This document shows, piece after piece, positions 1-64,000 of a DNA stretch of 64,000 nt. The notes beneath the pieces are model-generated. The model saw only the letters and a list, made by a program, of their open reading frames with translations. It did not search any database and was not told the origin of the DNA. The stretch is taken from positions 1-64,000 of the forward strand of contig NZ_VDMB01000007.1 in the NCBI RefSeq assembly GCF_006175995.1. Direction: 5' to 3'. This DNA comes from Desulfobotulus mexicanus (GTDB lineage Bacteria > Desulfobacterota > Desulfobacteria > Desulfobacterales > ASO4-4). How positions within the stretch are numbered: position 1 is the first letter of the stretch; the number at the start of each line of letters is the position of its first letter. Position numbers and translations under genes: made by a program.

Positions 1-350
1 GGCTTAGACCAGCCTGACTCAGTACCAAGGCAGAAGAATAGTTTTTAGATTGTTGACTCAAAAGGGATAGCTACGCCAAAAAAATCTGTGTATTGATTTT
101 TTCTGAGTGTTGCGTCTCATATTTGAGAATTATTCCTCATAAATAATTATTTTTGAATCCTCACCGCCCCGTTGAGGGCTGAAAAAAGCCTCCCGAAACA
201 CCACAGGAGGGGTGTGGATTAATTTGATGGAGGATTTGGGTAAAAGGAAGTGATTGCCATTTTCTCTTCAGAATGCTAACAAGTTTGATATGTCAGTGTA
301 TGCTTAAAAGCCTCCGTATGACCCCTTATGAAGCATGAAAGTCAAGCCCC
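1..350. other. AT-rich leader region, no gene recognised
   Basis: No convincing coding region or RNA gene is seen. A short inverted repeat (AATTATT at 128-134 and AATAATT at 142-148) lies in an AT-rich stretch. Around 176-210 a G/C-rich patch with a run of six A could form a weak minus-strand hairpin followed by T residues, but no minus-strand gene nearby would need it. The rest is presumably the upstream region of the kinase gene that starts at 351. Confidence 0.5.
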
Positions 351-2585
351 ATGCCTCCTGCATCCAAGCGCAGCCTTTCAAGGGATCTTTCCATCAGTGT
401 TTTTCTGCTGGTATTTATCCTTCAAATCCCCCTTGTATTTTATTATTTTACAAGGGAAGCCCGACAGATTTCCACTTCTTTCCGATCCCAAACCGAAGAA
501 AATGCCCAGCGTCTGACCGATGTTCTGGCTGTCCCCCTGTGGCATATGGATATCCCCCAACTGGAACGCATTGCGATTGCCTTTACCCAGAATGACCCCA
601 TGACCGGTATCCGTATCCTGGACATCCATGGCCATGTCTTCTTTGATTCCATACAGGACAAAAACCCTGATCCCTCCCAGATGACCAGCATGAATATCCG
701 GAACAATGGGAACACCATAGGTTCCATGGATCTCTACCTTTCCAGAGAACCATACAAAAAGGACCTTGCACGCCTGCGCAACCAAACCCTCTGGGTACTG
801 GGACTTTCCCTCATGGCCATTTACATTGGCATTGGGCTTCTCTCCCGTCTTTTTATGAAGCCTCTGCTCAAGTCTCTTTCAGAAAGCCTTAAACATGTGG
901 GGAACGGAAGATTTGACCACGCCTTCACCCGAGTCCGCCACAGGGAAATGGAAACCCTTGCCAGCACAATACAGGATATGGCCAGCCGCATCAAAGCCAG
1001 GGAAAATGTCCTTCAAATGATGAACAAAGAACTTCAGGCAGAAGTAAAGGAGAGAAAGAAAGCCGAAGAAGAAGCCCTGAACAGCGAGGCAAGACGCAAG
1101 GCCCTTCTGGATGCCATTCCGGATATGATATTCCAGTTTGACAGAACCGGGGCCTTTCTGGATTTTCAGGGTGATAAGACTCAGCTTTTTATTGACGCTG
1201 ATAAGTTTCTTCATAAACAGGCCCATGAAGTTCTTCCGGAACACATCTCCGCACTGATTGAAAAGAACATTGAAAGGGCCCTTGATACACATAAACCAAT
1301 AGTTTTTGAATACAGCCTGTATATGGGCAAAGAGAACAGTGAATACTTTGAAGCACGTATGGTGGCTGCAACAAAAGATACGGTTCTTGCCATTGTACGC
1401 AATATTTCCGGCAGGGTCCGGGCCGAAGCCCAGCGAAAAAAACTGGAAAGCCAGCTCACCAAAGCCCAGAAAATGGAAGCCGTGGGCATGCTGGCCGGTG
1501 GTGTGGCTCACGATCTGAACAATGTGCTTTCCGGACTTGTCAGCTATCCGGATCTGCTGCTTCAGGATCTTCCCGAAGACAGCACCATGCACAGGAGGAT
1601 TCGCATTATCCAGAAATCAGGCCAGAGAGCAGCACAGATAGTTGAAGACCTGCTTACCCTGGCCCGCCGTGGCGTCAGCACAGAAAATGGCATACAGATG
1701 AATGCTGTCATTCTGGATTACCTTTCCACGCCTGAGCATGAAAAGCTCTGCTCCTTTCATCCAGAGGTTAGGATTCATACATCCCTTAGCCCAGATCTGG
1801 ATCTGATAAGAGGCTCCGGGCTGCACCTTGGAAAAATGATCATGAACCTTGTTTCCAATGCGGCAGAAGCCATGCCAGAAGGGGGCCAGATATTCATTGA
1901 AACCTCCAAAGACATAAAAACATCAGAAGTCTTTCCCCATGGTGCAATTCTGATACGGATACAGGATACGGGCATGGGAATTGCCCCCGAAGATAAAGAA
2001 AAAATTTTCGAACCTTTTTATACAAAAAAAGTAATGGGCCGTTCGGGAACGGGGCTTGGTATGGCCGTAGTCTGGAGTACGGTGCAGGATCACCATGGTC
2101 AGATTTTTGTGGACAGTGAACCGGGAAAAGGCTGCACCATTTCCATATATCTTCCCGTAACACCGGGGCTTTTTCTCTGCACAGAAGAAGAAGACTACAG
2201 CCCTGAAGGAAGCGGGGAACATATCCTTGTGGTGGATGATCTTCCTGAACAGCGGGAAATAAGCACCCTGATTCTTGAGAAACTCGGATACAGGGTCACA
2301 ACGGTATCCAGCGGAGAAGAAGCCCTTGCAGGACTTCAATCTCTGCTGCCGGATCTGGTCCTCCTCGACATGATCATGGGGCCAAAAGGCATGGATGGCC
2401 TTGAATGTTTCTGCCACATGCGCAGCCTTCTTCCGGATCTAAAGATTCTCCTTGTCACCGGCTTTTCAGAAAACGAGAGGACAAAGGAAGCGCTGGCGCT
2501 GGGGGCCATGGGGCTTATAAAAAAACCCTACACCTTCACAGATCTTGCACGAAATATTCACCGTGCCATCTGCGAGACAGGATAA
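351..2585 (+). CDS. Hybrid sensor histidine kinase (HAMP-PAS-HisKA-HATPase-receiver)
   Basis: A 744-residue membrane sensor kinase expected to autophosphorylate and pass phosphate to its own receiver domain. A first transmembrane helix lies at about 16-34, an extracytoplasmic sensor of roughly 110 residues follows, then a second helix at about 145-168, a HAMP linker (about 170-220), a coiled coil and a PAS domain (about 248-360). The H-box reads GGVAHDLNN with the likely phosphorylated His at 387. N-box NLVSNAAEAMPEGG, G-box DTGMGI and a GTGLGM loop mark an HATPase_c domain. The C-terminal receiver begins ILVVDD, with its acceptor Asp near 673. No response-regulator gene is adjacent, so output may run through the attached receiver or an unlinked partner; the ligand is unknown. 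The start at 351 is chosen because the first helix follows at once; the ribosome site is weak. Confidence 0.9.
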   Translation: MPPASKRSLSRDLSISVFLLVFILQIPLVFYYFTREARQISTSFRSQTEENAQRLTDVLAVPLWHMDIPQLERIAIAFTQNDPMTGIRILDIHGHVFFDSIQDKNPDPSQMTSMNIRNNGNTIGSMDLYLSREPYKKDLARLRNQTLWVLGLSLMAIYIGIGLLSRLFMKPLLKSLSESLKHVGNGRFDHAFTRVRHREMETLASTIQDMASRIKARENVLQMMNKELQAEVKERKKAEEEALNSEARRKALLDAIPDMIFQFDRTGAFLDFQGDKTQLFIDADKFLHKQAHEVLPEHISALIEKNIERALDTHKPIVFEYSLYMGKENSEYFEARMVAATKDTVLAIVRNISGRVRAEAQRKKLESQLTKAQKMEAVGMLAGGVAHDLNNVLSGLVSYPDLLLQDLPEDSTMHRRIRIIQKSGQRAAQIVEDLLTLARRGVSTENGIQMNAVILDYLSTPEHEKLCSFHPEVRIHTSLSPDLDLIRGSGLHLGKMIMNLVSNAAEAMPEGGQIFIETSKDIKTSEVFPHGAILIRIQDTGMGIAPEDKEKIFEPFYTKKVMGRSGTGLGMAVVWSTVQDHHGQIFVDSEPGKGCTISIYLPVTPGLFLCTEEEDYSPEGSGEHILVVDDLPEQREISTLILEKLGYRVTTVSSGEEALAGLQSLLPDLVLLDMIMGPKGMDGLECFCHMRSLLPDLKILLVTGFSENERTKEALALGAMGLIKKPYTFTDLARNIHRAICETG

Positions 2586-2616
2586 AATTCAAAAAGAAAT
2601 CTTCAGCCCCCTTGTA

Positions 2617-2645
2617 TTGAGAATCCTTCCGTTTTAAAGTATATT
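2617..2645 (+). promoter_or_regulatory. Sigma70-type promoter for the stress-protein gene
   Basis: TTGAGA at 2617-2622 and TATATT at 2640-2645 are separated by 17 bases, 60 bases ahead of the start codon of the universal stress protein gene. Identified by eye from spacing and box similarity. Confidence 0.5.
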
Positions 2646-2704
2646 TATATTTACTTGTCCCTGAAACCGCTCCTTCCCTTCTCTCCAACCAAAGGAGGCA
2701 GATC

Positions 2705-3610
2705 ATGCGTATTCAGATTAACCGCATTCTCTGCACTACAGATCTTTCGGATTATGCCAGGCAAGGTATCCGTTATGCTACAGCCTTGGCCCGGACCCTG
2801 AATGCAGAACTTTTCCTTTGCTCCATCATTGACCCCATTCCTCTTGTTTATGCTGAAGGCATGCGGGATCCCAATGGCTATGAGAAAAAAATGGAACAAA
2901 GGGCAAAGGAAAAAATGGCCCTTGCCATGGAAGAGGTTCAAACTCCATGGAAAAGTCTTGTCCGTACAGGCCATCCGCCAACACGAATAACAGAGCTTGC
3001 CGAAGAACTGGATGCAGATCTTGTTATCGTGACCACCCGCCCGGGATCGGGACTTAAAAAATTTTTCATGGGCTCCACATCCGAAGAACTGATCCGTACT
3101 CTGAAGGTTCCCCTGCTCATTATGAGGGACATTGAGCCCGAAGCGCTGAAAAATACCCCCGAAGGTCCTTACCTTGACTTAAAACACGTCCTGGTGGGTT
3201 ATGATTTTTCATACCACGCAACCATGGCCCTGCGATACGGTCTGAGTCTCTGTCAGGAATTCGAGGCAGAACTTCACATTGTACATACCGTTTCAGAAAA
3301 CCAGCACAAAGCTTTCCTTGCCGAAGGTCCTCCTGGAGACCGTGTCCGCCATCAGAAGGCAGAAATGCAGAAACTCAAAGAAAAGCTCGACTCTCTGGTA
3401 CCTGAGGAAGCAAAAACATGGTGCAATTACAAAACCCGTATCCTCATGGGTGAGGCACATACAGAGCTGCGCAAATATGCCATGACCTCAGAAATTGATA
3501 TTTCCATTGTTGGTTCCAGGGGAATTTCTCTTGCCGAATCCATGCTGATGGGATCTGTTACGGACAGGCTTATAAGGGAAAACCCCTGTCCTGTGATGTC
3601 CGTGCACTGA
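2705..3610 (+). CDS. Tandem-domain universal stress protein
   Basis: A 301-residue protein made of two UspA domains (about 1-147 and 160-301). Each half ends in the family signature: the first contains MGSTSEELIRTLKVPLLIM, the second VGSRGISLAESMLMGS followed by VTDRLIRENPCPVMSVH. The second matches the G-2x-G-9x-G(S/T) nucleotide-binding pattern of ATP-binding Usp proteins, while the first is looser. Double-domain Usp proteins are cytoplasmic and linked to survival under starvation or oxidative stress; the specific role here is unknown. A clear ribosome site (AAAGGAGG) precedes the start, and the gene has its own promoter-like boxes and stands alone. Confidence 0.9.
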   Translation: MRIQINRILCTTDLSDYARQGIRYATALARTLNAELFLCSIIDPIPLVYAEGMRDPNGYEKKMEQRAKEKMALAMEEVQTPWKSLVRTGHPPTRITELAEELDADLVIVTTRPGSGLKKFFMGSTSEELIRTLKVPLLIMRDIEPEALKNTPEGPYLDLKHVLVGYDFSYHATMALRYGLSLCQEFEAELHIVHTVSENQHKAFLAEGPPGDRVRHQKAEMQKLKEKLDSLVPEEAKTWCNYKTRILMGEAHTELRKYAMTSEIDISIVGSRGISLAESMLMGSVTDRLIRENPCPVMSVH

Positions 3611-3651
3611 GTCAAAAAAACAGGCTGATGCCCGATTACACGTCTTTTTTC

Positions 3652-3694
3652 AAATCCTGAAATCCTTTCCTGACAGATCCGGATTTCAGGATTT
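3652..3694. repeat. Perfect 14-bp inverted repeat downstream of the stress-protein gene
   Basis: AAATCCTGAAATCC (3652-3665) and GGATTTCAGGATTT (3681-3694) are exact reverse complements around a 15-base loop. It sits 41 bases after the stress-protein stop codon, where a terminator would be expected, but neither strand shows a T-tract directly after the stem. It could be a transcript-stabilising hairpin or a protein-binding site. Confidence 0.7.
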
Positions 3695-3855
3695 ACACTT
3701 TGCTCCTTTAAGATAATAAGGTATGAAGAAAATTTTTGGGAAGCATTCAAGAATCTGGATAATATGCCAGCATACTTTAATACACTACCCATCCCTGTAC
3801 CCTTAGCAATCAATCCATTTTTTAACAGGGATATATCAAATAAAAAGGAGCAGAA

Positions 3856-4629
3856 ATGCTGAAGGCAGGAATCTTTCTGGATATGGAAAACTTAAGCCGC
3901 AATGGTGGCTGGGGCATTCGCTATGAAATCATCAAGGAACTTGTGGAGACCCAAGGAACCATTGTACTCCGGGCCAATGCCTACCTTGCGGTCGATGTGG
4001 AACGGGAACGTCAGGACACGGGCTACAGAATCCGCAACGAAAATTACAGGGCTGCCATCCGGAGAAACGGTTTTCATCTGATCAGAAAAGAGGTCCGGCG
4101 CTATTATGATTCCGAAGGAGAACTTGTGGTAAAGGCCAATGCCGACCTTGACCTTGCAGTAGACGCCATCCTTCAGTCTGAAAATCTGGATTATATCCTT
4201 GTGGGCTCCGGAGACGGAGACTTTCTCCGTCTGGTCAGGGCACTTCAGAACCGGGGGAAACGGGTGGACCTTCTCTCCTTTGCCAATACAAGCGGAGATC
4301 TAATGAGAGAAGTGGACAATCACTTTTCCGGCTTTCTCATCCCCGGCATTCTGGGCAACGATACGGGACAGACCCGAAAAAGGGGGATTCTCCATGCTTA
4401 TAATGAGGACCGGGGATTTGGTTTCATTACCATGCGCACAGGGCTGGGAGCCACAGATCTCAGACATGATATTTTCTGCCATATCAATGACATTACCGTT
4501 GACGAAGAGTCCGTGGACACCCGCTATGTGGCAGAACTTAAACACAGGCAGATCATCCTTGAGTTTGATCTGATACAGACACCCGAAGGCCCGAAGGCCA
4601 CGGATGTCTGTGAATTCCAGTGGCGCTGA
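3856..4629 (+). CDS. NYN-domain (LabA/DUF88-like) protein with C-terminal cold-shock-like domain
   Basis: A 257-residue protein. Residues 1-165 look like an NYN/LabA domain, a PIN-related fold of metal-dependent RNases: it opens AGIFLDMENL, carries NADLDLAVDAI in the middle and VGSGDGDFLRLVRAL later, supplying the acidic residues of the family. From about 175 a cold-shock-like domain follows, with ILHAYNEDRGFGFITM and DIFCHINDI resembling the RNP motifs of Csp proteins. The combination suggests an RNA-binding ribonuclease, but substrate and process are unknown. The ribosome site AAGGAG is five bases before the start. It converges with plsC, with only 35 bases between the stops. Confidence 0.82.
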   Translation: MLKAGIFLDMENLSRNGGWGIRYEIIKELVETQGTIVLRANAYLAVDVERERQDTGYRIRNENYRAAIRRNGFHLIRKEVRRYYDSEGELVVKANADLDLAVDAILQSENLDYILVGSGDGDFLRLVRALQNRGKRVDLLSFANTSGDLMREVDNHFSGFLIPGILGNDTGQTRKRGILHAYNEDRGFGFITMRTGLGATDLRHDIFCHINDITVDEESVDTRYVAELKHRQIILEFDLIQTPEGPKATDVCEFQWR

Positions 4630-4664
4630 TCCCCCTTATGAATAATTGAAGGTCTAAAACAAAT

Positions 4665-5435
4665 TTATGCAGTTCTCACGAGCATGGGTTCTTCAGCATC
4701 CTCCGTATGGGCACTGACATGGGCGCCAATTTTTTTACGGAAAAAAGCTGCGGTTTCCTCCACACTCATATGCTGAAAGCTCTCATAGGGAACTGGCGGC
4801 AAAATCTGTATTTTCATAGGGTTTCGGCTTTTAAGTTCAAGACTGTACTTGGGAAGCACTTCCCTTGTTCCATCAATGGCAATGGGCAGAATGGGCAGTT
4901 TCAATTCATGGGCCAGTTGAAAGGCACCTGGCTTAAATGGGCGCAAGATACCTGTCTCACTGCGGGTACCTTCTGGGAAAATAAAAACGGAATTACCTTC
5001 TTTCAAGGTTTTCCGACATTTTTCCAGCATTTCAAGAATACTGTCCTTATCCCCTCTTTTTAAAGGGATATATTCATTAAGGCGCATATTCCATCCAATA
5101 AAGGGGAGCTTGAATACTTCTATTTTAGAGACCCACTTAAAATGGAAAAACGTCCGGAATGCAGCCAGAATATCCAACTGGGACTGATGGTTGGACACCA
5201 CCACGTAGGTGGCATTTTTATCAATATGTTCTTTCCCACTCACCACAAATTTCCATGTTGGCATAGTCCAGTAATGGCAGGTGGACCAGAAACAGGCATA
5301 CAGGTGTAAAAAACGCATCCTTGGATCAAAGGGCCTGGTCAACAGCTTAATTATAAGAGCACCTGCGAAAAAAAATGGGCCTGCAACCATAATAGATAAA
5401 ACAAAAAGAAATGAAACCAGACGATTCCAGAACAT
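4665..5435 (-). CDS. plsC: 1-acyl-sn-glycerol-3-phosphate acyltransferase
   Basis: A 256-residue inner-membrane enzyme that acylates lysophosphatidic acid to phosphatidic acid in phospholipid synthesis. The acyltransferase signature HX4D is present as NHQSQLD (His83, Asp88), followed by FPEGTRSETG at about 153-162, which binds the glycerol phosphate. A hydrophobic N-terminus (about 7-33) should anchor it. The ribosome site AAGGAAGGG precedes the start. It stands alone, convergent with the NYN gene and divergent from the transglycosylase gene. Another acyl acceptor cannot be excluded by sequence alone. Confidence 0.88.
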   Translation of the reverse strand: MFWNRLVSFLFVLSIMVAGPFFFAGALIIKLLTRPFDPRMRFLHLYACFWSTCHYWTMPTWKFVVSGKEHIDKNATYVVVSNHQSQLDILAAFRTFFHFKWVSKIEVFKLPFIGWNMRLNEYIPLKRGDKDSILEMLEKCRKTLKEGNSVFIFPEGTRSETGILRPFKPGAFQLAHELKLPILPIAIDGTREVLPKYSLELKSRNPMKIQILPPVPYESFQHMSVEETAAFFRKKIGAHVSAHTEDAEEPMLVRTA

Positions 5436-5702
5436 GTTTTCCCTTCCTTTCTTTCTGCCGGGCCTTCGATACAGTACCGATTGCCGGCAGCTTCATACAC
5501 AACATGGACATCACATCATTTTTTAATGGATTTTTCATGGCCTGTAATGATACAAATTGTCATTAAAATAAAGCATACTCCCGTACAAGCTTACCTGATA
5601 AATATAAAAACACAGATCTGCTTCATTAGCCAATCATAAAAAGCTGTAAAACATTAAGCCGCAAAAGAAAAGTCTTTCATCCACAAACAAAGGAGTTCTG
5701 TC

Positions 5703-6905
5703 ATGCGCTTTTTACCCTTTGGCATTCTGGCCCTGATTTTTCCGGCCCTCATGATCATGCCCCCTTCAAGTACTGCCCAGTCCTTTGAAGACTACATGAA
5801 ACAACAGCAGTCCGCCTTTGTTTCCTATCAGGAACAAATTAACAAAGAGTTTCAGGAATATCAGAAAATCATAGAAGAAGAGTTCAACAATTTTAAAAAT
5901 GAAATCAAAAAAAACTGGGGAGATGAGGTTTTAAGCACACCCACCCAATGGGTGGAATACAGCCGGGACATGAAAAACAGAACACTGGTGGACTATGAAA
6001 AAAATACCATCACCGTTGAAATCCAGGCTCCTGAAAAAGCAGATAATCTCCACAAGGAACTACAGGAAAGAATTAAAAATCTTGTGACAGCCACCTCTGC
6101 AAAGGCTTTTGAGAACGACACCCTCTCCCGTAATATTGAAAAACGGGTCATAGAAGCCTCCGATAACGTTCTGACGGACAAGGTAAAGCCGGAACCCATT
6201 CTCACTAAAACACTTACCGGTACAGATCGCCCTTCCAACCGTCAGGTCAACCGCACCGTAAATGAGCTTGCCCAGAAAAGTGTGGAAACCCAAAGACCTG
6301 CACCACAACCCGGTAACCGGATTCACAGCTTCACCATTACCCTCCCCGATGTCAGACTCAGCGACAAAGCAGGCACCTATGAAAAAGAAATCATAAAATA
6401 CGCAAGAGAGTACAAAATCGATCCTGCTCTGGTCGTTGCAATAATGCACAGTGAGAGTTCCTTCAACCCCATGGCCAAATCCCATATCCCTGCCTACGGT
6501 CTCATGCAGATTGTTCCCCGTTCCGCAGGAAAAGATGCCTCCCAGCTCGTATATGGTGAGCAGAAACTCTTATCTCCATCCTACCTTTACAACGCAGACA
6601 ACAACATAAAAATGGGGGCCGCATACCTGCACATCCTCTACTACCGCTACCTTTCGTCCATACAGAATCCTGAAAGCAGACTTTACTGCAGTATTGCGGC
6701 CTACAACACAGGTGCAGGAAACGTGGCCCGGGCCTTTACAGGAAACAGAAACATCCGCCGAGCCGCAGAAACCATCAACAAGCTAACCCCTGAACAGGTT
6801 TATAACAAGCTGGTTGCAGATCTTCCCTATGATGAAACAAGAAATTATATGAAAAAAGTTACTCCCCGCTACAAAGGCTACCAGACAAGCTATTCAGGAC
6901 GATGA
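5703..6905 (+). CDS. MltC-like lytic murein transglycosylase
   Basis: A 400-residue exported protein with a signal peptide at about 1-25. The middle part (about 30-210) is rich in charged helices and resembles the N-terminal domain of membrane-bound transglycosylase C. The C-terminal half is an SLT (goose-lysozyme-like) domain: HSESSFNPMAKS contains the catalytic Glu at about 251, followed by AYGLMQIVP and a later AAYNTGAGNVARAF. The enzyme should cleave the MurNAc-GlcNAc bond with 1,6-anhydro ring formation. No lipobox Cys is visible, unlike E. coli MltC, so it may be periplasmic rather than a lipoprotein. AAGGAG lies eight bases before the start. Confidence 0.87.
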   Translation: MRFLPFGILALIFPALMIMPPSSTAQSFEDYMKQQQSAFVSYQEQINKEFQEYQKIIEEEFNNFKNEIKKNWGDEVLSTPTQWVEYSRDMKNRTLVDYEKNTITVEIQAPEKADNLHKELQERIKNLVTATSAKAFENDTLSRNIEKRVIEASDNVLTDKVKPEPILTKTLTGTDRPSNRQVNRTVNELAQKSVETQRPAPQPGNRIHSFTITLPDVRLSDKAGTYEKEIIKYAREYKIDPALVVAIMHSESSFNPMAKSHIPAYGLMQIVPRSAGKDASQLVYGEQKLLSPSYLYNADNNIKMGAAYLHILYYRYLSSIQNPESRLYCSIAAYNTGAGNVARAFTGNRNIRRAAETINKLTPEQVYNKLVADLPYDETRNYMKKVTPRYKGYQTSYSGR

Positions 6906-7255
6906 TGGACGATTTTAAAACTATCTTATTTAAAGATAGAGCCAATTACAAAATCTGTTTTTAATTTCTTTAATTGTCTTTGATTCTCATAGCCAATAGC
7001 AACATTTTTATTATTAACTCGAATCAGATATCTAAATAGCACTAAAACCTTTTCATAATAATCAAAATTTAGTATATAAAAAATTAAGTGGAATATATAA
7101 TCTAAAAAAGCTGACCCCAATAATATATCTTAACTGAAAAGTTATTTCTTCCCTACCCTTAAAGTTAGATTTATGGTCTGTGGTATCTATCCCCGGATCT
7201 TGCAAACAAAATAGAGAAGTCAATAAAAACAAACCATACCAACCAGGAGGGCTTT
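6906..7255. other. AT-rich intergenic region, no gene
   Basis: About 350 bases of strongly AT-rich DNA between the transglycosylase and the first lipoprotein gene. A 64-codon minus-strand frame here has neither a ribosome site nor a recognisable protein character. It probably holds the lipoprotein promoter, which I could not assign. Confidence 0.5.
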
Positions 7256-7840
7256 ATGAAAAGACAACTAGCAAAAATGATACTGTTAGCTGGAATCATT
7301 GCACTGGCAGGCGCCTGTACTCCTAAACAAGCACCTGTAGCGGACACAGGTATGCCCGATGAGTATAAAGATGCTCCTTCATGGGTTTTTAACCCCGAAC
7401 TCGAAGGGGGAGTCTCTGCCGTTGGAACCTCAAGAATTGGTAAAGCCGGCTTTGCCTTTGCAAGAAACGAAGCTCTTGCCGACGGAAGGGATCAGCTGGC
7501 ACGACAGATGAGCGTCAAGGTACAGAACATGGTAAAAAACTTTACCCAGGCCACAGGCCTCGGGGATGATGAAACCGTAGACCGCGTATCCTCACAGGTA
7601 TCCCGTCAGGTGGCCAATGAAACCCTTGCAGGTTCCAGAATGCGTTCCATGTGGCGTGCTCCCAACGGGGAGCTGTTCGTATGGATGGTTGTGGAACCTG
7701 AATCTGTACGTGCAGCAGCAAGGGATGCTGTCACCACATCCTATAAAAACGATCAGGCTCTCTGGCAGCAATTCCAGGCCAAAAAAGCCCATGATGAACT
7801 GGACGCAGTTATCAGTAAAGAATTCCAAGATTTTAACTAA
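7256..7840 (+). CDS. LPP20-family lipoprotein
   Basis: A 194-residue predicted lipoprotein with lipobox LAGAC (lipidated Cys at 21). The mature part begins with a short linker, then APSWVFNPELEGG and an AVGTSRIGKAGFAFARNEAL segment, the pattern of LPP20-type lipoproteins (related to Helicobacter LPP20 and FlgP-like proteins), ending in a conserved LFVWMVV strand. The function is unknown; relatives are outer-membrane lipoproteins, some flagellar. A strong ribosome site (AGGAGG) precedes the start. It is followed by a terminator-like hairpin and then a shorter paralogue. Confidence 0.75.
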   Translation: MKRQLAKMILLAGIIALAGACTPKQAPVADTGMPDEYKDAPSWVFNPELEGGVSAVGTSRIGKAGFAFARNEALADGRDQLARQMSVKVQNMVKNFTQATGLGDDETVDRVSSQVSRQVANETLAGSRMRSMWRAPNGELFVWMVVEPESVRAAARDAVTTSYKNDQALWQQFQAKKAHDELDAVISKEFQDFN

Positions 7841-7848
7841 AATGATAA

Positions 7849-7874
7849 AGCAGACCGCTGCAAAGCGGTCTGCT
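7849..7874 (+). terminator. Hairpin terminator after the first lipoprotein gene
   Basis: AGCAGACCGC and GCGGTCTGCT form a perfect 10-bp stem with a six-base loop just after the stop codon. The following tract (CTTAATCTT) is only moderately T-rich. Confidence 0.7.
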
Positions 7875-8025
7875 CTTAATCTTCATGGCCCAATAAGTTC
7901 AATGGATTCATGAGTTCAAAATTTTTTTTATATGAAACACCATATTCTGAAAACTCAGATCTTCCATGTTTTTTAAATAGCCGAAGATATATTTTAATGA
8001 TGTACCTGTGAAAGGACTTATCTCC

Positions 8026-8436
8026 ATGATTTTAAAAGCGTTGCCTATCCTTTTAATATCAGCCTTGATCATGGCCTGCACCCAGCACAATACACCAGCA
8101 GCTCCCCGAGGCAACGATAGGCCTTCGTTTATCTACAATCCTTCTATTAACGGTAAAATCGGCGGCGTTGGAATTGCACGGCCGCATATCCATGGTCCCA
8201 ATGCCCAGCGCAACCTTGCCATATCCAGAGCCATTGATGAAATTGCAAGGCAAAAAGGAACTAAAGTTGAATCATGGCAGGCGGTCCAAACCACTGGCAC
8301 CCGTGACAGCGCCTCAACCCATATGGATTCTGTTAGCATTCAGACAACCTCAGGGGAAACCATCCATGCAGTTATACGACAGATGTGGCATGACCCATCA
8401 AGCTCTGAACTTTATGTCTGGATGCTGACACAATAA
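8026..8436 (+). CDS. Small LPP20-like lipoprotein, paralogue of its neighbour
   Basis: A 136-residue predicted lipoprotein (lipobox LIMAC, Cys18 from this start). The body shares the layout of the upstream gene product: RPSFIYNPSINGKIGGVGIA corresponds to its SWVFNPELEGG...AVGTSRIG segment, and it ends ELYVWML like the neighbour's ELFVWMV. It appears to be a shortened, diverged duplicate. ATG at 8026 is preferred over GTG at 8008 because AAAGGA lies nine bases before it. The hairpin between the two genes suggests separate transcription. The role is unknown. Confidence 0.7.
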   Translation: MILKALPILLISALIMACTQHNTPAAPRGNDRPSFIYNPSINGKIGGVGIARPHIHGPNAQRNLAISRAIDEIARQKGTKVESWQAVQTTGTRDSASTHMDSVSIQTTSGETIHAVIRQMWHDPSSSELYVWMLTQ

Positions 8437-9125
8437 ATAAGCTTTACAGTTTAAGAAAATTTCTTTTACTAAAAAGTTCATTTCCCACTCGACGTAGATA
8501 AAACACCCTGATCATTGTGATTAGACAGTAAAGAGCGAATGCTTTGTCGAGTGCGTTTAGATCTTATTAGTAATACCGGAAATTAAAAAACAATAAACCG
8601 AAACACAATAAATCCTAATAATATAGTAGATTTTTAATCTTATCTGACTACCACTATATTTTATACATGCAAAGCTTATCTCATAAAAACGGTAGGGATA
8701 GGTTTTACTCCTACCAAAATATAGCAATGAAATCGTAGGGATTAACCCGCATCCAGTTTTTCAACCAGATCATTATCACATAACAACCAAGCCATAATAC
8801 TATGATAAAACCAAGATAGACGTCGGGTAAAATAAAGAGAGCTCCTTCAACGACCACGTCCCCATTTTCGGCAAGATATAAACTGCCGTTATCAAACCAA
8901 CATCTTTTATCTACCTTCACATACTCCGACCAATACTAAGTATGACAGTACCTATAAAACCATAGAAAAATCAGGAGACAATATTGTACCTTGTGGATTT
9001 GAGCTCAAACTTTTTGCGTCTCCAGAGGCTCTATACTCCGCCCGGCTATTTTTAAGACAAAGATTTATCATTAAAGCATCAGAAAAAATCAAGTGTGTTA
9101 ACGGATGATGCTTTATAAAGTAAAA
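8437..9125. other. Gene-poor AT-rich stretch
   Basis: Nearly 700 bases without a confident gene. An 8-bp inverted repeat (CACTCGAC at 8486-8493, GTCGAGTG at 8546-8553) flanks a 52-base interior. The only protein-like frame is the minus-strand one at 8711-8920, listed separately. Base composition is much more AT-rich than the surrounding genes. Confidence 0.5.
8711..8920 (-). CDS. Possible small single-span membrane protein
   Basis: A 69-residue frame with a polar N-terminus and one long hydrophobic segment (about 27-52, containing LGFIIVLWLGCYVIMIWL) flanked by positive residues (KNWMR). A GGAG tract lies very close (three bases) before a GTG start. The composition looks protein-like, but I recognise no family, and the AT-rich surroundings make a chance or remnant frame possible. 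Confidence 0.28.
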   Translation of the reverse strand: MKVDKRCWFDNGSLYLAENGDVVVEGALFILPDVYLGFIIVLWLGCYVIMIWLKNWMRVNPYDFIAIFW

Positions 9126-9163
9126 TATAAAAAAAGGGGCTAAAAAGTCATTAAGATGACCCC
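9126..9163 (-). terminator. Rho-independent terminator of the nuo operon
   Basis: On the minus strand a GGGG...CCCC stem with an inner TCAT/ATGA pairing is followed by seven T residues. It lies 56 bases beyond the nuoN stop codon, at the expected end of the operon. Confidence 0.75.
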
Positions 9164-9218
9164 TTACCCCCCTTAGATGAAATGGCAAATAAATATTTTT
9201 ATAAAAGATGGGCTTTAA

Positions 9219-10652
9219 CTAGAGCAAGGCTCCGACAGCTTCCCTTGCCATGGCCACAATGGGTTCCGGGAAAAGACCTGAAGCCAGAATAACCGCAGTG
9301 ATAAAAACACCAAAGGCGGCTACGGGTAAACCCAGAGCAAAGCCTTTTCTTTCTTCGGCAGCCGGCTCATTTTCCGGAAGGGCGTAAGCTGCCCGCACCA
9401 GTTTCAGATAGTAAAAAGCAGATATGGCCGCATTGATTACAGCAAGGATGACAAGGCCAAAATATCCCTTACCAATGGCTGCTGTAAACACAAGAAACTT
9501 TGTAGGAAAACCCACAGCAGGTGGAATACCAGCCATGCCGCAGGCAGCAACGGCAAGGGTAAGGGCGAGAAGTGGAGAACGCCTGTGCAGCCCCTTTAAG
9601 CCCTCAAAGGTCAGATTTTCACCAGCCGGTGCAACCTGGCAGATGACATAAAAGCACCCAAGCGTCATCACCATATAACCGAAGACATAATAGATGGCCG
9701 AAGCAAAGCCTTCAGGCCCCACAGAAAGAATACCCACCATCACATAACCCGCATGGGCAATGGAGGAAAAGGCCAGAAGGCGCTTAATGTCATTTTGAAC
9801 AAGGGCGGCAAGATTCCCGTAGGTCATTGAAAGTACAGCAAAGACCGAAAGTATCCAGATCAGATGCCCCGTATCCGCACCACTGGAAGCAACAAAACGG
9901 ATAAGCAGAGCAACGGCAGCAATCTTAGGCAGTGTTGCCACAAAGGCAGTGGTTTCATTGGCTGCACCTTCGTACACATCCGGAGTCCAGAAATGCATGG
10001 GAAACATGGCAAGCTTATAGAAAAAACCCGTCAGAATCATCAAAAGGCCAATGAGTGCCAGAGGCTCGCTACGAACCAGCTCCGGAAGTACGGGGCCCAG
10101 CTCCGAAAGGTATGTGGTTCCTGTGAGACCTACCACATAACTCATACCAAAAACGGTTATACCGGTGGCAAGGGCACCAAACAGCACATACTTTATACCC
10201 GCTTCATACTGAACCCGGTGGGCGCCTTTACGCATGGGAATGGCCACATAAAGGGCAAAGGAAGAAATCTCAAGGCAAAGGAGAATGGTAAGAAGCTCCA
10301 CACTGCTCACAAGGAAGGTCAGTCCCATGGTAGAAATGAACAGAAACATGGCATATTCGGATGAAATTTCCCGCCTGACCCCGGGAAAACCCGCAGAAAG
10401 AGACAAAACACCCAGAAAACCAAGGGCTATGAGCAGTTTAAAGGTCTGTGAAAAAAGATCCACACGATAGGCATCAAAAAAGAGCATGCCTTCTGCATTC
10501 AGGGCCGCAAAGGAGGCCAGAACCAGCAGCCCTGCACCCCCAAGGGCCACCCTTCCCACGAGGACGGAGCCTGCATTGAACAGGGAAAGCCCGAAAAAAA
10601 TCAGGGTCATCCCGATAAGGACCAGTTCGGGGAGAAATTCCATCATAGACAT
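9219..10652 (-). CDS. nuoN: Complex I antiporter-like subunit N
   Basis: A 477-residue integral membrane subunit with about 14 helices, part of the proton-pumping arm of complex I. The helix-5 glutamate lies in LLCLEISSFALYVAI, and the discontinuous-helix region reads HFWTPDVYEGAANETTAF followed by a conserved Lys in LPKIAAVALL. It is the last gene of the nuo operon, followed by the terminator, as is usual for nuoN. Length fits the family (about 480). Confidence 0.92.
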   Translation of the reverse strand: MSMMEFLPELVLIGMTLIFFGLSLFNAGSVLVGRVALGGAGLLVLASFAALNAEGMLFFDAYRVDLFSQTFKLLIALGFLGVLSLSAGFPGVRREISSEYAMFLFISTMGLTFLVSSVELLTILLCLEISSFALYVAIPMRKGAHRVQYEAGIKYVLFGALATGITVFGMSYVVGLTGTTYLSELGPVLPELVRSEPLALIGLLMILTGFFYKLAMFPMHFWTPDVYEGAANETTAFVATLPKIAAVALLIRFVASSGADTGHLIWILSVFAVLSMTYGNLAALVQNDIKRLLAFSSIAHAGYVMVGILSVGPEGFASAIYYVFGYMVMTLGCFYVICQVAPAGENLTFEGLKGLHRRSPLLALTLAVAACGMAGIPPAVGFPTKFLVFTAAIGKGYFGLVILAVINAAISAFYYLKLVRAAYALPENEPAAEERKGFALGLPVAAFGVFITAVILASGLFPEPIVAMAREAVGALL

Positions 10653-10752
10653 GGCGTATCGATCCTAAACCTTGAGGTTGGCAACATATGGCTTGGGCAA
10701 AAAAGCCCTGTTTCTTCATTCAGGCCAGACATGGAATGCATTTTCCTTTTTA

Positions 10753-12324
10753 TCAGTGCCCGGTCAGAGCTTCAGCAGTTCCCTGCCCTGCAGCCACCTG
10801 CTCCAGCAGGTGAGTAACACTGGCATCCATTACGGAAAGTACAGGCTGGGGATTCAACCCTATCCAGAAAACAAAAACCACAAGAAATGTCAGGCATGCA
10901 GTTTCCCGAAGATCGAGATCCCACAGCTTTCTTCCATGACCATGATCTTCCCCATGTCCACCTTCAAGGACCACCTCGTCATGGTGATGGATATGACCGT
11001 CACTGCTAGCCCATACCATTTTTTGAAGAAGCCTAAGCATGTAAGCGGCTGCCAGAATGGCTCCGGGAATGGCAATGGCTCCCACCAGAGGCTGGCTCCG
11101 GAAGGCACCCATGAGCACAAGGAATTCACCTACAAAGCTGTTGGTTCCGGGAAAAGCCAGAGAAGAAAGGGAAAATATTCCCAGGAAAGTAACATATACT
11201 GGCATGAACATGCCTAAGGCCGAATTATCTCCAATGTCCCTGGAATGGGTACGCTCATAGATAATGCCTATACAGATAAAGAGGGCACCCGTTGTAATGC
11301 CATGGTTTATCATCTGCAGCATGGCACCCTTGACACCTTCGTCATTGAGCAGAAAAATGCCCAGAGTGACAAAGCCCATATGGCCGACAGAGGAGTAGGC
11401 AATGAGTTTTTTGATATCGTTCTGACCCAAAGCCAGATATCCCCCATAGAGAATACCCACCAGCGAAAGTGCAATGAGAAAAGGAGCAAACATCTCCGTA
11501 GCCTGGGGAGCCATGGGAAGGCAGAAGCGCAGAAAACCATAACCACCCATTTTCAGAAGAATGGAAGCCAGAATAACCGAGCCTGCCGTAGGTGCTTCCA
11601 CGTGGGCAGCCGGAAGCCAGGTATGGAAGGGAAACATTGGAATTTTTACGGCAAAGGCCAGAGCGCATGCGGCAAAAATCCAGGCCTGCCATGCAAAGCT
11701 GTATTCCGCAGCCATGAGGTCAGGAATAAAAAAGGTACCGGTTTTAACCCGCAGGGCAACAATGGCCACAAGGAAGAAAATGGAGCCGATGAAGGTATAA
11801 AGGAAAAACTTTATTGCAGCATAATCCTTACGCGGACCACCCCATACGGCAATGAGCAGATACATGGGAATCAGCATAGCTTCCCAGAAAATATAAAAAA
11901 GCACCGTATTCATGCTGACAAAAACGCCTATCATGGCGGTTTCCATGGCAAGAATGACAAAAATAAATTCTGCAAGACGATGCTCTATATATTTCCATGA
12001 GCAGAGAATGCAAAGGGGCATGATCAGGGTTGTGAGCAGCACAAGCAGCACGGAAATGCCATCCACACCCAGCTGATAGGAAAGCCCGATACTCGGAAAC
12101 CAGTCCAGCTGCTCCACAAACTGATAGTCAGCCGTAGTCCTGTCAAAGGCAGTCCAGAGGGGAAGGCTCAAAGCTGCAGTCATAAGCGTCACCAGCAGCC
12201 CCCAGAATTTCAGGACTGTCTGGTTCCGGATGAAAAAACAGCAGGCAGCACCGGCAAGGGGTGTCAGCAGCACCACCGAAAGAATAGGATACCCCAGGCT
12301 GTTATAAATCAGAGCATTTGTCAT
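10753..12324 (-). CDS. nuoM: Complex I antiporter-like subunit M
   Basis: A 523-residue membrane subunit of the NuoM type. The helix-5 Glu occurs in FYIFWEAMLIPMYLLI, and HTWLPAAHVEAPTAGSVIL with a following KMGGYGFLRF marks the central proton channel. A His-rich loop near 430-450 (HIHHHDEVV) is a lineage-specific insertion. It lies between the NuoL-like gene and nuoN, with about 100 bases to nuoN, and it pumps protons as part of the complex. Confidence 0.93.
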   Translation of the reverse strand: MTNALIYNSLGYPILSVVLLTPLAGAACCFFIRNQTVLKFWGLLVTLMTAALSLPLWTAFDRTTADYQFVEQLDWFPSIGLSYQLGVDGISVLLVLLTTLIMPLCILCSWKYIEHRLAEFIFVILAMETAMIGVFVSMNTVLFYIFWEAMLIPMYLLIAVWGGPRKDYAAIKFFLYTFIGSIFFLVAIVALRVKTGTFFIPDLMAAEYSFAWQAWIFAACALAFAVKIPMFPFHTWLPAAHVEAPTAGSVILASILLKMGGYGFLRFCLPMAPQATEMFAPFLIALSLVGILYGGYLALGQNDIKKLIAYSSVGHMGFVTLGIFLLNDEGVKGAMLQMINHGITTGALFICIGIIYERTHSRDIGDNSALGMFMPVYVTFLGIFSLSSLAFPGTNSFVGEFLVLMGAFRSQPLVGAIAIPGAILAAAYMLRLLQKMVWASSDGHIHHHDEVVLEGGHGEDHGHGRKLWDLDLRETACLTFLVVFVFWIGLNPQPVLSVMDASVTHLLEQVAAGQGTAEALTGH

Positions 12325-12356
12325 CGTAAATACCGTATCCGGGTCTTGGTTTCATA

Positions 12357-14162
12357 TTAAAGGAGAATCACCACAATCATGATACCGAATAAAAGGACGG
12401 CAGCAGCACCAATATAGTGCTGAATTTTACCCGTCTGGGCCTGACGGAGCTTATCGCCTGTATCCACAACGCCCCTTGCTGTTCCATCCACAACATAATC
12501 TATACCTTCCCTGTCAAACCAGGAAAGAGCCTTTGCCGTCAGCATGGTCCAGGCCAGACCTATACTCCGGTAAACCTCACCCACCCAGTCATTCACCCTT
12601 GAAAGGGGACCGGAAGCAAAAACCATAAAAACGATACTTCCCTTCCGGTAAAACCAGTCCAGATCCAGATTCATTTTCGGCTCAGGCCCCAGTTTTTTAA
12701 CCATGAGATAGAAGCCCAATCCCGTAAAGCCCAGAAGTTGCAAGGTTTCCGAGAGGTGATAGGCGGTATAGGGCTGATAATCCACCGCATGGGGCAGCAT
12801 GCGGTAAAGATACTCAGGATAAAAGCCAAGGAAGAAGCACATGAAGGCGGCAATACCCATGGCCCAGAGCATGCAGGCCGGAGGATCTTTGGCTTCCGGA
12901 ACCGAAGGCTCGGACTTTCCACCATACCAGATGTAATAGGGGAGCTTGATACCTACAGAAAGGAAGGTACCCACAGCGGCAAGGGTCAGCATAAGCAGCA
13001 GCCCTGTCCTGTGTGCCTCACCTGCGGCAGCTATAATCATGGATTTCGACACAAAACCCGATGTCAGGGGGAAGCCTGAAATGGCAATACCACCGATCAC
13101 TGTAAAAATCAGTGCAAGGGGCATTTTTGCATAGAGTCCCCCCAGCTCATTCAACTTTGACCGCCCTGTCATCTCAAGGACAGCACCCGCCCCCATAAAG
13201 AGAAGAGCCTTATAGAGAATATGGGCATAGGCGTGGGCCACGGCTCCATTGACGGCCATGGCCGTTCCAATTCCGATACCGCAGACCATATAGCCCACCT
13301 GACTGACAATATGGTAGGCAAGAATCCTTCGGGCATCGTTTTCAATAACAGCGTAGGCCACACCATAGAGGGCCATGATGGCACCGAGGATGGCCAGAGC
13401 CTCAAAACCTGGAAAACCCCTTGCCAGTACATACACCGCTGTTTTTGTGGTGAAAGCACACATGAAAACAGCCCCTGTTACTGTGGCTTCCGGGTAGGCA
13501 TCGGGCAGCCAGGCATGGATGGGAGGAACAGCCGCATTCAGCATGAAACCTATCATGATAAGATAATCCGCAAGGCCTGCGTCCGTGGGCAAAATCTGCA
13601 CAAAGGTGAGATCACCGCCCGTAGCCCTGTACTTCAGGAAGATGCCTGCCAGCAGAATCAGCCCGCCCAGCACATGAACCAGAAGGTAGCGGAATCCGGC
13701 CTCTATGGATTTTTTCTTTTTTCTGTACCAGATGAGGAACGTGGATGCGACAGCCATCAGCTCCCAGAAAATAAAGAGCGTCAGATAATCTCCCGCAAGG
13801 GTGACACCGAGGGAGCCGGCCACATAGAGCCAGGCCGCCGTATGCTGGCCCCAGTCCTCAACTTTTAAAGCAAAAAGGGAGCCGATTACCGCCATCAGAG
13901 TAAAGACATGGAGAAAGACATAGGTGAGCTTATCCACCCGTCCGAATACCATATCAAAACCCATCCAGCTCACATGCCCGAAGCTTTCCGGCAGCATGTT
14001 GATCTGCAGGAAAGCCACAAGGGGAATGATCACCAGTACGGCATTTTTCAGTTTCATCCGGCAGAGCCACGGCATCAGGAGCGCACCCATTATAAAAAGG
14101 GTGGCCGGATGCATCAGTACGGGGTGCAGCTGGGCCAGAGGCGATAGCATGCTACTTGTCAT
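12357..14162 (-). CDS. nuoL: NuoL-like antiporter subunit with C-terminal lateral-helix extension
   Basis: A 601-residue membrane protein. The core has LFIFWELMAVASTFLIWYRK (helix-5 Glu) and HAWLPDAYPEATVTGAVF with a later TKTAVYVLARGF, the antiporter-family pattern. After the 14-helix core it continues about 110 residues with a charged amphipathic stretch (VNDWVGEVYRSIG; REGIDYVVDGTARG) and a final helix, matching the lateral helix of NuoL that clamps the membrane arm. Database names such as Na+/H+ antiporter subunit D are possible, but position and tail favour the NuoL role. Its start overlaps the end of the preceding small gene by 11 bases. Confidence 0.83.
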   Translation of the reverse strand: MTSSMLSPLAQLHPVLMHPATLFIMGALLMPWLCRMKLKNAVLVIIPLVAFLQINMLPESFGHVSWMGFDMVFGRVDKLTYVFLHVFTLMAVIGSLFALKVEDWGQHTAAWLYVAGSLGVTLAGDYLTLFIFWELMAVASTFLIWYRKKKKSIEAGFRYLLVHVLGGLILLAGIFLKYRATGGDLTFVQILPTDAGLADYLIMIGFMLNAAVPPIHAWLPDAYPEATVTGAVFMCAFTTKTAVYVLARGFPGFEALAILGAIMALYGVAYAVIENDARRILAYHIVSQVGYMVCGIGIGTAMAVNGAVAHAYAHILYKALLFMGAGAVLEMTGRSKLNELGGLYAKMPLALIFTVIGGIAISGFPLTSGFVSKSMIIAAAGEAHRTGLLLMLTLAAVGTFLSVGIKLPYYIWYGGKSEPSVPEAKDPPACMLWAMGIAAFMCFFLGFYPEYLYRMLPHAVDYQPYTAYHLSETLQLLGFTGLGFYLMVKKLGPEPKMNLDLDWFYRKGSIVFMVFASGPLSRVNDWVGEVYRSIGLAWTMLTAKALSWFDREGIDYVVDGTARGVVDTGDKLRQAQTGKIQHYIGAAAVLLFGIMIVVILL

Positions 14163-14400
14163 CGTAATAGTCCTCTTGCTTCATAAGCCAGGCATGGGAA
14201 ATACCTTTGCATATCACTATCATGCCCAGGCAACCGAACAGGGCAAACACGCTCCAGAATCCGATGATGGTATCCCCGAAGAAATGGGGATCATGCCGTT
14301 CTGCCATGAAATCATAGACAAGGGCCCCGCCAAGGAAGGCAAAAAAAATCCATTTAAACCATTCCGTCCGTTCCCGGAGCCAGGTCATCAGTCGTCCCAT
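14152..14400 (-). CDS. Small two-helix membrane protein within the nuo operon
   Basis: An 82-residue protein with two predicted transmembrane segments (about 15-31 and 43-66) and a charged C-terminus. GAGG lies eight bases before the start, the gene begins ten bases after the previous stop, and its end overlaps the NuoL-like start, so it is translated as part of the operon. I do not recognise a family. It is probably an accessory subunit of the extended membrane arm, perhaps packing between the two antiporter-like subunits encoded on either side. Confidence 0.7.
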   Translation of the reverse strand: MGRLMTWLRERTEWFKWIFFAFLGGALVYDFMAERHDPHFFGDTIIGFWSVFALFGCLGMIVICKGISHAWLMKQEDYYDDK

Positions 14401-14410
14401 ACTTAAAACC

Positions 14411-15898
14411 TCACATCAGAAGATGAATAATGGCCAGAAGAAGATCCGGCCTGATCCCGATGGCCACGGAAATGGCACCTGTAATTAAAAGCGGAACCAC
14501 CATCAGCAGAATAAGCGGCCGGGTTTCCAGAGAACCTGCAACCGCAACAGCACCTTCTGCGGGCTTACCGAAATAAGCCGTCAGAATAACGGGCACAAAA
14601 TAGCCTGCATTCAGAAGGGAACTAACCATCAGCACAGACAAAAGAATCAGGTTATTTATATCCATGGTACCCAGCGCAAGATACCACTTGGTCACAAAGC
14701 CCGATACCGGCGGCACACCGATCATGGAAAGGGATGCCAGGGCAAAGGCCAGCATGGTCAGGGGCATAGCAAAACCCAGACCCGCCATTTCCCGTATATC
14801 TTTTTTCTGGGTAACCACATAAATACAACCCGCCGCAAAAAAGAGAGTGATTTTAGCAAAGCCGTGGTTGGCGATGTGGATCAGACCACCGGTAATACTG
14901 TTGGGTGTCAGCATGGCAACACCAAGTATGATATAGGAGAGCTGGCTGACTGTTGAATAGGCAAGCCTTGCCTTGAGATTGGTTTTTGTCAGGGCGATAA
15001 TGGAGGCTGTAATAATGGTGAAGCTGACAAAATAAGCTGTTATCAGCCCCAGCCCCGTATCCGCCAGCAGATCCACACCATAAACGGAAAGCATGATGCG
15101 GCAGATAGAAAAAACACCTATCTTTACAACAACCACAGCGTGCAGGAGGGCTGAAACAGGAGTAGGTGCCACCATGGCCGAAGGAAGCCAGGAGTGCAGC
15201 GGCATGACACCTGCTTTGGCAAAACCGAAAAAGAGCAGAATATAACTTACCACAACCATCCAGCGGGAAGCATCCGCAGGGAAAATACCTGAAGCAATAT
15301 CGCCTAAAGCAAAATCAAGGGTACCGCACTGCACATAGATTATGGCCATGGCAGGCAACAGGAAAGCTTTGGAAGTGAACATCAGATAGACAATATACTT
15401 CTGCGCCCCCTCATAGCCTTCTTCATCCTGATGGTGCATGACCAGAGGATAGGTGAAAATGGATACGATCTCATAGAAGAGATAGAGGGTGAACAGGCTG
15501 CCGGAAAAGGCACCCCCCAGAGCGGCACCCACGGAAACTGCGTAGCAGACATAAAAACGGGTCTGGGCATGTTCATTCAGGCCCCGCATGTATCCGACAC
15601 AATAGATGGATGCCAGAATCCAAAGGAAAGAGGCCGTTCCCGCAAAAAGAAGACCTAAGGCATCCACCTGAAGCTTCACGGCAATTCCGGGCCAGAGTTC
15701 AAAAAGCGTATAGCTGAAACTGCCTCCGGCCAGAATATGGGGAACAAGAAGGGCCACAGAGATAAAAGTCAGAACCGCACCTGTGAGAGACCAGGCCTCC
15801 CTGAGATTGGGCCTTGAACCCGAAGCCATCACAGCAAGAGCTGTCAGCATGGGCAGCAGCACAGGCAATAGTATTTTGCTGGTAATCATGGTTTCCAT
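14411..15898 (-). CDS. Additional antiporter-like (MrpD/NuoL-type) subunit
   Basis: A 495-residue integral membrane protein of the proton-conducting transporter family. LFYEIVSIFTYPLVMHH holds the helix-5 Glu, and HSWLPSAMVAPTPVSALLHA with a following KIGVFSICRI holds the channel lysine, a pattern closest to MrpD/MnhD and NuoL core domains. There is no lateral-helix tail. It is the fourth antiporter-like subunit in this operon; canonical complex I has three. It sits after nuoK where nuoL normally starts, so it could be viewed as a short NuoL or as an added pump module. Confidence 0.85.
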   Translation of the reverse strand: METMITSKILLPVLLPMLTALAVMASGSRPNLREAWSLTGAVLTFISVALLVPHILAGGSFSYTLFELWPGIAVKLQVDALGLLFAGTASFLWILASIYCVGYMRGLNEHAQTRFYVCYAVSVGAALGGAFSGSLFTLYLFYEIVSIFTYPLVMHHQDEEGYEGAQKYIVYLMFTSKAFLLPAMAIIYVQCGTLDFALGDIASGIFPADASRWMVVVSYILLFFGFAKAGVMPLHSWLPSAMVAPTPVSALLHAVVVVKIGVFSICRIMLSVYGVDLLADTGLGLITAYFVSFTIITASIIALTKTNLKARLAYSTVSQLSYIILGVAMLTPNSITGGLIHIANHGFAKITLFFAAGCIYVVTQKKDIREMAGLGFAMPLTMLAFALASLSMIGVPPVSGFVTKWYLALGTMDINNLILLSVLMVSSLLNAGYFVPVILTAYFGKPAEGAVAVAGSLETRPLILLMVVPLLITGAISVAIGIRPDLLLAIIHLLM

Positions 15899-15925
15899 AC
15901 CGGTTTCGCCTCAAATGGCTTCGGG

Positions 15926-16246
15926 TTAATGACGAAGATCATGGACCGCACTGGGATCATCGGTGTGGTACTTACGATAAACGGCCAGAATAAAGCTGAC
16001 CACAATGGCAGCTTCTGCTGCCGCCAGTCCCATGATGAACAGGGTGAAGACCTGACCTATGGCAGGATCCGGCAGCACAAAGCGGTTAAAAGCCATAAAA
16101 TTGATGGAGGCACCACAGAGAATAAGCTCCGTTGAAATCAGCATGCCCATAAAGGATCGATGACGCACCATACCGTAAATGCCCATGACAAAAAGAACCA
16201 GGGCAATAATCAGATAGGTTGTCAGATGGCTGCTCACACTCAGCAT
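15926..16246 (-). CDS. nuoK: Complex I subunit K
   Basis: A 106-residue three-helix membrane subunit. The two conserved membrane glutamates are visible in LISTELILCGASINF and AAEAAIVVSFIL. It links the quinone-proximal part to the antiporter-like subunits. It follows nuoJ by two bases in a tight operon. Length matches the family (about 100). Confidence 0.93.
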   Translation of the reverse strand: MLSVSSHLTTYLIIALVLFVMGIYGMVRHRSFMGMLISTELILCGASINFMAFNRFVLPDPAIGQVFTLFIMGLAAAEAAIVVSFILAVYRKYHTDDPSAVHDLRH

Positions 16247-16248
16247 AT

Positions 16249-16764
16249 TCAGGACTCCCTTCCACCGGTAGCCAGAATAATGGCTCCGATAATTGCAGCC
16301 AGAAGCACCACGGAAATAAGTTCAAAGGCCATACAGTATCGGTACAAAAGGGTTTCTCCCAGCCATGGCAGAGAAAAATCTCCTGTTATTTCAAGAGCTG
16401 GAGTGAATGTGGCCCTGAGAAGAGGAATCAACAGAAGAAAAAAACCTGTAAATGATGCCGCTACGGCAAGAAACCTGTTTTTCCCTTTAAAGTTGCTTTC
16501 TGCTATTTCCTGGGGCGTGTACCCTACCATCACCCCAAAAACCATGAGGATACAGATGGCTCCCACATAAATCAGAATCTGCATCATGGTCAGAAAAATA
16601 CTGCCCAGATAGAAATAAAGTCCAGCAACTCCCAGAAGACAGACCGCAAGTCCTAAAACCGCATGCATGAGAAGACGGGCCCGGACAGCAAGAATAGCTC
16701 CCATGAAGGTGAGTATGACAAAGGCAAAAAACAGGGCTTCTGCAATAAAATAATAGGTACTCAT
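16249..16764 (-). CDS. nuoJ: Complex I subunit J
   Basis: A 171-residue five-helix membrane subunit. The helix 3 region YVGAICILMVFGVMVGYTP carries the conserved pattern that forms the pi-bulge in complex I. Its start overlaps the nuoI stop by four bases and nuoK follows directly, so the three are translationally coupled. Confidence 0.9.
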   Translation of the reverse strand: MSTYYFIAEALFFAFVILTFMGAILAVRARLLMHAVLGLAVCLLGVAGLYFYLGSIFLTMMQILIYVGAICILMVFGVMVGYTPQEIAESNFKGKNRFLAVAASFTGFFLLLIPLLRATFTPALEITGDFSLPWLGETLLYRYCMAFELISVVLLAAIIGAIILATGGRES

Positions 16765-17210
16765 GTCAAAGAGCCTCCCTTCCCAAGACGATCAAGGAGA
16801 TCCATGTGGAACTCCTCTCGGGAGAATCCTGCAAGATTGTATTCCTGAGAATAGGCAATGGCATCCGTAGGACAGCTTTCCACACAGATCCCGCAGAGAC
16901 TGCACCGGGTAAAATCCAGTACAAAGCCTGTGAGAATTTTCTTCTTGGACCCTTCGGGCTTTTCACTCTGGATACTGATACAGGCCGAAGGACAGGCTCT
17001 GGCACACATGCCGCAGGTAATACAGAGGGAGCCTCCGGTTTTTTCATCACAAACAAGCTCAATATGCCCCCGGTAATTGGGAGTGATGGTCAGGGTCTCG
17101 CGGGGATAGTGAACCGTTACCGTCGGCTTGACCATCTCCCTGAAGGTCACGCCAAGGCCCACCAGCAAACTTTTTGTACCGTGGTAGAGGTCGGAAAAAT
17201 AGCCGCTCAT
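16761..17210 (-). CDS. nuoI: Complex I iron-sulfur subunit I
   Basis: A 149-residue peripheral subunit carrying two [4Fe-4S] clusters (N6a/N6b). Both ligand sets are intact: CITCGMCARACP and CSLCGICVESCP. It passes electrons to NuoB. In complexes without NuoEFG, such as this one, NuoI is the likely entry point for electrons from ferredoxin or another donor (inference). Its start overlaps nuoH by four bases. Confidence 0.94.
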   Translation of the reverse strand: MSGYFSDLYHGTKSLLVGLGVTFREMVKPTVTVHYPRETLTITPNYRGHIELVCDEKTGGSLCITCGMCARACPSACISIQSEKPEGSKKKILTGFVLDFTRCSLCGICVESCPTDAIAYSQEYNLAGFSREEFHMDLLDRLGKGGSLT

Positions 17211-18190
17211 AGCTTTACAATCACCGCCGTTACAATAAGGTTAAGGAGCGCAAAGGGAATCAGGTACTTCCAGGAGAGGTTCATCAGCTGATCAAAGCGG
17301 ACCCTGGGATAGGTCCAGCGTATCCAGATCATAATGAACATCAGGATGTATACCTTTAACAGGAACCAGATGGCTCCGGTCCAAGCGTCCATGGGCAGGG
17401 GCAGGCCGCTCCATCCGCCAAGGAAAACAGCAACGGCGACACTGCTCACGATAAACATGTTGGTGTATTCACCAAGGAAAAACAGCCCGAAACCCATACC
17501 TGAATATTCCGTATGGAAACCTGCAGTCAGCTCACTTTCCGCCTCGGGCATGTCAAAGGGTGCCCTGTTGGTTTCCGCCAGCGCCGCTACCAGATAAATA
17601 ATAAAGGCAAGGGGCTGGATCAGGCAGAACCAGAGTCCTGAAATCTGAGCATCCACAATGGTCCGCATGCTGAAGGAATTTGTGATCAGCACCACAGACA
17701 AAAGGGAGAGGAGGATGGGAATTTCATAGGCGATATTCTGGGCTACGGAACGCATGGCACCGAAAAGCCCGTATTTATTATTGGAACTCCATCCTGCCAC
17801 AAGAATGGCCATGACATTGAGACTGGCCATGGTCAGAATAAAGATCAGGCCTATATCCAGATCAATAATGATCAGATTCTCGGAAAAGGGCAGCACCAGA
17901 AAGGGCATTACCACAGGCGTGAAAGCCAGAAGAGGGGCCACACGAAAGAGCATGCGGTTAGCGTCCCTTGGTATCACAAGCTCCTTGGTCATGAGCTTGA
18001 TGCCATCCACCAGTGTCTGAAGAATTCCATGCCAGCCGACCTCATAGGGACCGGGTCTGCGCTGGATATGACCGGCAATTTTTCTCTCCGCATACACCAT
18101 GAAAAGGGCATTCACAAAAACCACGGTCACCACAAAAAGGGCGGCAATCAGCATGCGCAACAGTTCAGGTGGAAAAAAAGCAGTATCCAT
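17207..18190 (-). CDS. nuoH: Complex I subunit H
   Basis: A 327-residue eight-helix membrane subunit forming most of the quinone-binding cavity with NuoB and NuoD. The acidic loop is recognisable: ETNRAPFDMPEAESEL, then HTEYSGMGFGLFFLGEY, which forms the start of the proton E-channel. The length is normal and the gene is in the usual position between nuoD and nuoI. Confidence 0.94.
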   Translation of the reverse strand: MDTAFFPPELLRMLIAALFVVTVVFVNALFMVYAERKIAGHIQRRPGPYEVGWHGILQTLVDGIKLMTKELVIPRDANRMLFRVAPLLAFTPVVMPFLVLPFSENLIIIDLDIGLIFILTMASLNVMAILVAGWSSNNKYGLFGAMRSVAQNIAYEIPILLSLLSVVLITNSFSMRTIVDAQISGLWFCLIQPLAFIIYLVAALAETNRAPFDMPEAESELTAGFHTEYSGMGFGLFFLGEYTNMFIVSSVAVAVFLGGWSGLPLPMDAWTGAIWFLLKVYILMFIMIWIRWTYPRVRFDQLMNLSWKYLIPFALLNLIVTAVIVKL

Positions 18191-18197
18191 GTGATGT

Positions 18198-19316
18198 CTA
18201 CCTGTCGATTTCCGGGATTACAAGGTCAAGGCTCCCCATCACGGACACCAGATCCGCAATCAGCATACCCTGGCAGAGCTCCGCAATGAGGCTGAGATTG
18301 GCATAGGAGGGAACACGGACCTTCAGGCGATAGGGAACATCGGAATCCTGACCCACCATATAATAAACCAGCTCTCCCCTTGCCGCTTCCACTGCAAAAC
18401 TTGCCGCCTTTGGCGGCAACTTTATTTTTTTCGGTACTTTGCCCCGGAATTCCCCTTCGGGAAGCATATCCAGGGCCTGTTCGATGATGCGCAGGCTCTG
18501 CTCAATTTCCTTCAAACGGACTGCGTACCTGTCAAAACAATCTCCGCTGCTTCCTACTGGGATTTCAAAATCCAGCTCAGGATAAATGGAATAAGGCTCC
18601 GTTCTCCGGATATCATAGGCAATGCCTGACCCCCTCAGATTGGCTCCTGTAACACCGTATCTCCGGGCCATTTCCGGAGAAATCACGCCAATCCCCTCGG
18701 TTCTTTTTCTGAAAATGATATTATCGGTCACAAGCTTATGATAAATATCCAGCCGTTTTGTCATCCTCTTTACAAAGGCACGGCTTTTTTCCACAAATTT
18801 TTCATCCACATCACGGTAAACCCCTCCAACCCTGAAATAGGAATAGGTCAGACGACTTCCCGTAATATCTTCAAGAATATCAAGGATTTCCTCCCTGTCA
18901 TCAAAGCCATACAGTATGGGCGTAAAGGCTCCGAGATCCAGCAGGAATGCCCCCAGCCAAAGGAGATGACTGGCAATTCGGTTCAGCTCAGAAGTTGCCA
19001 CCCGGATACATTCGGCCCTTCGTGGGACTTCAACACCGGCAAGTTTTTCAATCAGGCATACATAACCATGATTATAGGGCAGTGCAGCCAGATAATCCAT
19101 GCGTGCCGTGTTAGGCATAAAAGAGGGCCAGGGTCTGGCTTCAGCCATTTTTTCATGCATTCTGTGCCCGTAACCAAGTACAGGATCCAGATGGACCACA
19201 TATTCACCGTCCATCTCCAGCACCAGCCGGAGAACACCATGGGTTGCCGGATGCTGGGGACCCATGTTCAGTAAAAAACGATGTCTGCTCTCATCTTTGA
19301 AGGCTTCGGTTTTCAT
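18198..19316 (-). CDS. nuoD: Complex I 49-kDa-type subunit D
   Basis: A 372-residue peripheral subunit, homologous to the large subunit of NiFe hydrogenases but without the NiFe Cys ligands. GPQHPATHGVLRLVLEMDGE near the N-terminus carries the quinone-site His, and the C-terminus ends SLDLVIPEIDR with the conserved Asp-Arg pair. It forms the quinone reduction site with NuoB. It is separate from NuoC here rather than fused as in E. coli. Confidence 0.94.
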   Translation of the reverse strand: MKTEAFKDESRHRFLLNMGPQHPATHGVLRLVLEMDGEYVVHLDPVLGYGHRMHEKMAEARPWPSFMPNTARMDYLAALPYNHGYVCLIEKLAGVEVPRRAECIRVATSELNRIASHLLWLGAFLLDLGAFTPILYGFDDREEILDILEDITGSRLTYSYFRVGGVYRDVDEKFVEKSRAFVKRMTKRLDIYHKLVTDNIIFRKRTEGIGVISPEMARRYGVTGANLRGSGIAYDIRRTEPYSIYPELDFEIPVGSSGDCFDRYAVRLKEIEQSLRIIEQALDMLPEGEFRGKVPKKIKLPPKAASFAVEAARGELVYYMVGQDSDVPYRLKVRVPSYANLSLIAELCQGMLIADLVSVMGSLDLVIPEIDR

Positions 19317-19322
19317 GCGTCC

Positions 19323-19832
19323 TCAAGACTCCCCCGGGGCTTGTTCATCCCCGGCTTCCGGTTCATCCGTAAGGGGCAGAAAGCCCAGCTTTTCTGCGGC
19401 CATACAGGCATTCTCCGCCTTAACCAGCGGATGGAAACCCGCATCCATGTCCGAAAGAATCAGAGGGCGCATATCCTCATTTCCTGTAAAACAGATTCCG
19501 AAGAAATCATGGATTTCACGCTCATACCACATGGCTGCATGGAAGATATCAGAAATGGTGGGGGCTTCATCCCCATGGGCAAAAACCCGGATATTTACCC
19601 TTAAAAGAACATCGTGACGGGCAAACTGATAAACAAGGCAGGCTGCAGGTTTTAAAGAAACAGCCGTTGCAAAAACCAGATAAAACTCCTGTTCAATCAT
19701 ATGCTGCACCACCAGACGAAGCTCTTTCTTTTCCAGAAGAAGATCGCCATGGGCACCGTTTTCAGCATAATCAGAAGCTGCAATGGAAAGGGATAAGGCC
19801 GAAAGCTGATCCGCAAGTTCCTTAAATGTCAT
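19323..19832 (-). CDS. nuoC: Complex I 30-kDa-type subunit C
   Basis: A 169-residue peripheral subunit. The family signature is visible as [20 protein letters not shown], followed by a proline-containing region. A longer frame exists upstream, but the start at 19832 is preferred because its ATG overlaps the nuoB stop as ATGA, giving translational coupling, and because the upstream extension (basic, low-complexity) is only nuoB read in another frame. Confidence 0.9.
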
Positions 19833-20422
19833 ACCAGCCCCCCTCTTTTCGGATGACGGTTCTGGGGGAAAGGATGACGGGTTCCGGCTATCTTTTCCTG
19901 AAGCTTGAGAATTCCTTCTATCAGACCTTCTGGACGGGGCGGGCATCCTGGAACGTAGACATCCACAGGGATAAGTTTATCCACACCTTCCACCACCGCA
20001 TAGTTTTCCTCAACGGCAAAGGGACCACCGGATATGGCACAGTTGCCCATGGCAATCACCCATTTGGGATAAGCCATCTGCTCATAAAGGGTAACAACTG
20101 CTTCCGCCATTTTTTTATTAACCGTGCCGGCGACAATCATAAGATCACTCTGTCTGGGCGAGGGCCGGAATACTTCAGCTCCGTAGCGGGAGACATCAAA
20201 ACGGGCCATACCCACAGCCATCATCTCAATGGCACAGCAGGCAAGGCCAAAGGTCATGGGCCAGAGGGAGTTGGCCTGGCACATACGCATGATCTGGTCC
20301 GTAAGCTCCAGACGCATAAGGGGCCCCGGACCTGTCATGACTGCTCCTGCATCACCCTGCACACGGCCTGCCAGTTTCGCCACGTGGGCATCAATACTTA
20401 TGAATTGTTCCTTCTCTGCCAA
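19829..20422 (-). CDS. nuoB: Complex I iron-sulfur subunit B
   Basis: A 197-residue subunit that holds cluster N2, the last cluster before quinone. The tandem Cys pair occurs in [11 protein letters not shown], with the other ligands in GNCAISGG and [15 protein letters not shown]. The N-terminal 30 residues are not typical and could mean a later start (Met29), but the first Met overlaps nuoA as expected in this operon. It is coupled to nuoC through ATGA. Confidence 0.93.
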
Positions 20423-20796
20423 TTGAAGACTCCTTTGACCCAGGCATAAACGATGGCAAGGGACAGAATTCCAACGAAAATAATAAATTCCACTATAGCC
20501 CGCAGAGGCTCAGCTTCATGGAAAGCTGTGGCTACGGGAAAGAGGAAAAGAATATCCACATCAAAGGCAAGAAAAATAAGGGCATAGAGATAATAATGTA
20601 CACCAAAACGGAAGTCCCAGGCCTTGCCATAGGGTTCTATACCGCACTCATAGTTTGTTTCATGGCTTCCGGTATTTTTTCGCTTAGGTGCCAGCATCCA
20701 TGCAGCAATAAAGGGTGCAAAGGCTACAGCAAAACCCACACCCAGAAAAAGCATGATGTACATATACTCAATGAGAGACTGCTCTTCTATCAGCAT
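20398..20796 (-). CDS. nuoA: Complex I subunit A
   Basis: A 132-residue three-helix membrane subunit, first gene of the nuo operon. The conserved loop reads [22 protein letters not shown], and a central [13 protein letters not shown] carries the membrane acidic residues. The start at 20796 is selected because GGGAG lies eight bases upstream; an in-frame Met at 20835 has no ribosome site. It overlaps nuoB by 25 bases. The operon has no nuoE, nuoF or nuoG. Confidence 0.9.
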
Positions 20797-21079
20797 TCCA
20801 AACACTCCCGGAGCTTCAGGCCTATAGTCAGACATCAGGGGCGGGTACAAAATAACCGGGTACACATACAAGGACAACTTTTTCAAACCGAAATTAAAAA
20901 TCTGCTTTCTTAAAAATAGATCGTCCTTATGAAACATCAAAAGAGGTTCTATCCTATTGCAGGAACCAAGCCCCCCTGTCAAGGGATTTTACACGCAAGT
21001 TTTTAGACAGAAACCCGAACTTTGTCAAATAAAAGTTAAGAGTTTTTCCCCCTTACTCAAATTTCAACAAGGATATCCC

Positions 21080-21110
21080 TTGACATAAGAGGCCATGCCC
21101 TATCTATATT
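21080..21110 (+). promoter_or_regulatory. Promoter of the DUF169 gene
   Basis: TTGACA (21080-21085) is a perfect -35 box, with TATATT at 21105-21110 (19-base spacing) or TCTATA at 21103-21108 (17-base spacing) as the -10. A short GCTGG...CCAGC hairpin (21122-21137) lies between it and the ribosome site. Confidence 0.5.
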
Positions 21111-21171
21111 AAATTAGAATCGGCTGGCAAATACCAGCATTATGAAACTGGTACTGAGAAGGAGGTACATC

Positions 21172-21948
21172 ATGACCTACAGTGAAGCCCTTGAACTTCT
21201 GATTTATTCATACAGGCTGGATTTTGATCCTGCAGGATTTTTTTTTGTTCCCGAAGAAATAGACCAGACAACACTACCTGTCACCCATAAAACAAAAAAC
21301 AAACTTACATTCTGTCAGTACACAAGTGCCGTAAGACAGGCTCGCTACTCCCTTTACCTGCCCAAAGAGCAGCTCTTATGCAAAAATGCCCAACTGGTTT
21401 TCGGTTTCCGGGAAATAGATGAAAGGATCGATGAAAAGGTCCACGCCAAATATCTCATGGACCCGGAGCTGTGTCTGCAGGCTGCCAGAGACAAACCTTG
21501 CCTGCCTTCAGGAAAATTCAAAGGTATCTATGCCGCACCCTTAGATACCTTTGATGACTTTGACCACACTCCGGATCTTGTCTATTTCATGGTTCTCCCC
21601 TTCCAGGGCTACCACATTCTTAATGATTACATGGCAGCCATGAATAAAACCCATCTCAATTTCCGCCACACTCCCAATTCCGCTGTATGCAGCGGATCCG
21701 TGTGGAGCCATATTAACCAGACAGCCAACATGAACACCATGTGCGCAGGCTCCAAATCTTCAGGAAAAACGGAAATGGGCTACATGAATCTTACCATACC
21801 CGGAACCCACTTCCTTGCCACCATTGAACATCTTAAAAAAAGAAGGGAAAAAAATGGCGGCGTATCACTTGTGGGCAAAGGTGATTCAGGCTGGCCCGGT
21901 CTGGATGCGTGTCAGGGATGTCCCCTGTTCCGTTTTGATCCGGTTTGA
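21172..21948 (+). CDS. DUF169 family protein
   Basis: A 258-residue protein resembling DUF169 proteins, which are common in strict anaerobes and archaea and have no established function. Typical features are the mid-protein VYFMVLPFQGYHILNDY segment and the later SAVCSGSVW, AGSKSSGKTEMGYM and a Cys pair near the C-terminus (DACQGCPLF). The start at 21172 is chosen because AAGGAGG lies just upstream; an earlier in-frame Met has no ribosome site. It is divergent from the nuo operon and followed by an AAA+ regulator on the same strand. Confidence 0.75.
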   Translation: MTYSEALELLIYSYRLDFDPAGFFFVPEEIDQTTLPVTHKTKNKLTFCQYTSAVRQARYSLYLPKEQLLCKNAQLVFGFREIDERIDEKVHAKYLMDPELCLQAARDKPCLPSGKFKGIYAAPLDTFDDFDHTPDLVYFMVLPFQGYHILNDYMAAMNKTHLNFRHTPNSAVCSGSVWSHINQTANMNTMCAGSKSSGKTEMGYMNLTIPGTHFLATIEHLKKRREKNGGVSLVGKGDSGWPGLDACQGCPLFRFDPV

Positions 21949-22004
21949 GAAATCAAAGCCATAAAGCCCAAAACACAAACTGAACAGAGAAGGTTCCGGA
22001 TACC

Positions 22005-23408
22005 GTGATTCCAGCCAGCATTCTTATCATCAGCAGTGATTCTGAAACCCAGTCTCTCCTGCAGCAGGCCATAGCCAAGAAATGTACCTGTCCCACAAGC
22101 GCTGCAGCAGGAAAAAGTGCTGCCCTAAACTGCTTTGATCCCCAGACCCATGAACTTATTTTCATCGACAGCCGGACTGTTGACCCGAAACTGCTGACCA
22201 CCCTGGCCGACATCCAGTCTCCCTTAAAAAATCATACTGTAGTCCTTCTTAGCCATGGCAGAAAGATCTCCCTTGGGATGGAAGATGAAATACCTGGAAT
22301 CTACGAGATTCTGCACTGGCCTGCCTCTGGCCAGCACCTTGCCTCCTGCATAGACAGAGCCCTGGAGCGATGCATGCTGATCCGGGAGAAAAAACAGCTT
22401 CAGCTGGATTGCCGGTGCCATAAAATTTTTGCAAAAATTGCAGGCCAGTCTAAAAACATGCAAAAAATCCTCGACAGCATCAGCACCCTGGCCCATGGAA
22501 ATGAGACAGTATTCATTACGGGAGAATCTGGGACAGGAAAAGAGCTGGCCGCCCGCACACTTCACCGCCTGAGTTCCCGCAGTGGAAGTCCATTTATTCG
22601 GGTTCACTGCCCCAGCCTGCCCGAAGAAAGCCTCATTGATGAAATTTTTTTCAGGGCTTCCGACACAGCTTTGCAAACCACAGACAGCCATACTTTCCTG
22701 AACAGAGCCAGGGGAGGCACCCTTTTTCTTGATGAAATCGGAGACATCAGCAGTAGAATACAGGATAAACTTCTTGAATACCTTAAAGAAACCCCAGAAC
22801 CTTCTTACAGATCTGCTAATATCCGCCTGCTCATTGCCACCAACCGGGACCTTGGAAAAAAGACCGAAAGTCATGCTTTCAGCAAAGAACTCTTTGAAAT
22901 ACTGAGTACCCGACACATCCATCTCCCCCCACTGCGGAGAAGGCCGGAAGACATTCCCCCCCTTGCCCACTTTCTCCTTGAAAAACAGGCGTACAAGCTG
23001 AAAAGATACGGAAGATATATTTCCCCGGAACTGATGAAACGCCTCATGGCCCACCCCTGGGAAGGGAATATCCGTGAGCTGGAAAATACAATTATCCATG
23101 GCCTCCTGTTTTCCAGCTCCCAGGAAATAGGCCCTGATGATGTACTGCTTTCAGGCCCCAAACCCTTAGGGCCCTGTTCTGCAGCCCTGCACCAGGATAA
23201 TTATCGTGATGCCAAGGAAGAAGCCCTCAAAGGCTTCAATCATATCTATATCGGCCGCCTTCTAAAGCGCAGCAATGGCAATATCAGCCTTGCAGCAAGG
23301 GCCTGCGGACTTGAACGCCAGGCCCTCCAGCAGATTATGAAGCGCTATGACATCTCCCCTGTACCCTATCGTCCAAAAACCGGCTGTGACGGCGGATATC
23401 CTGAATAA
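22005..23408 (+). CDS. AAA+ enhancer-binding-type regulator lacking a recognisable GAFTGA loop
   Basis: A 467-residue NtrC-like protein. The N-terminus (1-120) resembles a receiver domain but is degenerate. The AAA+ domain has Walker A GESGTGKE (about 172-179), Walker B GTLFLDEIGD (about 237-246), sensor I ATNRDL and the arginine-finger region PLRRRPEDIP. A Fis-type helix-turn-helix closes the protein (NISLAARACGLERQALQQI). Between Walker A and B, where sigma-54 activators carry GAFTGA, the sequence is ASDTALQTTDSHTF and no such loop can be found. It therefore may not activate sigma-54 RNA polymerase and could act more like TyrR-type regulators. The GTG start has only a distant ribosome site. 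Confidence 0.82.
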   Translation: MIPASILIISSDSETQSLLQQAIAKKCTCPTSAAAGKSAALNCFDPQTHELIFIDSRTVDPKLLTTLADIQSPLKNHTVVLLSHGRKISLGMEDEIPGIYEILHWPASGQHLASCIDRALERCMLIREKKQLQLDCRCHKIFAKIAGQSKNMQKILDSISTLAHGNETVFITGESGTGKELAARTLHRLSSRSGSPFIRVHCPSLPEESLIDEIFFRASDTALQTTDSHTFLNRARGGTLFLDEIGDISSRIQDKLLEYLKETPEPSYRSANIRLLIATNRDLGKKTESHAFSKELFEILSTRHIHLPPLRRRPEDIPPLAHFLLEKQAYKLKRYGRYISPELMKRLMAHPWEGNIRELENTIIHGLLFSSSQEIGPDDVLLSGPKPLGPCSAALHQDNYRDAKEEALKGFNHIYIGRLLKRSNGNISLAARACGLERQALQQIMKRYDISPVPYRPKTGCDGGYPE

Positions 23409-23474
23409 TTCATATTACAACCCTGTTTACTCAGGCATTTTTAAAAAAACAGGAAGAAGACAGAATCAAAGGAT

Positions 23475-23518
23475 AAAAAAAGCCCCCTTCTTTTCATCTG
23501 CCATGAAAAAAAGAGGGC
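23475..23518 (-). terminator. Terminator after the HesB-like gene
   Basis: A stem of about 15 bp (GCCC...TTTTCAT pairing with ATGAAAA...GGGC) with a five-base loop, followed on the minus strand by seven T residues. It lies between two convergent genes and may serve both. Confidence 0.7.
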
Positions 23519-23547
23519 CTTATCAAAGCGCATCAATGTGATTGCTA

Positions 23548-23880
23548 TCAGCAGCCACAGGAACCAGAGGAACCGGAGGAGCTGCATCCGGAGCATCCGC
23601 CTCCGGCAGCTTCCAGCTTCAGACTGGAATTCACGGCAAAGCCCATGCCATTGAAGGCCACTTCAAAGGGTTTTCCCGCTTCAAAAAGATCATTTTCCAC
23701 CACATAGGTGATACCTGCTATCTCAAAACTTGTATCATTATCCTTTTTCTCATCCAGAGCCATGGCCACCATGGGACCACCGCAACCACCACCATGAATA
23801 AAAATACGAATGGGCTGAAGTTCCTTGCCCTCAAAAAAAGATGCCACTTCCTTCTGGGCTTCCGGTGTTACCGTAAACAT
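23548..23880 (-). CDS. HesB/IscA-like protein with Cys-rich tail
   Basis: A 110-residue protein of the HesB/IscA fold, probably a Fe-S carrier or a related thiol protein. The first conserved Cys region reads IHGGGCGGPMVAMALDE, the layout of the HesB-related subfamily in which some members use selenocysteine at this Cys; here it is a normal TGC-type Cys codon. The C-terminus has the glycine-serine tail GGGCSGCSSSGSSGSCGC, with four Cys in place of the usual IscA C-G-C motif. The start at 23880 is chosen because AAAGGA lies eight bases upstream. The subfamily assignment is from memory and moderately certain. Confidence 0.75.
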   Translation of the reverse strand: MFTVTPEAQKEVASFFEGKELQPIRIFIHGGGCGGPMVAMALDEKKDNDTSFEIAGITYVVENDLFEAGKPFEVAFNGMGFAVNSSLKLEAAGGGCSGCSSSGSSGSCGC

Positions 23881-24035
23881 AAAAAAAGTCCTTTCCCTGC
23901 GCCAGCAGGACATAATACCAAAAAATATGAGGAGAAACGGCTTCTCCTGAATCTGCAAAATAGTGCCTGACTTCCTTAGGGTCAAATATTTTTTTTCAAT
24001 GCAAAAAACATTTACAATATATAAAGAAGAACTGC

Positions 24036-24350
24036 TCAGCCTGCCACCTGTGAAACAACCCATTCCATGAAAGGTCCGTGCCCATCGGAAACGTCCAGTG
24101 CCAGAATACAGGGGCAGTCATAAGTGTGCAGCTCAAGCACTCTGGCCTTAAGCTTTGGGAAGATGGCCTTTGTGGTTTTTGCCACCAAAACCACCTCGGC
24201 CCCTTCCTCTGCCCTGCCTTCCCATACATAATATGAGCGGACACCGGAAAAAACATTCACACAGGCCGCAAGCCCTTCCAAAACCAGAGTTTTTGCAAGA
24301 TATTCCGCTTCTTCATTACTGCCGGCGGTCATGTACACCCACTGAATCAC
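24036..24350 (-). CDS. cutA: Divalent-ion tolerance protein CutA
   Basis: A 104-residue small cytoplasmic trimeric protein of the CutA1 family. Family hallmarks are LAACVNVFSGVRSYYVWEG and VVLVAKTT, followed by HTYDCPCILALDV. CutA has been associated with copper tolerance in E. coli, but its biochemical role is unsettled. GTG at 24350 is preferred since AAGGAGG precedes it by about seven bases within the 16-base gap after tcdA; the upstream in-frame extension only repeats tcdA sequence in another frame. Confidence 0.87.
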   Translation of the reverse strand: MIQWVYMTAGSNEEAEYLAKTLVLEGLAACVNVFSGVRSYYVWEGRAEEGAEVVLVAKTTKAIFPKLKARVLELHTYDCPCILALDVSDGHGPFMEWVVSQVAG

Positions 24351-24366
24351 AGGCAACCTCCTTTTT

Positions 24367-25104
24367 TCAGGTTCTTTGAAGAATTCTGTCCAAAGCAAGA
24401 CCCGCCAGACGCAGGCCAAAACTTCCCGTCACGTGGGCGATGGAACCCATAGGCTGCCGAATCCGTCCACGGGTCTGCACAGCGGCCTCCTCCGTCTCTT
24501 CAGAAACCGGGCCTCTGTTGGGTGGTTCGGGGGAAAAAACACAATCAACCCCCTTTTCTACACCAAAACGATGAAGACGACGGCGTACCAGCCGGGCCAG
24601 AGGGCAATGGTGGGTTTCGGAAATATCACAAACCCTTATGGCACCCGCATCATAGCGGGTGGCAGCCCCCATACTGCTGGCAATATACAAATTGCGGCGC
24701 AGGGATTCCCGGATAAGCATCACCTTGGAATTAAGACCGTCAATGGCATCCAGCACCACATCCGGCCCATTATCAAGTACACGCTCAAGGGATGCCTCAT
24801 CAATGAAAAGATCCATGGCTTCCACATCACAATCCGGTGCAATATCTTTTATACGCTGCAGGGCCAGAGACACCTTGGACTGTCCAAGGGTAGAGTGCAG
24901 GGCAAAAAGCTGGCGGTTTATATTGGAGGCCTCCACCACATCAAAATCCACAAGCCTGAGATGTCCGACACCGCTTCTGGCAAGGGCTTCCACGGCAAAG
25001 GAACCCACGGCCCCAAGGCCGCATACGGTTACACGGGCCTGCTGCAGACGGCCAAAAGCTTCTTCACCCGTTAAAAGCTGAACTCTGGAAAAAGATGAAC
25101 TCAT
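24367..25104 (-). CDS. tcdA: tRNA threonylcarbamoyladenosine dehydratase
   Basis: A 245-residue E1-like enzyme of the ThiF/MoeB superfamily, which cyclises t6A37 in tRNA using ATP. The nucleotide-binding segment GLGAVGSFAVEALARSG (about 29-45) and the DFDVVEASNINRQ motif with catalytic Arg are present, and SSMGAATRYD follows. It is about the length of CsdL/YgdL. The ATG overlaps the tatD stop as ATGA. MoaB- or ThiF-like activity is less likely because there is no zinc-binding CxxC pair. Confidence 0.88.
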   Translation of the reverse strand: MSSSFSRVQLLTGEEAFGRLQQARVTVCGLGAVGSFAVEALARSGVGHLRLVDFDVVEASNINRQLFALHSTLGQSKVSLALQRIKDIAPDCDVEAMDLFIDEASLERVLDNGPDVVLDAIDGLNSKVMLIRESLRRNLYIASSMGAATRYDAGAIRVCDISETHHCPLARLVRRRLHRFGVEKGVDCVFSPEPPNRGPVSEETEEAAVQTRGRIRQPMGSIAHVTGSFGLRLAGLALDRILQRT

Positions 25105-25895
25105 GACTGAATATCCACTCCGGAAAGATGGGAAAGAAAACAGCGGCTGTTAATAAAAAGCTGCTCCGCCAGTACATCTTCGGGCAGATTCCTAAGCTCA
25201 CTCAAAGCAGAAAAGGTATGCCTGAGAAAAGCAGGCTGATTGATACCGTTCGGAACAAAGGGAGGAGGGATATCCGGTGCATCCGTTTCTATCAGCATTT
25301 TATCCGGAGAAACCGCCTGCGCACTGAGCAGCACCTTTTTATTGGCAGTTCTAAGAAGGGATGCGGAAAACCCCACATGAGCTCCAAACCTCTCCACCTC
25401 CCGGACCATGTCAACAGAACCGGACCAGGCATGGAAGGCCCCCCCATGGGAAAGACCTCCTTCTTTTTTTAAAATATCCAGCATACGGCCCCAGGCTCTC
25501 CGACAATGGAGAGAAACCGGTCTTTGCAGGTCCCGGGCAAGACGAAGCTGCGTAATGAGAACCTTCTCCTGATTTTCAAGGGTATGGGGAAAAGCCATGC
25601 CATCAAGCCCTGCTTCTCCAAGACCTGCTCCGGGCAAAGAAACCAGCATATCCCCCAGAGCCTGATCCCATTTGGGGCTGGCCCCTTCCACATAAAAGGG
25701 ATGAAGGCCAAAAAAAGGAATCACACCCTTCCATGTCAGGGAAATAGCCCGCACAGCTTCCCAGTCATCCTCTGCGGATCCGCAGCAGACAAAAAATCCC
25801 ACACCCGCAGCATAAGCTTCATGCATAAGGGGGGCTAGATTTTCTGATATTCTGCCATCCTGCAGATGGCAGTGGGTATCCACAAGGGGAAACAT
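25101..25895 (-). CDS. tatD: TatD-family metal-dependent hydrolase
   Basis: A 264-residue TIM-barrel hydrolase; TatD enzymes act as nucleases or D-aminoacyl-tRNA deacylases. Metal ligands are visible: DTHCHLQD (HxH), GEAGLDG (Glu), SLHCRRAW, FHAWSGS and ETDAPDIPPP (final Asp). ATG at 25895 follows the ykgJ stop codon by one base (TAAGATG), which indicates coupling. In-frame starts at 25910 (ATG) and 25931 (TTG) lack better ribosome sites. Its stop overlaps tcdA. Confidence 0.88.
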   Translation of the reverse strand: MFPLVDTHCHLQDGRISENLAPLMHEAYAAGVGFFVCCGSAEDDWEAVRAISLTWKGVIPFFGLHPFYVEGASPKWDQALGDMLVSLPGAGLGEAGLDGMAFPHTLENQEKVLITQLRLARDLQRPVSLHCRRAWGRMLDILKKEGGLSHGGAFHAWSGSVDMVREVERFGAHVGFSASLLRTANKKVLLSAQAVSPDKMLIETDAPDIPPPFVPNGINQPAFLRHTFSALSELRNLPEDVLAEQLFINSRCFLSHLSGVDIQS

Positions 25896-25896
25896 C

Positions 25897-26478
25897 TTAT
25901 TTTTTTCCATGGAGGGAGCGGTGAATAACAAGCTTGTGGGCCCGTCCGTAATTCATCACACGGGAAGGGTCAAAACCGCCGGACTCATATAAAGCCCTGA
26001 AACCCGGCTCCTCAAAAAGATGGATTACATAGGAGATATGGCCGGAATATCCATTCCAGTCCAGCCGCTGCAACTCATCTCTGGCCCCGACACCCAGAGA
26101 AACGGCCTCCTTGTGAAGTACCGGTCCCTTTTCAATACAAGGCTCCAGAGAGTAAAGACGCCTGCAGACCAGAGGCCGGATGGCATAAATGGCACAGGTC
26201 CTGTTTTTCCTTAAAAAAGGACAGGATGCCTTTCTTTCCTGCTCCCGTTTTTTTTTATCTTCTCCCACTGCCTTACGCATTCTTACACGCATATCCTGGG
26301 GAAGGGACTCCATGTAACGAAGAATTCTCAGGCCTTCAAGGGTATTGATATCGATACTGCCCCTACCTGTGCAGCATAAGGAACAGCCGGGGCCACAGAG
26401 GGCTTCTGACATCAGAGGAGACAGCCTCTGATCAAGACCCCCGTAGACCTGATCCATGCTCTCAAAAAGAGCCTCCAT
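25897..26478 (-). CDS. YkgJ-family cysteine-cluster protein
   Basis: A 193-residue protein with the zinc- or iron-binding cysteine pattern of the YkgJ/CxxCxxCC family: CGPGCSLCCTGRG near the N-terminus and CPFLRKNRTCAIYAIRPLVCR in the middle. The family's role is unknown; it may bind a metal cluster. It overlaps rluD by 17 bases and is coupled to tatD downstream, so it belongs to the same transcript. Confidence 0.82.
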   Translation of the reverse strand: MEALFESMDQVYGGLDQRLSPLMSEALCGPGCSLCCTGRGSIDINTLEGLRILRYMESLPQDMRVRMRKAVGEDKKKREQERKASCPFLRKNRTCAIYAIRPLVCRRLYSLEPCIEKGPVLHKEAVSLGVGARDELQRLDWNGYSGHISYVIHLFEEPGFRALYESGGFDPSRVMNYGRAHKLVIHRSLHGKK

Positions 26479-27502
26479 TATCTTCCCTTTCTTCCGTACA
26501 CCATGGCTTGAGACATACCAGCAGATTTTTCATATCTTCGGGCAGGGGAGCTTCAAATGCCATGGGGGCATCCGTGGCAGGGTGAGCAAAACGAAGAAAA
26601 CGGGCATGGAGCATCTGGCGATCCACCTTCATAAGCTCTGCCCTCATACGACTATCCTTCACCCGCTCACCCGGTTTCCTGTAACCATAAAGGGCATCTC
26701 CTACAATGGGATGGCCTGCATGGGAACAATGCACACGAATCTGATGGGTTCTGCCGGTTTTTATGTTAAGCCGAAGCCTTGTCAGTCCCTGATAGCGTGA
26801 CATGACACACCATAGAGAAAGGGCCTGCCGGCCACCGCTCACATGGGCCGCCATTTTTTTTCTGTCCACAGGATGCCGTCCTATGGAAGCGTCCATGCAA
26901 CCCTCGTCTCCAGCCACATTTCCCCATACAAGGGCCTCGTAATATTTTTCTGTTTTCCTGTCATGGAACATGGAAACGAGGCGCTCATGGGAAAGCTGAT
27001 GCTTGGCCACCACCATCACGCCGGAGGTATCCTTGTCCAGGCGATGGACAATACCCGGACGTGCTTCTCCTCCTATACCGCCGAGATCAGGGCAATGATG
27101 AAGAAGTGCATTGACAAGGGTGCCGTCAGAATGCCCCGGGGCAGGATGAACTACCATACCTGCGGCCTTATTCAGCACAAGAATATCTGTATCTTCATAG
27201 AGAATGTCCAGAGCAATATTTTGGGCACAAAGGGAAGAAGGTCTCATATCCGGAATACGGCCCATCACCTGCTGACCTCTCCGCAGCTTCAACGAAGGAC
27301 GGACCGTTTTCTCATCCACAAGAAAAAAACCATCCTTAACCTGCCGGGCAGCAAGACTTCTGCTTAAGGATGCAATGGACTCTGCCAGAAAAACATCCAG
27401 GCGTTTTCCATCATGGGCATCGGATACCTCACAACAGAAAACGCCTGCATTTTCATTCTTAATACCATTATCTGAGGGATCAGCTTGCAAACAGATTCTC
27501 AA
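26462..27502 (-). CDS. rluD: RluA/RluD-family 23S rRNA pseudouridine synthase
   Basis: A 346-residue enzyme with an N-terminal S4 RNA-binding domain (about 30-90) and a catalytic domain with HRLDKDTSG, whose Asp156 should attack the uracil. TGRTHQIRVHCSHAGHPIVG matches the RluD C-terminal motif. It most likely forms pseudouridines in the helix 69 region of 23S rRNA, though RluA family members vary. The start is uncertain: only TTG codons (27502 or 27490) are available, both overlapping the end of the CarD gene. Confidence 0.88.
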   Translation of the reverse strand: MRICLQADPSDNGIKNENAGVFCCEVSDAHDGKRLDVFLAESIASLSRSLAARQVKDGFFLVDEKTVRPSLKLRRGQQVMGRIPDMRPSSLCAQNIALDILYEDTDILVLNKAAGMVVHPAPGHSDGTLVNALLHHCPDLGGIGGEARPGIVHRLDKDTSGVMVVAKHQLSHERLVSMFHDRKTEKYYEALVWGNVAGDEGCMDASIGRHPVDRKKMAAHVSGGRQALSLWCVMSRYQGLTRLRLNIKTGRTHQIRVHCSHAGHPIVGDALYGYRKPGERVKDSRMRAELMKVDRQMLHARFLRFAHPATDAPMAFEAPLPEDMKNLLVCLKPWCTEEREDNGGSF

Positions 27503-28004
27503 TTTCCGTCAACATGCTTTTTTCATCGGTTTCCTTGGCAAGACTCAGCTCCTTAAGCAAAAGACCCTGAGCCGTATCCAGCAGCTTACGCTCACCAAAG
27601 GAAAGATCCTTGGTCAGTTTCAGGACAAAAAGATCCCGGAAAACAGCTGCCACATCATAGAGGCTGCCACTTTTTATCTTTTCCATATACTCACGGTAGC
27701 GCCTGTTCCAGGTCTGATTATCCTGCAGACCATCCCCTTTATGGGTCATTACCGCATATACTTTGGGGATATCGTTTTTTTCGATAACATCCCTCAAACC
27801 AACATTCGCCACATTGTCCGTGGGAATCATGATGACCATGCCGTTTTCCAGAATTTTCATAATATAAAAATCCTGTTTTTTCCCATTGATCTCACGGGAC
27901 TCTATGGCTTCAATACGACCCACGCCATGGGCAGGATAAACCGCAAGGTCACCGACATGAAACTGCCGTGTACCTTCCTCCAGTGTCATTGCCTTTTCTG
28001 CCAT
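27480..28004 (-). CDS. CarD/CdnL-family transcription regulator
   Basis: A 174-residue protein with an N-terminal RNA polymerase-interaction domain of the CarD/TRCF type (GDLAVYPAHGVGRIEAIES) and a helical C-terminal domain. CdnL/CarD proteins bind the RNAP beta subunit and stabilise the promoter open complex, including at rRNA promoters. It heads the group CarD-RluD-YkgJ-TatD-TcdA-CutA and has its own promoter-like boxes 42 bases upstream. Confidence 0.87.
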   Translation of the reverse strand: MAEKAMTLEEGTRQFHVGDLAVYPAHGVGRIEAIESREINGKKQDFYIMKILENGMVIMIPTDNVANVGLRDVIEKNDIPKVYAVMTHKGDGLQDNQTWNRRYREYMEKIKSGSLYDVAAVFRDLFVLKLTKDLSFGERKLLDTAQGLLLKELSLAKETDEKSMLTEIENLFAS

Positions 28005-28045
28005 TTTCTCACCACCATTGTTAGGGGTTTACGCTTTAAAAGTTT

Positions 28046-28075
28046 TTTATATCACAAACTTGACAATGGGTTCAA
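28046..28075 (-). promoter_or_regulatory. Promoter of the CarD gene
   Basis: On the minus strand TTGAAC (28070-28075) and TATAAA (28046-28051) are 18 bases apart and lie just upstream of the CarD start codon. Confidence 0.5.
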
Positions 28076-28140
28076 CCATTTTAAATAAATCATTCCTCCA
28101 ATGACAATGAAACACCCGTACAACAAGGCTTTTCCATACA

Positions 28141-28178
28141 AAAAAAATCAGGGCAGACCCAAAGGATCTACCCCGATT
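28141..28178 (-). terminator. Rho-independent terminator after hppA
   Basis: An imperfect 12-bp stem (28146-28157 with 28167-28178) followed on the minus strand by seven T residues, placed 52 bases past the hppA stop codon. Confidence 0.75.
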
Positions 28179-28230
28179 TTTATTTCATCTCATTCCTGAA
28201 ACCCTCCACGAAAGTGAAGGGCAAGAGTTA

Positions 28231-30249
28231 CTACATCAGGAAAGGCACCATGAGCAGAGCCACAACGTTGAGGATCTTGATCATGGGGTTAACAGCAGGA
28301 CCAGCGGTATCTTTGTAGGGGTCACCTACGGTGTCACCGGTTACAGCAGCCTTGTGGGCGTCGGAACCTTTACCACCATAGTGGTTGTCTTCGATGTACT
28401 TCTTGGCGTTGTCCCATGCAGCACCACCAGTGGTCATGGAGATGGCCACGAAGAGACCTGTAACAATGGAACCGATGAGCATACCACCCAGAGCAATTTT
28501 GCCCAGCAGGAGACCCACAACGATGGGGGCAATTACGGGCAGAAGTGCAGGAACAATCATTTCCTTGAGGGCAAACTTGGTAACGATATCCACGCAGGCC
28601 GCATAATCAGGCTTGGCGGTACCTTCCATGATGCCAGGAATTTCACGGAACTGACGACGTACTTCTTCAACAACGGCACCACCGGCACGACCAACAGCAC
28701 TCATGGCAATGGAAGCGAAGAGGTAGGGCAGCAGACCACCGATGAAGAGACCAATGATAACATTCACGTCTGCAAGGTCAAAACGAAGCTGTGCTGCATC
28801 TGCACCACCATGTACGGCAAATTCCTGTACATAGCAGGCAAAAAGAACCAGAGCAGCAAGACCAGCGGAACCAATGGCATAACCCTTGGTTACGGCCTTG
28901 GTGGTATTACCAACGGCATCCAGGGGATCGGTGACGGCACGAACGGAATCATCCATTCCAGCCATTTCAGCAATACCACCGGCGTTGTCGGTGATGGGGC
29001 CATAGGCGTCAATGGCAATAACCATACCGGTCATGGAGAGCATGGACACAGCTGCAATGGCAATACCATAAAGACCGGCAAAGCTGTGGGCCATGAAGAT
29101 ACCAAGGCAGATGGTAAGAACAGGAGCAGCAGTTGACTGCATGGATACGGCAAGACCTGCAATGATGTTGGTGCCATGGCCAGTAGTTGAAGCCAGGGCA
29201 ATGTCTTTAACAGGCTTGAAAATACCGGTGTAGTACTCGGTGATAATAACAATAAGTACGGTCAGGGCAAGACCGATCAGGGCAGAGTAGTACAGGCTGA
29301 TGGCGGAAACACCTTCAACGTCACCCATAAAGTGCATAATGGCATAGTAGAAGGCAATGGCTGCAATGATGGCAGAACCGAACATGCCTTTGTACAGAGC
29401 ACCCATGATGTACTCGCTCTTTGCACCAAGACGAACAAAGAAGCTGGCAATGATGGAAGCAATAATGGAAATGGCTCCCAGAATCAGGGGCAGCATGATA
29501 ATGGCTTCATTACCATTGAACAGAATGTCACCAAGGAACATGGCGGCAACCAGGGTAACGGCATAGGTTTCAAAGAGGTCAGCTGCCATACCGGCACAGT
29601 CACCTACGTTGTCACCTACGTTGTCAGCGATGGTTGCGGGGTTACGGGGATCATCCTCGGGAATATTGGATTCAACCTTACCCACAAGGTCAGCACCAAC
29701 GTCAGCACCCTTGGTGAAGATACCACCGCCCAGACGGGCGAAGATGGAGATCAGGGAGCCACCGAAACCAAGGGCAACCAGGGCAGGAATGTTGGCGGTA
29801 GCCGCATACAGACCAGCAGTAGCAGCAAGACCAAGACCTGCAACCATCATACCTGTTACTGTGCCACCACGGAAAGCCATGGAAAGACCAGCGTTCAGGC
29901 CGTGCTTGGAAGCTTCTGCAGTACGTACGTTGGCAATAACGGAAACACGCATTCCGATATAGCCAGCCACATAAGAAGCTACGGCACCAATGATGAAGCC
30001 CAGAGCACTCATGGCACCCAGAGCAACAAAGATTACCACTGCGATTACAGAACCTACTACAGCAATACTTTTCATCTGACGATTCAGATAGGCAATGGAG
30101 CCTTCCTGAATAGCCTGGGCAATGGCAGCCATTTTTTCATCACCGGCAGGGGCTGCTTTAACAAGCCCTGCAAGGATCAATGCAAACAGAATGCCGAGCC
30201 CCCCGACCAGTGCACACACCAGCGGGATGTTCCCCATTACAAATTCCAT
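28231..30249 (-). CDS. hppA: Membrane-bound proton-pumping pyrophosphatase, K+-independent type
   Basis: A 672-residue integral membrane enzyme with about 16 helices that couples PPi hydrolysis to ion pumping. Catalytic motifs are present: [33 protein letters not shown] and, near the C-terminus, [18 protein letters not shown]. The site that separates subfamilies reads GNTTKA: Lys in place of Ala is the established mark of K+-independent enzymes, which usually pump protons. Start 30249 is preferred because GGAGG lies five bases before it. The gene follows pth and probably recycles PPi from biosynthesis or sulfate activation into ion-motive force. Confidence 0.93.
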
Positions 30250-30285
30250 GCTTTCCTCCATCAAAGAGTTAGGTTGAACAGAAAA

Positions 30286-30861
30286 CTACAATTGATACTT
30301 TTGCATAGCGACCGAAAACCCCTCCTGCAGAATGCAGCAGACAGCCTCCCTCGCCTTTTCAACCACGCGGAGCCAGATTTCCTTTTCCTGTTTTGAAAAA
30401 CCACTGAGTACGTAATCGGCAACGTCCTGTTCCCCTTCCGGTCGTCCGACACCGATACGTACCCTGGAAAAATCCCGGGTTCCCAACTGTTCGATCAGGG
30501 ATCTGATTCCGTTGTGCCCACCATGCCCCCCTTTTTCACGGATACGTATCCGCCCAAGGGGAAGATCAATGTCATCATATACGACAACAAGATTCGAAAC
30601 TGCCACATCAAAGAAGTTGCACAGCTTCTGAACCGGTATACCACTCCGGTTCATGTAGGACTGGGGCCTGACCAGAAGGACATCACATCCTCCCATCCGC
30701 CCCCGCCCGAATTCAGCATCAAATTTTTTCTTGTCCAGAGATATGGAACCCCATTCCCCGAGGGATTCCACAACCTGAAACCCTGCATTATGACGGGTTG
30801 CTGCATATCGAAGACCGGGGTTCCCCAGGCCAGCAACCATCATTGGCCCTTTAACATTCAT
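30286..30861 (-). CDS. pth: Peptidyl-tRNA hydrolase
   Basis: A 191-residue enzyme releasing tRNA from stalled peptidyl-tRNA. The motif GLGNPGLRYAATRHNAGF contains Asn14 and catalytic His24; SYMNRSG and VVYDDIDLPLGRIRI with GGHGGHNGIRS complete the family pattern. It follows rplY by 44 bases, the usual partner in this gene neighbourhood. Confidence 0.94.
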   Translation of the reverse strand: MNVKGPMMVAGLGNPGLRYAATRHNAGFQVVESLGEWGSISLDKKKFDAEFGRGRMGGCDVLLVRPQSYMNRSGIPVQKLCNFFDVAVSNLVVVYDDIDLPLGRIRIREKGGHGGHNGIRSLIEQLGTRDFSRVRIGVGRPEGEQDVADYVLSGFSKQEKEIWLRVVEKAREAVCCILQEGFSVAMQKYQL

Positions 30862-30905
30862 AGGGAATGCCCTTTATTATTGCAGGACACAAAAAAGCGT
30901 CCCTA

Positions 30906-31490
30906 TTATTCTTCTGCACCTGCTGAAACCGCAGCTCCTCTGGGAACCGCAACCATGGCAAGGGGTGCATTGCCATCCACTATCAGTTCCACACCTTCGG
31001 GAACCTCAACATTTTTCAGATATAAAGTTTTTCCAAGACCGATATCTTTTATATCCACAACAATGTTCTCAGGGGTTGCATCAGGCAGACAGCGGACCGT
31101 AACCATTTTTTGAAAAATCTTAAGGGTTCCGCCCATATCCACGCCTTTGGGTATTCCTGAAACACTCAGATTCACTTTGGCAGTAATTTTACGGTCCATC
31201 TCAAGGGCATAAAAATCAGCATGAACAAAATCTCCGTTCATGGGATCTTTCTGAAAATCCTTCATCATTGCCTTACAGGTACCATCGCCAAGCTGAATAT
31301 CAAAAAACAGCTCACGGGTTCTGCTTTTCTTTATGGCATCCTCAAGTTCCTTAACAGAGATTGTCAGATCCCTGCTTTCAACCTTGCGGCCGTACAGAAC
31401 CGCAGGGATCTTACCATCCATCCGCAGTCTTCTGCAGATACCTTTTTTTGTTGCCTCGCGGTTTTCCGCGTTCAAAGTCAAAAATTCCAA
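30906..31490 (-). CDS. rplY: 50S ribosomal protein L25, long (CTC) form
   Basis: A 194-residue ribosomal protein binding 5S rRNA. The N-terminal half has LTLNAENREATKKG and GKIPAVLYGRKVES, typical of L25, and a C-terminal TL5/CTC domain follows. TTG at 31490 is preferred because AAGGAG lies nine bases before it and the protein then begins at the usual family position; the upstream extension overlaps prs. The C-terminus ends in an alanine-rich, acidic tail. Confidence 0.9.
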   Translation of the reverse strand: MEFLTLNAENREATKKGICRRLRMDGKIPAVLYGRKVESRDLTISVKELEDAIKKSRTRELFFDIQLGDGTCKAMMKDFQKDPMNGDFVHADFYALEMDRKITAKVNLSVSGIPKGVDMGGTLKIFQKMVTVRCLPDATPENIVVDIKDIGLGKTLYLKNVEVPEGVELIVDGNAPLAMVAVPRGAAVSAGAEE

Positions 31491-31533
31491 AGTTTTTTTC
31501 TCCTTCAGGTCTACACCCACATAAGATCGTCTG

Positions 31534-32490
31534 TCACACAAAAAGCGAGGTTACCGAATCTCCGCGATGACTGCGGATAATGGCTTCCCCCACCAGATCT
31601 GCAATGGAAAGAATATGAATTTTATCCGATTCCAGAGCTTCTTTACTCAAAGGAATACTATCCGTTGCCACCAGTGTCTGAATGGGCGAATGTTCTATGC
31701 GGTCCACAGCAGGACCGGATAAAACAGGATGGGTACAGAAAGCATGAATGGACCTTGCACCCTTTTCATCCAGGGCCCTTGCCGCCTCTGTCAAGGTTCC
31801 CGCTGTATCTGCCATATCATCCAGAATAATCACATTCTTATCTGCAACATTACCTATGACTGCCATGGCCTGGGCCTTGTTGGGCACATCCCGCCTTTTA
31901 TCAACAATGGCCCAGTCCGCATTCAGCCTCTTGGCAAAGGCCCTTGCCCGTTCAACGCCACCCGCATCGGGAGACACAATAACCAGATCCGCAATATCTT
32001 CAGGCGTTGCGCCAAAAACCCTCTTTGCATAGTCCCTGAGTACAGGGGCAGCATAAAGATTATCTACAGGACAATCGAAAAAGCCCTGAATCTGTCCAGC
32101 ATGGAGATCCATGGTGATCACCCGGTTAGCTCCTGCTGCCATCAGCATGTCAGCTGCCAGCTTGGCACTGATGGGAACCCTGGGCGCAACCTTCTTATCC
32201 TGCCGGGCATAACCAAAATAGGGAATTACTGCAGCAATACGCCTGGCTGCGGATCTCTTCACCGCATCCAGCATAAGCAGAAGTTCCACAAGGTTATCAT
32301 TCACGGGCTTGCAGGTGGACTGAATAATATAGACATCCCGACCGCGCACGTTTTCCTGAATTTCAATCTGGATTTCTCCATCACTGAAATTAGTTACCTT
32401 TGCGCAGCCCAGAGGTTTTCCTACATAATCTGCTATCCGGGATGCCAGAAGCGGGTTTGAATTCCCCGCAAATAAAACAAGCTCTTCCAT
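31534..32490 (-). CDS. prs: Ribose-phosphate pyrophosphokinase
   Basis: A 318-residue enzyme making PRPP from ribose 5-phosphate and [19 protein letters not shown], the pyrophosphate loop [11 protein letters not shown] and the PRPP-binding loop [14 protein letters not shown] are all present. It lies in the conserved order ispE - tRNA-Gln - prs - rplY - pth. Confidence 0.95.
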
Positions 32491-32552
32491 TTTTTCTGCA
32501 ATCCGATCTGATATGTTTACACAATTTTATGCTGGAACATGAGTTTTCTAAA

Positions 32553-32627
32553 TGGCTGGGGCGGGAGGATTCGAACCTCCGAATGCAGGAATCAAAATCC
32601 TGTGTCTTACCGCTTGACGACGCCCCA
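32553..32627 (-). tRNA. tRNA-Gln (anticodon TTG)
   Basis: A 75-nt tRNA with a 7-bp acceptor stem (TGGGGCG with CGCCCCA), anticodon loop ATTTTGATT giving anticodon TTG, the T-loop GGTTCGAATCC and an encoded 3' CCA. It lies between ispE and prs on the same strand and is likely cotranscribed. Confidence 0.95.
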
Positions 32628-32650
32628 GAAAGCACAAAGCCTGTAAATCT

Positions 32651-33514
32651 TCAGGGCATGAGCTGCGTCGCTACAACCCGCCAGTGCTTAAAGTGCACCG
32701 AGAGGAAAGATTCTGCTTCCACAGCTGCTTTCTGATCATTAAAAAGACCAAATACCGTAGGCCCACTACCGGACATGAGAACCCCGGATGCGCCTGCTTC
32801 AAGAACTGCCTCCCTGATACGGACCACTTCCTGACACATGGAAGCAGCCACAGACTCAAGATCATTGAAAAGCCATGGCACAGGATCCATGAGGGTCTCT
32901 TCAAAATGAGGTTTTTTAGTTTTTATTCCTTCTTTTGTCAATCCCCATTTCAGGTTTTTGTAGACAGCCGCCGTTGAAAGCGGAGCATTGGGATTCACCA
33001 GAACCATGTATAATGGCTGTATCTTCCTGAAGGATTCCAGCTGATCACCAATACCTTCGGCCCAGGCGGCACCCCGCATTAAAAAAAACGGGACATCAGC
33101 ACCCAGCCCCGAAGCAAGACTGAAAAGAAGTGACTGGGAAAGCGGAAAACCATAAATCTCATTCAAACCCATCAGCACTGCAGCGGCATCACTGGACCCT
33201 CCACCCAGACCTGCTGCCACAGGAATGTTTTTTTCCATCTCAATATCCAGTGCCGACTGTATCTTGGCAGCATCATAAAAAATTTCTGCAGCCCGGACAG
33301 CGAGGTTTTCAGAGTTGTCAGGCACCAGACCATTCCCGTTTTTCACATGAATCCGGATGCCAGGCCTGCCGCAGGAGAGCCAAAGTTCATCCCAGAGCGC
33401 AATGGGACACATCAGAGACTGCAGCTCATGATACCCGTCAATCCGCTTACCCGTTATCCGAAGTATAAGATTAACCTTTGCAGGTGCCCTGATGTGCCGG
33501 GTCAAAAAGTCCAC
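32651..33514 (-). CDS. ispE: 4-diphosphocytidyl-2-C-methyl-D-erythritol kinase
   Basis: A 287-residue GHMP kinase of the non-mevalonate isoprenoid pathway. The N-terminus APAKVNLILRITGKRIDGYHEL has the catalytic Lys, the ATP loop reads PVAAGLGGGSSDAAAVL and the C-terminal motif is MSGSGPTVFGLF. The start is GTG at 33514, just after the htrA stop. The pathway's presence fits a bacterium without the mevalonate route. Confidence 0.93.
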   Translation of the reverse strand: MDFLTRHIRAPAKVNLILRITGKRIDGYHELQSLMCPIALWDELWLSCGRPGIRIHVKNGNGLVPDNSENLAVRAAEIFYDAAKIQSALDIEMEKNIPVAAGLGGGSSDAAAVLMGLNEIYGFPLSQSLLFSLASGLGADVPFFLMRGAAWAEGIGDQLESFRKIQPLYMVLVNPNAPLSTAAVYKNLKWGLTKEGIKTKKPHFEETLMDPVPWLFNDLESVAASMCQEVVRIREAVLEAGASGVLMSGSGPTVFGLFNDQKAAVEAESFLSVHFKHWRVVATQLMP

Positions 33515-33517
33515 AAA

Positions 33518-34975
33518 TCAACCCTCACGATCCATTGAGATTACAAGGAACTGACCCCTTCTCTGAATCAGAAACTGAAGACGCTCCTTTTTTTTGGCCT
33601 TTTTCAGAACCGCTTCATAGGCTTTCAGGGAATCCATTTTTTTATGATTAATCTCCATGATCAGGTCTCCCCGCCGCAGGCCAGCCTTGTCGGCAGCACT
33701 GCCTTCTGAAACACCTGCAACCAGAAGACCGGCATCCCTGTCCACACCCATACGCTCTGCCATATTCTCATCCAGCACCCGCAGAGACAGTCCCAGTGCA
33801 TCTTCCGTTGCTGAAGGCTCAGGAGGACTTTCCTTCTTCAGCTCTCCAGCATCATCCCTGCGTGCCACAGTCACACCCAGCTTTTTTTCTTTTCCGGAAC
33901 GCACCACAGTCACCTCAATGGTTTCACCCACCTTGGCGGCTGCCACCTTAAGAATCAGATCCTTGGTATCCTCCACCTGCTGCCCATTGATTCGGGTAAT
34001 AATATCTCCGCCCCTTATTCCAGCACGATGGGCAGGATCTCCCTCAATGGCACGAACCACAAAGACCCCCTTTGCTTCCTTCATGCCATGGTAGGACGCC
34101 ATGGCCGGGTCAAGCGGCTGAATTTCCACCCCCATCCATCCCCGGGTTACGGAACCGCTGGCCTTCAGCTGTGCGATAATACCCTTTGCAAGATTAACGG
34201 GAATGGCAAAACCTATCCCCTGCCCCGAAGAAACGATGGCCGTATTGATGCCCACCACCTCGCCATCCAGATTAAGAAGTGGCCCACCGGAATTCCCTGG
34301 ATTGATGGAAGCATCGGTCTGTATGAAATCATCATAGGGGCCTGACCCGAGAACACGACCTTTGGCCGAGACAATCCCTGCGGTTACGGTCTGCTCCAGC
34401 CCGAAAGGACTGCCAATGGCCATGACCCACTCGCCAACCCTCAAAGTGCTGGAATCTCCCATGGAGATGTAGGGGAATTTCTTATCCGCCTCAATGCGTA
34501 TCAGCGCCAGATCAGTCTTGGGATCCCTTCCCACAATCCGGGCATCATATTCTTCCCCGTCCTTCAGCTTCACCCGAATTTTATCGGCACCCTCAATCAC
34601 ATGATTATTTGTTACAATATAGCCGTCCTCACTGATCATAAAACCAGATCCGAGGCTCTGCCGACGGAATTCACGCTGGGGATTGTTATCACCATGAAAA
34701 CGCCTGAAGAACTCCTCAAAGGGATCATTCTCACCAAAGGGACTTTCAAAGAAATGCCTGAAAACCCGGTCCTGGGACTGAGTCGTTTTTTCCGTGCGTA
34801 TATTCACCACGGCCCCACCCGCCTTCTCCGCCAGAACAGTGAAGCTGTCCGGCCTCAGAAGAGCATGAGATTGCACTGCAAAAAAGCAAAAAAACAAGGC
34901 AAGAAAACCTGCAAGAAAAAAAACGGCCTGACGGCCTGAAGGCCTGCCTGCACTCCTTTTTTCATCGGGTAACAT
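33518..34975 (-). CDS. DegP/HtrA-type periplasmic serine protease
   Basis: A 485-residue protease for damaged envelope proteins. A signal anchor lies at about 16-37. The trypsin-like domain has the full triad: TNNHVIEG (His125), TDLALIRIE (Asp155) and NPGNSGGPLL (Ser229). Two PDZ domains follow (about 280-370 and 400-485), as in DegP, DegQ and MucD. An R/F-rich loop between 75 and 105 is the LA-loop-like insertion. It is upstream of ispE with three bases between the genes. Confidence 0.92.
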   Translation of the reverse strand: MLPDEKRSAGRPSGRQAVFFLAGFLALFFCFFAVQSHALLRPDSFTVLAEKAGGAVVNIRTEKTTQSQDRVFRHFFESPFGENDPFEEFFRRFHGDNNPQREFRRQSLGSGFMISEDGYIVTNNHVIEGADKIRVKLKDGEEYDARIVGRDPKTDLALIRIEADKKFPYISMGDSSTLRVGEWVMAIGSPFGLEQTVTAGIVSAKGRVLGSGPYDDFIQTDASINPGNSGGPLLNLDGEVVGINTAIVSSGQGIGFAIPVNLAKGIIAQLKASGSVTRGWMGVEIQPLDPAMASYHGMKEAKGVFVVRAIEGDPAHRAGIRGGDIITRINGQQVEDTKDLILKVAAAKVGETIEVTVVRSGKEKKLGVTVARRDDAGELKKESPPEPSATEDALGLSLRVLDENMAERMGVDRDAGLLVAGVSEGSAADKAGLRRGDLIMEINHKKMDSLKAYEAVLKKAKKKERLQFLIQRRGQFLVISMDREG

Positions 34976-35023
34976 AAAAAACCTCCGTTTCTTAAAATTT
35001 GCAGATATCAGACAGAAAAAACA

Positions 35024-35314
35024 TCACGAAGTTTTTTCACTGGCAACATAGCGCAACCGCAGATCCTGCAGAAGATGATGAAAGAGACGCTCTTCATCTT
35101 CCTTCAGATTGCCCCTGGTTTTTTCTTCAAGCATAGCAAGGACATCAATGGTCTGTTTTGCAAGATCCATATTCCGCCGCCTCTGACCTGTTCCAGGGTC
35201 CTCCACAATCCCAAGATGTACCAGGGCAGAAGCATTAAGCGAAAGAATAAAGGTTGTAAAATCAATATTCGGAAAAACATCTTCCCGTTTTTTTTTAACA
35301 CCTTCTTCTGTCAT
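35024..35314 (-). CDS. DUF1844 domain protein
   Basis: A 96-residue protein with the DUF1844 pattern: IDFTTFILSLNASALVHLG followed by KQTIDVLAMLEEKTRGNL and a C-terminal DLRLRYV. The family is of unknown function and widespread in Deltaproteobacteria and some other lineages. The start at 35314 is chosen because AGGAG lies seven bases before it; the Met two codons upstream is too close to that site. It precedes htrA. Confidence 0.8.
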   Translation of the reverse strand: MTEEGVKKKREDVFPNIDFTTFILSLNASALVHLGIVEDPGTGQRRRNMDLAKQTIDVLAMLEEKTRGNLKEDEERLFHHLLQDLRLRYVASEKTS

Positions 35315-35449
35315 GCCCATTCTCCTTGAAAATTTCCAAAAGAAAACCCTTTAACACTTCTGCCGGAAAGACCAACCCCAAAGAAAGTCAAAAAATCAGT
35401 CCAAATGAATATAACGAAAAGACGGGACATTCAAGACATAAAAACCCAT

Positions 35450-35502
35450 CATAAAAACAATAAAGGCCCTTCAAAATCCCTAAGGATTAAGAAGAGCCTT
35501 TA
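35450..35502 (-). terminator. Terminator after the hdrCB pair
   Basis: TAAAGGC (35461-35467) pairs with GCCTTTA (35496-35502), with further internal pairing (CTTC/GAAG, ATCC/GGAT). On the minus strand it is followed by a T-rich run (TTGTTTTTATG). It lies 40 bases beyond the HdrB stop. Confidence 0.75.
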
Positions 35503-35542
35503 ACTTCCGAAAAAAACGAAGCTTAACCTTCACAATATCAAA

Positions 35543-36436
35543 TCATAGAAGATTATGTTCCGCCAGAAGTTCCCGCGGATCCACAAGGTGCTTGCGTATC
35601 CACTTTTCCGTTCTGGGCAGACGGCAGGCCATACCAATAAGTTCAGACACATAGAAAACAGGAAGGGGCTCGGAATTTTTACCTCTTAGCTCCATATTCA
35701 CCTGGCATAGCGGACAGAAGGAAATCATGCAATTGGCCCCAACCCTGCGGGCATGGTCCCTGATGCGATCCACAAGGGTGTCCACATGGTCCGGCTTGGT
35801 CAGAGCCAGATGGGCACCACAGCACTGCTTTCCATAACCCCAGTCCAGGGTCTCAACCCCCAGCGCTTCCACAAAGCTGCGCAGCTCATCCTCATAGGGA
35901 AGCACATCAAAACCTGTGATCCATTCAGGCCGGGTGAGAAGACAGCCAAAATACAAGACCCCCTTAAGGCCCTTCAATGGATTGATCACAGCCTCCCTGA
36001 AAACATTCATCTGGCTGGCGCTGCCTACTTCAAGGAAAAAACGCAGGCGGACAGAACCCTGGTAGCGTTTCCCCACAGCCTCTTCCAAAAGGTCATTTTT
36101 ATCGGGTTCCGCAATCAGGGTTTTTTCTGCCGTACGCAGACGGACAAAACAGCTGGGACATATCACAAAAAGATCCCTGATCCCCTGACGTTCAGCCAGA
36201 ACCAGATTCCGCCCGGCAAGGAGGAGAGCATAGTTCTGATTCACACTGTGGGCAGGAGAAGCTCCGCAACAGTTCCAGTCATTGAGCTCTTCCAGCCATG
36301 ACCCCACAAGGCGGGCCATCTGAAAAAGCGAATCTCCCAAATCACGGGCCGTGGACATCAGGGAACAGCCTGGATAGTAATATATTCTCGGATGCGGAGT
36401 AGCCTCCAGATCAGATTTTTTTTCATTTTTTTCCAT
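35543..36436 (-). CDS. HdrB-like heterodisulfide reductase subunit B family protein
   Basis: A 297-residue protein with two CCG domains, the cysteine-rich modules of heterodisulfide reductase subunit B that bind noncubane [4Fe-4S] clusters. The first set reads YYPGCSLMSTAR, NCCGASPAHS and CPSCFVRL; the second reads YFGCLLTRPEW, QCCGAHLALT and SFCPLCQVNME. In sulfate reducers such proteins pass electrons between ferredoxin or menaquinone and thiol or sulfur substrates. The start at 36436 follows GGGAGG by about six bases and overlaps hdrC by 14 bases. No HdrA gene is in the window. Confidence 0.87.
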   Translation of the reverse strand: MEKNEKKSDLEATPHPRIYYYPGCSLMSTARDLGDSLFQMARLVGSWLEELNDWNCCGASPAHSVNQNYALLLAGRNLVLAERQGIRDLFVICPSCFVRLRTAEKTLIAEPDKNDLLEEAVGKRYQGSVRLRFFLEVGSASQMNVFREAVINPLKGLKGVLYFGCLLTRPEWITGFDVLPYEDELRSFVEALGVETLDWGYGKQCCGAHLALTKPDHVDTLVDRIRDHARRVGANCMISFCPLCQVNMELRGKNSEPLPVFYVSELIGMACRLPRTEKWIRKHLVDPRELLAEHNLL

Positions 36437-36959
36437 AACAGACCTCCCTGATCTTACGGACTTCATGAAGCTTTTTTACTGTGTGGGGAAAGAGTTCCAG
36501 GCGACCATTCAGAAGCATCTTCATGCCTGAACCCATATCGCTGAAAAGACTCATGGTAGAAAGCTTGTAGCGGGCCATGAACTCCAGCTCATAGACTCGT
36601 CCTCTCTTATCCACCTGCTTCAGAAATTCCCTGTGGAAGGTCCAGATGTCCGGCTCACCTATCTTAACACCCTCTTCCAGGGCCAGCTCACGCAAAGCAT
36701 CCATCATGTAAGGTATATGTATACGATTCGGACACTGGGACACACAACTGTAGCAACCGACACAGACCCAGATGGCACGGCTCTCCAGCACCTCTTTGCG
36801 CAAACCAAGCTGCATCATCCGAACAATCTGGTTGGGCAGATAATCCATGATATCAGAAACGGGACAACCACCGGAACAGGCCATACAATGGAAACAGGCT
36901 CCAAACCGCTGGCCGCTCCGCTCTTCTACTTCCCTGATGAATGAGCGGTCAACTTGCAT
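36423..36959 (-). CDS. HdrC-like iron-sulfur protein
   Basis: A 178-residue protein with two [4Fe-4S] ligand sets, CFHCMACSGGCP and CVGCYSCVSQCP, the arrangement of HdrC. It is mostly helical elsewhere and has no membrane helix. It should shuttle electrons to the HdrB-like partner it overlaps. The start at 36959 has GGTGAG close upstream; ATG at 36971 lacks a ribosome site. The electron donor is not in the neighbourhood. Confidence 0.85.
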   Translation of the reverse strand: MQVDRSFIREVEERSGQRFGACFHCMACSGGCPVSDIMDYLPNQIVRMMQLGLRKEVLESRAIWVCVGCYSCVSQCPNRIHIPYMMDALRELALEEGVKIGEPDIWTFHREFLKQVDKRGRVYELEFMARYKLSTMSLFSDMGSGMKMLLNGRLELFPHTVKKLHEVRKIREVCYGKK

Positions 36960-37078
36960 AGTACTCACCATTTATGTGGATTCTTAACAAAAGAAGGAAT
37001 CCGAATTCCGGCACAGTGAATAAAGCCTGTACCTCTGCTAAAACAGAAGTAAACACTAAAAACCTGTACCAAGTTGGC

Positions 37079-37105
37079 CCCTTGTCGGGCATTGCACGAC
37101 AAGGG
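37079..37105. repeat. Perfect 9-bp hairpin
   Basis: CCCTTGTCG and CGACAAGGG pair around a nine-base loop. No T-tract follows on either strand, so a simple terminator is unlikely. It lies about 120 bases upstream of hdrC. Confidence 0.6.
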
Positions 37106-37180
37106 AAAAACCACACAGGCCGATGCCTGAGCTCCCCTGACACGATTCAGGGCGACCACACTAGACCAATGCCCATGCAG

Positions 37181-37253
37181 TGTCAACTATAATTGTATCA
37201 GACATCACCGATACACAGACAACTATATATATTCAAAAAAGTCTGTCAACTAT
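37181..37253. repeat. Three decamer direct repeats (TGTCAACTAT-like)
   Basis: TGTCAACTAT occurs at 37181-37190 and 37244-37253, and AGACAACTAT at 37217-37226, spaced 36 and 27 bases apart in AT-rich DNA. The arrangement resembles operator sites, but no target promoter or regulator is known. Confidence 0.4.
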
Positions 37254-38122
37254 GCCAATATCATATGACACCCTGTGCCTTTGCTTAAATCATTTTAAAA
37301 GCCCCATAAACAGAAGTCCAGCAAACCTCCAGGCACTTCACAACTCTAATTTACATTCACAACATTCGGGCACGGATATTAAATCAGACAATCTCTTCAT
37401 CCAAAATATAAATTTTAAAAAAAACTGCTTCCCCATGCTTAACCAGGGATATTCAGCACCCTCCTGCGCAATAAATTTTATGCGCCCATACCTTGCCAGG
37501 CAAAGGTAAACTTAAAAATAGAGACAAAGACCGACTGATAAAACCCTGCCATACAAAATAACCAGGCTCAATACCATGCCGGCACACATTTTTTACTCCT
37601 CAAAATGCTGTCTGAAAAAGACTGGAGCATTGACCGTGAGAGTTAAAAAAACCGAAACAAAAGCAAAACATCCTCCCGGACAGGCACAAAGACCAAAAAG
37701 AGAGCTTGACGCAAGGCCCATCTTTTGAAAGAGAGAATCTGTAAAATGGCATGGTGTCTTAAAACACTAAACGACAGAATCTTTTTTCCTGTTGCACTTA
37801 ACCATGAATCCAATTATATTTTTTCTCTGATTTTTAGATGCACTGCAACATAAAATAAAAAACAGAAGAGATCCATGTATAAAACAGTTCAAAACAGACA
37901 CATCAATATATATTATCCAGTTCAAAAAAAGATAGCTTTCACAGGCTTTTCCGTATTCCCGGCCACAGGGATACGATAGTCATATTTTTATTTCATTATT
38001 TTTTCCCAAAACGGTTCCTGCGGGAACCCGCAAACCCGGCACAGGTGCAGAAAAATCCCCGGAACGGGAACTCACAAATAAAACCTGCACGGCACTCCGG
38101 CTTGCTTAAAAGGAGATTCATG

Positions 38123-39115
38123 ATGTCATTGATGGAAAAATTCTGGGCTACTGCCAAAGAAAAACAAAAAACCATTGTTCTCCCCGAAGGAGATGACGAA
38201 CGTACCATTGATGCGGCCCATACCATCATGGAAAACGGTCTTGTCAAAGAACTGGTAATTCTCGGGGATGAAAAAGCCCTTGAAAAGGCATTTAACGAAA
38301 AAGGTTACCCCCTTCGCTGCCGTCTCATTGATCCTGCAACCAGTGAACTCAGGGAAAAATTTGCAGCAGAATTTTTTGAAATGCGCAAAGCCAAGGGTAT
38401 AACCCCTGAAAAAGCCAATGAAACCATGAAAGATCCCCTCTTTTTCGGGGCCATGATGGTAAAGCTTGGCATTGCAGACGGTGCCGTGGCAGGGGCAAAA
38501 AATACCACAGGAGATGTACTCCGGGCTGCCATTCAGGTTATTGGCACCAAGCCGGGCATGAAAACCGTTTCCAGCTGCTTTATAATGGTCACACCCCACA
38601 AAAATTTCGGCGTGGATGGCACCCTTATTTTTGCAGACTGCGCCGTTAACATTGATCCTGATGCCACCAAGCTTGCAGAAATTGCCTCTGCTTCCGCAGA
38701 CTCATGCCAGTCTTTCCTTGAAACTACACCTAAAGTAGCCATGCTCTCTTTTTCCACAAAGGGAAGCGCAAAGCATGAGTACGTAGACAAGGTAACCCAG
38801 GCCGTGGAAATTCTCAAAACCAACCGCCCGGACCTTCAGGCTGACGGTGAGCTTCAGGCAGATGCAGCCCTCCTTGCTTCCGTAGGGGCCAAAAAAGCTC
38901 CGGGAAGCCCCATCCCAGGAGAAGCAAATGTTTTGATATTCCCTGATATTCAGGCAGGAAATATCGGATACAAGCTTGTTGAACGCCTGGGCGGTGCCGA
39001 AGCCATAGGACCCATTATTCAAGGCCTTGCAAAACCGGTAAATGACCTCTCAAGGGGTTGTAAATATATGGATATTGTTAATGTAACGGCCATTACTGCC
39101 GTACAGGCCGACTAA
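38123..39115 (+). CDS. pta: Phosphate acetyltransferase
   Basis: A 330-residue enzyme interconverting acetyl-CoA and acetyl phosphate. It is the short form of the family, without the N-terminal regulatory DRTGG domain. The family residues are visible in PEGDDERT and in [20 protein letters not shown]. Start 38123 is favoured over 38120 since AGGAG is about seven bases upstream of it. It is followed by ackA after 28 bases; together they make ATP from acetyl-CoA or activate acetate. Confidence 0.93.
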
Positions 39116-39143
39116 CCCGAAAAGAAGAAAGAAGAGATGCCCC

Positions 39144-40394
39144 ATGAAAATTCTTGCCCTTAACTGCGGAAGCTCCTCGCTTAAATACCAGCTTTTTGAC
39201 TGGACGAACAAAGAAGTCATTGCCACCGGCGTGGTAGAGCGTATCGGCATTGGCGACTCCTTCATTGAACACAAAGTACCCAACAAAGATTACAAAAAGA
39301 AAATCAAGTATGCCATTGACAACCATGAAACAGCAATTCAATGGATTATCAACGCGTTGACCACCGGTGAAGGTACTGTAATCGAAAGCATGGAAGAAAT
39401 CTCTGCCGTAGGCCACCGGGTCGTCCATGGCGGTGAGCAGTTCAACCAGAGCGTTCTCATTACCGATGACGTGATCAACCACATTGCGGCCGTTTCCCAT
39501 CTGGCTCCTCTGCACAATCCGGCCAACCTTGTAGGTATCCGGGCCGCCCGTACTGCCATGCCCAAAATTCCCCATGTAGCCATCTTTGACACGGCCTTCC
39601 ACCAGAGCATGCCGGAACATGCCTATCTCTATGCCCTTCCCTACGAGTGGTATAAAGATTTTTCCGTACGCCGCTACGGCTTCCACGGAACCAGCCATCT
39701 CTATGTATCCAAGCGTGCAGCTGCACTCATGGGCAAGAATGCTAACGAATGCAATATTATAACCCTGCACATCGGTAACGGCGTTTCCTGCTCTGCCATC
39801 AAAAAAGGCCTCTCCATAGACACCACCATGGGCTTTACTCCCCTTGCCGGAGCCATCATGGGAACACGCTGCGGTGACATCGACCCTGCCATTCCCATGT
39901 TCATGATGCAGCGTCTTGATGTCGGCCCCCGCTACATGGATAACCTCCTGAACAAAAAATCCGGTGTTCTCGGCATCACCGGCAAATTCACCGACCGCAG
40001 GGACATAGAAGAAGCCGCCGAAGCCGGAGATTCCCGCTGCAAGCTTGCCATTGAAATGGAAGCGTACAAGCTGCGTAAATCCGCAGGGGAATATGCCTTT
40101 GCCCTTGGTAGTGTAGATGCCATTGTCTTTACCGCAGGTGTAGGTGAAAACTCCGGTCTTATCCGTCAGAAAACCCTTGAAGGCCTTGAATTCTTCGGAA
40201 TCAAGATCGACAAGGAAAAGAACATGAGCACCTTCAGCAAGCATGGAGAAACGGAAATCTCCACGCCGGACTCCAAGGTGAAGGTCTTCATGATCCCCAC
40301 CAATGAAGAACTTGTCTTTGTGGAAGACGTTGTAGCCATCATTCATGACCAGTACGAAGACCACACAAAATATCCCTATACCTTCCTGAAGTAA
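39144..40394 (+). CDS. ackA: Acetate kinase
   Basis: A 416-residue ASKHA-fold kinase. LALNCGSSSLKYQ at the N-terminus binds phosphate, GHRVVHGGE and DTAFHQSMPEHAY contain catalytic residues, and the nucleotide-binding motif HIGNGVSCSAI is intact. The length is slightly above the family average (about 400). The pta-ackA pair is closed by a strong terminator. Confidence 0.94.
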   Translation: MKILALNCGSSSLKYQLFDWTNKEVIATGVVERIGIGDSFIEHKVPNKDYKKKIKYAIDNHETAIQWIINALTTGEGTVIESMEEISAVGHRVVHGGEQFNQSVLITDDVINHIAAVSHLAPLHNPANLVGIRAARTAMPKIPHVAIFDTAFHQSMPEHAYLYALPYEWYKDFSVRRYGFHGTSHLYVSKRAAALMGKNANECNIITLHIGNGVSCSAIKKGLSIDTTMGFTPLAGAIMGTRCGDIDPAIPMFMMQRLDVGPRYMDNLLNKKSGVLGITGKFTDRRDIEEAAEAGDSRCKLAIEMEAYKLRKSAGEYAFALGSVDAIVFTAGVGENSGLIRQKTLEGLEFFGIKIDKEKNMSTFSKHGETEISTPDSKVKVFMIPTNEELVFVEDVVAIIHDQYEDHTKYPYTFLK

Positions 40395-40418
40395 CAGGAA
40401 CCAGGGATAAAACATAAA

Positions 40419-40463
40419 AAAACCGGCTGCCTTCCTTACATAAGGAAAGGGGCCGGTTTTTTT
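40419..40463 (+). terminator. Rho-independent terminator of pta-ackA
   Basis: ACCGGC (40422-40427) pairs with GCCGGT (40452-40457), continuing inward through CCTTCCTT/AAGGAAAGG, and is followed by seven T residues. The A-run ahead of the stem could allow use from the other side. Confidence 0.85.
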
Positions 40464-40471
40464 ATTGTCTG

Positions 40472-40815
40472 ATCTTTAGTAATTATTCAGTCATTAATTT
40501 CAAAAACCTGACTCCATAAAAAGACAATCGGGCTGTTTGCGAGTGACATTGCAATCGTTTCGGATCAGAGCTTTGAAGGCCTGTGCGAAAGAAGCGGCAA
40601 ACTGTCTGAGCCGCCACAAAGGCAGCGTGCTTAAGCCTGCCATGGTAATAAAAAAGCTTATCCTGCCTGTGGCGGGGAGTTTTTGCCGCTTCCGCACAGG
40701 ACAAGAAGCTCCCGAATAAGATTGCGTCACGAACAAATAGCCCGGTTGTCTATGCTCCTGATTTATGGTACTCCATTTGCCAAAGAAAAATTGTGCTGAA
40801 CAATTACAATCTTTA
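40472..40815 (+). mobile_element. IS66-type MITE copy 1, with target duplication
   Basis: A non-autonomous element of about 330 bp (40479-40808). The left end is GTAATTATTCAG and the right end CTGAACAATTAC, matching inverted repeats (11 of 12). ATCTTTA flanks both sides (40472-40478 and 40809-40815). GTAA-starting ends and 8-bp duplications are characteristic of IS66-family elements. The interior (40522-40751) is one long imperfect palindrome beginning AGACAATCGGGCTGTTTG and ending in its near reverse complement. No transposase is encoded. It lies between ackA and rsmI and fills most of that gap. Confidence 0.8.
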
Positions 40816-40820
40816 TGGAA

Positions 40821-41732
40821 TCAGGAATCAGTTTTCATCTCAAGAATACGCGCATAAAGATCCTTGCGGTCCATGCCAAGACTTCCGGCAAGCCGCTTTG
40901 CAAGTGCAGAGGGTTTCTCCATGCCATCCTCAAGGGCTTTTATAATGAGGGCGTCCAGATCCTCCGGGCCTTCACCTTCATCACAAACTTCACTATCTTC
41001 TCTGCCGGCCACCATGAGGGAACATTCCCCCCGGATTTTCTCCCGGGTCTTCAGTTCCCCTGCAATCTCTGATAAAGGCCCCCGAATATATTCCTCATAC
41101 ATCTTGGTCATCTCCCGACCCAGAACCCCATGACGGTTTCCAAAAATATCCAGAAGCTCCTCAAGGAATACCATCAGGCTGTGGGGAGAAACATAAAAAA
41201 TGAGGGGAAACCGGATTTCGGAAAGATCCTGAAGCCACCTTCGCCTGCGACCGGCTTTTTTGGGTGGAAACCCGCAGAATGTAAAACTGTCCGTGGGAAG
41301 CCCGGATACACTCATCAGGGTGACAGCGGCAGAAACACCGGGGACAGGCACAAGGGGCAGACCCGCAGCGAGAACCTCCCGGACCAGAACAAAACCCGGA
41401 TCAGAAAGGGAAGGAGTTCCTGCATCGGAAACCAGAGCAATGGACTCTCCCTGTCGCAGGGCCTCCACAAGGATCTGACTGCGGTAAACCTCATTATGTT
41501 CATGCAGGGATACCATGGGTTTCTGAATGTTGAAACGGGCCAGAAGCCGGGCTGTATTACGGGTATCCTCGGCAGCCACCCTATCCACCGATGCAAGGAC
41601 ATCAAGGGCCCTGAAGGTAATGTCCCCCAGATTTCCTATGGGGGTGGAAACAATATAAAGATGGCCGGGCTTTACCCCATCATTCTTCAGGGCAAAAGGC
41701 ATCAGGGATGTGGAAACATTGTCCATTGGCAT
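40821..41732 (-). CDS. rsmI: 16S rRNA (cytidine1402-2'-O)-methyltransferase
   Basis: A 303-residue tetrapyrrole-methylase-fold enzyme that methylates C1402 of 16S rRNA. LYIVSTPIGNLGDIT and AAEDTRNTARLLARF, then SDAGTPSLSDPGFVLV and VPGVSAAVTLMSVSGLPTD, are RsmI hallmarks. The C-terminus has the extra small domain usual for the family. It is the last gene of the ffh-rsmI operon, and its 5' end overlaps yraN by about 50 bases; start codons at 41732, 41726 and 41702 are all possible. Confidence 0.92.
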   Translation of the reverse strand: MPMDNVSTSLMPFALKNDGVKPGHLYIVSTPIGNLGDITFRALDVLASVDRVAAEDTRNTARLLARFNIQKPMVSLHEHNEVYRSQILVEALRQGESIALVSDAGTPSLSDPGFVLVREVLAAGLPLVPVPGVSAAVTLMSVSGLPTDSFTFCGFPPKKAGRRRRWLQDLSEIRFPLIFYVSPHSLMVFLEELLDIFGNRHGVLGREMTKMYEEYIRGPLSEIAGELKTREKIRGECSLMVAGREDSEVCDEGEGPEDLDALIIKALEDGMEKPSALAKRLAGSLGMDRKDLYARILEMKTDS

Positions 41733-42042
41733 TCACCGCAATCACATCAAAACGTATATAAGGATTATCCAGAGATTTCCGACTGAGATAAAAAAGGGCG
41801 GTGCGGATAATTTTCTGCTGCTTTCTCCTGTCCACCGTCTCAAAGGCCGTACCATAAGCGGATGAACTCCGGGCCTTCACTTCTACAAAAACAAGGATCT
41901 CCCCTTGCCTGGCCACTATATCTATTTCCCCGAAACGGCTCCTGAAATTATTTGCAAGAATACAAAAGCCAGCCTTCTTAAGAAAATCACAGGCTACCCT
42001 TTCCGCAGCCTGCCCTTTGATCCGGGAAAAAAGACCACTCAT
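41680..42042 (-). CDS. YraN-family (UPF0102) endonuclease-fold protein
   Basis: A 120-residue protein with the restriction-endonuclease-like core of UPF0102: GEIDIVARQGEILVFVEVKAR carries the D-x(n)-ExK residues. The function is unknown; related proteins have been linked to DNA processing. It overlaps rnhB by four bases and rsmI by about 50 bases in the same operon. Confidence 0.85.
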   Translation of the reverse strand: MSGLFSRIKGQAAERVACDFLKKAGFCILANNFRSRFGEIDIVARQGEILVFVEVKARSSSAYGTAFETVDRRKQQKIIRTALFYLSRKSLDNPYIRFDVIAVNANGQCFHIPDAFCPEE

Positions 42043-42638
42043 CGGACAAACTCACTAACTCCCCTGAAAGAACGCCGGTGAACGGGCAGCACACCCATTC
42101 GGGCAATGGCATCCTTGTGGCTGCGGGTGGGATAACCCTTATGACGGGCCAGCCCGTATCCGGGATATTCTTTATCCAGCTCTTTCATGATCTCATCCCT
42201 TGTCACCTTGGCCACAACAGAAGCCGCTGCAATGCTCGCAGATTTTCCGTCTCCACCCACAATGGCCTGCTGGCCCAAAGGAAGTTCCAGGGTGAATTTT
42301 CCATCTATCAGTAAAAAATCAGGTGAAACAGAAAGATTGTTCACGGCAAGCACCATGGACTCCAGGGAAGCCCGGAGAATATTGATTTCATCAATCCTGA
42401 GCTCAGAAACAATACCTATACCAATGGCAAGACACTGGGAAGGAATGCGTGCAAAAAGATCTTTTCTGCGGGATTCACTGAGCTTTTTGGAATCATTAAG
42501 GCCGGGCAGATCATAGTCCGTACGTAAAATCACCGCAGCAGAAACAACAGGGCCGGCCAGGGGTCCCCTGCCGGCCTCATCCACACCTGCTATGCATGAA
42601 AAACCCTTTTCATGGCACATGGATTCAAAACTGTACAT
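42039..42638 (-). CDS. rnhB: Ribonuclease HII
   Basis: A 199-residue enzyme removing ribonucleotides from DNA. GVDEAGRGPLAGPVVSAA holds the first Asp-Glu pair, LNDSKKLSE follows, and LLIDGKF and SIAAASVVAKVTRD complete the active site. The start at 42638 is preferred; a longer frame upstream runs into rplS. The operon position beside rplS is typical. Confidence 0.92.
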   Translation of the reverse strand: MYSFESMCHEKGFSCIAGVDEAGRGPLAGPVVSAAVILRTDYDLPGLNDSKKLSESRRKDLFARIPSQCLAIGIGIVSELRIDEINILRASLESMVLAVNNLSVSPDFLLIDGKFTLELPLGQQAIVGGDGKSASIAAASVVAKVTRDEIMKELDKEYPGYGLARHKGYPTRSHKDAIARMGVLPVHRRSFRGVSEFVR

Positions 42639-42690
42639 ATCTATCCCGCTATCCCCCCTGCCGGCACATACCGGCAGGGGAAGAGAGAGA

Positions 42691-43041
42691 TCAATAAGAT
42701 CCCTTTTCCTTGATGCGGGCAGCCTTGCCCCGAAGATTCCGGAGATAGTAGATCTTCGCACGGCGTACACGCCCACGGGTCACCACTTCAACTTTATCAA
42801 TAATGGGGGAGTGCAGAGGAAAAACACGTTCCACACCCACACCACCGGAAATTTTACGTACGGTAAAAGATGCCTGGGGAAGATTACCACGCTTACGGCA
42901 AATCACCACACCTTTAAAAATCTGGATGCGCTGCTTCTCCCCTTCTTTAATCTTAACATGCACGTTCACCGTATCTCCCGCACCGAAGGCAGGCATATCA
43001 AGGCGCATGCTTTCCTGTTCCAGTCTTTCAATGATATTCAT
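42691..43041 (-). CDS. rplS: 50S ribosomal protein L19
   Basis: A 116-residue ribosomal protein. [37 protein letters not shown] and the C-terminal [19 protein letters not shown] match L19. GGAGAG precedes ATG at 43041 by about six bases; an earlier in-frame Met would extend it atypically. It follows trmD and a SPOUT methyltransferase as part of the rpsP-rimM-trmD-rplS unit. Confidence 0.95.
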
Positions 43042-43080
43042 TTGATTCTCTCCAAGCTTTGCGGGTATGCCCCGCATCCG

Positions 43081-43641
43081 TTAAATGTCTTTTCCTTCCA
43101 GCGGCTCTCCAACCAGCCGGTCCAGCAAAATGGCTGCTGCGGAACGCACCGAAAGGTGATTATATGCTGCAGCCCCGCGGACTGGTTCCAGAATCCGGTC
43201 CGCAGACAACATCAGGGGTTCAGCGAGTCCCCATGCAGTTCCAAATACAAGAAGGCAGGCCTGCCCTCCGCTAATCATTGCCCTCAGTGACCCATGGGAA
43301 AGTGCCTGCTCAGAGGATCTGGCCGTTGTAGCAACCACCATGGGCCTGCACCCCAGATCTTCCTTGACGGCCTCAACCGCCTCTTCCATATCATGGCAGA
43401 GATGAATAAGAGACAAAGCTTCTTTTCTGTCCGGGTTATGCATTCCACCCACACCCTTTGTCCAGTGCCCAGCAATGCGTTCCACCAGGCGTTTCTGGTC
43501 TTCTAAGGGGGTAATCACGAACAGACGGCGCACACCATAGGTTTTGCAGGAACGCGCCATATCATGAAGATCCAGGTTGGTCACCGCCGATGCAATGGTT
43601 TCCCCGTTCTTGTTGGTCACGGGATAATGCACAAGGGCCAT
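43081..43641 (-). CDS. SPOUT-family RNA methyltransferase adjacent to trmD
   Basis: A 186-residue protein resembling the SAM-dependent RNA methyltransferases (PF09936-like) found next to trmD in Aquifex, Geobacter and relatives. It opens ALVHYPVTNKNGETIASAVTN and contains LLVFGTAWGLAEP, the knotted SAM-binding region, and ends in a catalytic-type helix. The target RNA is unknown. The start at 43641 overlaps the end of trmD by a few bases; the ribosome site is weak. Confidence 0.75.
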   Translation of the reverse strand: MALVHYPVTNKNGETIASAVTNLDLHDMARSCKTYGVRRLFVITPLEDQKRLVERIAGHWTKGVGGMHNPDRKEALSLIHLCHDMEEAVEAVKEDLGCRPMVVATTARSSEQALSHGSLRAMISGGQACLLVFGTAWGLAEPLMLSADRILEPVRGAAAYNHLSVRSAAAILLDRLVGEPLEGKDI

Positions 43642-43648
43642 ATAAAGT

Positions 43649-44416
43649 TCAGTTATCGGCAAGGCGTGCAATCTCCCGGCTCCATTTTTGGAGGATACTG
43701 CGCTCCTCCCTGCTGAAACTCCGGTCTTCCAAAAGATCGGGCCGTTTCAGAAAAGTCCGTTTCAAAGAGGTTTCCAGACGCCATGAATCAATGGCCCTAT
43801 GATTTCCCGAAAGAAGCACAGCAGGAACCTCCATGCCTTCATACACCGGAGGCCGGGTATAATGGGCATACTCAATCAATCCTTCAGAAAAAGATTCCTT
43901 CTCAGCAGAATCTTCTCCCCCCAGAACTCCGGGGATAAGCCGGATCACCGCATCCATAACAACCATGGCAGCAAGCTCTCCACCGGTCAGGACATAGTCC
44001 CCGATGGAAAGTTCCATGTCAGCCTTTATACAGGCACGTTCATCCATGCCTTCATAGCGGCCACAGACCATAATCATTCCTTTTTCCCGCGCCAGATCCT
44101 CGGCAAGGGACTGGGAAAAAGGCTGCCCCTGCGGGGTCATGACAATCACAGGTGCACCTGGCATCTCACTTTGGAGATGGGCAATCCCCTTCATGAGTGG
44201 CTCTGGCTTCATCACCATACCACATCCACCGCCATAGGGCTTGTCATCGGTGACCTTATGAACACCCTCGGCAAAGGCCCTCAGATCCACGGCTTTTCCC
44301 GTAATAAACCCGCCCATAATGGCTCTGCGAACCATACCCGTAGACCAGAAACCATCGAACATCTCCGGAAAAATGGATAAAGCAGCATAATGAAACGGAG
44401 AAGGCATACTGTTCAC
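43649..44416 (-). CDS. trmD: tRNA (guanine37-N1)-methyltransferase
   Basis: A 255-residue SPOUT enzyme that makes m1G37 and prevents frameshifting. FHYAALSIFPEMFDGFWSTG, DKPYGGGCGMVMKPEP and CGRYEGMDERACIKADMEL with SIGDYVLTGGELAAMV are the family signatures. The GTG start overlaps the rimM stop as GTGA; ATG three codons later is an alternative. Confidence 0.94.
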   Translation of the reverse strand: MNSMPSPFHYAALSIFPEMFDGFWSTGMVRRAIMGGFITGKAVDLRAFAEGVHKVTDDKPYGGGCGMVMKPEPLMKGIAHLQSEMPGAPVIVMTPQGQPFSQSLAEDLAREKGMIMVCGRYEGMDERACIKADMELSIGDYVLTGGELAAMVVMDAVIRLIPGVLGGEDSAEKESFSEGLIEYAHYTRPPVYEGMEVPAVLLSGNHRAIDSWRLETSLKRTFLKRPDLLEDRSFSREERSILQKWSREIARLADN

Positions 44417-44943
44417 AGATCAAGAAACCCTTCCGGAAGCCGGACAATAATATAACCTTCTTCCAAAAGCACATCACAGACCCAGTCCGGATGGGCCGGC
44501 ACCGCATATTCTTTATCGGGACCCACCACATCCAGAAGATCATAGGCTCCGGTTTCCATAATGCCCCGGATCTTCCCAAGGGAAAAACCTTCCTGCGTGC
44601 GTACCTCCAGTCCCATAAGATCACTCCAGTAATAGTAGCCATCTCCGGGATCCGGAAAACGGTCCTGATCAGCAAAAACAATACCTCCGACCAGATCCTG
44701 TGCAGCATTGCAGTCTGTAATACCCTCAAAACGCAACAAAAGTACAGGCCCTTTATGGACTTGTACCTGAAGTACCCGAAAAATACGGTTGGGGTCCACG
44801 CCCTTTTTCTCACGAATCCAGAGGGGACCACAGTCCGTATAGACGGAAAGGGATGCGGCATCGGAATACACCTTCAGGTTACCCGCAAGACCATGGGTTC
44901 CCACAATCTTTCCTATCCGTACAGGTTTCATCTTTTCCTTCAT
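44413..44943 (-). CDS. rimM: 16S rRNA processing protein RimM
   Basis: A 176-residue factor for 30S maturation. GKIVGTHGLAGNLKVYSD at the N-terminus and YYWSDLMGLEV in the PRC-barrel domain (about 95-170) are typical. It lies in the conserved order rpsP-khpA-rimM-trmD. Confidence 0.93.
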   Translation of the reverse strand: MKEKMKPVRIGKIVGTHGLAGNLKVYSDAASLSVYTDCGPLWIREKKGVDPNRIFRVLQVQVHKGPVLLLRFEGITDCNAAQDLVGGIVFADQDRFPDPGDGYYYWSDLMGLEVRTQEGFSLGKIRGIMETGAYDLLDVVGPDKEYAVPAHPDWVCDVLLEEGYIIVRLPEGFLDL

Positions 44944-44999
44944 CCCGGAATACGTTTAAAAATCAATTCCTGCTGCTCATCCCGTATCCCAGGAGAGTT

Positions 45000-45230
45000 T
45001 TACTCAATAATCTCAAGAACTGTGCGTTTTTTTACCTTGGCCGAGGCTGCACTCAGAATCGTCCGCATGGCACGGGCCGTGCGCCCCTGCTTGCCAATGA
45101 CCTTCCCCAGATCCTCTTTGGCCACCTTCAGTTCCAGAACAGATGTCTGATTTCCTTCAATTTCTGAAACCGCCACCTGATCCGGATGATCCACCAAAGC
45201 CTTAGCGATATAATCGATCAGCTCTTTCAT
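45000..45230 (-). CDS. khpA: KH-domain RNA-binding protein KhpA
   Basis: A 76-residue single KH domain. The GxxG loop is GKQG in [20 protein letters not shown]. KhpA/KhpB-type proteins bind many RNAs and act in cell division and sRNA biology in some bacteria. AAGGAG precedes the start. It is between rpsP and rimM, the usual place. Confidence 0.92.
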
Positions 45231-45294
45231 CGCGCATCTCCTTGCAGTACCAACATTAGGACAGAGGAAGGCTTACGAAAAACAACACACCGCA

Positions 45295-45552
45295 TCATGC
45301 AGAGGCCGAATCCGTAACGCCGCTTTTCTTAAGAATACTACGAACGGTATCCGAAGGAATTGCACCCTCACCCAGCCAGTAGCGTACCCGCTCGTCCTTC
45401 ACTGTGATTTCAGCAGGATCTCTCAGGGGGTTATAAGTACCCACAATCTCGATAAAACGACCATCACGGCGGGCTTCGGAATCCGCAACCACAATGCGGT
45501 AGAAAGGTTTTTTCTTGGTGCCCATCCGGGTCATTCTGATTTTTACTGCCAT
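45295..45552 (-). CDS. rpsP: 30S ribosomal protein S16
   Basis: An 85-residue ribosomal protein with the N-terminal [20 protein letters not shown] and [14 protein letters not shown] patterns. AAGGAG lies about ten bases before ATG at 45552; a longer in-frame start would overlap ffh. It follows ffh by 28 bases in the same operon. Confidence 0.95.
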
Positions 45553-45580
45553 CTTTTTCAGTCTCCTTGCAACGATCTTT

Positions 45581-46915
45581 TTAGAAGGGAAGCATGCCAC
45601 GCATGCCGCGCATGCCCTTTAAGCCACCCTTGTTCAGTTTTTTGACCATTTTCATGGTCTGGGTGTAGTTTTTCAAAAGCTGATTCACATCCTGCACCCG
45701 GGTACCACTCCCCCGGGCAATGCGTTTTCTCCGGGAACCGTTAATAATGGCATGGCGCCTGCGTTCTTCCGGCGTCATGGAATTAATGATAGCCTCCACC
45801 CGGACCAGTTCCCGTTCATCAATATTCATCTTGCCCAGTGCCTTTTCATTCACACCGGGCAACATTTTCAGAAGATCTCCGATGGGCCCCATCTTACGGA
45901 CCTGCAACAACTGATCCCGGAAATCTTCAAGGGTGAACTCATTTTTCCTGAGCTTGCGCTCCAGATCGGCAGCCTGCTTTTCATCCACCATCTCCTGGGC
46001 TTTTTCGATGAGAGAAAGGGTGTCTCCCATCCCAAGAATTCGGGATGCCATACGATCCGGATGAAAAAGATCCAGAGCGGAAATTTTCTCTCCCGTACCA
46101 ACAAACTTAACCGGACGCCCGGTAACCGAACGTATGGAAAGGGCTGCCCCCCCTCTGGCATCCCCATCTGTCTTGGTGAGGATAATACCGCCAATACCCA
46201 GATCCTGATCAAAGGCAGAGGCCATTTTTACGGCATCCTGACCCGTCATGGCATCGGCCACCAGAAGAATATCCGAAGGGATCATCTTCTCCCGGATACG
46301 GACCAGCTCAGCCATCAGGGTTTCATCCACATGAAGCCTGCCCGCCGTATCCACCAGAAGCACGTCACAACCCTGTTTTCTGGCATCTTCTCTGGCATTA
46401 AGGCAGATATCAAGGGGATCTGAGCTGCTTTCGGAAGGATAAACAGGAACCCCGATTTCCCCGGCCAGCTTCTGCAACTGCTCAATGGCCGCAGGCCGGT
46501 AAACATCTGCTGGTACCAGATAGGGTTTTTTACCTGCCTTACGCAGGTAAAGGGCCAGCTTCCCTGCAGTAGTTGTTTTACCTGCACCCTGCAGGCCCAC
46601 AAGCATGATAACTGCGGGTTTCGGACCCGAAAGATCCAGAGGTACACTGGCCTCCCCCATGAGGCTTGTAAGCTCCTCATAGACAATCTTTACCACCTGC
46701 TGACCCGGAGTCAGGCTTTCCATCACTTCCCGTCCCAGGGAACGGGCCTTGACATCGGCCACAAACTGCTTGACCACACGATAGTGAACATCGGCTTCCA
46801 GAAGCGCCATACGCACTTCTTTCATACCATCTTCAATATGGGCTTCGGTCAGCTTTCCCCTGCCCTTGAGGGATTTAAAAACGCTGCCTAATCTTTCGTT
46901 TAAACTGTCAAACAT
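45581..46915 (-). CDS. ffh: Signal recognition particle protein Ffh
   Basis: A 444-residue GTPase that targets nascent membrane and exported proteins with 4.5S RNA and FtsY. The N domain starts [20 protein letters not shown]; the G domain has [15 protein letters not shown] (P-loop), [10 protein letters not shown] and [14 protein letters not shown]. The methionine-rich M domain ends [12 protein letters not shown]. It is first in the ffh-rpsP-khpA-rimM-trmD-rplS-rnhB-yraN-rsmI operon. Confidence 0.96.
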
Positions 46916-47035
46916 GAAAAGTCATCCTAAGGGTCCAATCAAAAGCTTGAATTTAACGGGCAAAGGGTGATAAGTCAACCCAAATCAGGCAAGGCCCATG
47001 CCAGCGCCCACCAGAAAACCTAAAGACTCCGGATT

Positions 47036-48157
47036 ATGATAAAAAAAGAAACAGTAAACCCAGACATCCTGGACTTCACCCTTCCCGAACTCCGGGAATA
47101 TTTTACGGCAGAGGGTATGCCAGCCTTCCGGGCAAACCAGATACATAAATGGCTCTACCTGCATCAGGCTGACAGCTTTGAATCCATGACAGATGTGGGA
47201 AAACAGCTCCGCAAAGACCTTGAAAACATTTTCCGTCTCTCCCGTCTGCACATTGATAATGTGGCCCTTTCCAGAGACGGCTCAAGAAAATTTGTCTTCC
47301 GGCTCAATGACGGACACTTAATTGAATCCGTTCTCATTCCGGAAAAGGATCACCATACCCTGTGCATTTCCTCCCAGGTGGGCTGTGCCCAGAACTGCCG
47401 GTTCTGCATGACCGCAAAGAATGGTTTCACCCGCAATCTCTCCACGGGAGAGATTGTAGCTCAGGTTAGGGATATCCGCCACCAGATACAAATGGAAGCA
47501 GCCGGAAAACCCGAAGAAAAGGAAGCAAGGCTTTCCAACGTCGTTTTCATGGGCATGGGAGAACCCCTTGCCAATTACGCAAATGTGAAAAAAGCCATAG
47601 AGATTCTCACAGACGGAGACTGCGGTCTCAAGATCTCTAAGCGCAGAGTCACTGTTTCCACCTCCGGCATCCTTCCAAGACTTGCGGATCTGGGCCGGGA
47701 CACCCAAGTTAATCTGGCTATATCACTGAATGCCACAGATAACAAGACACGTGAAAGCCTGATGCCCGTCAGCAGAACTTACTCACTGGAAGATCTTCTG
47801 GCAGCCTGCCGGAAATACCCCCTGACACCCCGGCAGAAAATCACCTTTGAATATATTCTCCTCAAAGATATCAACGACTCCTTTGAAGATGCCCGAAAGC
47901 TTGCCCGGCTCCTCAGTGGCATCAAGGCAAAAATCAACCTGATCCCCTTTAATGAGCATCCGGGGTGTACATTCAGGCGTCCTGCCGAGACCCATATCCA
48001 TGCCTTTTTACGGGTGCTTCAGGACAAGGGTTATACAGCCATTATCCGGTGGAGCAAAGGTGAAGATATTGGTGCCGCCTGCGGTCAGCTGGCCGGTACG
48101 GCAAAATCAGATCATGAGTCCCCGGACCTCAGTACTCCGCAGGGGGAGAACCTCTAA
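47036..48157 (+). CDS. rlmN: 23S rRNA/tRNA (adenine-C2)-methyltransferase RlmN
   Basis: A 373-residue radical-SAM enzyme making m2A2503 in 23S rRNA. The cluster motif is CAQNCRFC (CxxxCxxC), the accessory cysteines lie near 110 and 350, and GEIVAQVRDI and MGMGEPLANY are family motifs. Its 3' end overlaps the convergent PP-loop gene by about 50 bases. Confidence 0.95.
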   Translation: MIKKETVNPDILDFTLPELREYFTAEGMPAFRANQIHKWLYLHQADSFESMTDVGKQLRKDLENIFRLSRLHIDNVALSRDGSRKFVFRLNDGHLIESVLIPEKDHHTLCISSQVGCAQNCRFCMTAKNGFTRNLSTGEIVAQVRDIRHQIQMEAAGKPEEKEARLSNVVFMGMGEPLANYANVKKAIEILTDGDCGLKISKRRVTVSTSGILPRLADLGRDTQVNLAISLNATDNKTRESLMPVSRTYSLEDLLAACRKYPLTPRQKITFEYILLKDINDSFEDARKLARLLSGIKAKINLIPFNEHPGCTFRRPAETHIHAFLRVLQDKGYTAIIRWSKGEDIGAACGQLAGTAKSDHESPDLSTPQGENL

Positions 48158-49090
48158 ATTTTCCCCTTCCCCCCTGCCATCCATGTGCAGGGTTACAGGT
48201 ACGGCATCTCCGGCCTTGGTATAACCCGCCACGATACCTGCAGCCAGCAAACGCATCTTAATGTCAGCAGGTCCGCAAAGGAAACCCAGGGGACCGGGGA
48301 AATTCACGGTCCGGATACGGTAAAACCGGTCCGGATCAAAAAAACCCTGCAAAAAATCATTGTCCTTTCCCGTCCTGCCCACCACAAGCTTTGTCTCCGG
48401 AGAAAGACGAAAATGCCGTCCTCCCTTTAAAAGATGGCAGTCAAGGCCGCCAGCTTCCGCTTCATGTTCCAGAAGATCCTTGAGTCTTCTGCAAAAAAGC
48501 TGATCCGTGAGGAGACAGCCCCCCGCTGGGGCGGGAAAATCCTTTACTCCGAATTCCTTTGCAAGAGCCAGCTGGGGTTTTCTTCCCCTTCCCTGAATGG
48601 CCAAAAGGCGTTTTCTATCCACCAGACCCTGTTTTTCCACAGAGGTCTCCGGAAGATTCAGGGCGGAAAGGGGCCTCAGAATCACTCCTTCATACCCCGA
48701 TCTTTTTTCCACATAACGAAGGGCCGAACGGGTCTGGGACATGGGCCGCTGTCCGGATACCTCTCCGCTGAAAAGAAAATCAAAACCTTCTTCGGACATA
48801 ATGCGCCCGGCTTCCCGGAACATAAGGGCATGACAATCCTTGCATGGATTCATCGTTCTCCCATAGCCTCCATCCGGATCTTTGAGCATGGGAAGATATT
48901 GTTCTGTAATATCTCTAACATAAAGGGGTATGTCATACTGCCTGGAAGCCCTGATGGCATTGGCAGCATCAAAAAAAGGTGTTTCAAAGGATACCCAGCT
49001 GACATCTATACCCTGCTTTCTGAGGATGAGAGCAGCAAGAATACTGTCCAAGCCACCCGAAGAAAGCCCCAGAGCCTTTACTTTTTTCAT
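48107..49090 (-). CDS. PP-loop ATPase, ThiI/MnmA-like
   Basis: A 327-residue protein with the N-type ATP pyrophosphatase motif SSGGLDSILAAL, an MNPCKDCHALMFREAG segment and a conserved GGCLLTDQLFCRR. It resembles the tRNA-thiolation-like DUF814-associated proteins found in Deltaproteobacteria and is often annotated as a tRNA 4-thiouridine/2-thiouridine synthetase-like enzyme. The catalytic Cys pair of MnmA is not evident, so the substrate is uncertain. It overlaps rlmN convergently. Confidence 0.72.
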   Translation of the reverse strand: MKKVKALGLSSGGLDSILAALILRKQGIDVSWVSFETPFFDAANAIRASRQYDIPLYVRDITEQYLPMLKDPDGGYGRTMNPCKDCHALMFREAGRIMSEEGFDFLFSGEVSGQRPMSQTRSALRYVEKRSGYEGVILRPLSALNLPETSVEKQGLVDRKRLLAIQGRGRKPQLALAKEFGVKDFPAPAGGCLLTDQLFCRRLKDLLEHEAEAGGLDCHLLKGGRHFRLSPETKLVVGRTGKDNDFLQGFFDPDRFYRIRTVNFPGPLGFLCGPADIKMRLLAAGIVAGYTKAGDAVPVTLHMDGRGEGENLEVLPLRSTEVRGLMI

Positions 49091-49504
49091 TTAAAATCCC
49101 ACTTAATCATCAAAAAATAAAAAATCACACAAGACACCAAAAAAACAGGCCTTGAAAACGATGGATTTTTTACAGCAAATGAATTTTTCTTGCAATCCCC
49201 AAGGCCCCTGTTCCTATCCCGGCACCAAATCCCATTGACACCATGCTCAGTTTCAGACAAGTATAGTAACCATGAATATTATGACTCCCGGCTATATGAA
49301 TGCCCTTTTGGCAAAAAAGAATATCCCTGATTAATTGATGACAAAGCTCTTGTCGTGACGGATTATCTGCCCGTCTGCATTCTGATACGGATTTGCAGCC
49401 TTTAAAAAAAGCGGCTATTTTTTTTACAACTGTCTTTTTGTTCGCAGATCAAAGCCCGTTCCGTCACCCGATTATCTATCCCCAAACCCCACAAAGAGGC
49501 GCTT
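49091..49504. other. Intergenic region without gene
   Basis: About 410 bases between the divergent PP-loop and MBL genes. No promoter, RNA or repeat could be assigned with confidence, though both genes must have promoters here. Confidence 0.5.
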
Positions 49505-50344
49505 ATGTACGTGAAGTGCTGGGGGGCACGCGGTTCCATTCCAGTATCCGGGCCTCAATACAACCGCTACGGCGGCGATACGGCCTGCATGGAAATCCGG
49601 AACTCCCAAGACGACATCCTGATCATTGATGCAGGTACAGGTATCCGCCGTCTGGGCAATCGGCTCCTTGAGGAAAAGCGTTTCCACTATCATCTGCTCT
49701 TCACCCACGCCCATTGGGATCATCTCATGGGCTTCCCCTTCTTTAAGCCCATATTCAGGGAAGGGACCACCATTCATGTTTTCCGCTGTCCTTCATCAAA
49801 CGGCTACGCAGAATCCATGATTACAAGGGTGATGACACCACCCAATTTTCCCATCAAATACTCGGATCTGAAGGCAAAAATTCTTTTTGAAGACGGATGC
49901 CCGAAACCCTTTTTTCTGGGAGATCTGAAAATCACCCCCATTGCCCTGAGCCACCCCAATGGAGGCTGTGGATACCGTTTTACGGAAAAGGGTAAAAACT
50001 TCATATTTCTGACGGACAATGAGCTGGGCTATTGCCATCCTGGAGGACTGAGGTTTCAGGAATATCTGAACTTATGCACAGAAGCCGACCTTCTTATCCA
50101 TGATGCTGAATACACACCCGATGAATACACAAAAAAAATATGCTGGGGCCATTCTTCCTATACCGATGTTGTTGAACTGGCCATAGCCGCCGGTGTCAAA
50201 CGACTGGGGCTGTTCCACCACAATCAGGAACGTTCCGATGCGGCCATTGATGCCATTGTTGAGGATGCCAGGCAACGCATCCATAAATCTGGCAGCTCCA
50301 TGGAATGCTTTGCCGTTGCAGCGGATATGCATTTTAATCTGTGA
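49505..50344 (+). CDS. MBL-fold metallo-hydrolase
   Basis: A 279-residue metallo-beta-lactamase-fold protein. The metal site THAHWDHLMGFPFF (HxHxDH), with a further Asp in FLTDNELGY and His in LIHDAEYT and GHSSYTD, is complete. Many members of this clade (cAMP phosphodiesterase-like and PhnP-like) have unknown substrates. It is followed by the sirtuin gene and probably cotranscribed with it. Confidence 0.85.
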   Translation: MYVKCWGARGSIPVSGPQYNRYGGDTACMEIRNSQDDILIIDAGTGIRRLGNRLLEEKRFHYHLLFTHAHWDHLMGFPFFKPIFREGTTIHVFRCPSSNGYAESMITRVMTPPNFPIKYSDLKAKILFEDGCPKPFFLGDLKITPIALSHPNGGCGYRFTEKGKNFIFLTDNELGYCHPGGLRFQEYLNLCTEADLLIHDAEYTPDEYTKKICWGHSSYTDVVELAIAAGVKRLGLFHHNQERSDAAIDAIVEDARQRIHKSGSSMECFAVAADMHFNL

Positions 50345-50364
50345 GCGAAACAAGGAGAAAATCC

Positions 50365-51102
50365 ATGGAAATTTCCCTTGAAAAAGCAGCTGAACTTCTT
50401 AAAAAAAGTCGAAATACTGTAGCGCTGACCGGCGCAGGCATCTCAGTTGAAAGCGGTATTCCCCCTTTCAGAGGAAAGGGGGGGCTCTGGGAAACCATGG
50501 ATCCCATGGAATTTGCCCATATCAGGGCATTCCGGAATAATCCTGAAAAAGTATGGGATCTTTTGCTGCGGACCATGAAGGATGTTCTGGAAAAAGCCCG
50601 TCCCAACCCCGCCCACCATGCCCTTGCAGATATGGAAAAAACCGGAAAACTTGAAGCCATCATCACCCAGAATATCGACGGGCTGCATCAGGCTGCGGGC
50701 AACAAAAAAGTCATTGAATTCCACGGAAGCTTTGCACGCATCATCTGCACCGACTGCCACAGAAGCCTTCCCATTCAGGAGCTTTTTCTGGAAGAACTCC
50801 CCCCTTTGTGTACCTGTGGAGGAATACTGCGACCAGACTGTGTATTCTTCGGGGAAAACATCCCGGAAGATGCCCTGTATACAGCACAGGAATACAGCAT
50901 AAGCTGTGATCTCATGCTGGTAATCGGCACATCCGCAGAGGTCTGGCCTGCGGCGGATCTGCCAAGGATGGCAAAAAACAGAAGCGCACTGATTCTGGAA
51001 ATAAACCCGGAACCCACATCACTGACCCCGATATCCGACGGGCTTCTCAGGGGCCGGGCAGGAGAGCTTCTTCCGCAGCTTGTAGCAAGGGTACAGGGTT
51101 AA
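50365..51102 (+). CDS. cobB: NAD-dependent protein deacylase (sirtuin)
   Basis: A 245-residue sirtuin that removes acyl groups from lysines using NAD+. NAD binding reads TGAGISVESGIPPFRG, the active-site region TQNIDGLHQAAG and EFHGS, and a zinc site is formed by CTDCHR and CTCGGILRPDC. Start 50365 has AAGGAG eight bases before it and is preferred over the GTG 24 bases upstream. In an organism with Pta/AckA, acetyl-phosphate-driven lysine acetylation makes a deacetylase plausible (inference). Confidence 0.9.
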   Translation: MEISLEKAAELLKKSRNTVALTGAGISVESGIPPFRGKGGLWETMDPMEFAHIRAFRNNPEKVWDLLLRTMKDVLEKARPNPAHHALADMEKTGKLEAIITQNIDGLHQAAGNKKVIEFHGSFARIICTDCHRSLPIQELFLEELPPLCTCGGILRPDCVFFGENIPEDALYTAQEYSISCDLMLVIGTSAEVWPAADLPRMAKNRSALILEINPEPTSLTPISDGLLRGRAGELLPQLVARVQG

Positions 51103-51108
51103 AAAATT

Positions 51109-51134
51109 GTTCTGAATAATTACTTATTCAGAAC
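51109..51134. repeat. Perfect 11-bp inverted repeat after cobB
   Basis: GTTCTGAATAA and TTATTCAGAAC pair around TTAC. It begins six bases after the cobB stop codon, and its arms resemble the terminal sequence of the adjacent MITE, so it may derive from an element end that also acts as a transcription terminator. A T-run exists only on the minus strand. Confidence 0.6.
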
Positions 51135-51478
51135 AGTTTATTCCGAACTGCCAATGCTGTAGTTGCATCAGCTTCGTAATGCTGCAAGACTCTGTGGCTA
51201 TTTGCAAGTGACATTGCAATCGTTTCGGATCAGAGCTTTACAGGCCTGTGCTAAAGAAGCGGCAAACTGTCTGAGCCGCCACAAAGGCAGCGTACCAAGG
51301 CCTGCTATGGTAATCAAAAAGCTTATCCTGCCTGTGGCGGGGAGTTTTTGCCGCTTCCGCACAGGGCAAGAAGCTCCCGAATAAGATTGCGTCACGGGCA
51401 AATAGCCTGGGGCCTGTGCATCTGTCTTGCAGGTATGGTACCTGGAAAGCTTTTCTGAACAGTTACCTGAATAATTAC
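51124..51478 (+). mobile_element. IS66-type MITE copy 2 with altered ends
   Basis: The palindromic core (about 51196-51407) closely matches copies 1 and 3, starting with the same segment that contains GTGACATTGCAATCG and ending GATTGCGTCAC. The right side carries two end-like sequences in tandem, CTGAACAGTTAC (51455-51466) and CTGAATAATTAC (51467-51478). The left side has an altered end, TTATTCAG, directly beside an end in the opposite orientation. No target duplication could be matched, so this copy seems rearranged. It lies between cobB and the HEAT-receiver gene; the exact left boundary is uncertain. Confidence 0.65.
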
Positions 51479-51530
51479 AAAACAATCTCCGGTTTTTACA
51501 TGCCGGTCAAAACAAGGATTCAGGCCCTGC

Positions 51531-53435
51531 ATGCAAGGAACCAGAACCCATATATTCTGGGATGCCCCCTTCGGCCTCAGACATCTTGTCCCATGGCTTA
51601 TCAAATTTGGGTATCCGCCTTCTCCCTACGAAAAGACAGCACAGGGTGAAAAACCGAACCCTCTGGAAATTGTCTTCACAGGAGCAGGCTCCCTACTGCC
51701 TTCCGACCTGCCCGACAATATAATTTGCATATGCATCGGCGCGGAACCAGACAGAAGAACTAAATATTTTCTTCAAACACCCATCGCACCACGTGCCCTT
51801 GCCCACCTGCTGGCCCATCTCCGGTGTCCTGAAAAAATATATAGCTATAAACCCGGAATTCCATCGGATTTCATGGAAATCATTCCATGGCTGGACTCAC
51901 TGAATACTGGAAATGCAGCCATTTATCTTCCTGAACTTTTTCAGTATATCGACGATGAAAAAGCAGACACAGCGATTTTCCCCATTCTGACGGATAAAAT
52001 ACAAACCCTTTTACAGCAGAGCCCGGACCTTATCCTCCTTGGTCTTGAACAGGGCGGAGTGAGGACGAGAATCATCTGCGCTCGCAAGGCAGGCCAGCTT
52101 GTTCCCAAAGAAGCCCTACCTCTGCTTCTTGAACTTCTCGATAAAAGCCATGTTCCGGATGAAAGCGAAACCCTGATAAGGGCCATCGGAATGTTTTCAG
52201 CCCCCTCCGCAAGGGAATGTCTGGAACGGGAAGCATTGGGGGAAGACACGGTCCGTGCCCTTGCAGCCATTGAAAGTCTTGGGAAAAACCATACAGATCC
52301 CGAAACGCTGCGCCTCCTGTCCTCACTTATTGACCATAAAGAACCCATCATAGCCGCCGATGCCGCAAATGCTCTGGCAGCCACGGACACAGAAGCCAGC
52401 CATGAAGCTCTGGCGGAACACCTCCACCCGGAAGATGCACTGGTTCGTAAAACAGTCGCTACCCTTCTGGTGCGTGCCGGAAAAAAAGCCCTTTTACCCG
52501 TGAGTCGGGCCATGGAAAAAGGCAGCCCTCCGGAACGCATCATAGCGGCCCTGATACTTGGACACATGGGGCTTTCCGAAGCCATTGATCCCCTCTGCGG
52601 ACAGCTGCGCCATCCAGATGCCAATGTCCGCTTCTCCGTGTGTGAAGCTTTGGGAAGAATTGCTTCGAAAAAGACCTTTCTGCCCCTGATTGCTGCCCTT
52701 GGAGACAGCAATCAGGATGTGGTTTGCTCTGCCATTACCGGCCTCAACTATCAGCATCCGAAAACCGGTGCCAATGCTGTCCGCCAGACCATGGCAGCCC
52801 GCCCCCGAATAAAATCAACCCTCATTGCTGCCATCGCTGCTATGCAGGCCACTGATCTTTTTCTGGGCCTGTCCGATGACAGAAAAACTGCCAAAGCAAT
52901 TATTCAGGCCGCAGCAGAAAGCCGAAATCCCAGCCTGCTGCACCGCTTTCTCAAGGCCTGCGCCAGCATGGAAAATCCTGTCACCCGACAAGGGTGTGAG
53001 AGCATACTGCGCAAAGCCATTGAGGAAATTCCATCGGAAAGGCCACGCATTCTCGTTACAGACGATTCGCCCACCATGCGCCGTTTCTATGAAACCCTTC
53101 TGCCTCAGTACGGCTATACAGTGGAAACGGCCCGTGACGGACTGAACGCCCTGACCAGACTACAAACGGACCCTTCACGCTTTGTCCTTGTCCTCACAGA
53201 CCTCAACATGCCCAATAAAAACGGCATTGAGCTGAGTATCAGCATCCGGGAAAAAATGGGTACAGAGCTTCCCATTCTCATGGTTTCAACGGAAACCATG
53301 GAAAATCAAAAAAAGACAGCTCTTCAGGCAGGTGTCACTGCCTTTTTACGCAAACCCTTTACCACGGAAAAACTCATTGCCCAAATCCGGTCTCTGCTTA
53401 ATCCGGATAAAAAAAAGAGAAAAGAATCTTCTTAA
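51531..53435 (+). CDS. HEAT-like repeat protein with C-terminal receiver domain
   Basis: A 634-residue protein. Residues about 170-500 look like alpha-helical HEAT-type repeats (recurring patterns such as VRALAAIESLG, AADAANALAATD and VRFSVCEALGRIASKK), which usually bind proteins. The C-terminus from about 505 is a canonical receiver domain: ILVTDDSPTMRRFYE, the acceptor in VLTDLNMPNKNG (Asp557), MVSTET and a late FLRKPFTTEK. The first 150 residues are unrecognised. No DNA-binding output is present, so phosphorylation may switch protein binding, as in chemotaxis-like or scaffold systems (inference). The start codon lacks a good ribosome site and could be elsewhere. It overlaps the DUF6178 gene by four bases convergently. 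Confidence 0.75.
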   Translation: MQGTRTHIFWDAPFGLRHLVPWLIKFGYPPSPYEKTAQGEKPNPLEIVFTGAGSLLPSDLPDNIICICIGAEPDRRTKYFLQTPIAPRALAHLLAHLRCPEKIYSYKPGIPSDFMEIIPWLDSLNTGNAAIYLPELFQYIDDEKADTAIFPILTDKIQTLLQQSPDLILLGLEQGGVRTRIICARKAGQLVPKEALPLLLELLDKSHVPDESETLIRAIGMFSAPSARECLEREALGEDTVRALAAIESLGKNHTDPETLRLLSSLIDHKEPIIAADAANALAATDTEASHEALAEHLHPEDALVRKTVATLLVRAGKKALLPVSRAMEKGSPPERIIAALILGHMGLSEAIDPLCGQLRHPDANVRFSVCEALGRIASKKTFLPLIAALGDSNQDVVCSAITGLNYQHPKTGANAVRQTMAARPRIKSTLIAAIAAMQATDLFLGLSDDRKTAKAIIQAAAESRNPSLLHRFLKACASMENPVTRQGCESILRKAIEEIPSERPRILVTDDSPTMRRFYETLLPQYGYTVETARDGLNALTRLQTDPSRFVLVLTDLNMPNKNGIELSISIREKMGTELPILMVSTETMENQKKTALQAGVTAFLRKPFTTEKLIAQIRSLLNPDKKKRKESS

Positions 53436-55159
53436 GCCTGCCTCAAAAGAAAAAACCGCATGTATCTGTGATCAGGCATGGAACCTGCAGGAATACCAGC
53501 TATCTCTTCTTCCAGATCCATAAAAAGCTTCTCCAGAACAGCACCCGTCCTGTCCGCCAGTACGGCGGGTAAAAGCCCGGTACGCTCTGAAAGCCAGGCC
53601 AGAAAATCATTTCTTATTTCAATGGGTATTGAAAATCCCCCTGCTGTTTTTTTCCTCAAAATACTGAAAAAAGAGCGGAAACGCTCTTCATGCACGGGCA
53701 CAAGCCTGTTACTTCCTTCTCCCAGCCTGTCCTGAACCCAGAGGGTCAAAAGCATATTCTTCCAGGTCAGAAGTCTCCCCATACCATCCACTTCCTCAAG
53801 GCCCAGCAAGGCAAAAACATCGTCCAGAGCCAAAATGTCATCCACCTCCCCTTCTGCCCTGACAAGATCCCCATCGGAATCAAAGGGGACATAATAAGTC
53901 CCACCGGATGCTGCTGCATCAAAACGAAGGGGCATATCCAGCAAAAATCCCCCCAGAAGCCCCATGCCCTCCTCATCCCAGAAGGAAAGGGCAAGCCCGC
54001 TTCTGCGGAACCAGGCCTTTTTGTACCAGTCCCCCACCTTCCATTTCAGCCGCATCACAGGACCAGCCCCCGCCCGGAAGATAAAATCCAAACGATAGGT
54101 CCGCAAAACCGCCGTACAGGCCTGAGGAGAAGGCTCCCTTTCTCCGGTGATACGGGCAATACCTACCCGTATATATCCCATTACGGCAAGGCCTGCGGCA
54201 TCCAGCTCTTCACGGGAACGCAGTACCTTTCCCCCTGAACCGATGAACCGGTTGCACAGCGCCGCCATTTCCAGATAAAGATCCGCCAGTACATTCTCTG
54301 TATCCAGAACTACCAGTGCTTCGGAAAAAACAGAATCCATGGATGCCATACGAAGACCCTGCTCAGGAATGGAGAAAACCCTCTCCTCTGTCGTTTTTGC
54401 AAAAACTTTTTTCCCCCGGCTTTCAAGCTCACCCTCCTTCAGGGGCTGGAAAAGTCCGCCTGCCTCTTCTGCGGGAATAAAACCCTTTTCTGCCAGACGT
54501 ACCCTGCGCCAGTGAAGGGCAGCTTCCTCCAGTTCTGCGGGAATGGACCATGACATTTCCTGTAATATACGGAAATAAAGAGGGTGGGATGTATCCGCAA
54601 GACTGCGTATAAAAATCTGCAGGGCTTCCTCTCTGGCTTCCCTTTCTTCGGGATTACTTTCATCTTCAGGCATGGGCTTAAGCCTAAAATACAGCACATC
54701 ATCCAGGGTGGCAAAACCGTCGGGAAAATCAGAAGGATCTTCATCGTGCTCCCGGATGCGCACCTCCAGATTCCGAAAAAGCCAGACATCCATCAGGTCT
54801 CCATCTTCTTCCACCATGAACTTCACAAAACGTTTGGGCGCAGCCCGGAGAAAGCGGCAGAGCCAGAGACTCATCGCTCCATAATCCGGCACATCCTTTT
54901 CCCAGCATTCCTGATCAACTATGAAATGCCACTGCCTGTCCGTTGCCATGGAAAGCACAGGCAGAAAATCATCTGGCCCGATGCGGTGCATCAGAAGAAA
55001 AAAATCCTCCTCCGGATAAGAATGAACCAGAGGCAGGGCCTGCGGGTCCGAGAGAAGAACATCAAGGGCTTCTTCTTCGGAAAGTGTCTCCAGGTGGCGT
55101 CTTTTTGTCGCAAGGGCCATCAGACGCTCTTCATGGGGGGAAAGGGACTGGGTTGTCAT
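53432..55159 (-). CDS. DUF6178-like protein of unknown function
   Basis: A 575-residue mostly helical, acidic cytoplasmic protein, without signal peptide or membrane helix. It resembles the DUF6178 proteins that I associate with Deltaproteobacteria, but I recognise no catalytic motif. Recurring features are an acidic region near 145-200 and a conserved-looking GAMSLWLCRFLRAAPKRFVKF stretch near 93-115. It is upstream of no functional partner that suggests a role; an AmpG-like permease gene precedes it by 32 bases. The family name is from memory. Confidence 0.6.
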   Translation of the reverse strand: MTTQSLSPHEERLMALATKRRHLETLSEEEALDVLLSDPQALPLVHSYPEEDFFLLMHRIGPDDFLPVLSMATDRQWHFIVDQECWEKDVPDYGAMSLWLCRFLRAAPKRFVKFMVEEDGDLMDVWLFRNLEVRIREHDEDPSDFPDGFATLDDVLYFRLKPMPEDESNPEEREAREEALQIFIRSLADTSHPLYFRILQEMSWSIPAELEEAALHWRRVRLAEKGFIPAEEAGGLFQPLKEGELESRGKKVFAKTTEERVFSIPEQGLRMASMDSVFSEALVVLDTENVLADLYLEMAALCNRFIGSGGKVLRSREELDAAGLAVMGYIRVGIARITGEREPSPQACTAVLRTYRLDFIFRAGAGPVMRLKWKVGDWYKKAWFRRSGLALSFWDEEGMGLLGGFLLDMPLRFDAAASGGTYYVPFDSDGDLVRAEGEVDDILALDDVFALLGLEEVDGMGRLLTWKNMLLTLWVQDRLGEGSNRLVPVHEERFRSFFSILRKKTAGGFSIPIEIRNDFLAWLSERTGLLPAVLADRTGAVLEKLFMDLEEEIAGIPAGSMPDHRYMRFFLLRQA

Positions 55160-55191
55160 CCGTAAACCTCTTCAAAAAAAAATTAAATAAA

Positions 55192-56565
55192 TCAAGATCT
55201 TGATCCGTGACCTGGCTGCTTTATTCTGTCGGGATTTGCAAGCCGGGCAAGGAGGATGGCCAGAAAAATTGCGGGCAGCCCGATTATGGCCGATGAAATA
55301 AAAAACCAGAACCAGCTGATATGCTCCACCATCACACCGGTAAAACCAGCAAGGAACTGCCCCGGCAGGGTCATAATGGAGCTGAAAAGGGCATACTGGG
55401 TGGCCGTATAGGCCGTATTGGTAAGACTGGAAAGATAGGCAATAAAGACAGCCACCGCCATTCCAGCACTGATATTATCCGACATGATGGCCACCACCAG
55501 CCCGTAAATTTCCGGTCCGAGAAGGGCCAGCCAGGAAAAGGTCAGATTGGTCAGCGGGGCCAGAACAGCCGTTGCAATGAGCATGCGCATGATGCCAAAA
55601 CGGGCCACCAGCACACCACCAAGGGCCGCACCGGTGAGGGTCATGGCCAGACCAAATGCTGCTGCCACATTGCCTATCTGGGCTTTGGTGAAACCCAGAT
55701 CCAGATAAAAGGGATTTGCCATGACACCCATGAAAATATCACTGATACGGAAAAGGCCGATAAAAAGCAATATCACAAGCCCCGTGAAACGGAAACGCTG
55801 CCAGAAGTCGGCAAAGGGACCGATTATGGCTCCGGCAAACCAGAGGCGCAGCTCCTTAAAGAGACTTACTTTTTCTCCGTTTTCAAGGACAGCCATTTCC
55901 CTTTCCAGACGCCGGGTCTCTTCATCCACAAAAACATCGGGTTCCTGAATAATGAAAGTGGTTATGATACCGACTCCCATCAGAAAAGCCATAACGCCAT
56001 AGGCCACAGACCAGCTTAAACCTGAGGCAAGGTGCAGGGCACCGGCACCGGCAGCCAGAATGGCCACACGGTATCCCAGAACATAGCTTGCGGCCATGGC
56101 CCCCTGAAACTCCTTTTTCGCCGCTTCAATGCGATAGGCATCAATGGCAATGTCCTGGGTCGCCGAAGCAAAGCCTGCCAGCACAGCCCACAGAGCCACC
56201 CAGGCCAGATGTTCTCTGGGATCGGTAAAGGCCATGCCAAGAAGAGAAATAAGAAGAAAGATCTGGGCAAGGAGCATCCATGACCTGCGGCGTCCCAGAA
56301 GAGGAGTCAGAAAGGGAAGCGGCATACGATCCACCACCGGTGCCCATAAAATTTTCAGGCTGTGGGCCATGCCCACCCAGCTTAAAAAACCAATGGCCGC
56401 AAGGCTGACTCCCAGATCCCTAAGCCATGCCGTAAAGGTGCCCCCCACCAGAAGAAGGGGAAGACCTGCGGAAAACCCCAGAAACAGCATCCCAAGCACA
56501 CGGGGATGGCGGTAAACGGAAAAGGCCTTTGCCCAGGAGGGATTCTTTCTGCTCTCTTCTTCCAT
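55192..56565 (-). CDS. AmpG-like major facilitator permease
   Basis: A 457-residue MFS transporter with about 12-14 helices. The N-terminal region LGFSAGLPLLLVGGTFTAWL and FASATQDIAIDAYRIE are characteristic of AmpG muropeptide permeases, which import GlcNAc-anhydroMurNAc peptides released by lytic transglycosylases for recycling. A loop of about 40 residues rich in Arg and Glu (around 225-245) separates the two halves. The MltC-like enzyme in this window would generate its substrate (inference). An unrelated MFS substrate remains possible. Confidence 0.8.
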   Translation of the reverse strand: MEEESRKNPSWAKAFSVYRHPRVLGMLFLGFSAGLPLLLVGGTFTAWLRDLGVSLAAIGFLSWVGMAHSLKILWAPVVDRMPLPFLTPLLGRRRSWMLLAQIFLLISLLGMAFTDPREHLAWVALWAVLAGFASATQDIAIDAYRIEAAKKEFQGAMAASYVLGYRVAILAAGAGALHLASGLSWSVAYGVMAFLMGVGIITTFIIQEPDVFVDEETRRLEREMAVLENGEKVSLFKELRLWFAGAIIGPFADFWQRFRFTGLVILLFIGLFRISDIFMGVMANPFYLDLGFTKAQIGNVAAAFGLAMTLTGAALGGVLVARFGIMRMLIATAVLAPLTNLTFSWLALLGPEIYGLVVAIMSDNISAGMAVAVFIAYLSSLTNTAYTATQYALFSSIMTLPGQFLAGFTGVMVEHISWFWFFISSAIIGLPAIFLAILLARLANPDRIKQPGHGSRS

Positions 56566-56596
56566 GGATGCTGCCTTCCTTTAAATATAGAATCCG

Positions 56597-57166
56597 CTAA
56601 GGAAGCAGAAGCTTTGCCAGCGGGCGTTTAGGTACATGATGCACATCCGTCTCATCCCGCCAGTAATGCACGGAATCCCCCTCTTCCATGGTATCCACCA
56701 CAACCGTCTCTGCGGGTTTGCCTAAGGCCAGAACCAGCAGGACCTCAAGCTCTTCGGGTATATGCAGCACCCTGCGCAGGGCTTTTTTATCCATACTGCC
56801 CAGCATGCAGGTGCCAAGCCCCTTTTCCGCAGCCCCCAGAGCCATGGTCTGGGCAGCAATACCAAGATCACAGAGAAGAAAGGCAGAACCCTTTACCGGC
56901 CCGCAGATCACAATATAGGCCGCAGGCCGCTGCCCTGCAGCAGGGCCGGGCCAGTCCTTGAGATAGGCTGCCCAGCCAAGGGCCGAAAAAACCGCCTCTT
57001 TTTCTGCAACATCCACAACCAGACGATAGCCAAGTGCCTGAAGGTTTCCGGCAGAAGGCGTAAAGCGGACCAGCTCCACAAGACCTTCAAGGGTGGCCGC
57101 CGTAATGGCTTCTTCTTCGGCAAAGCGGCGGATGGAACGGCTTTTTTCCACAAGAGTTCTGAACAT
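56597..57166 (-). CDS. Nitroreductase-family flavoprotein
   Basis: A 189-residue FMN-dependent oxidoreductase-like protein. SRSIRRFAEEEAITAATLE and RFTPSAGNLQALGYRLVV match the family N-terminus, AQTMALGAAEKGLGTCMLG the second flavin motif, and VLALGKPAET the end. The start at 57166 is chosen since a longer version begins with unmatched hydrophobic residues; a GGGGG tract precedes it. The substrate is unknown. It lies between the permease gene and the third MITE copy. Confidence 0.83.
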   Translation of the reverse strand: MFRTLVEKSRSIRRFAEEEAITAATLEGLVELVRFTPSAGNLQALGYRLVVDVAEKEAVFSALGWAAYLKDWPGPAAGQRPAAYIVICGPVKGSAFLLCDLGIAAQTMALGAAEKGLGTCMLGSMDKKALRRVLHIPEELEVLLVLALGKPAETVVVDTMEEGDSVHYWRDETDVHHVPKRPLAKLLLP

Positions 57167-57179
57167 CCCTACCCCCTTA

Positions 57180-57521
57180 AAAAAAACGTAATTATTCAGC
57201 ACATTTTTTATGCAAGATTATTCATTAATTTCAAAGCACTGGTTCCAGCAAAAGACAATCGGGCTGTTTGTGAGTGACATTGCAATCGTTTCGGATCAGA
57301 GCTTTGCAGGCCTGTGCGAAAGAAGCGGCAAACTGTCTGAGCCGCCACAAAGGCAGCGTGCTTAAGCCTGCTATGGAAATCAAAAAGCTTATCCTGCCTG
57401 TGGCGGGGAGTTTTTGCCGCTTCCGTACAGGCCAAGAAGCTCCCGAATAAGATTGCGTCACGAACAAATGGTCCGGTTGTCTATGCACCTAATTAATTGT
57501 GCTGAACAGTTACAAAAAAAC
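57180..57521 (+). mobile_element. IS66-type MITE copy 3, with target duplication
   Basis: An element of about 326 bp (57188-57513). Its left end GTAATTATTCAGCACA and right end CTGAACAGTTAC form imperfect inverted repeats. AAAAAAAC flanks both ends (57180-57187 and 57514-57521), an exact 8-bp duplication, although its low complexity weakens the weight of this match. The palindromic interior (57253-57482) matches copy 1 closely, and the sequence outside the palindrome is also shared (CATTAATTTCAAA and TTGTGCTGAACA). It lies between rdgB and the nitroreductase gene. Confidence 0.8.
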
Positions 57522-57525
57522 ATCC

Positions 57526-58170
57526 TCAGCGGACACAATCAAACTTTTCCAGACGGGGCATATTCTGTTCCAGCCAGACAAGAATCTTATCAAACTCCCT
57601 GCCTACCTCCGTCAGAGCCCGGCCCCGGTGACTTACCCTTCCCTTTTCTTCAAGGTCCGCTTCCCCAAAGGTTTTTTGCAGCTCAGGACAGAAAAAAAGC
57701 GGATCATAACCAAAACCCATATCTCCCCTTGGTTCCCTGAGAATCTCCCCTGCACAGCTCCCCTCATAGGTCAGGGCCTGCCCCGTGGGAACGGCAATGG
57801 AAATGACACACTTGAAAGCGGCCTTCCGGTTTTCCACCCCTTCCAGGGCAGTCAGAAGCTTTTCATTATTTGCCGCATCACTGGCGTTGTCCCCGGAAAA
57901 ACGGGCTGAATGAACACCCGGCGCTCCATCCAGCGCCTCCACCTCAAGGCCTGAATCATCGGCAATGGCAGCAAACCCGAGGTAACGGGCCGTAAGAGAA
58001 GCCTTTTTGTAGGCATTATCATCAAAGGTGGCTCCATCTTCCACAATTTCAGGAATAGGACCAAAATCCGAAAGGTTTCTGATTTCCACGGGAAAACCCT
58101 CCAGCATGGACATGAGTTCCCGTTTTTTTCCAGAATTCCCCGTAGCCAGCACAAGTATCATTTTTTTCAT
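57526..58170 (-). CDS. rdgB: XTP/dITP diphosphatase (RdgB/HAM1)
   Basis: A 214-residue house-cleaning nucleotide pyrophosphatase. LATGNSGKKRELMSML, IADDSGLEVEALDGAPGVHSARF and FGYDPLFF contain the family signatures. AAGGAG lies eight bases before the start. It is upstream of the third MITE copy. Confidence 0.93.
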   Translation of the reverse strand: MKKMILVLATGNSGKKRELMSMLEGFPVEIRNLSDFGPIPEIVEDGATFDDNAYKKASLTARYLGFAAIADDSGLEVEALDGAPGVHSARFSGDNASDAANNEKLLTALEGVENRKAAFKCVISIAVPTGQALTYEGSCAGEILREPRGDMGFGYDPLFFCPELQKTFGEADLEEKGRVSHRGRALTEVGREFDKILVWLEQNMPRLEKFDCVR

Positions 58171-58541
58171 GGTTTTTCTCCTTCTATATTTATAAGCGAC
58201 ATAAGGACACCATAATATCTTTCAACAGAAAAAACTTATAGTCGAGGGGATCTGGCTTGTAAAGCCTGCCACCTCCAGCGATCCGTCACATAGCATGACA
58301 ACAGCCTGTGAGTCTGCCGGGGATCTTATTTGTAAGACCTTTCCACAAAAAGGTGTTTACACCCGGAACACCCCTGTTATATGAATCTTCAACATTGTAT
58401 ATGCTGCGTCCTTAAAAATCCGGAATCCGGTGGACGGGCCTTAACATCTCCTTTATCCTTACCTTTTCCGCTCCTGCTGACGGTAAAACTGCTGAAGGAC
58501 ATGGAGACCGTACCGCCATCTTTATCAAGGAATGAATCACC
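58171..58541. other. Upstream region of iorA
   Basis: About 370 bases between divergent rdgB and iorA. It contains two short inverted repeats, TCTTATTTGTAAGA (near 58324) and GGTGTTTACACC (near 58352), of the size bound by dimeric regulators; both could be operators of iorAB, but this is unsupported. AAGGA lies ten bases before the iorA start. Confidence 0.4.
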
Positions 58542-60398
58542 ATGCATAAACTTCTGACCGACAAGCCCGGCGAATCCATGTTTCTGCTAGGAAACGAGGC
58601 CATTGCCAGGGGTGCCATGGAAGCGGGTGTGGCCTTTACATCCACCTATCCCGGCACACCCTCTTCCGAACTTTCCCTGAACTTTTTTCAGATGTCCCGG
58701 GAAAGCGACCTTTATTTTGAATACAGCACCAACGAAAAAGTTTCCCTTGAAGTAGCTGCCGCTGCTGCCAACTGTGGCATCCGCAGCATGTGCATGATGA
58801 AACACGTAGGCCTCAATGTGGCTGCGGATGTGCTAATGACCCTTGCCTATGTGGGGGTAACGGGCGGCCTTGTCATCCTCACCGCAGATGATCCTTTCAT
58901 GTTCTCCAGCCAGAATGAACAGGACAACCGCTATTATGCCAAATTCGGTGGCCTGCCCATGATGGAGCCTTCTTCCGTGGAAGAAGCCAAGGAAATGGTC
59001 AAGGATGCCTTCGAGCTTTCAGAAAAACTGAAAAGGCCCGTTCTGTTCCGTACCACCACCCGCATAAATCACTCCACCTCCGTTGTTACCTTAGGAGAGC
59101 TGCCCCCCCGTAAAACCAAAGGGGATTTCATTAAAGATCCCATGCGCTGTGTCACAGTACCTGCGGTTTCAAGGGGCTTGCACGTAAAACTGCTGGCAGA
59201 TCTTAAAACAGCTCAGGGAATGGCAGAAGACTCTTCCTGGAACTTTATGGAAGGAAAGGGGTCTTTCGGCATCATTGCCAATGGAGTAAGCTATACCTAT
59301 GCTGCGGATGCGGTAAAGGATCTTGGAGCATCGGAGAAGATAAAAATTCTGCGCCTGGGCTTTTCCAACCCCATGCCCGAAGCAATGATTAAAGACTTTA
59401 TTAAAGGTTGTGACAAAGTACTTATCATTGAAGAAGGCGAACCCTTCATGGAAGAAGCCGTCAAGGCCTTTGCCCAGGAAGAAGGCCTCACCCTTCCCAT
59501 AGCAGGAAAAAATGAGAACCTTTTCTCAAGGCTCTTTGAATTTGATCCGGCCATGGTCCGTAAAAACATTGCTTCCTTCTTTGATATTGAACTGGATGCA
59601 CCCGCTCCAGTGGACGCTCAGGGTGTTCCTGATCTTCCCATACGTCCGCCCACCCTCTGTGCCGGATGCTCCCACAGATCCATTTTCTATGCCGCAAAAA
59701 AAGCCTGCGAAGGCATGGATGTAGTCTTCCCTTCAGATATCGGCTGCTATACCTTAGGTTTTCTTCCACCTCTGGGCATGGGTGATTTTGTGGTATGCAT
59801 GGGTGCTTCCTCAGGCACAGCCTGCGGTTTCTCCACGGTAACGGACAAAAAGGTTGTGGCCTTTGTGGGGGATTCCACCTTCTTCCATTCCGGCCTTTCC
59901 GGACTGATCAACGGGGTATTCAACAACCACAACTACACTCTGGTTATCCTTGACAACCGCACCACCGCCATGACAGGACACCAGCCCAACCCCGGTGTGG
60001 ACATGACGGAACTTGCCATGGAAAACTACAACACCGTGGACATCGAAGCCGTTGTGAAAGCCATTGGCGTCAAGCATGTTTCCACTATCCGTGCCTTCAA
60101 TGTAAAAAAAGCCATTGAAACCATACAGGAATCCGTTGCCTTTGAGGGGATTTCCGTAATCATCGTCAAGGAAAAATGCGCCCTCTATGCAAAAAACCTG
60201 AAACAGCTCAAAGGTAAGCCCTTCCAGGTTAATCCGGATAAATGTAAAAACCACATGGAATGCATCAATGCCCTTGGATGCCCTGCCTTCTACGTCAAGG
60301 ACGGCAAACCCGGCATTCACGCCCATGTCTGTGTGGGATGCGCCCTCTGTGCCCAGGCCTGTCCTGAAAACGCCATAGTACCGGCCAGAAGCCTTTAA
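58542..60398 (+). CDS. iorA: Indolepyruvate:ferredoxin oxidoreductase, alpha subunit
   Basis: A 618-residue subunit that, with IorB, oxidatively decarboxylates aryl pyruvates to aryl-acetyl-CoA and reduces ferredoxin in amino-acid fermentation. PPTLCAGCSHRSIFYAAKK and GDSTFFHSGLSGLINGVFNN belong to the TPP-binding domain. The N-terminal region is a second TPP-binding-type domain. The C-terminus is ferredoxin-like: CVGCALCAQACP is a full [4Fe-4S] set, but the first set reads CKNHMECINALGCP, with His at the position where the second Cys is expected. It is followed by iorB. Confidence 0.92.
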   Translation: MHKLLTDKPGESMFLLGNEAIARGAMEAGVAFTSTYPGTPSSELSLNFFQMSRESDLYFEYSTNEKVSLEVAAAAANCGIRSMCMMKHVGLNVAADVLMTLAYVGVTGGLVILTADDPFMFSSQNEQDNRYYAKFGGLPMMEPSSVEEAKEMVKDAFELSEKLKRPVLFRTTTRINHSTSVVTLGELPPRKTKGDFIKDPMRCVTVPAVSRGLHVKLLADLKTAQGMAEDSSWNFMEGKGSFGIIANGVSYTYAADAVKDLGASEKIKILRLGFSNPMPEAMIKDFIKGCDKVLIIEEGEPFMEEAVKAFAQEEGLTLPIAGKNENLFSRLFEFDPAMVRKNIASFFDIELDAPAPVDAQGVPDLPIRPPTLCAGCSHRSIFYAAKKACEGMDVVFPSDIGCYTLGFLPPLGMGDFVVCMGASSGTACGFSTVTDKKVVAFVGDSTFFHSGLSGLINGVFNNHNYTLVILDNRTTAMTGHQPNPGVDMTELAMENYNTVDIEAVVKAIGVKHVSTIRAFNVKKAIETIQESVAFEGISVIIVKEKCALYAKNLKQLKGKPFQVNPDKCKNHMECINALGCPAFYVKDGKPGIHAHVCVGCALCAQACPENAIVPARSL

Positions 60399-60452
60399 AC
60401 AAAAAGACTTTGGGCCGAAAAACTCCGGCCCTATCCAGATAAAGGGAAACCC

Positions 60453-61040
60453 ATGGAACCCAAACGCCTTATTATCGTTGCAGTAGGTGGTCAGGGCAAC
60501 CTGCTCGCCTCCCATGTTCTTGGTGAAGCCGCCCTCATGTCGGGTGTGCCTGTGCGCATGAGTGAAATCCACGGCATGGCCCAGAGGGGTGGTGTTGTGG
60601 AATCTGCTCTGGTTTTCGGAGATGCCAAATCCACCATCATCTCCGATGGAGAAGCGGATCTTTTTGTAAGTTTTGAGCCATGCGAAGCCCTGCGGGCTTT
60701 AAAAAAATGCAATGCCAATACCGTTGCCATCACCAATACCCGTCCCCTGCCCCCTTTCACGGCCTTTATAGGCCGGGGCACCTATCCTGATGTGGAAACG
60801 GTAACAGAAACCCTCAGGAATAAAACCGGCCGTCTCATTGCCTTTGATGCAACGACCCTTGCCGAGGAAGCTGGCAATCCCATGTGTCTCAATATGGTAC
60901 TGCTGGGCACCCTCATAGGAACAGGCGTTCTTCCCATCACTGCGGATTCCATCCGGGAAGCCATCCGAACCCGGACCAAAGCCGACTTTGTGGAAATGAA
61001 CCTTGCAGCCTTTGAAAAGGGTTTTGCCAGAGCCGCCTGA
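60453..61040 (+). CDS. iorB: Indolepyruvate:ferredoxin oxidoreductase, beta subunit
   Basis: A 195-residue gamma-type subunit of the oxidoreductase. VAVGGQGNLLASHVLGEAAL near the N-terminus and EIHGMAQRGGVVESALVFGD match the family. It lies 54 bases after iorA and should form a complex with it; the pair reduces ferredoxin that could feed the NuoEFG-less complex I (inference). Confidence 0.9.
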   Translation: MEPKRLIIVAVGGQGNLLASHVLGEAALMSGVPVRMSEIHGMAQRGGVVESALVFGDAKSTIISDGEADLFVSFEPCEALRALKKCNANTVAITNTRPLPPFTAFIGRGTYPDVETVTETLRNKTGRLIAFDATTLAEEAGNPMCLNMVLLGTLIGTGVLPITADSIREAIRTRTKADFVEMNLAAFEKGFARAA

Positions 61041-61054
61041 TTTTTTATAAACAG

Positions 61055-61092
61055 CTGCGGCCATCCATTTTCAAGAAACAGGATGGTCGCAG
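61055..61092 (+). terminator. Hairpin after iorB
   Basis: CTGCGGCCATCC and GGATGGTCGCAG form a 12-bp stem with one G-T pair, 14-base loop, starting 15 bases after iorB. It lacks a T-tract, so it might be a transcript-stabilising hairpin or a weak terminator. Confidence 0.5.
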
Positions 61093-61264
61093 TACACCTG
61101 CCAGCCTCCCTTTAAATTCTTTTCCACCATCCACTCCATGTTACGTATTCATGCTTCCACCAAACCGCATTCCTGTGCTATAGTACAGACTTTACTAATA
61201 TCAAAATGCTTTCATCACCTCGGGCGGGTGCTGATAAGACTGCTGGACGGATAAGGATATTCCC

Positions 61265-62227
61265 ATGACCCGAATTCTTGTTGTGGACGATGACAGTGCC
61301 ATCCGCTCTGCCATGGAAACCTATATCAGTTTGAACGGTTTCCATACGGTAGCGGTATCCAGTGCAGAAGAAGCCATGGATCACCTCAGACAATGCGGGC
61401 CTATGGATGTGGTCATCACGGACATCATGATGGAGGGCATGTCCGGCCTTGAGCTGACGGAACATATCCGCGCCACCTATGATACAGATGTGATTATCAT
61501 GACCGGATACAGTGCGGAATACTCCTATGAGGAAGCCATAAGAAGGGGTGCCAGCGACATTATTTTCAAACCGGCACGTTTTGAAGAAATTCTTCTGCGT
61601 CTTAAACGGGTTCTGCGGGAAAGGAAACTGACCCAGGAGCGGGAAGTAATGCTGGCAAAACTTCAGGAGCTATCCATCACCGATGAGCTGACCCGCCTGT
61701 TCAATTCCAGACATTTCTACTCCCGCCTTGAAAAAGAGGTAGAACGTTTTCACAGATACCAGCGTCCTTTATCTCTGCTGCTCCTCGACATCGACTACTT
61801 TAAGGATTATAATGACAGCCATGGTCACCTTGAAGGGGATCGTGTACTGATGCGCATGGGAGCCATCATAAAAAATTCCCTCCGCATCATGGATTCCGCC
61901 TACAGGTACGGTGGAGAAGAATTTACCGTTCTTCTGCCGGAAACCGAGGTCAAGGAAGCCCTTGTGGTGGCACAACGTATTCAGGAAGGACTGGCCAGTG
62001 AAAAATTCTTCCCGGCCAGCATGCCTCAACCTGTTTATATTACCGTAAGCATAGGTATTACAGAGTATATTACAGAAGAAAACCTTGTAACCTTTATCCA
62101 GCGTGCGGATATGGCCATGTACTGTTCCAAAAAGAACGGCAGAAACCAGATCACCACCCTGATGAGCAATGATTGCAGAGAAAGTATGCAATGCCTGAAA
62201 TCCTGGTCCTCAAAAATCCCGGACTGA
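61265..62227 (+). CDS. Response regulator with GGDEF diguanylate cyclase output
   Basis: A 320-residue PleD/WspR-like protein. The receiver domain has ILVVDDDSAIRSAME, the acceptor Asp53 in VVITDIMMEG and the Lys in IIFKPARFEEI. The GGDEF domain (about 150-310) has the active-site YRYGGEEFTVLLPE and an inhibitory RxxD site (RIMD) five residues before GGEEF, so c-di-GMP feedback is expected. No cognate kinase gene is adjacent. Its last codons overlap the GNAT gene. Confidence 0.92.
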   Translation: MTRILVVDDDSAIRSAMETYISLNGFHTVAVSSAEEAMDHLRQCGPMDVVITDIMMEGMSGLELTEHIRATYDTDVIIMTGYSAEYSYEEAIRRGASDIIFKPARFEEILLRLKRVLRERKLTQEREVMLAKLQELSITDELTRLFNSRHFYSRLEKEVERFHRYQRPLSLLLLDIDYFKDYNDSHGHLEGDRVLMRMGAIIKNSLRIMDSAYRYGGEEFTVLLPETEVKEALVVAQRIQEGLASEKFFPASMPQPVYITVSIGITEYITEENLVTFIQRADMAMYCSKKNGRNQITTLMSNDCRESMQCLKSWSSKIPD

Positions 62228-62646
62228 CGGAGTGCCGGGATATTATGGCCCTCTACCAGGCTGAAAACTGGTGGCAGGGTCCCGAAGATCTGACGCTGGT
62301 TGCCCGCATAATTGCAGGCAGCCATCTTTTTTTAACCGCCCGTACAGAAAACCGTATTATTGCCATGGGCAGGGTGATCAGTGACGGTGTATGTGACGCC
62401 TACATACAGGATGTCACCGTGCATAAAGACTGGCGCGGACAGGGTATCGGCGCTCGTATAATTCAGGAGCTGTGCCAACTGCTTGCCACAGAAGGCATTG
62501 AGTGGATAGGACTAATCGCAGAAAGGGGCTCCCACCCCTTTTATGAAAAACTGGACTTTGGCATCATGCCCGGCTCTCTGCCCATGCTCCATGGAAAAAC
62601 CCTTAAAATGATGGGCTTTGCCCCGGATGTATCAGGAAAAAAATGA
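62191..62646 (+). CDS. GNAT-family acetyltransferase
   Basis: A 151-residue N-acetyltransferase-like protein. IQDVTVHKDWRGQGIGARII contains the acetyl-CoA pyrophosphate-binding motif R/Q-x2-G-x-G, and a C-terminal ERGSHPFYEKLDFG is the usual fold end. The substrate is unknown. ATG at 62191 overlaps the GGDEF gene, and its stop overlaps the next gene's start (ATGA), so the three genes are likely translated together. Confidence 0.8.
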   Translation: MPEILVLKNPGLTECRDIMALYQAENWWQGPEDLTLVARIIAGSHLFLTARTENRIIAMGRVISDGVCDAYIQDVTVHKDWRGQGIGARIIQELCQLLATEGIEWIGLIAERGSHPFYEKLDFGIMPGSLPMLHGKTLKMMGFAPDVSGKK

Positions 62647-63554
62647 AGTTTAGAAAGATTTCCATTCAGGATTACAATGAACTCGTCCCCTATTTCAAAA
62701 ACCAGAAATACCCCCTTTGCAGCTACTCTCTGCCTTCTCTTCTCTCATGGCAGACAAAGGCCTACCATCCCGTAGCTGCCCTTGAGGCAGACAGCCTTAT
62801 CATTGCAGCAGATTACATTCACCAGACGGAACTGCGCCACCTCATCCTTCCCCTGTCCCCGGAAAGGGACTGGACGCCGGAAGAGCTGCATAAGCTCTGC
62901 CTTGACTCCGGTTTTCCAGCCATCTGGTTTGTACCTGAAACCTGGCTTGAAAAGGTGGATCAGGAAGCTCTGCAAAACTTTTTCACGGTGGAAGAGCAGA
63001 GTGCCTATACGGATTATATCTATGCCAAAGAAGATCTGGCGGAACTCAAGGGAAGAAAGTACGCAAAAAAACGCAACCTCATCTCCCAGTTCGAAAGAAA
63101 TTTCAGTGAAGACCGGATAGATATCCGCTCCATCACCAAAGAAGATACTCCCGAATGTCTGGATTTTCTCGAGGAATGGTGCAGGGAGCGCAAATGTGAC
63201 AGGGACCCTGAAGCGGATATGGCCTGTGAAAAAATTGCTGCGGCCAATGCCATAGAACTCATTGACAATACAGAATTCAGGGGATTAAGACTTTCACTGG
63301 ATGGCAGGCTTGTGGCCTTTGGCATTGGCAACCGGCTGACTGCGGATATGGGTGTGCTGCACTTTGAAAAGGCAATGGGTTCTGTCAAAGGATTGTATCA
63401 GTATTTTGACAGGGAATGCTGCCGCAGGCTTTTTTCTGAGGATATTCTCTTCATCAACAAGGAATCGGACATGGATGAGCCTGGACTGGCCCATGCCAAG
63501 AGCTCCTATTATCCCATACGCAAAGAAAAGTCCTTTGTTCTGACCCTCCTTTGA
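62643..63554 (+). CDS. DUF2156-like protein
   Basis: A 303-residue protein resembling DUF2156, the acyltransferase-fold domain also found at the C-terminus of phosphatidylglycerol lysyltransferases. KYAKKRNLISQFERNF and the later GLYQYFDRECCRRLF with INKESDMDEPGLAHAK match the pattern. The substrate is unknown; there is no N-terminal membrane part. It is coupled to the GNAT gene through an ATGA overlap. Confidence 0.78.
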   Translation: MKFRKISIQDYNELVPYFKNQKYPLCSYSLPSLLSWQTKAYHPVAALEADSLIIAADYIHQTELRHLILPLSPERDWTPEELHKLCLDSGFPAIWFVPETWLEKVDQEALQNFFTVEEQSAYTDYIYAKEDLAELKGRKYAKKRNLISQFERNFSEDRIDIRSITKEDTPECLDFLEEWCRERKCDRDPEADMACEKIAAANAIELIDNTEFRGLRLSLDGRLVAFGIGNRLTADMGVLHFEKAMGSVKGLYQYFDRECCRRLFSEDILFINKESDMDEPGLAHAKSSYYPIRKEKSFVLTLL

Positions 63555-63599
63555 TAAAGCGGAACAGATACCAGAGCGGAATCGGCCAAAGTGCCTGTT

Positions 63600-63667
63600 G
63601 CGGGCACCCGTAAAGGGTGCCCCTACACATACCCTGGCCTTGAGGGCAGGCACAGGGGCCTGCCCCT
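63600..63667. repeat. Pair of REP-like palindromic units (GTAGGGGC type)
   Basis: Two hairpin units in tandem: GGGCACCC/GGGTGCCC (63602-63622) and GGGCAGGC/GCCTGCCC (63644-63665), each followed by CCTACA. On the minus strand both begin TGTAGGGGC, the pattern of dispersed palindromes common in environmental bacteria. They lie just after the DUF2156 gene. Confidence 0.75.
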
Positions 63668-63746
63668 ACAAAACAGGGGCTGCACAATCCATTCGCAGGC
63701 GCAGATCCTGTATCTGCCCTACCTGCTCCGGCTGGTCTTGGGTATT

Positions 63747-63800
63747 GTCGTTAAGGACTTTAAAGTCGTTAAAGACTTTAAGGTCATTAAGGAAGGTGAG
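63747..63800. repeat. 18-bp tandem repeat
   Basis: GTCGTTAAGGACTTTAAA and GTCGTTAAAGACTTTAAG follow each other, with a third partial unit starting GTCATTAAGG. It is intergenic, next to the REP-like units. Confidence 0.7.
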
Positions 63801-63832
63801 GGAAAAAGAGGGCCTGCGCCCCCTTTTCTTTG

Positions 63833-64000
63833 CTAAGGCAGAACAGGAATACCACTGAAGGCAAGGGAAGCCGGTGCCGGTTTTCCTATGAAAAAACCCT
63901 GACCGAAATCCACACCAAACCCGGAAAGAATTTCCAGCGTTTCGGGTACTTCCACAAACTCAGCCACAGTCATGATACCCAGCTCCCTTGCCATCTGGGC
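63833..64000 (-). CDS. EAL-domain phosphodiesterase, C-terminal part (cut by window edge)
   Basis: The last 55 codons of a minus-strand gene whose start lies beyond 64000. The translation TVAEFVEVPETLEILSGFGV followed by DFGQGFFIGKPAPASL is the conserved C-terminal end of EAL domains, which hydrolyse c-di-GMP. Catalytic residues lie upstream of the window, so activity cannot be judged. It faces the diguanylate-cyclase operon convergently. Confidence 0.82.
   Translation of the reverse strand, partial: AQMARELGIMTVAEFVEVPETLEILSGFGVDFGQGFFIGKPAPASLAFSGIPVLP

Follow-up and report, generated by a model that had tools for sequence, protein, structure and literature searches.

A long palindrome in Desulfobotulus mexicanus is very probably the body of a non-autonomous IS66-type MITE

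The imperfect palindrome at 40522-40751 of the window (the whole 64,000-nucleotide stretch of Desulfobotulus mexicanus DNA analysed here) is, with high probability, the body of a non-autonomous MITE of the ISBst12/IS66 type. Copies were counted as places carrying the core seed with ≤3/23 mismatches. There are about 98 such places in the genome of D. mexicanus, all of which were retrieved with their flanks, and the same threshold gives about 169 in D. alkaliphilus ASO4-4 (G001) and 14 in a further congener (G002). The family is limited to Desulfobotulus—these three genomes are positive, and 387 other genomes of the class contain no copies. Carriage by phages or viruses is rejected, since phages and viral contigs gave no match to the MITE, and a single Acidobacteriaceae match to a 20-mer fits chance.

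Three copies, all on the + strand, are found in the window; their neighbouring genes were named by Pfam. Copy 1 (40479-40807) belongs to subfamily A and lies between the convergent genes ackA (Acetate_kinase) and an rsmI-type methylase gene (TP_methylase). Its target-site duplication reads GATCTTTA on the left (40471-40478, the same position as in D. alkaliphilus) and AATCTTTA on the right (40808-40815), a match at 7 of 8 positions. Of its left terminal inverted repeat (40479-40490, + strand) only GTAATTATTCAG is left, the remainder having gone in a 22-bp deletion; the right terminal inverted repeat is TGTGCTGAACAATTAC (40792-40807, - strand). Between them lies a conserved core, GTGACATTGCAATCG ... 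GATTGCGTCAC (40543-40730, + strand), with low diversity between copies. Copy 2 (51120-51466) is of subfamily B, has a Sir2 gene on one side and a HEAT/response-regulator gene on the other, and is flanked by a perfect duplication (CTGAATAA, 8/8). Copy 3 (57188-57513) is again of subfamily A, has a 26-bp deletion in its right arm, and lies between nitroreductase and Ham1/RdgB genes within the duplication AAAAAAAC (8/8). On the left side of copy 2 (51100-51125) a second end-like sequence, TGTTCTGAATAATTAC, abuts the element directly, as if one copy had inserted beside or into the end of another.

The family consensus is about 347 bp long with 16-bp terminal inverted repeats, GTAAYTRTTCAGCACA and its complement TGTGCTGAAYARTTAC, and its two halves are roughly complementary. 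Both terminal repeats are present in 78 of the 98 copies in D. mexicanus, whose lengths cluster at 346-353 bp; further length classes fall at 326 bp, at 177-179 bp (an inner deletion), and at 411-421 bp (a nested palindromic insert of 70-72 bp). This insert, TCCGGCACTCAAG...CTTGAGTGCCGGA, is a second palindromic repeat nested in many MITE copies at differing positions—its sites include L062:659, L064:327 and 534, L066:2231, L069:578, L073:392, L079:752, and L094:618. The loci of D. mexicanus hold 16 of these repeats, and the window holds no intact one.

The fold itself is strong. The segment 40480-40800, around the inner hairpin part (40522-40751, + strand), has a predicted RNA minimum free energy of -131.9 kcal/mol (z -8.7); dinucleotide shuffles give -84.8 ± 5.4, and none of the 100 folds as well. 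The long imperfect palindrome first noticed in the preliminary description is thus real and far beyond chance; the four arm pairs named there all occur in the sequence and all pair in the predicted fold, around a centre at CCATGGTAATAAAAAAGC with arms of about 100 nt, as claimed. A gapless repeat finder misses the palindrome because of bulges in the arms. The palindrome is not confined to the interior of the element, where the preliminary description placed it: the family consensus forms a single hairpin that takes in both terminal repeats (-172 kcal/mol over 347-348 nt, with about 127 pairs). Copy 1 seems to be palindromic only inside because its left outer arm has been cut short by some 22 bp, as judged against the D. 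alkaliphilus copy at the same site. The hairpin is most of the body of the MITE, and the earlier proposal that it is a cargo is not supported. Nor is there support for calling it unusual in a small mobile element; bacterial MITEs that are palindromic and give long stem-loop transcripts are already known as a class (PMC2229807). The wider picture of a small mobile element whose transcript could fold into one long hairpin, in enough copies to allow testing, was sound.

Across two species, 91 of 152 copies have an 8-bp target duplication in which 7 or 8 positions agree; in a control that set the left flank of one locus against the right flank of another, 2 did so. Perfect duplications number 55 at length 8 versus 1-3 at other lengths, and the duplicated sites are AT-rich (74%, compared with 57% in the flanks). 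Comparison with D. alkaliphilus and with G002 shows insertions held in common as well as sites that lack the element in one of the species. GTAA ends together with 8-bp duplications point to IS66. Within the same order, intact 1.7-kb PF03050 elements end in GTAACTATTCAGC or one-base variants of it and have perfect 8-bp duplications (L178, L180, and L182; ATAAAAAC, GGATTTTT, and AAAACGCC); the ISBst12-type transposase of L182 is a 471-aa protein. ISDge4, of the ISBst12 group, combines the ends GTGACTACTCAGCA/GTAACTGCTCAGCA with an 8-bp repeat (PMC12898284). Judged by sequence likeness, the MITE ends are of the ISBst12 type (IS66).

The D. mexicanus genome gave no PF03050 match. It does contain a decayed fragment of an ISBst12-type transposase (L373, G000:C2:120716-120916; 46% identity, interrupted by a stop), which may be what remains of the enzyme behind the spread of the MITE family. 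The one IS66 of D. alkaliphilus is an intact single-gene element (L057, G001:C66); its ends (GTAACTTCTCAATAAGTG; GTAACTTCTCAATAAGTGTAGGCAT) are unlike those of the MITE, and no intact autonomous element with the exact MITE ends was found in the genus. Because a parent with the same ends is missing from both genome and genus, our claim is one of IS66-type ends, not of descent from a known copy. Derivation of the core from IS66 relatives was considered and rejected, as no match rose above chance.

The copies fall into subfamilies A and B, which differ in their outer arms and have the core in common. Distance from the consensus is about 5% in the core, 17-21% in the outer arms, and 12% at the ends. 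A divergent core version, GTAAAGAATCGCCAACTG...CAAGTTTTGGCGATTC, occurs at L066:413-761 (- strand), L118, and L244, with several stem bases altered on both arms. Orthologous copies have diverged by 3.5% in the core and 3.4% in the outer arms; their flanks have diverged by 8.3%, against the 3.5% of the copies. With a core less variable than the arms and orthologues less diverged than their flanks, pure neutral decay is an incomplete account of the family. The suggestion that the palindrome could be the relic of an inverted duplication lies close to these data, but the even spread of divergence that went with it does not—variation is far lower in the core than in the outer arms.

One explanation for this pattern, compatible with the MITE reading, is that gene conversion between copies keeps the core uniform and that entire elements are now and then inverted or exchanged at their site, which would leave shared sites with a reversed or a different copy; we regard it as a real but somewhat doubtful possibility. 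It draws first on the distances between copies, which are nearly uncorrelated between core and outer arms (r = 0.17) and closely correlated between the left and right outer arms (r = 0.81). It draws also on the sites shared with D. alkaliphilus, whose genome matches the window in synteny, with DNA identity of 83-90%. When 88 D. alkaliphilus copies were taken against those of D. mexicanus, 18 sites proved common to both species, with the same orientation at 10 and the opposite orientation at 8. Several of the opposite-orientation sites (for example L141/L213 and that of window copy 3) keep the same 8-bp duplication on both sides. Four of the opposite pairs, L066_2136, L073, L141, and W51 (window copy 2), are mutually nearest in their arms or overall, and each is apparently the same copy inverted in place; W51 has less simple junctions, displaced by about 13 bases. 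Orthologous arms often enclose cores that are not each other's best match and that match other copies better—the cores rank 25 and 10 for copy 1, and 22 and 20 for L094. That orthologous copies are less diverged than their flanks, with cores closer to other copies, suggests exchange between copies.

Several observations count against flipping and exchange. The A and B arms are unmixed on the two sides, bar one unclear copy, and the core is never flipped relative to the arms (156 scored copies consistent, 1 unclear); a core flipped by recombination between the arms is rejected on the latter ground. Both genomes are draft assemblies that break in the repeats, and a core exceeding the read length may have been placed in the wrong copy. 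Additionally, W57 (window copy 3), L140, and L084 may represent independent insertions into the same site. At the site of copy 3 (57188-57513) the D. alkaliphilus copy (L190, G001:C9, about 123383-123728) occupies the same 8-bp site in the opposite orientation and is of subfamily B; at L140, likewise, the other species has a copy of a different kind. We therefore offer only tentatively that this hairpin transposon flips whole in place, with about one third of the insertions that are clearly shared lying reversed, their target site unaltered, between species about 10% apart, and that its 190-bp core is kept near-uniform by exchange between copies. It is these inversions and the uniformity of the core that merit further attention.

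A much less probable alternative, and in our judgement an unlikely one, is that the hairpin is a functional RNA—an mRNA-stability or RNase III element, or a small RNA—whose pairing is under selection while it rides on a mobile element. The very strong fold (z -8.7) speaks for it, as do the more distant G002 copies, which still fold (z -5.3 to -11.1), and the core version at L066:413-761, in which stem bases have changed on both arms. Per copy, the fold of the + strand is also more stable than that of the - strand by 14.3 ± 1.2 kcal/mol. RNAalifold gives energies of -78 for the + strand versus -41 for the - strand; this advantage is not proof, because few arm mismatches in the subfamily consensuses underlie it (G.T versus A.C, 8:2 in A and 2:0 in B). 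It would fit a past RNA read from one strand, though it could be ancestral chance.

Selection for pairing, raised in the preliminary description, was addressed with the substitutions in the aligned copies, and these weigh against it. Within subfamilies and over the whole element, private transitions at Watson-Crick pairs keep the pair (as G.U) in 40 cases and break it (as A.C) in 40. Frequent transitions at such pairs are kept and broken in a ratio of 35:25 (p = 0.25), and distinct changes among core transitions in one of 34 kept to 26 broken. Core cells changed on a single side break the pair 388 times and keep it 225 times. The check for compensatory changes proposed earlier covered 55 copies, 72 pairs, and 500 shuffles, with 98.5% of cells paired in the 55 aligned copies. 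Cells changed on both sides are in excess, 39 versus 11.3 ± 2.6, with 0 of 500 shuffles reaching 39, which speaks for the RNA reading, but these changes are confined to 5 of the 72 pairs and mostly to the same 10-12 subfamily-A copies (the A/B split), so that the number of pairs changed on both sides stays at the level of the shuffles (5 versus 4.5 ± 0.8). Such changes can also be produced by repair of one arm from the other. Copies have no orientation bias towards co-directional neighbouring genes (33 versus 31), and Rfam gave no match to the element, its only match in the window being a tRNA.

The 40:40 ratio is the neutral expectation; with no orientation bias and with equal divergence of core and arms in orthologous copies, no selection on the hairpin is visible in inserted copies. 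An RNA cargo under selection is unsupported by the pair counts with shuffles, by the kept and broken changes, and by the context of strand and neighbouring genes. The more stable + strand fold and the more frequent G.T arm mismatches of subfamily A leave room for weak past selection in copies that were still moving. With more than 100 aligned copies the family provides a direct test, which indicates that nothing keeps the palindrome folded as RNA once a copy has inserted.

A small protein encoded in the core (GTG...TAA, 58 codons) can be dismissed on the substitution pattern: the frame is open in 76 of 179 copies, but the rest carry frameshifts and stops, codon position 2 shows more distinct changes than the other two, and the synonymous fraction (0.271) equals that expected without selection (0.270), leaving the MITE with no coding capacity and no gene of its own.

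For the preferred reading, a non-autonomous ISBst12/IS66-type MITE, a plausible course of events can be outlined. Its ends, its duplications, its copy number, its restriction to the genus, and the lack of coding and, in single copies, of selection for pairing are observed; which enzyme moved it and how the palindrome arose are inferred. The copies would have been spread in trans by a transposase of ISBst12 type working on the MITE ends, and each copy decays once inserted. A transcript reading through a copy would fold into the hairpin and, by analogy, might be cut by RNase III or act as a barrier.

Among known elements, the ISBst12 group of IS66 resembles the MITE in its terminal repeats (GTAACTATTCAGC in the relatives of the order; GTAACTGCTCAGCA in ISDge4, PMC12898284) and in its 8-bp duplication; however, ISBst12 elements are about 1.7 kb long with a transposase, whereas the MITE is about 347 bp long without one, and its internal sequence is unrelated. 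The Correia/NEMIS elements of Neisseria are likewise small and numerous, with terminal repeats and a long stem-loop transcript, and a passage in PMC10969869, citing Elbeyioglu 2017, reports that Correia elements invert. They differ in their TA termini and their length of about 107-155 bp; in addition, RNase III processing and promoters have been shown for the Neisseria elements. ERIC and YPAL of enterobacteria are also intergenic, with one long stem-loop over the entire element and tens to hundreds of copies (PMC2267715, PMC10969869), but they are 127-169 bp long with other ends, and the RNA-level effects shown in Yersinia are unsupported for the MITE by its substitution pattern. The Chunjie MITE of Geobacter uraniireducens, compared here by description only, is similarly a MITE of an anaerobic metal- and sulphur-cycling bacterium, 235 bp long and variable in size (PMC10969869). 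Sites that are shared, empty, or inverted across the Desulfobotulus species are useful for studying the survival and inversion of long palindromes in the chromosomes of bacteria. The Desulfobotulus element is best read as working like the palindromic MITEs Correia, ERIC, and YPAL (PMC2229807, PMC2267715), but with ends of the IS66 type, and it adds to them a large family of IS66-type MITEs that is palindromic over its full length and confined to Desulfobotulus.
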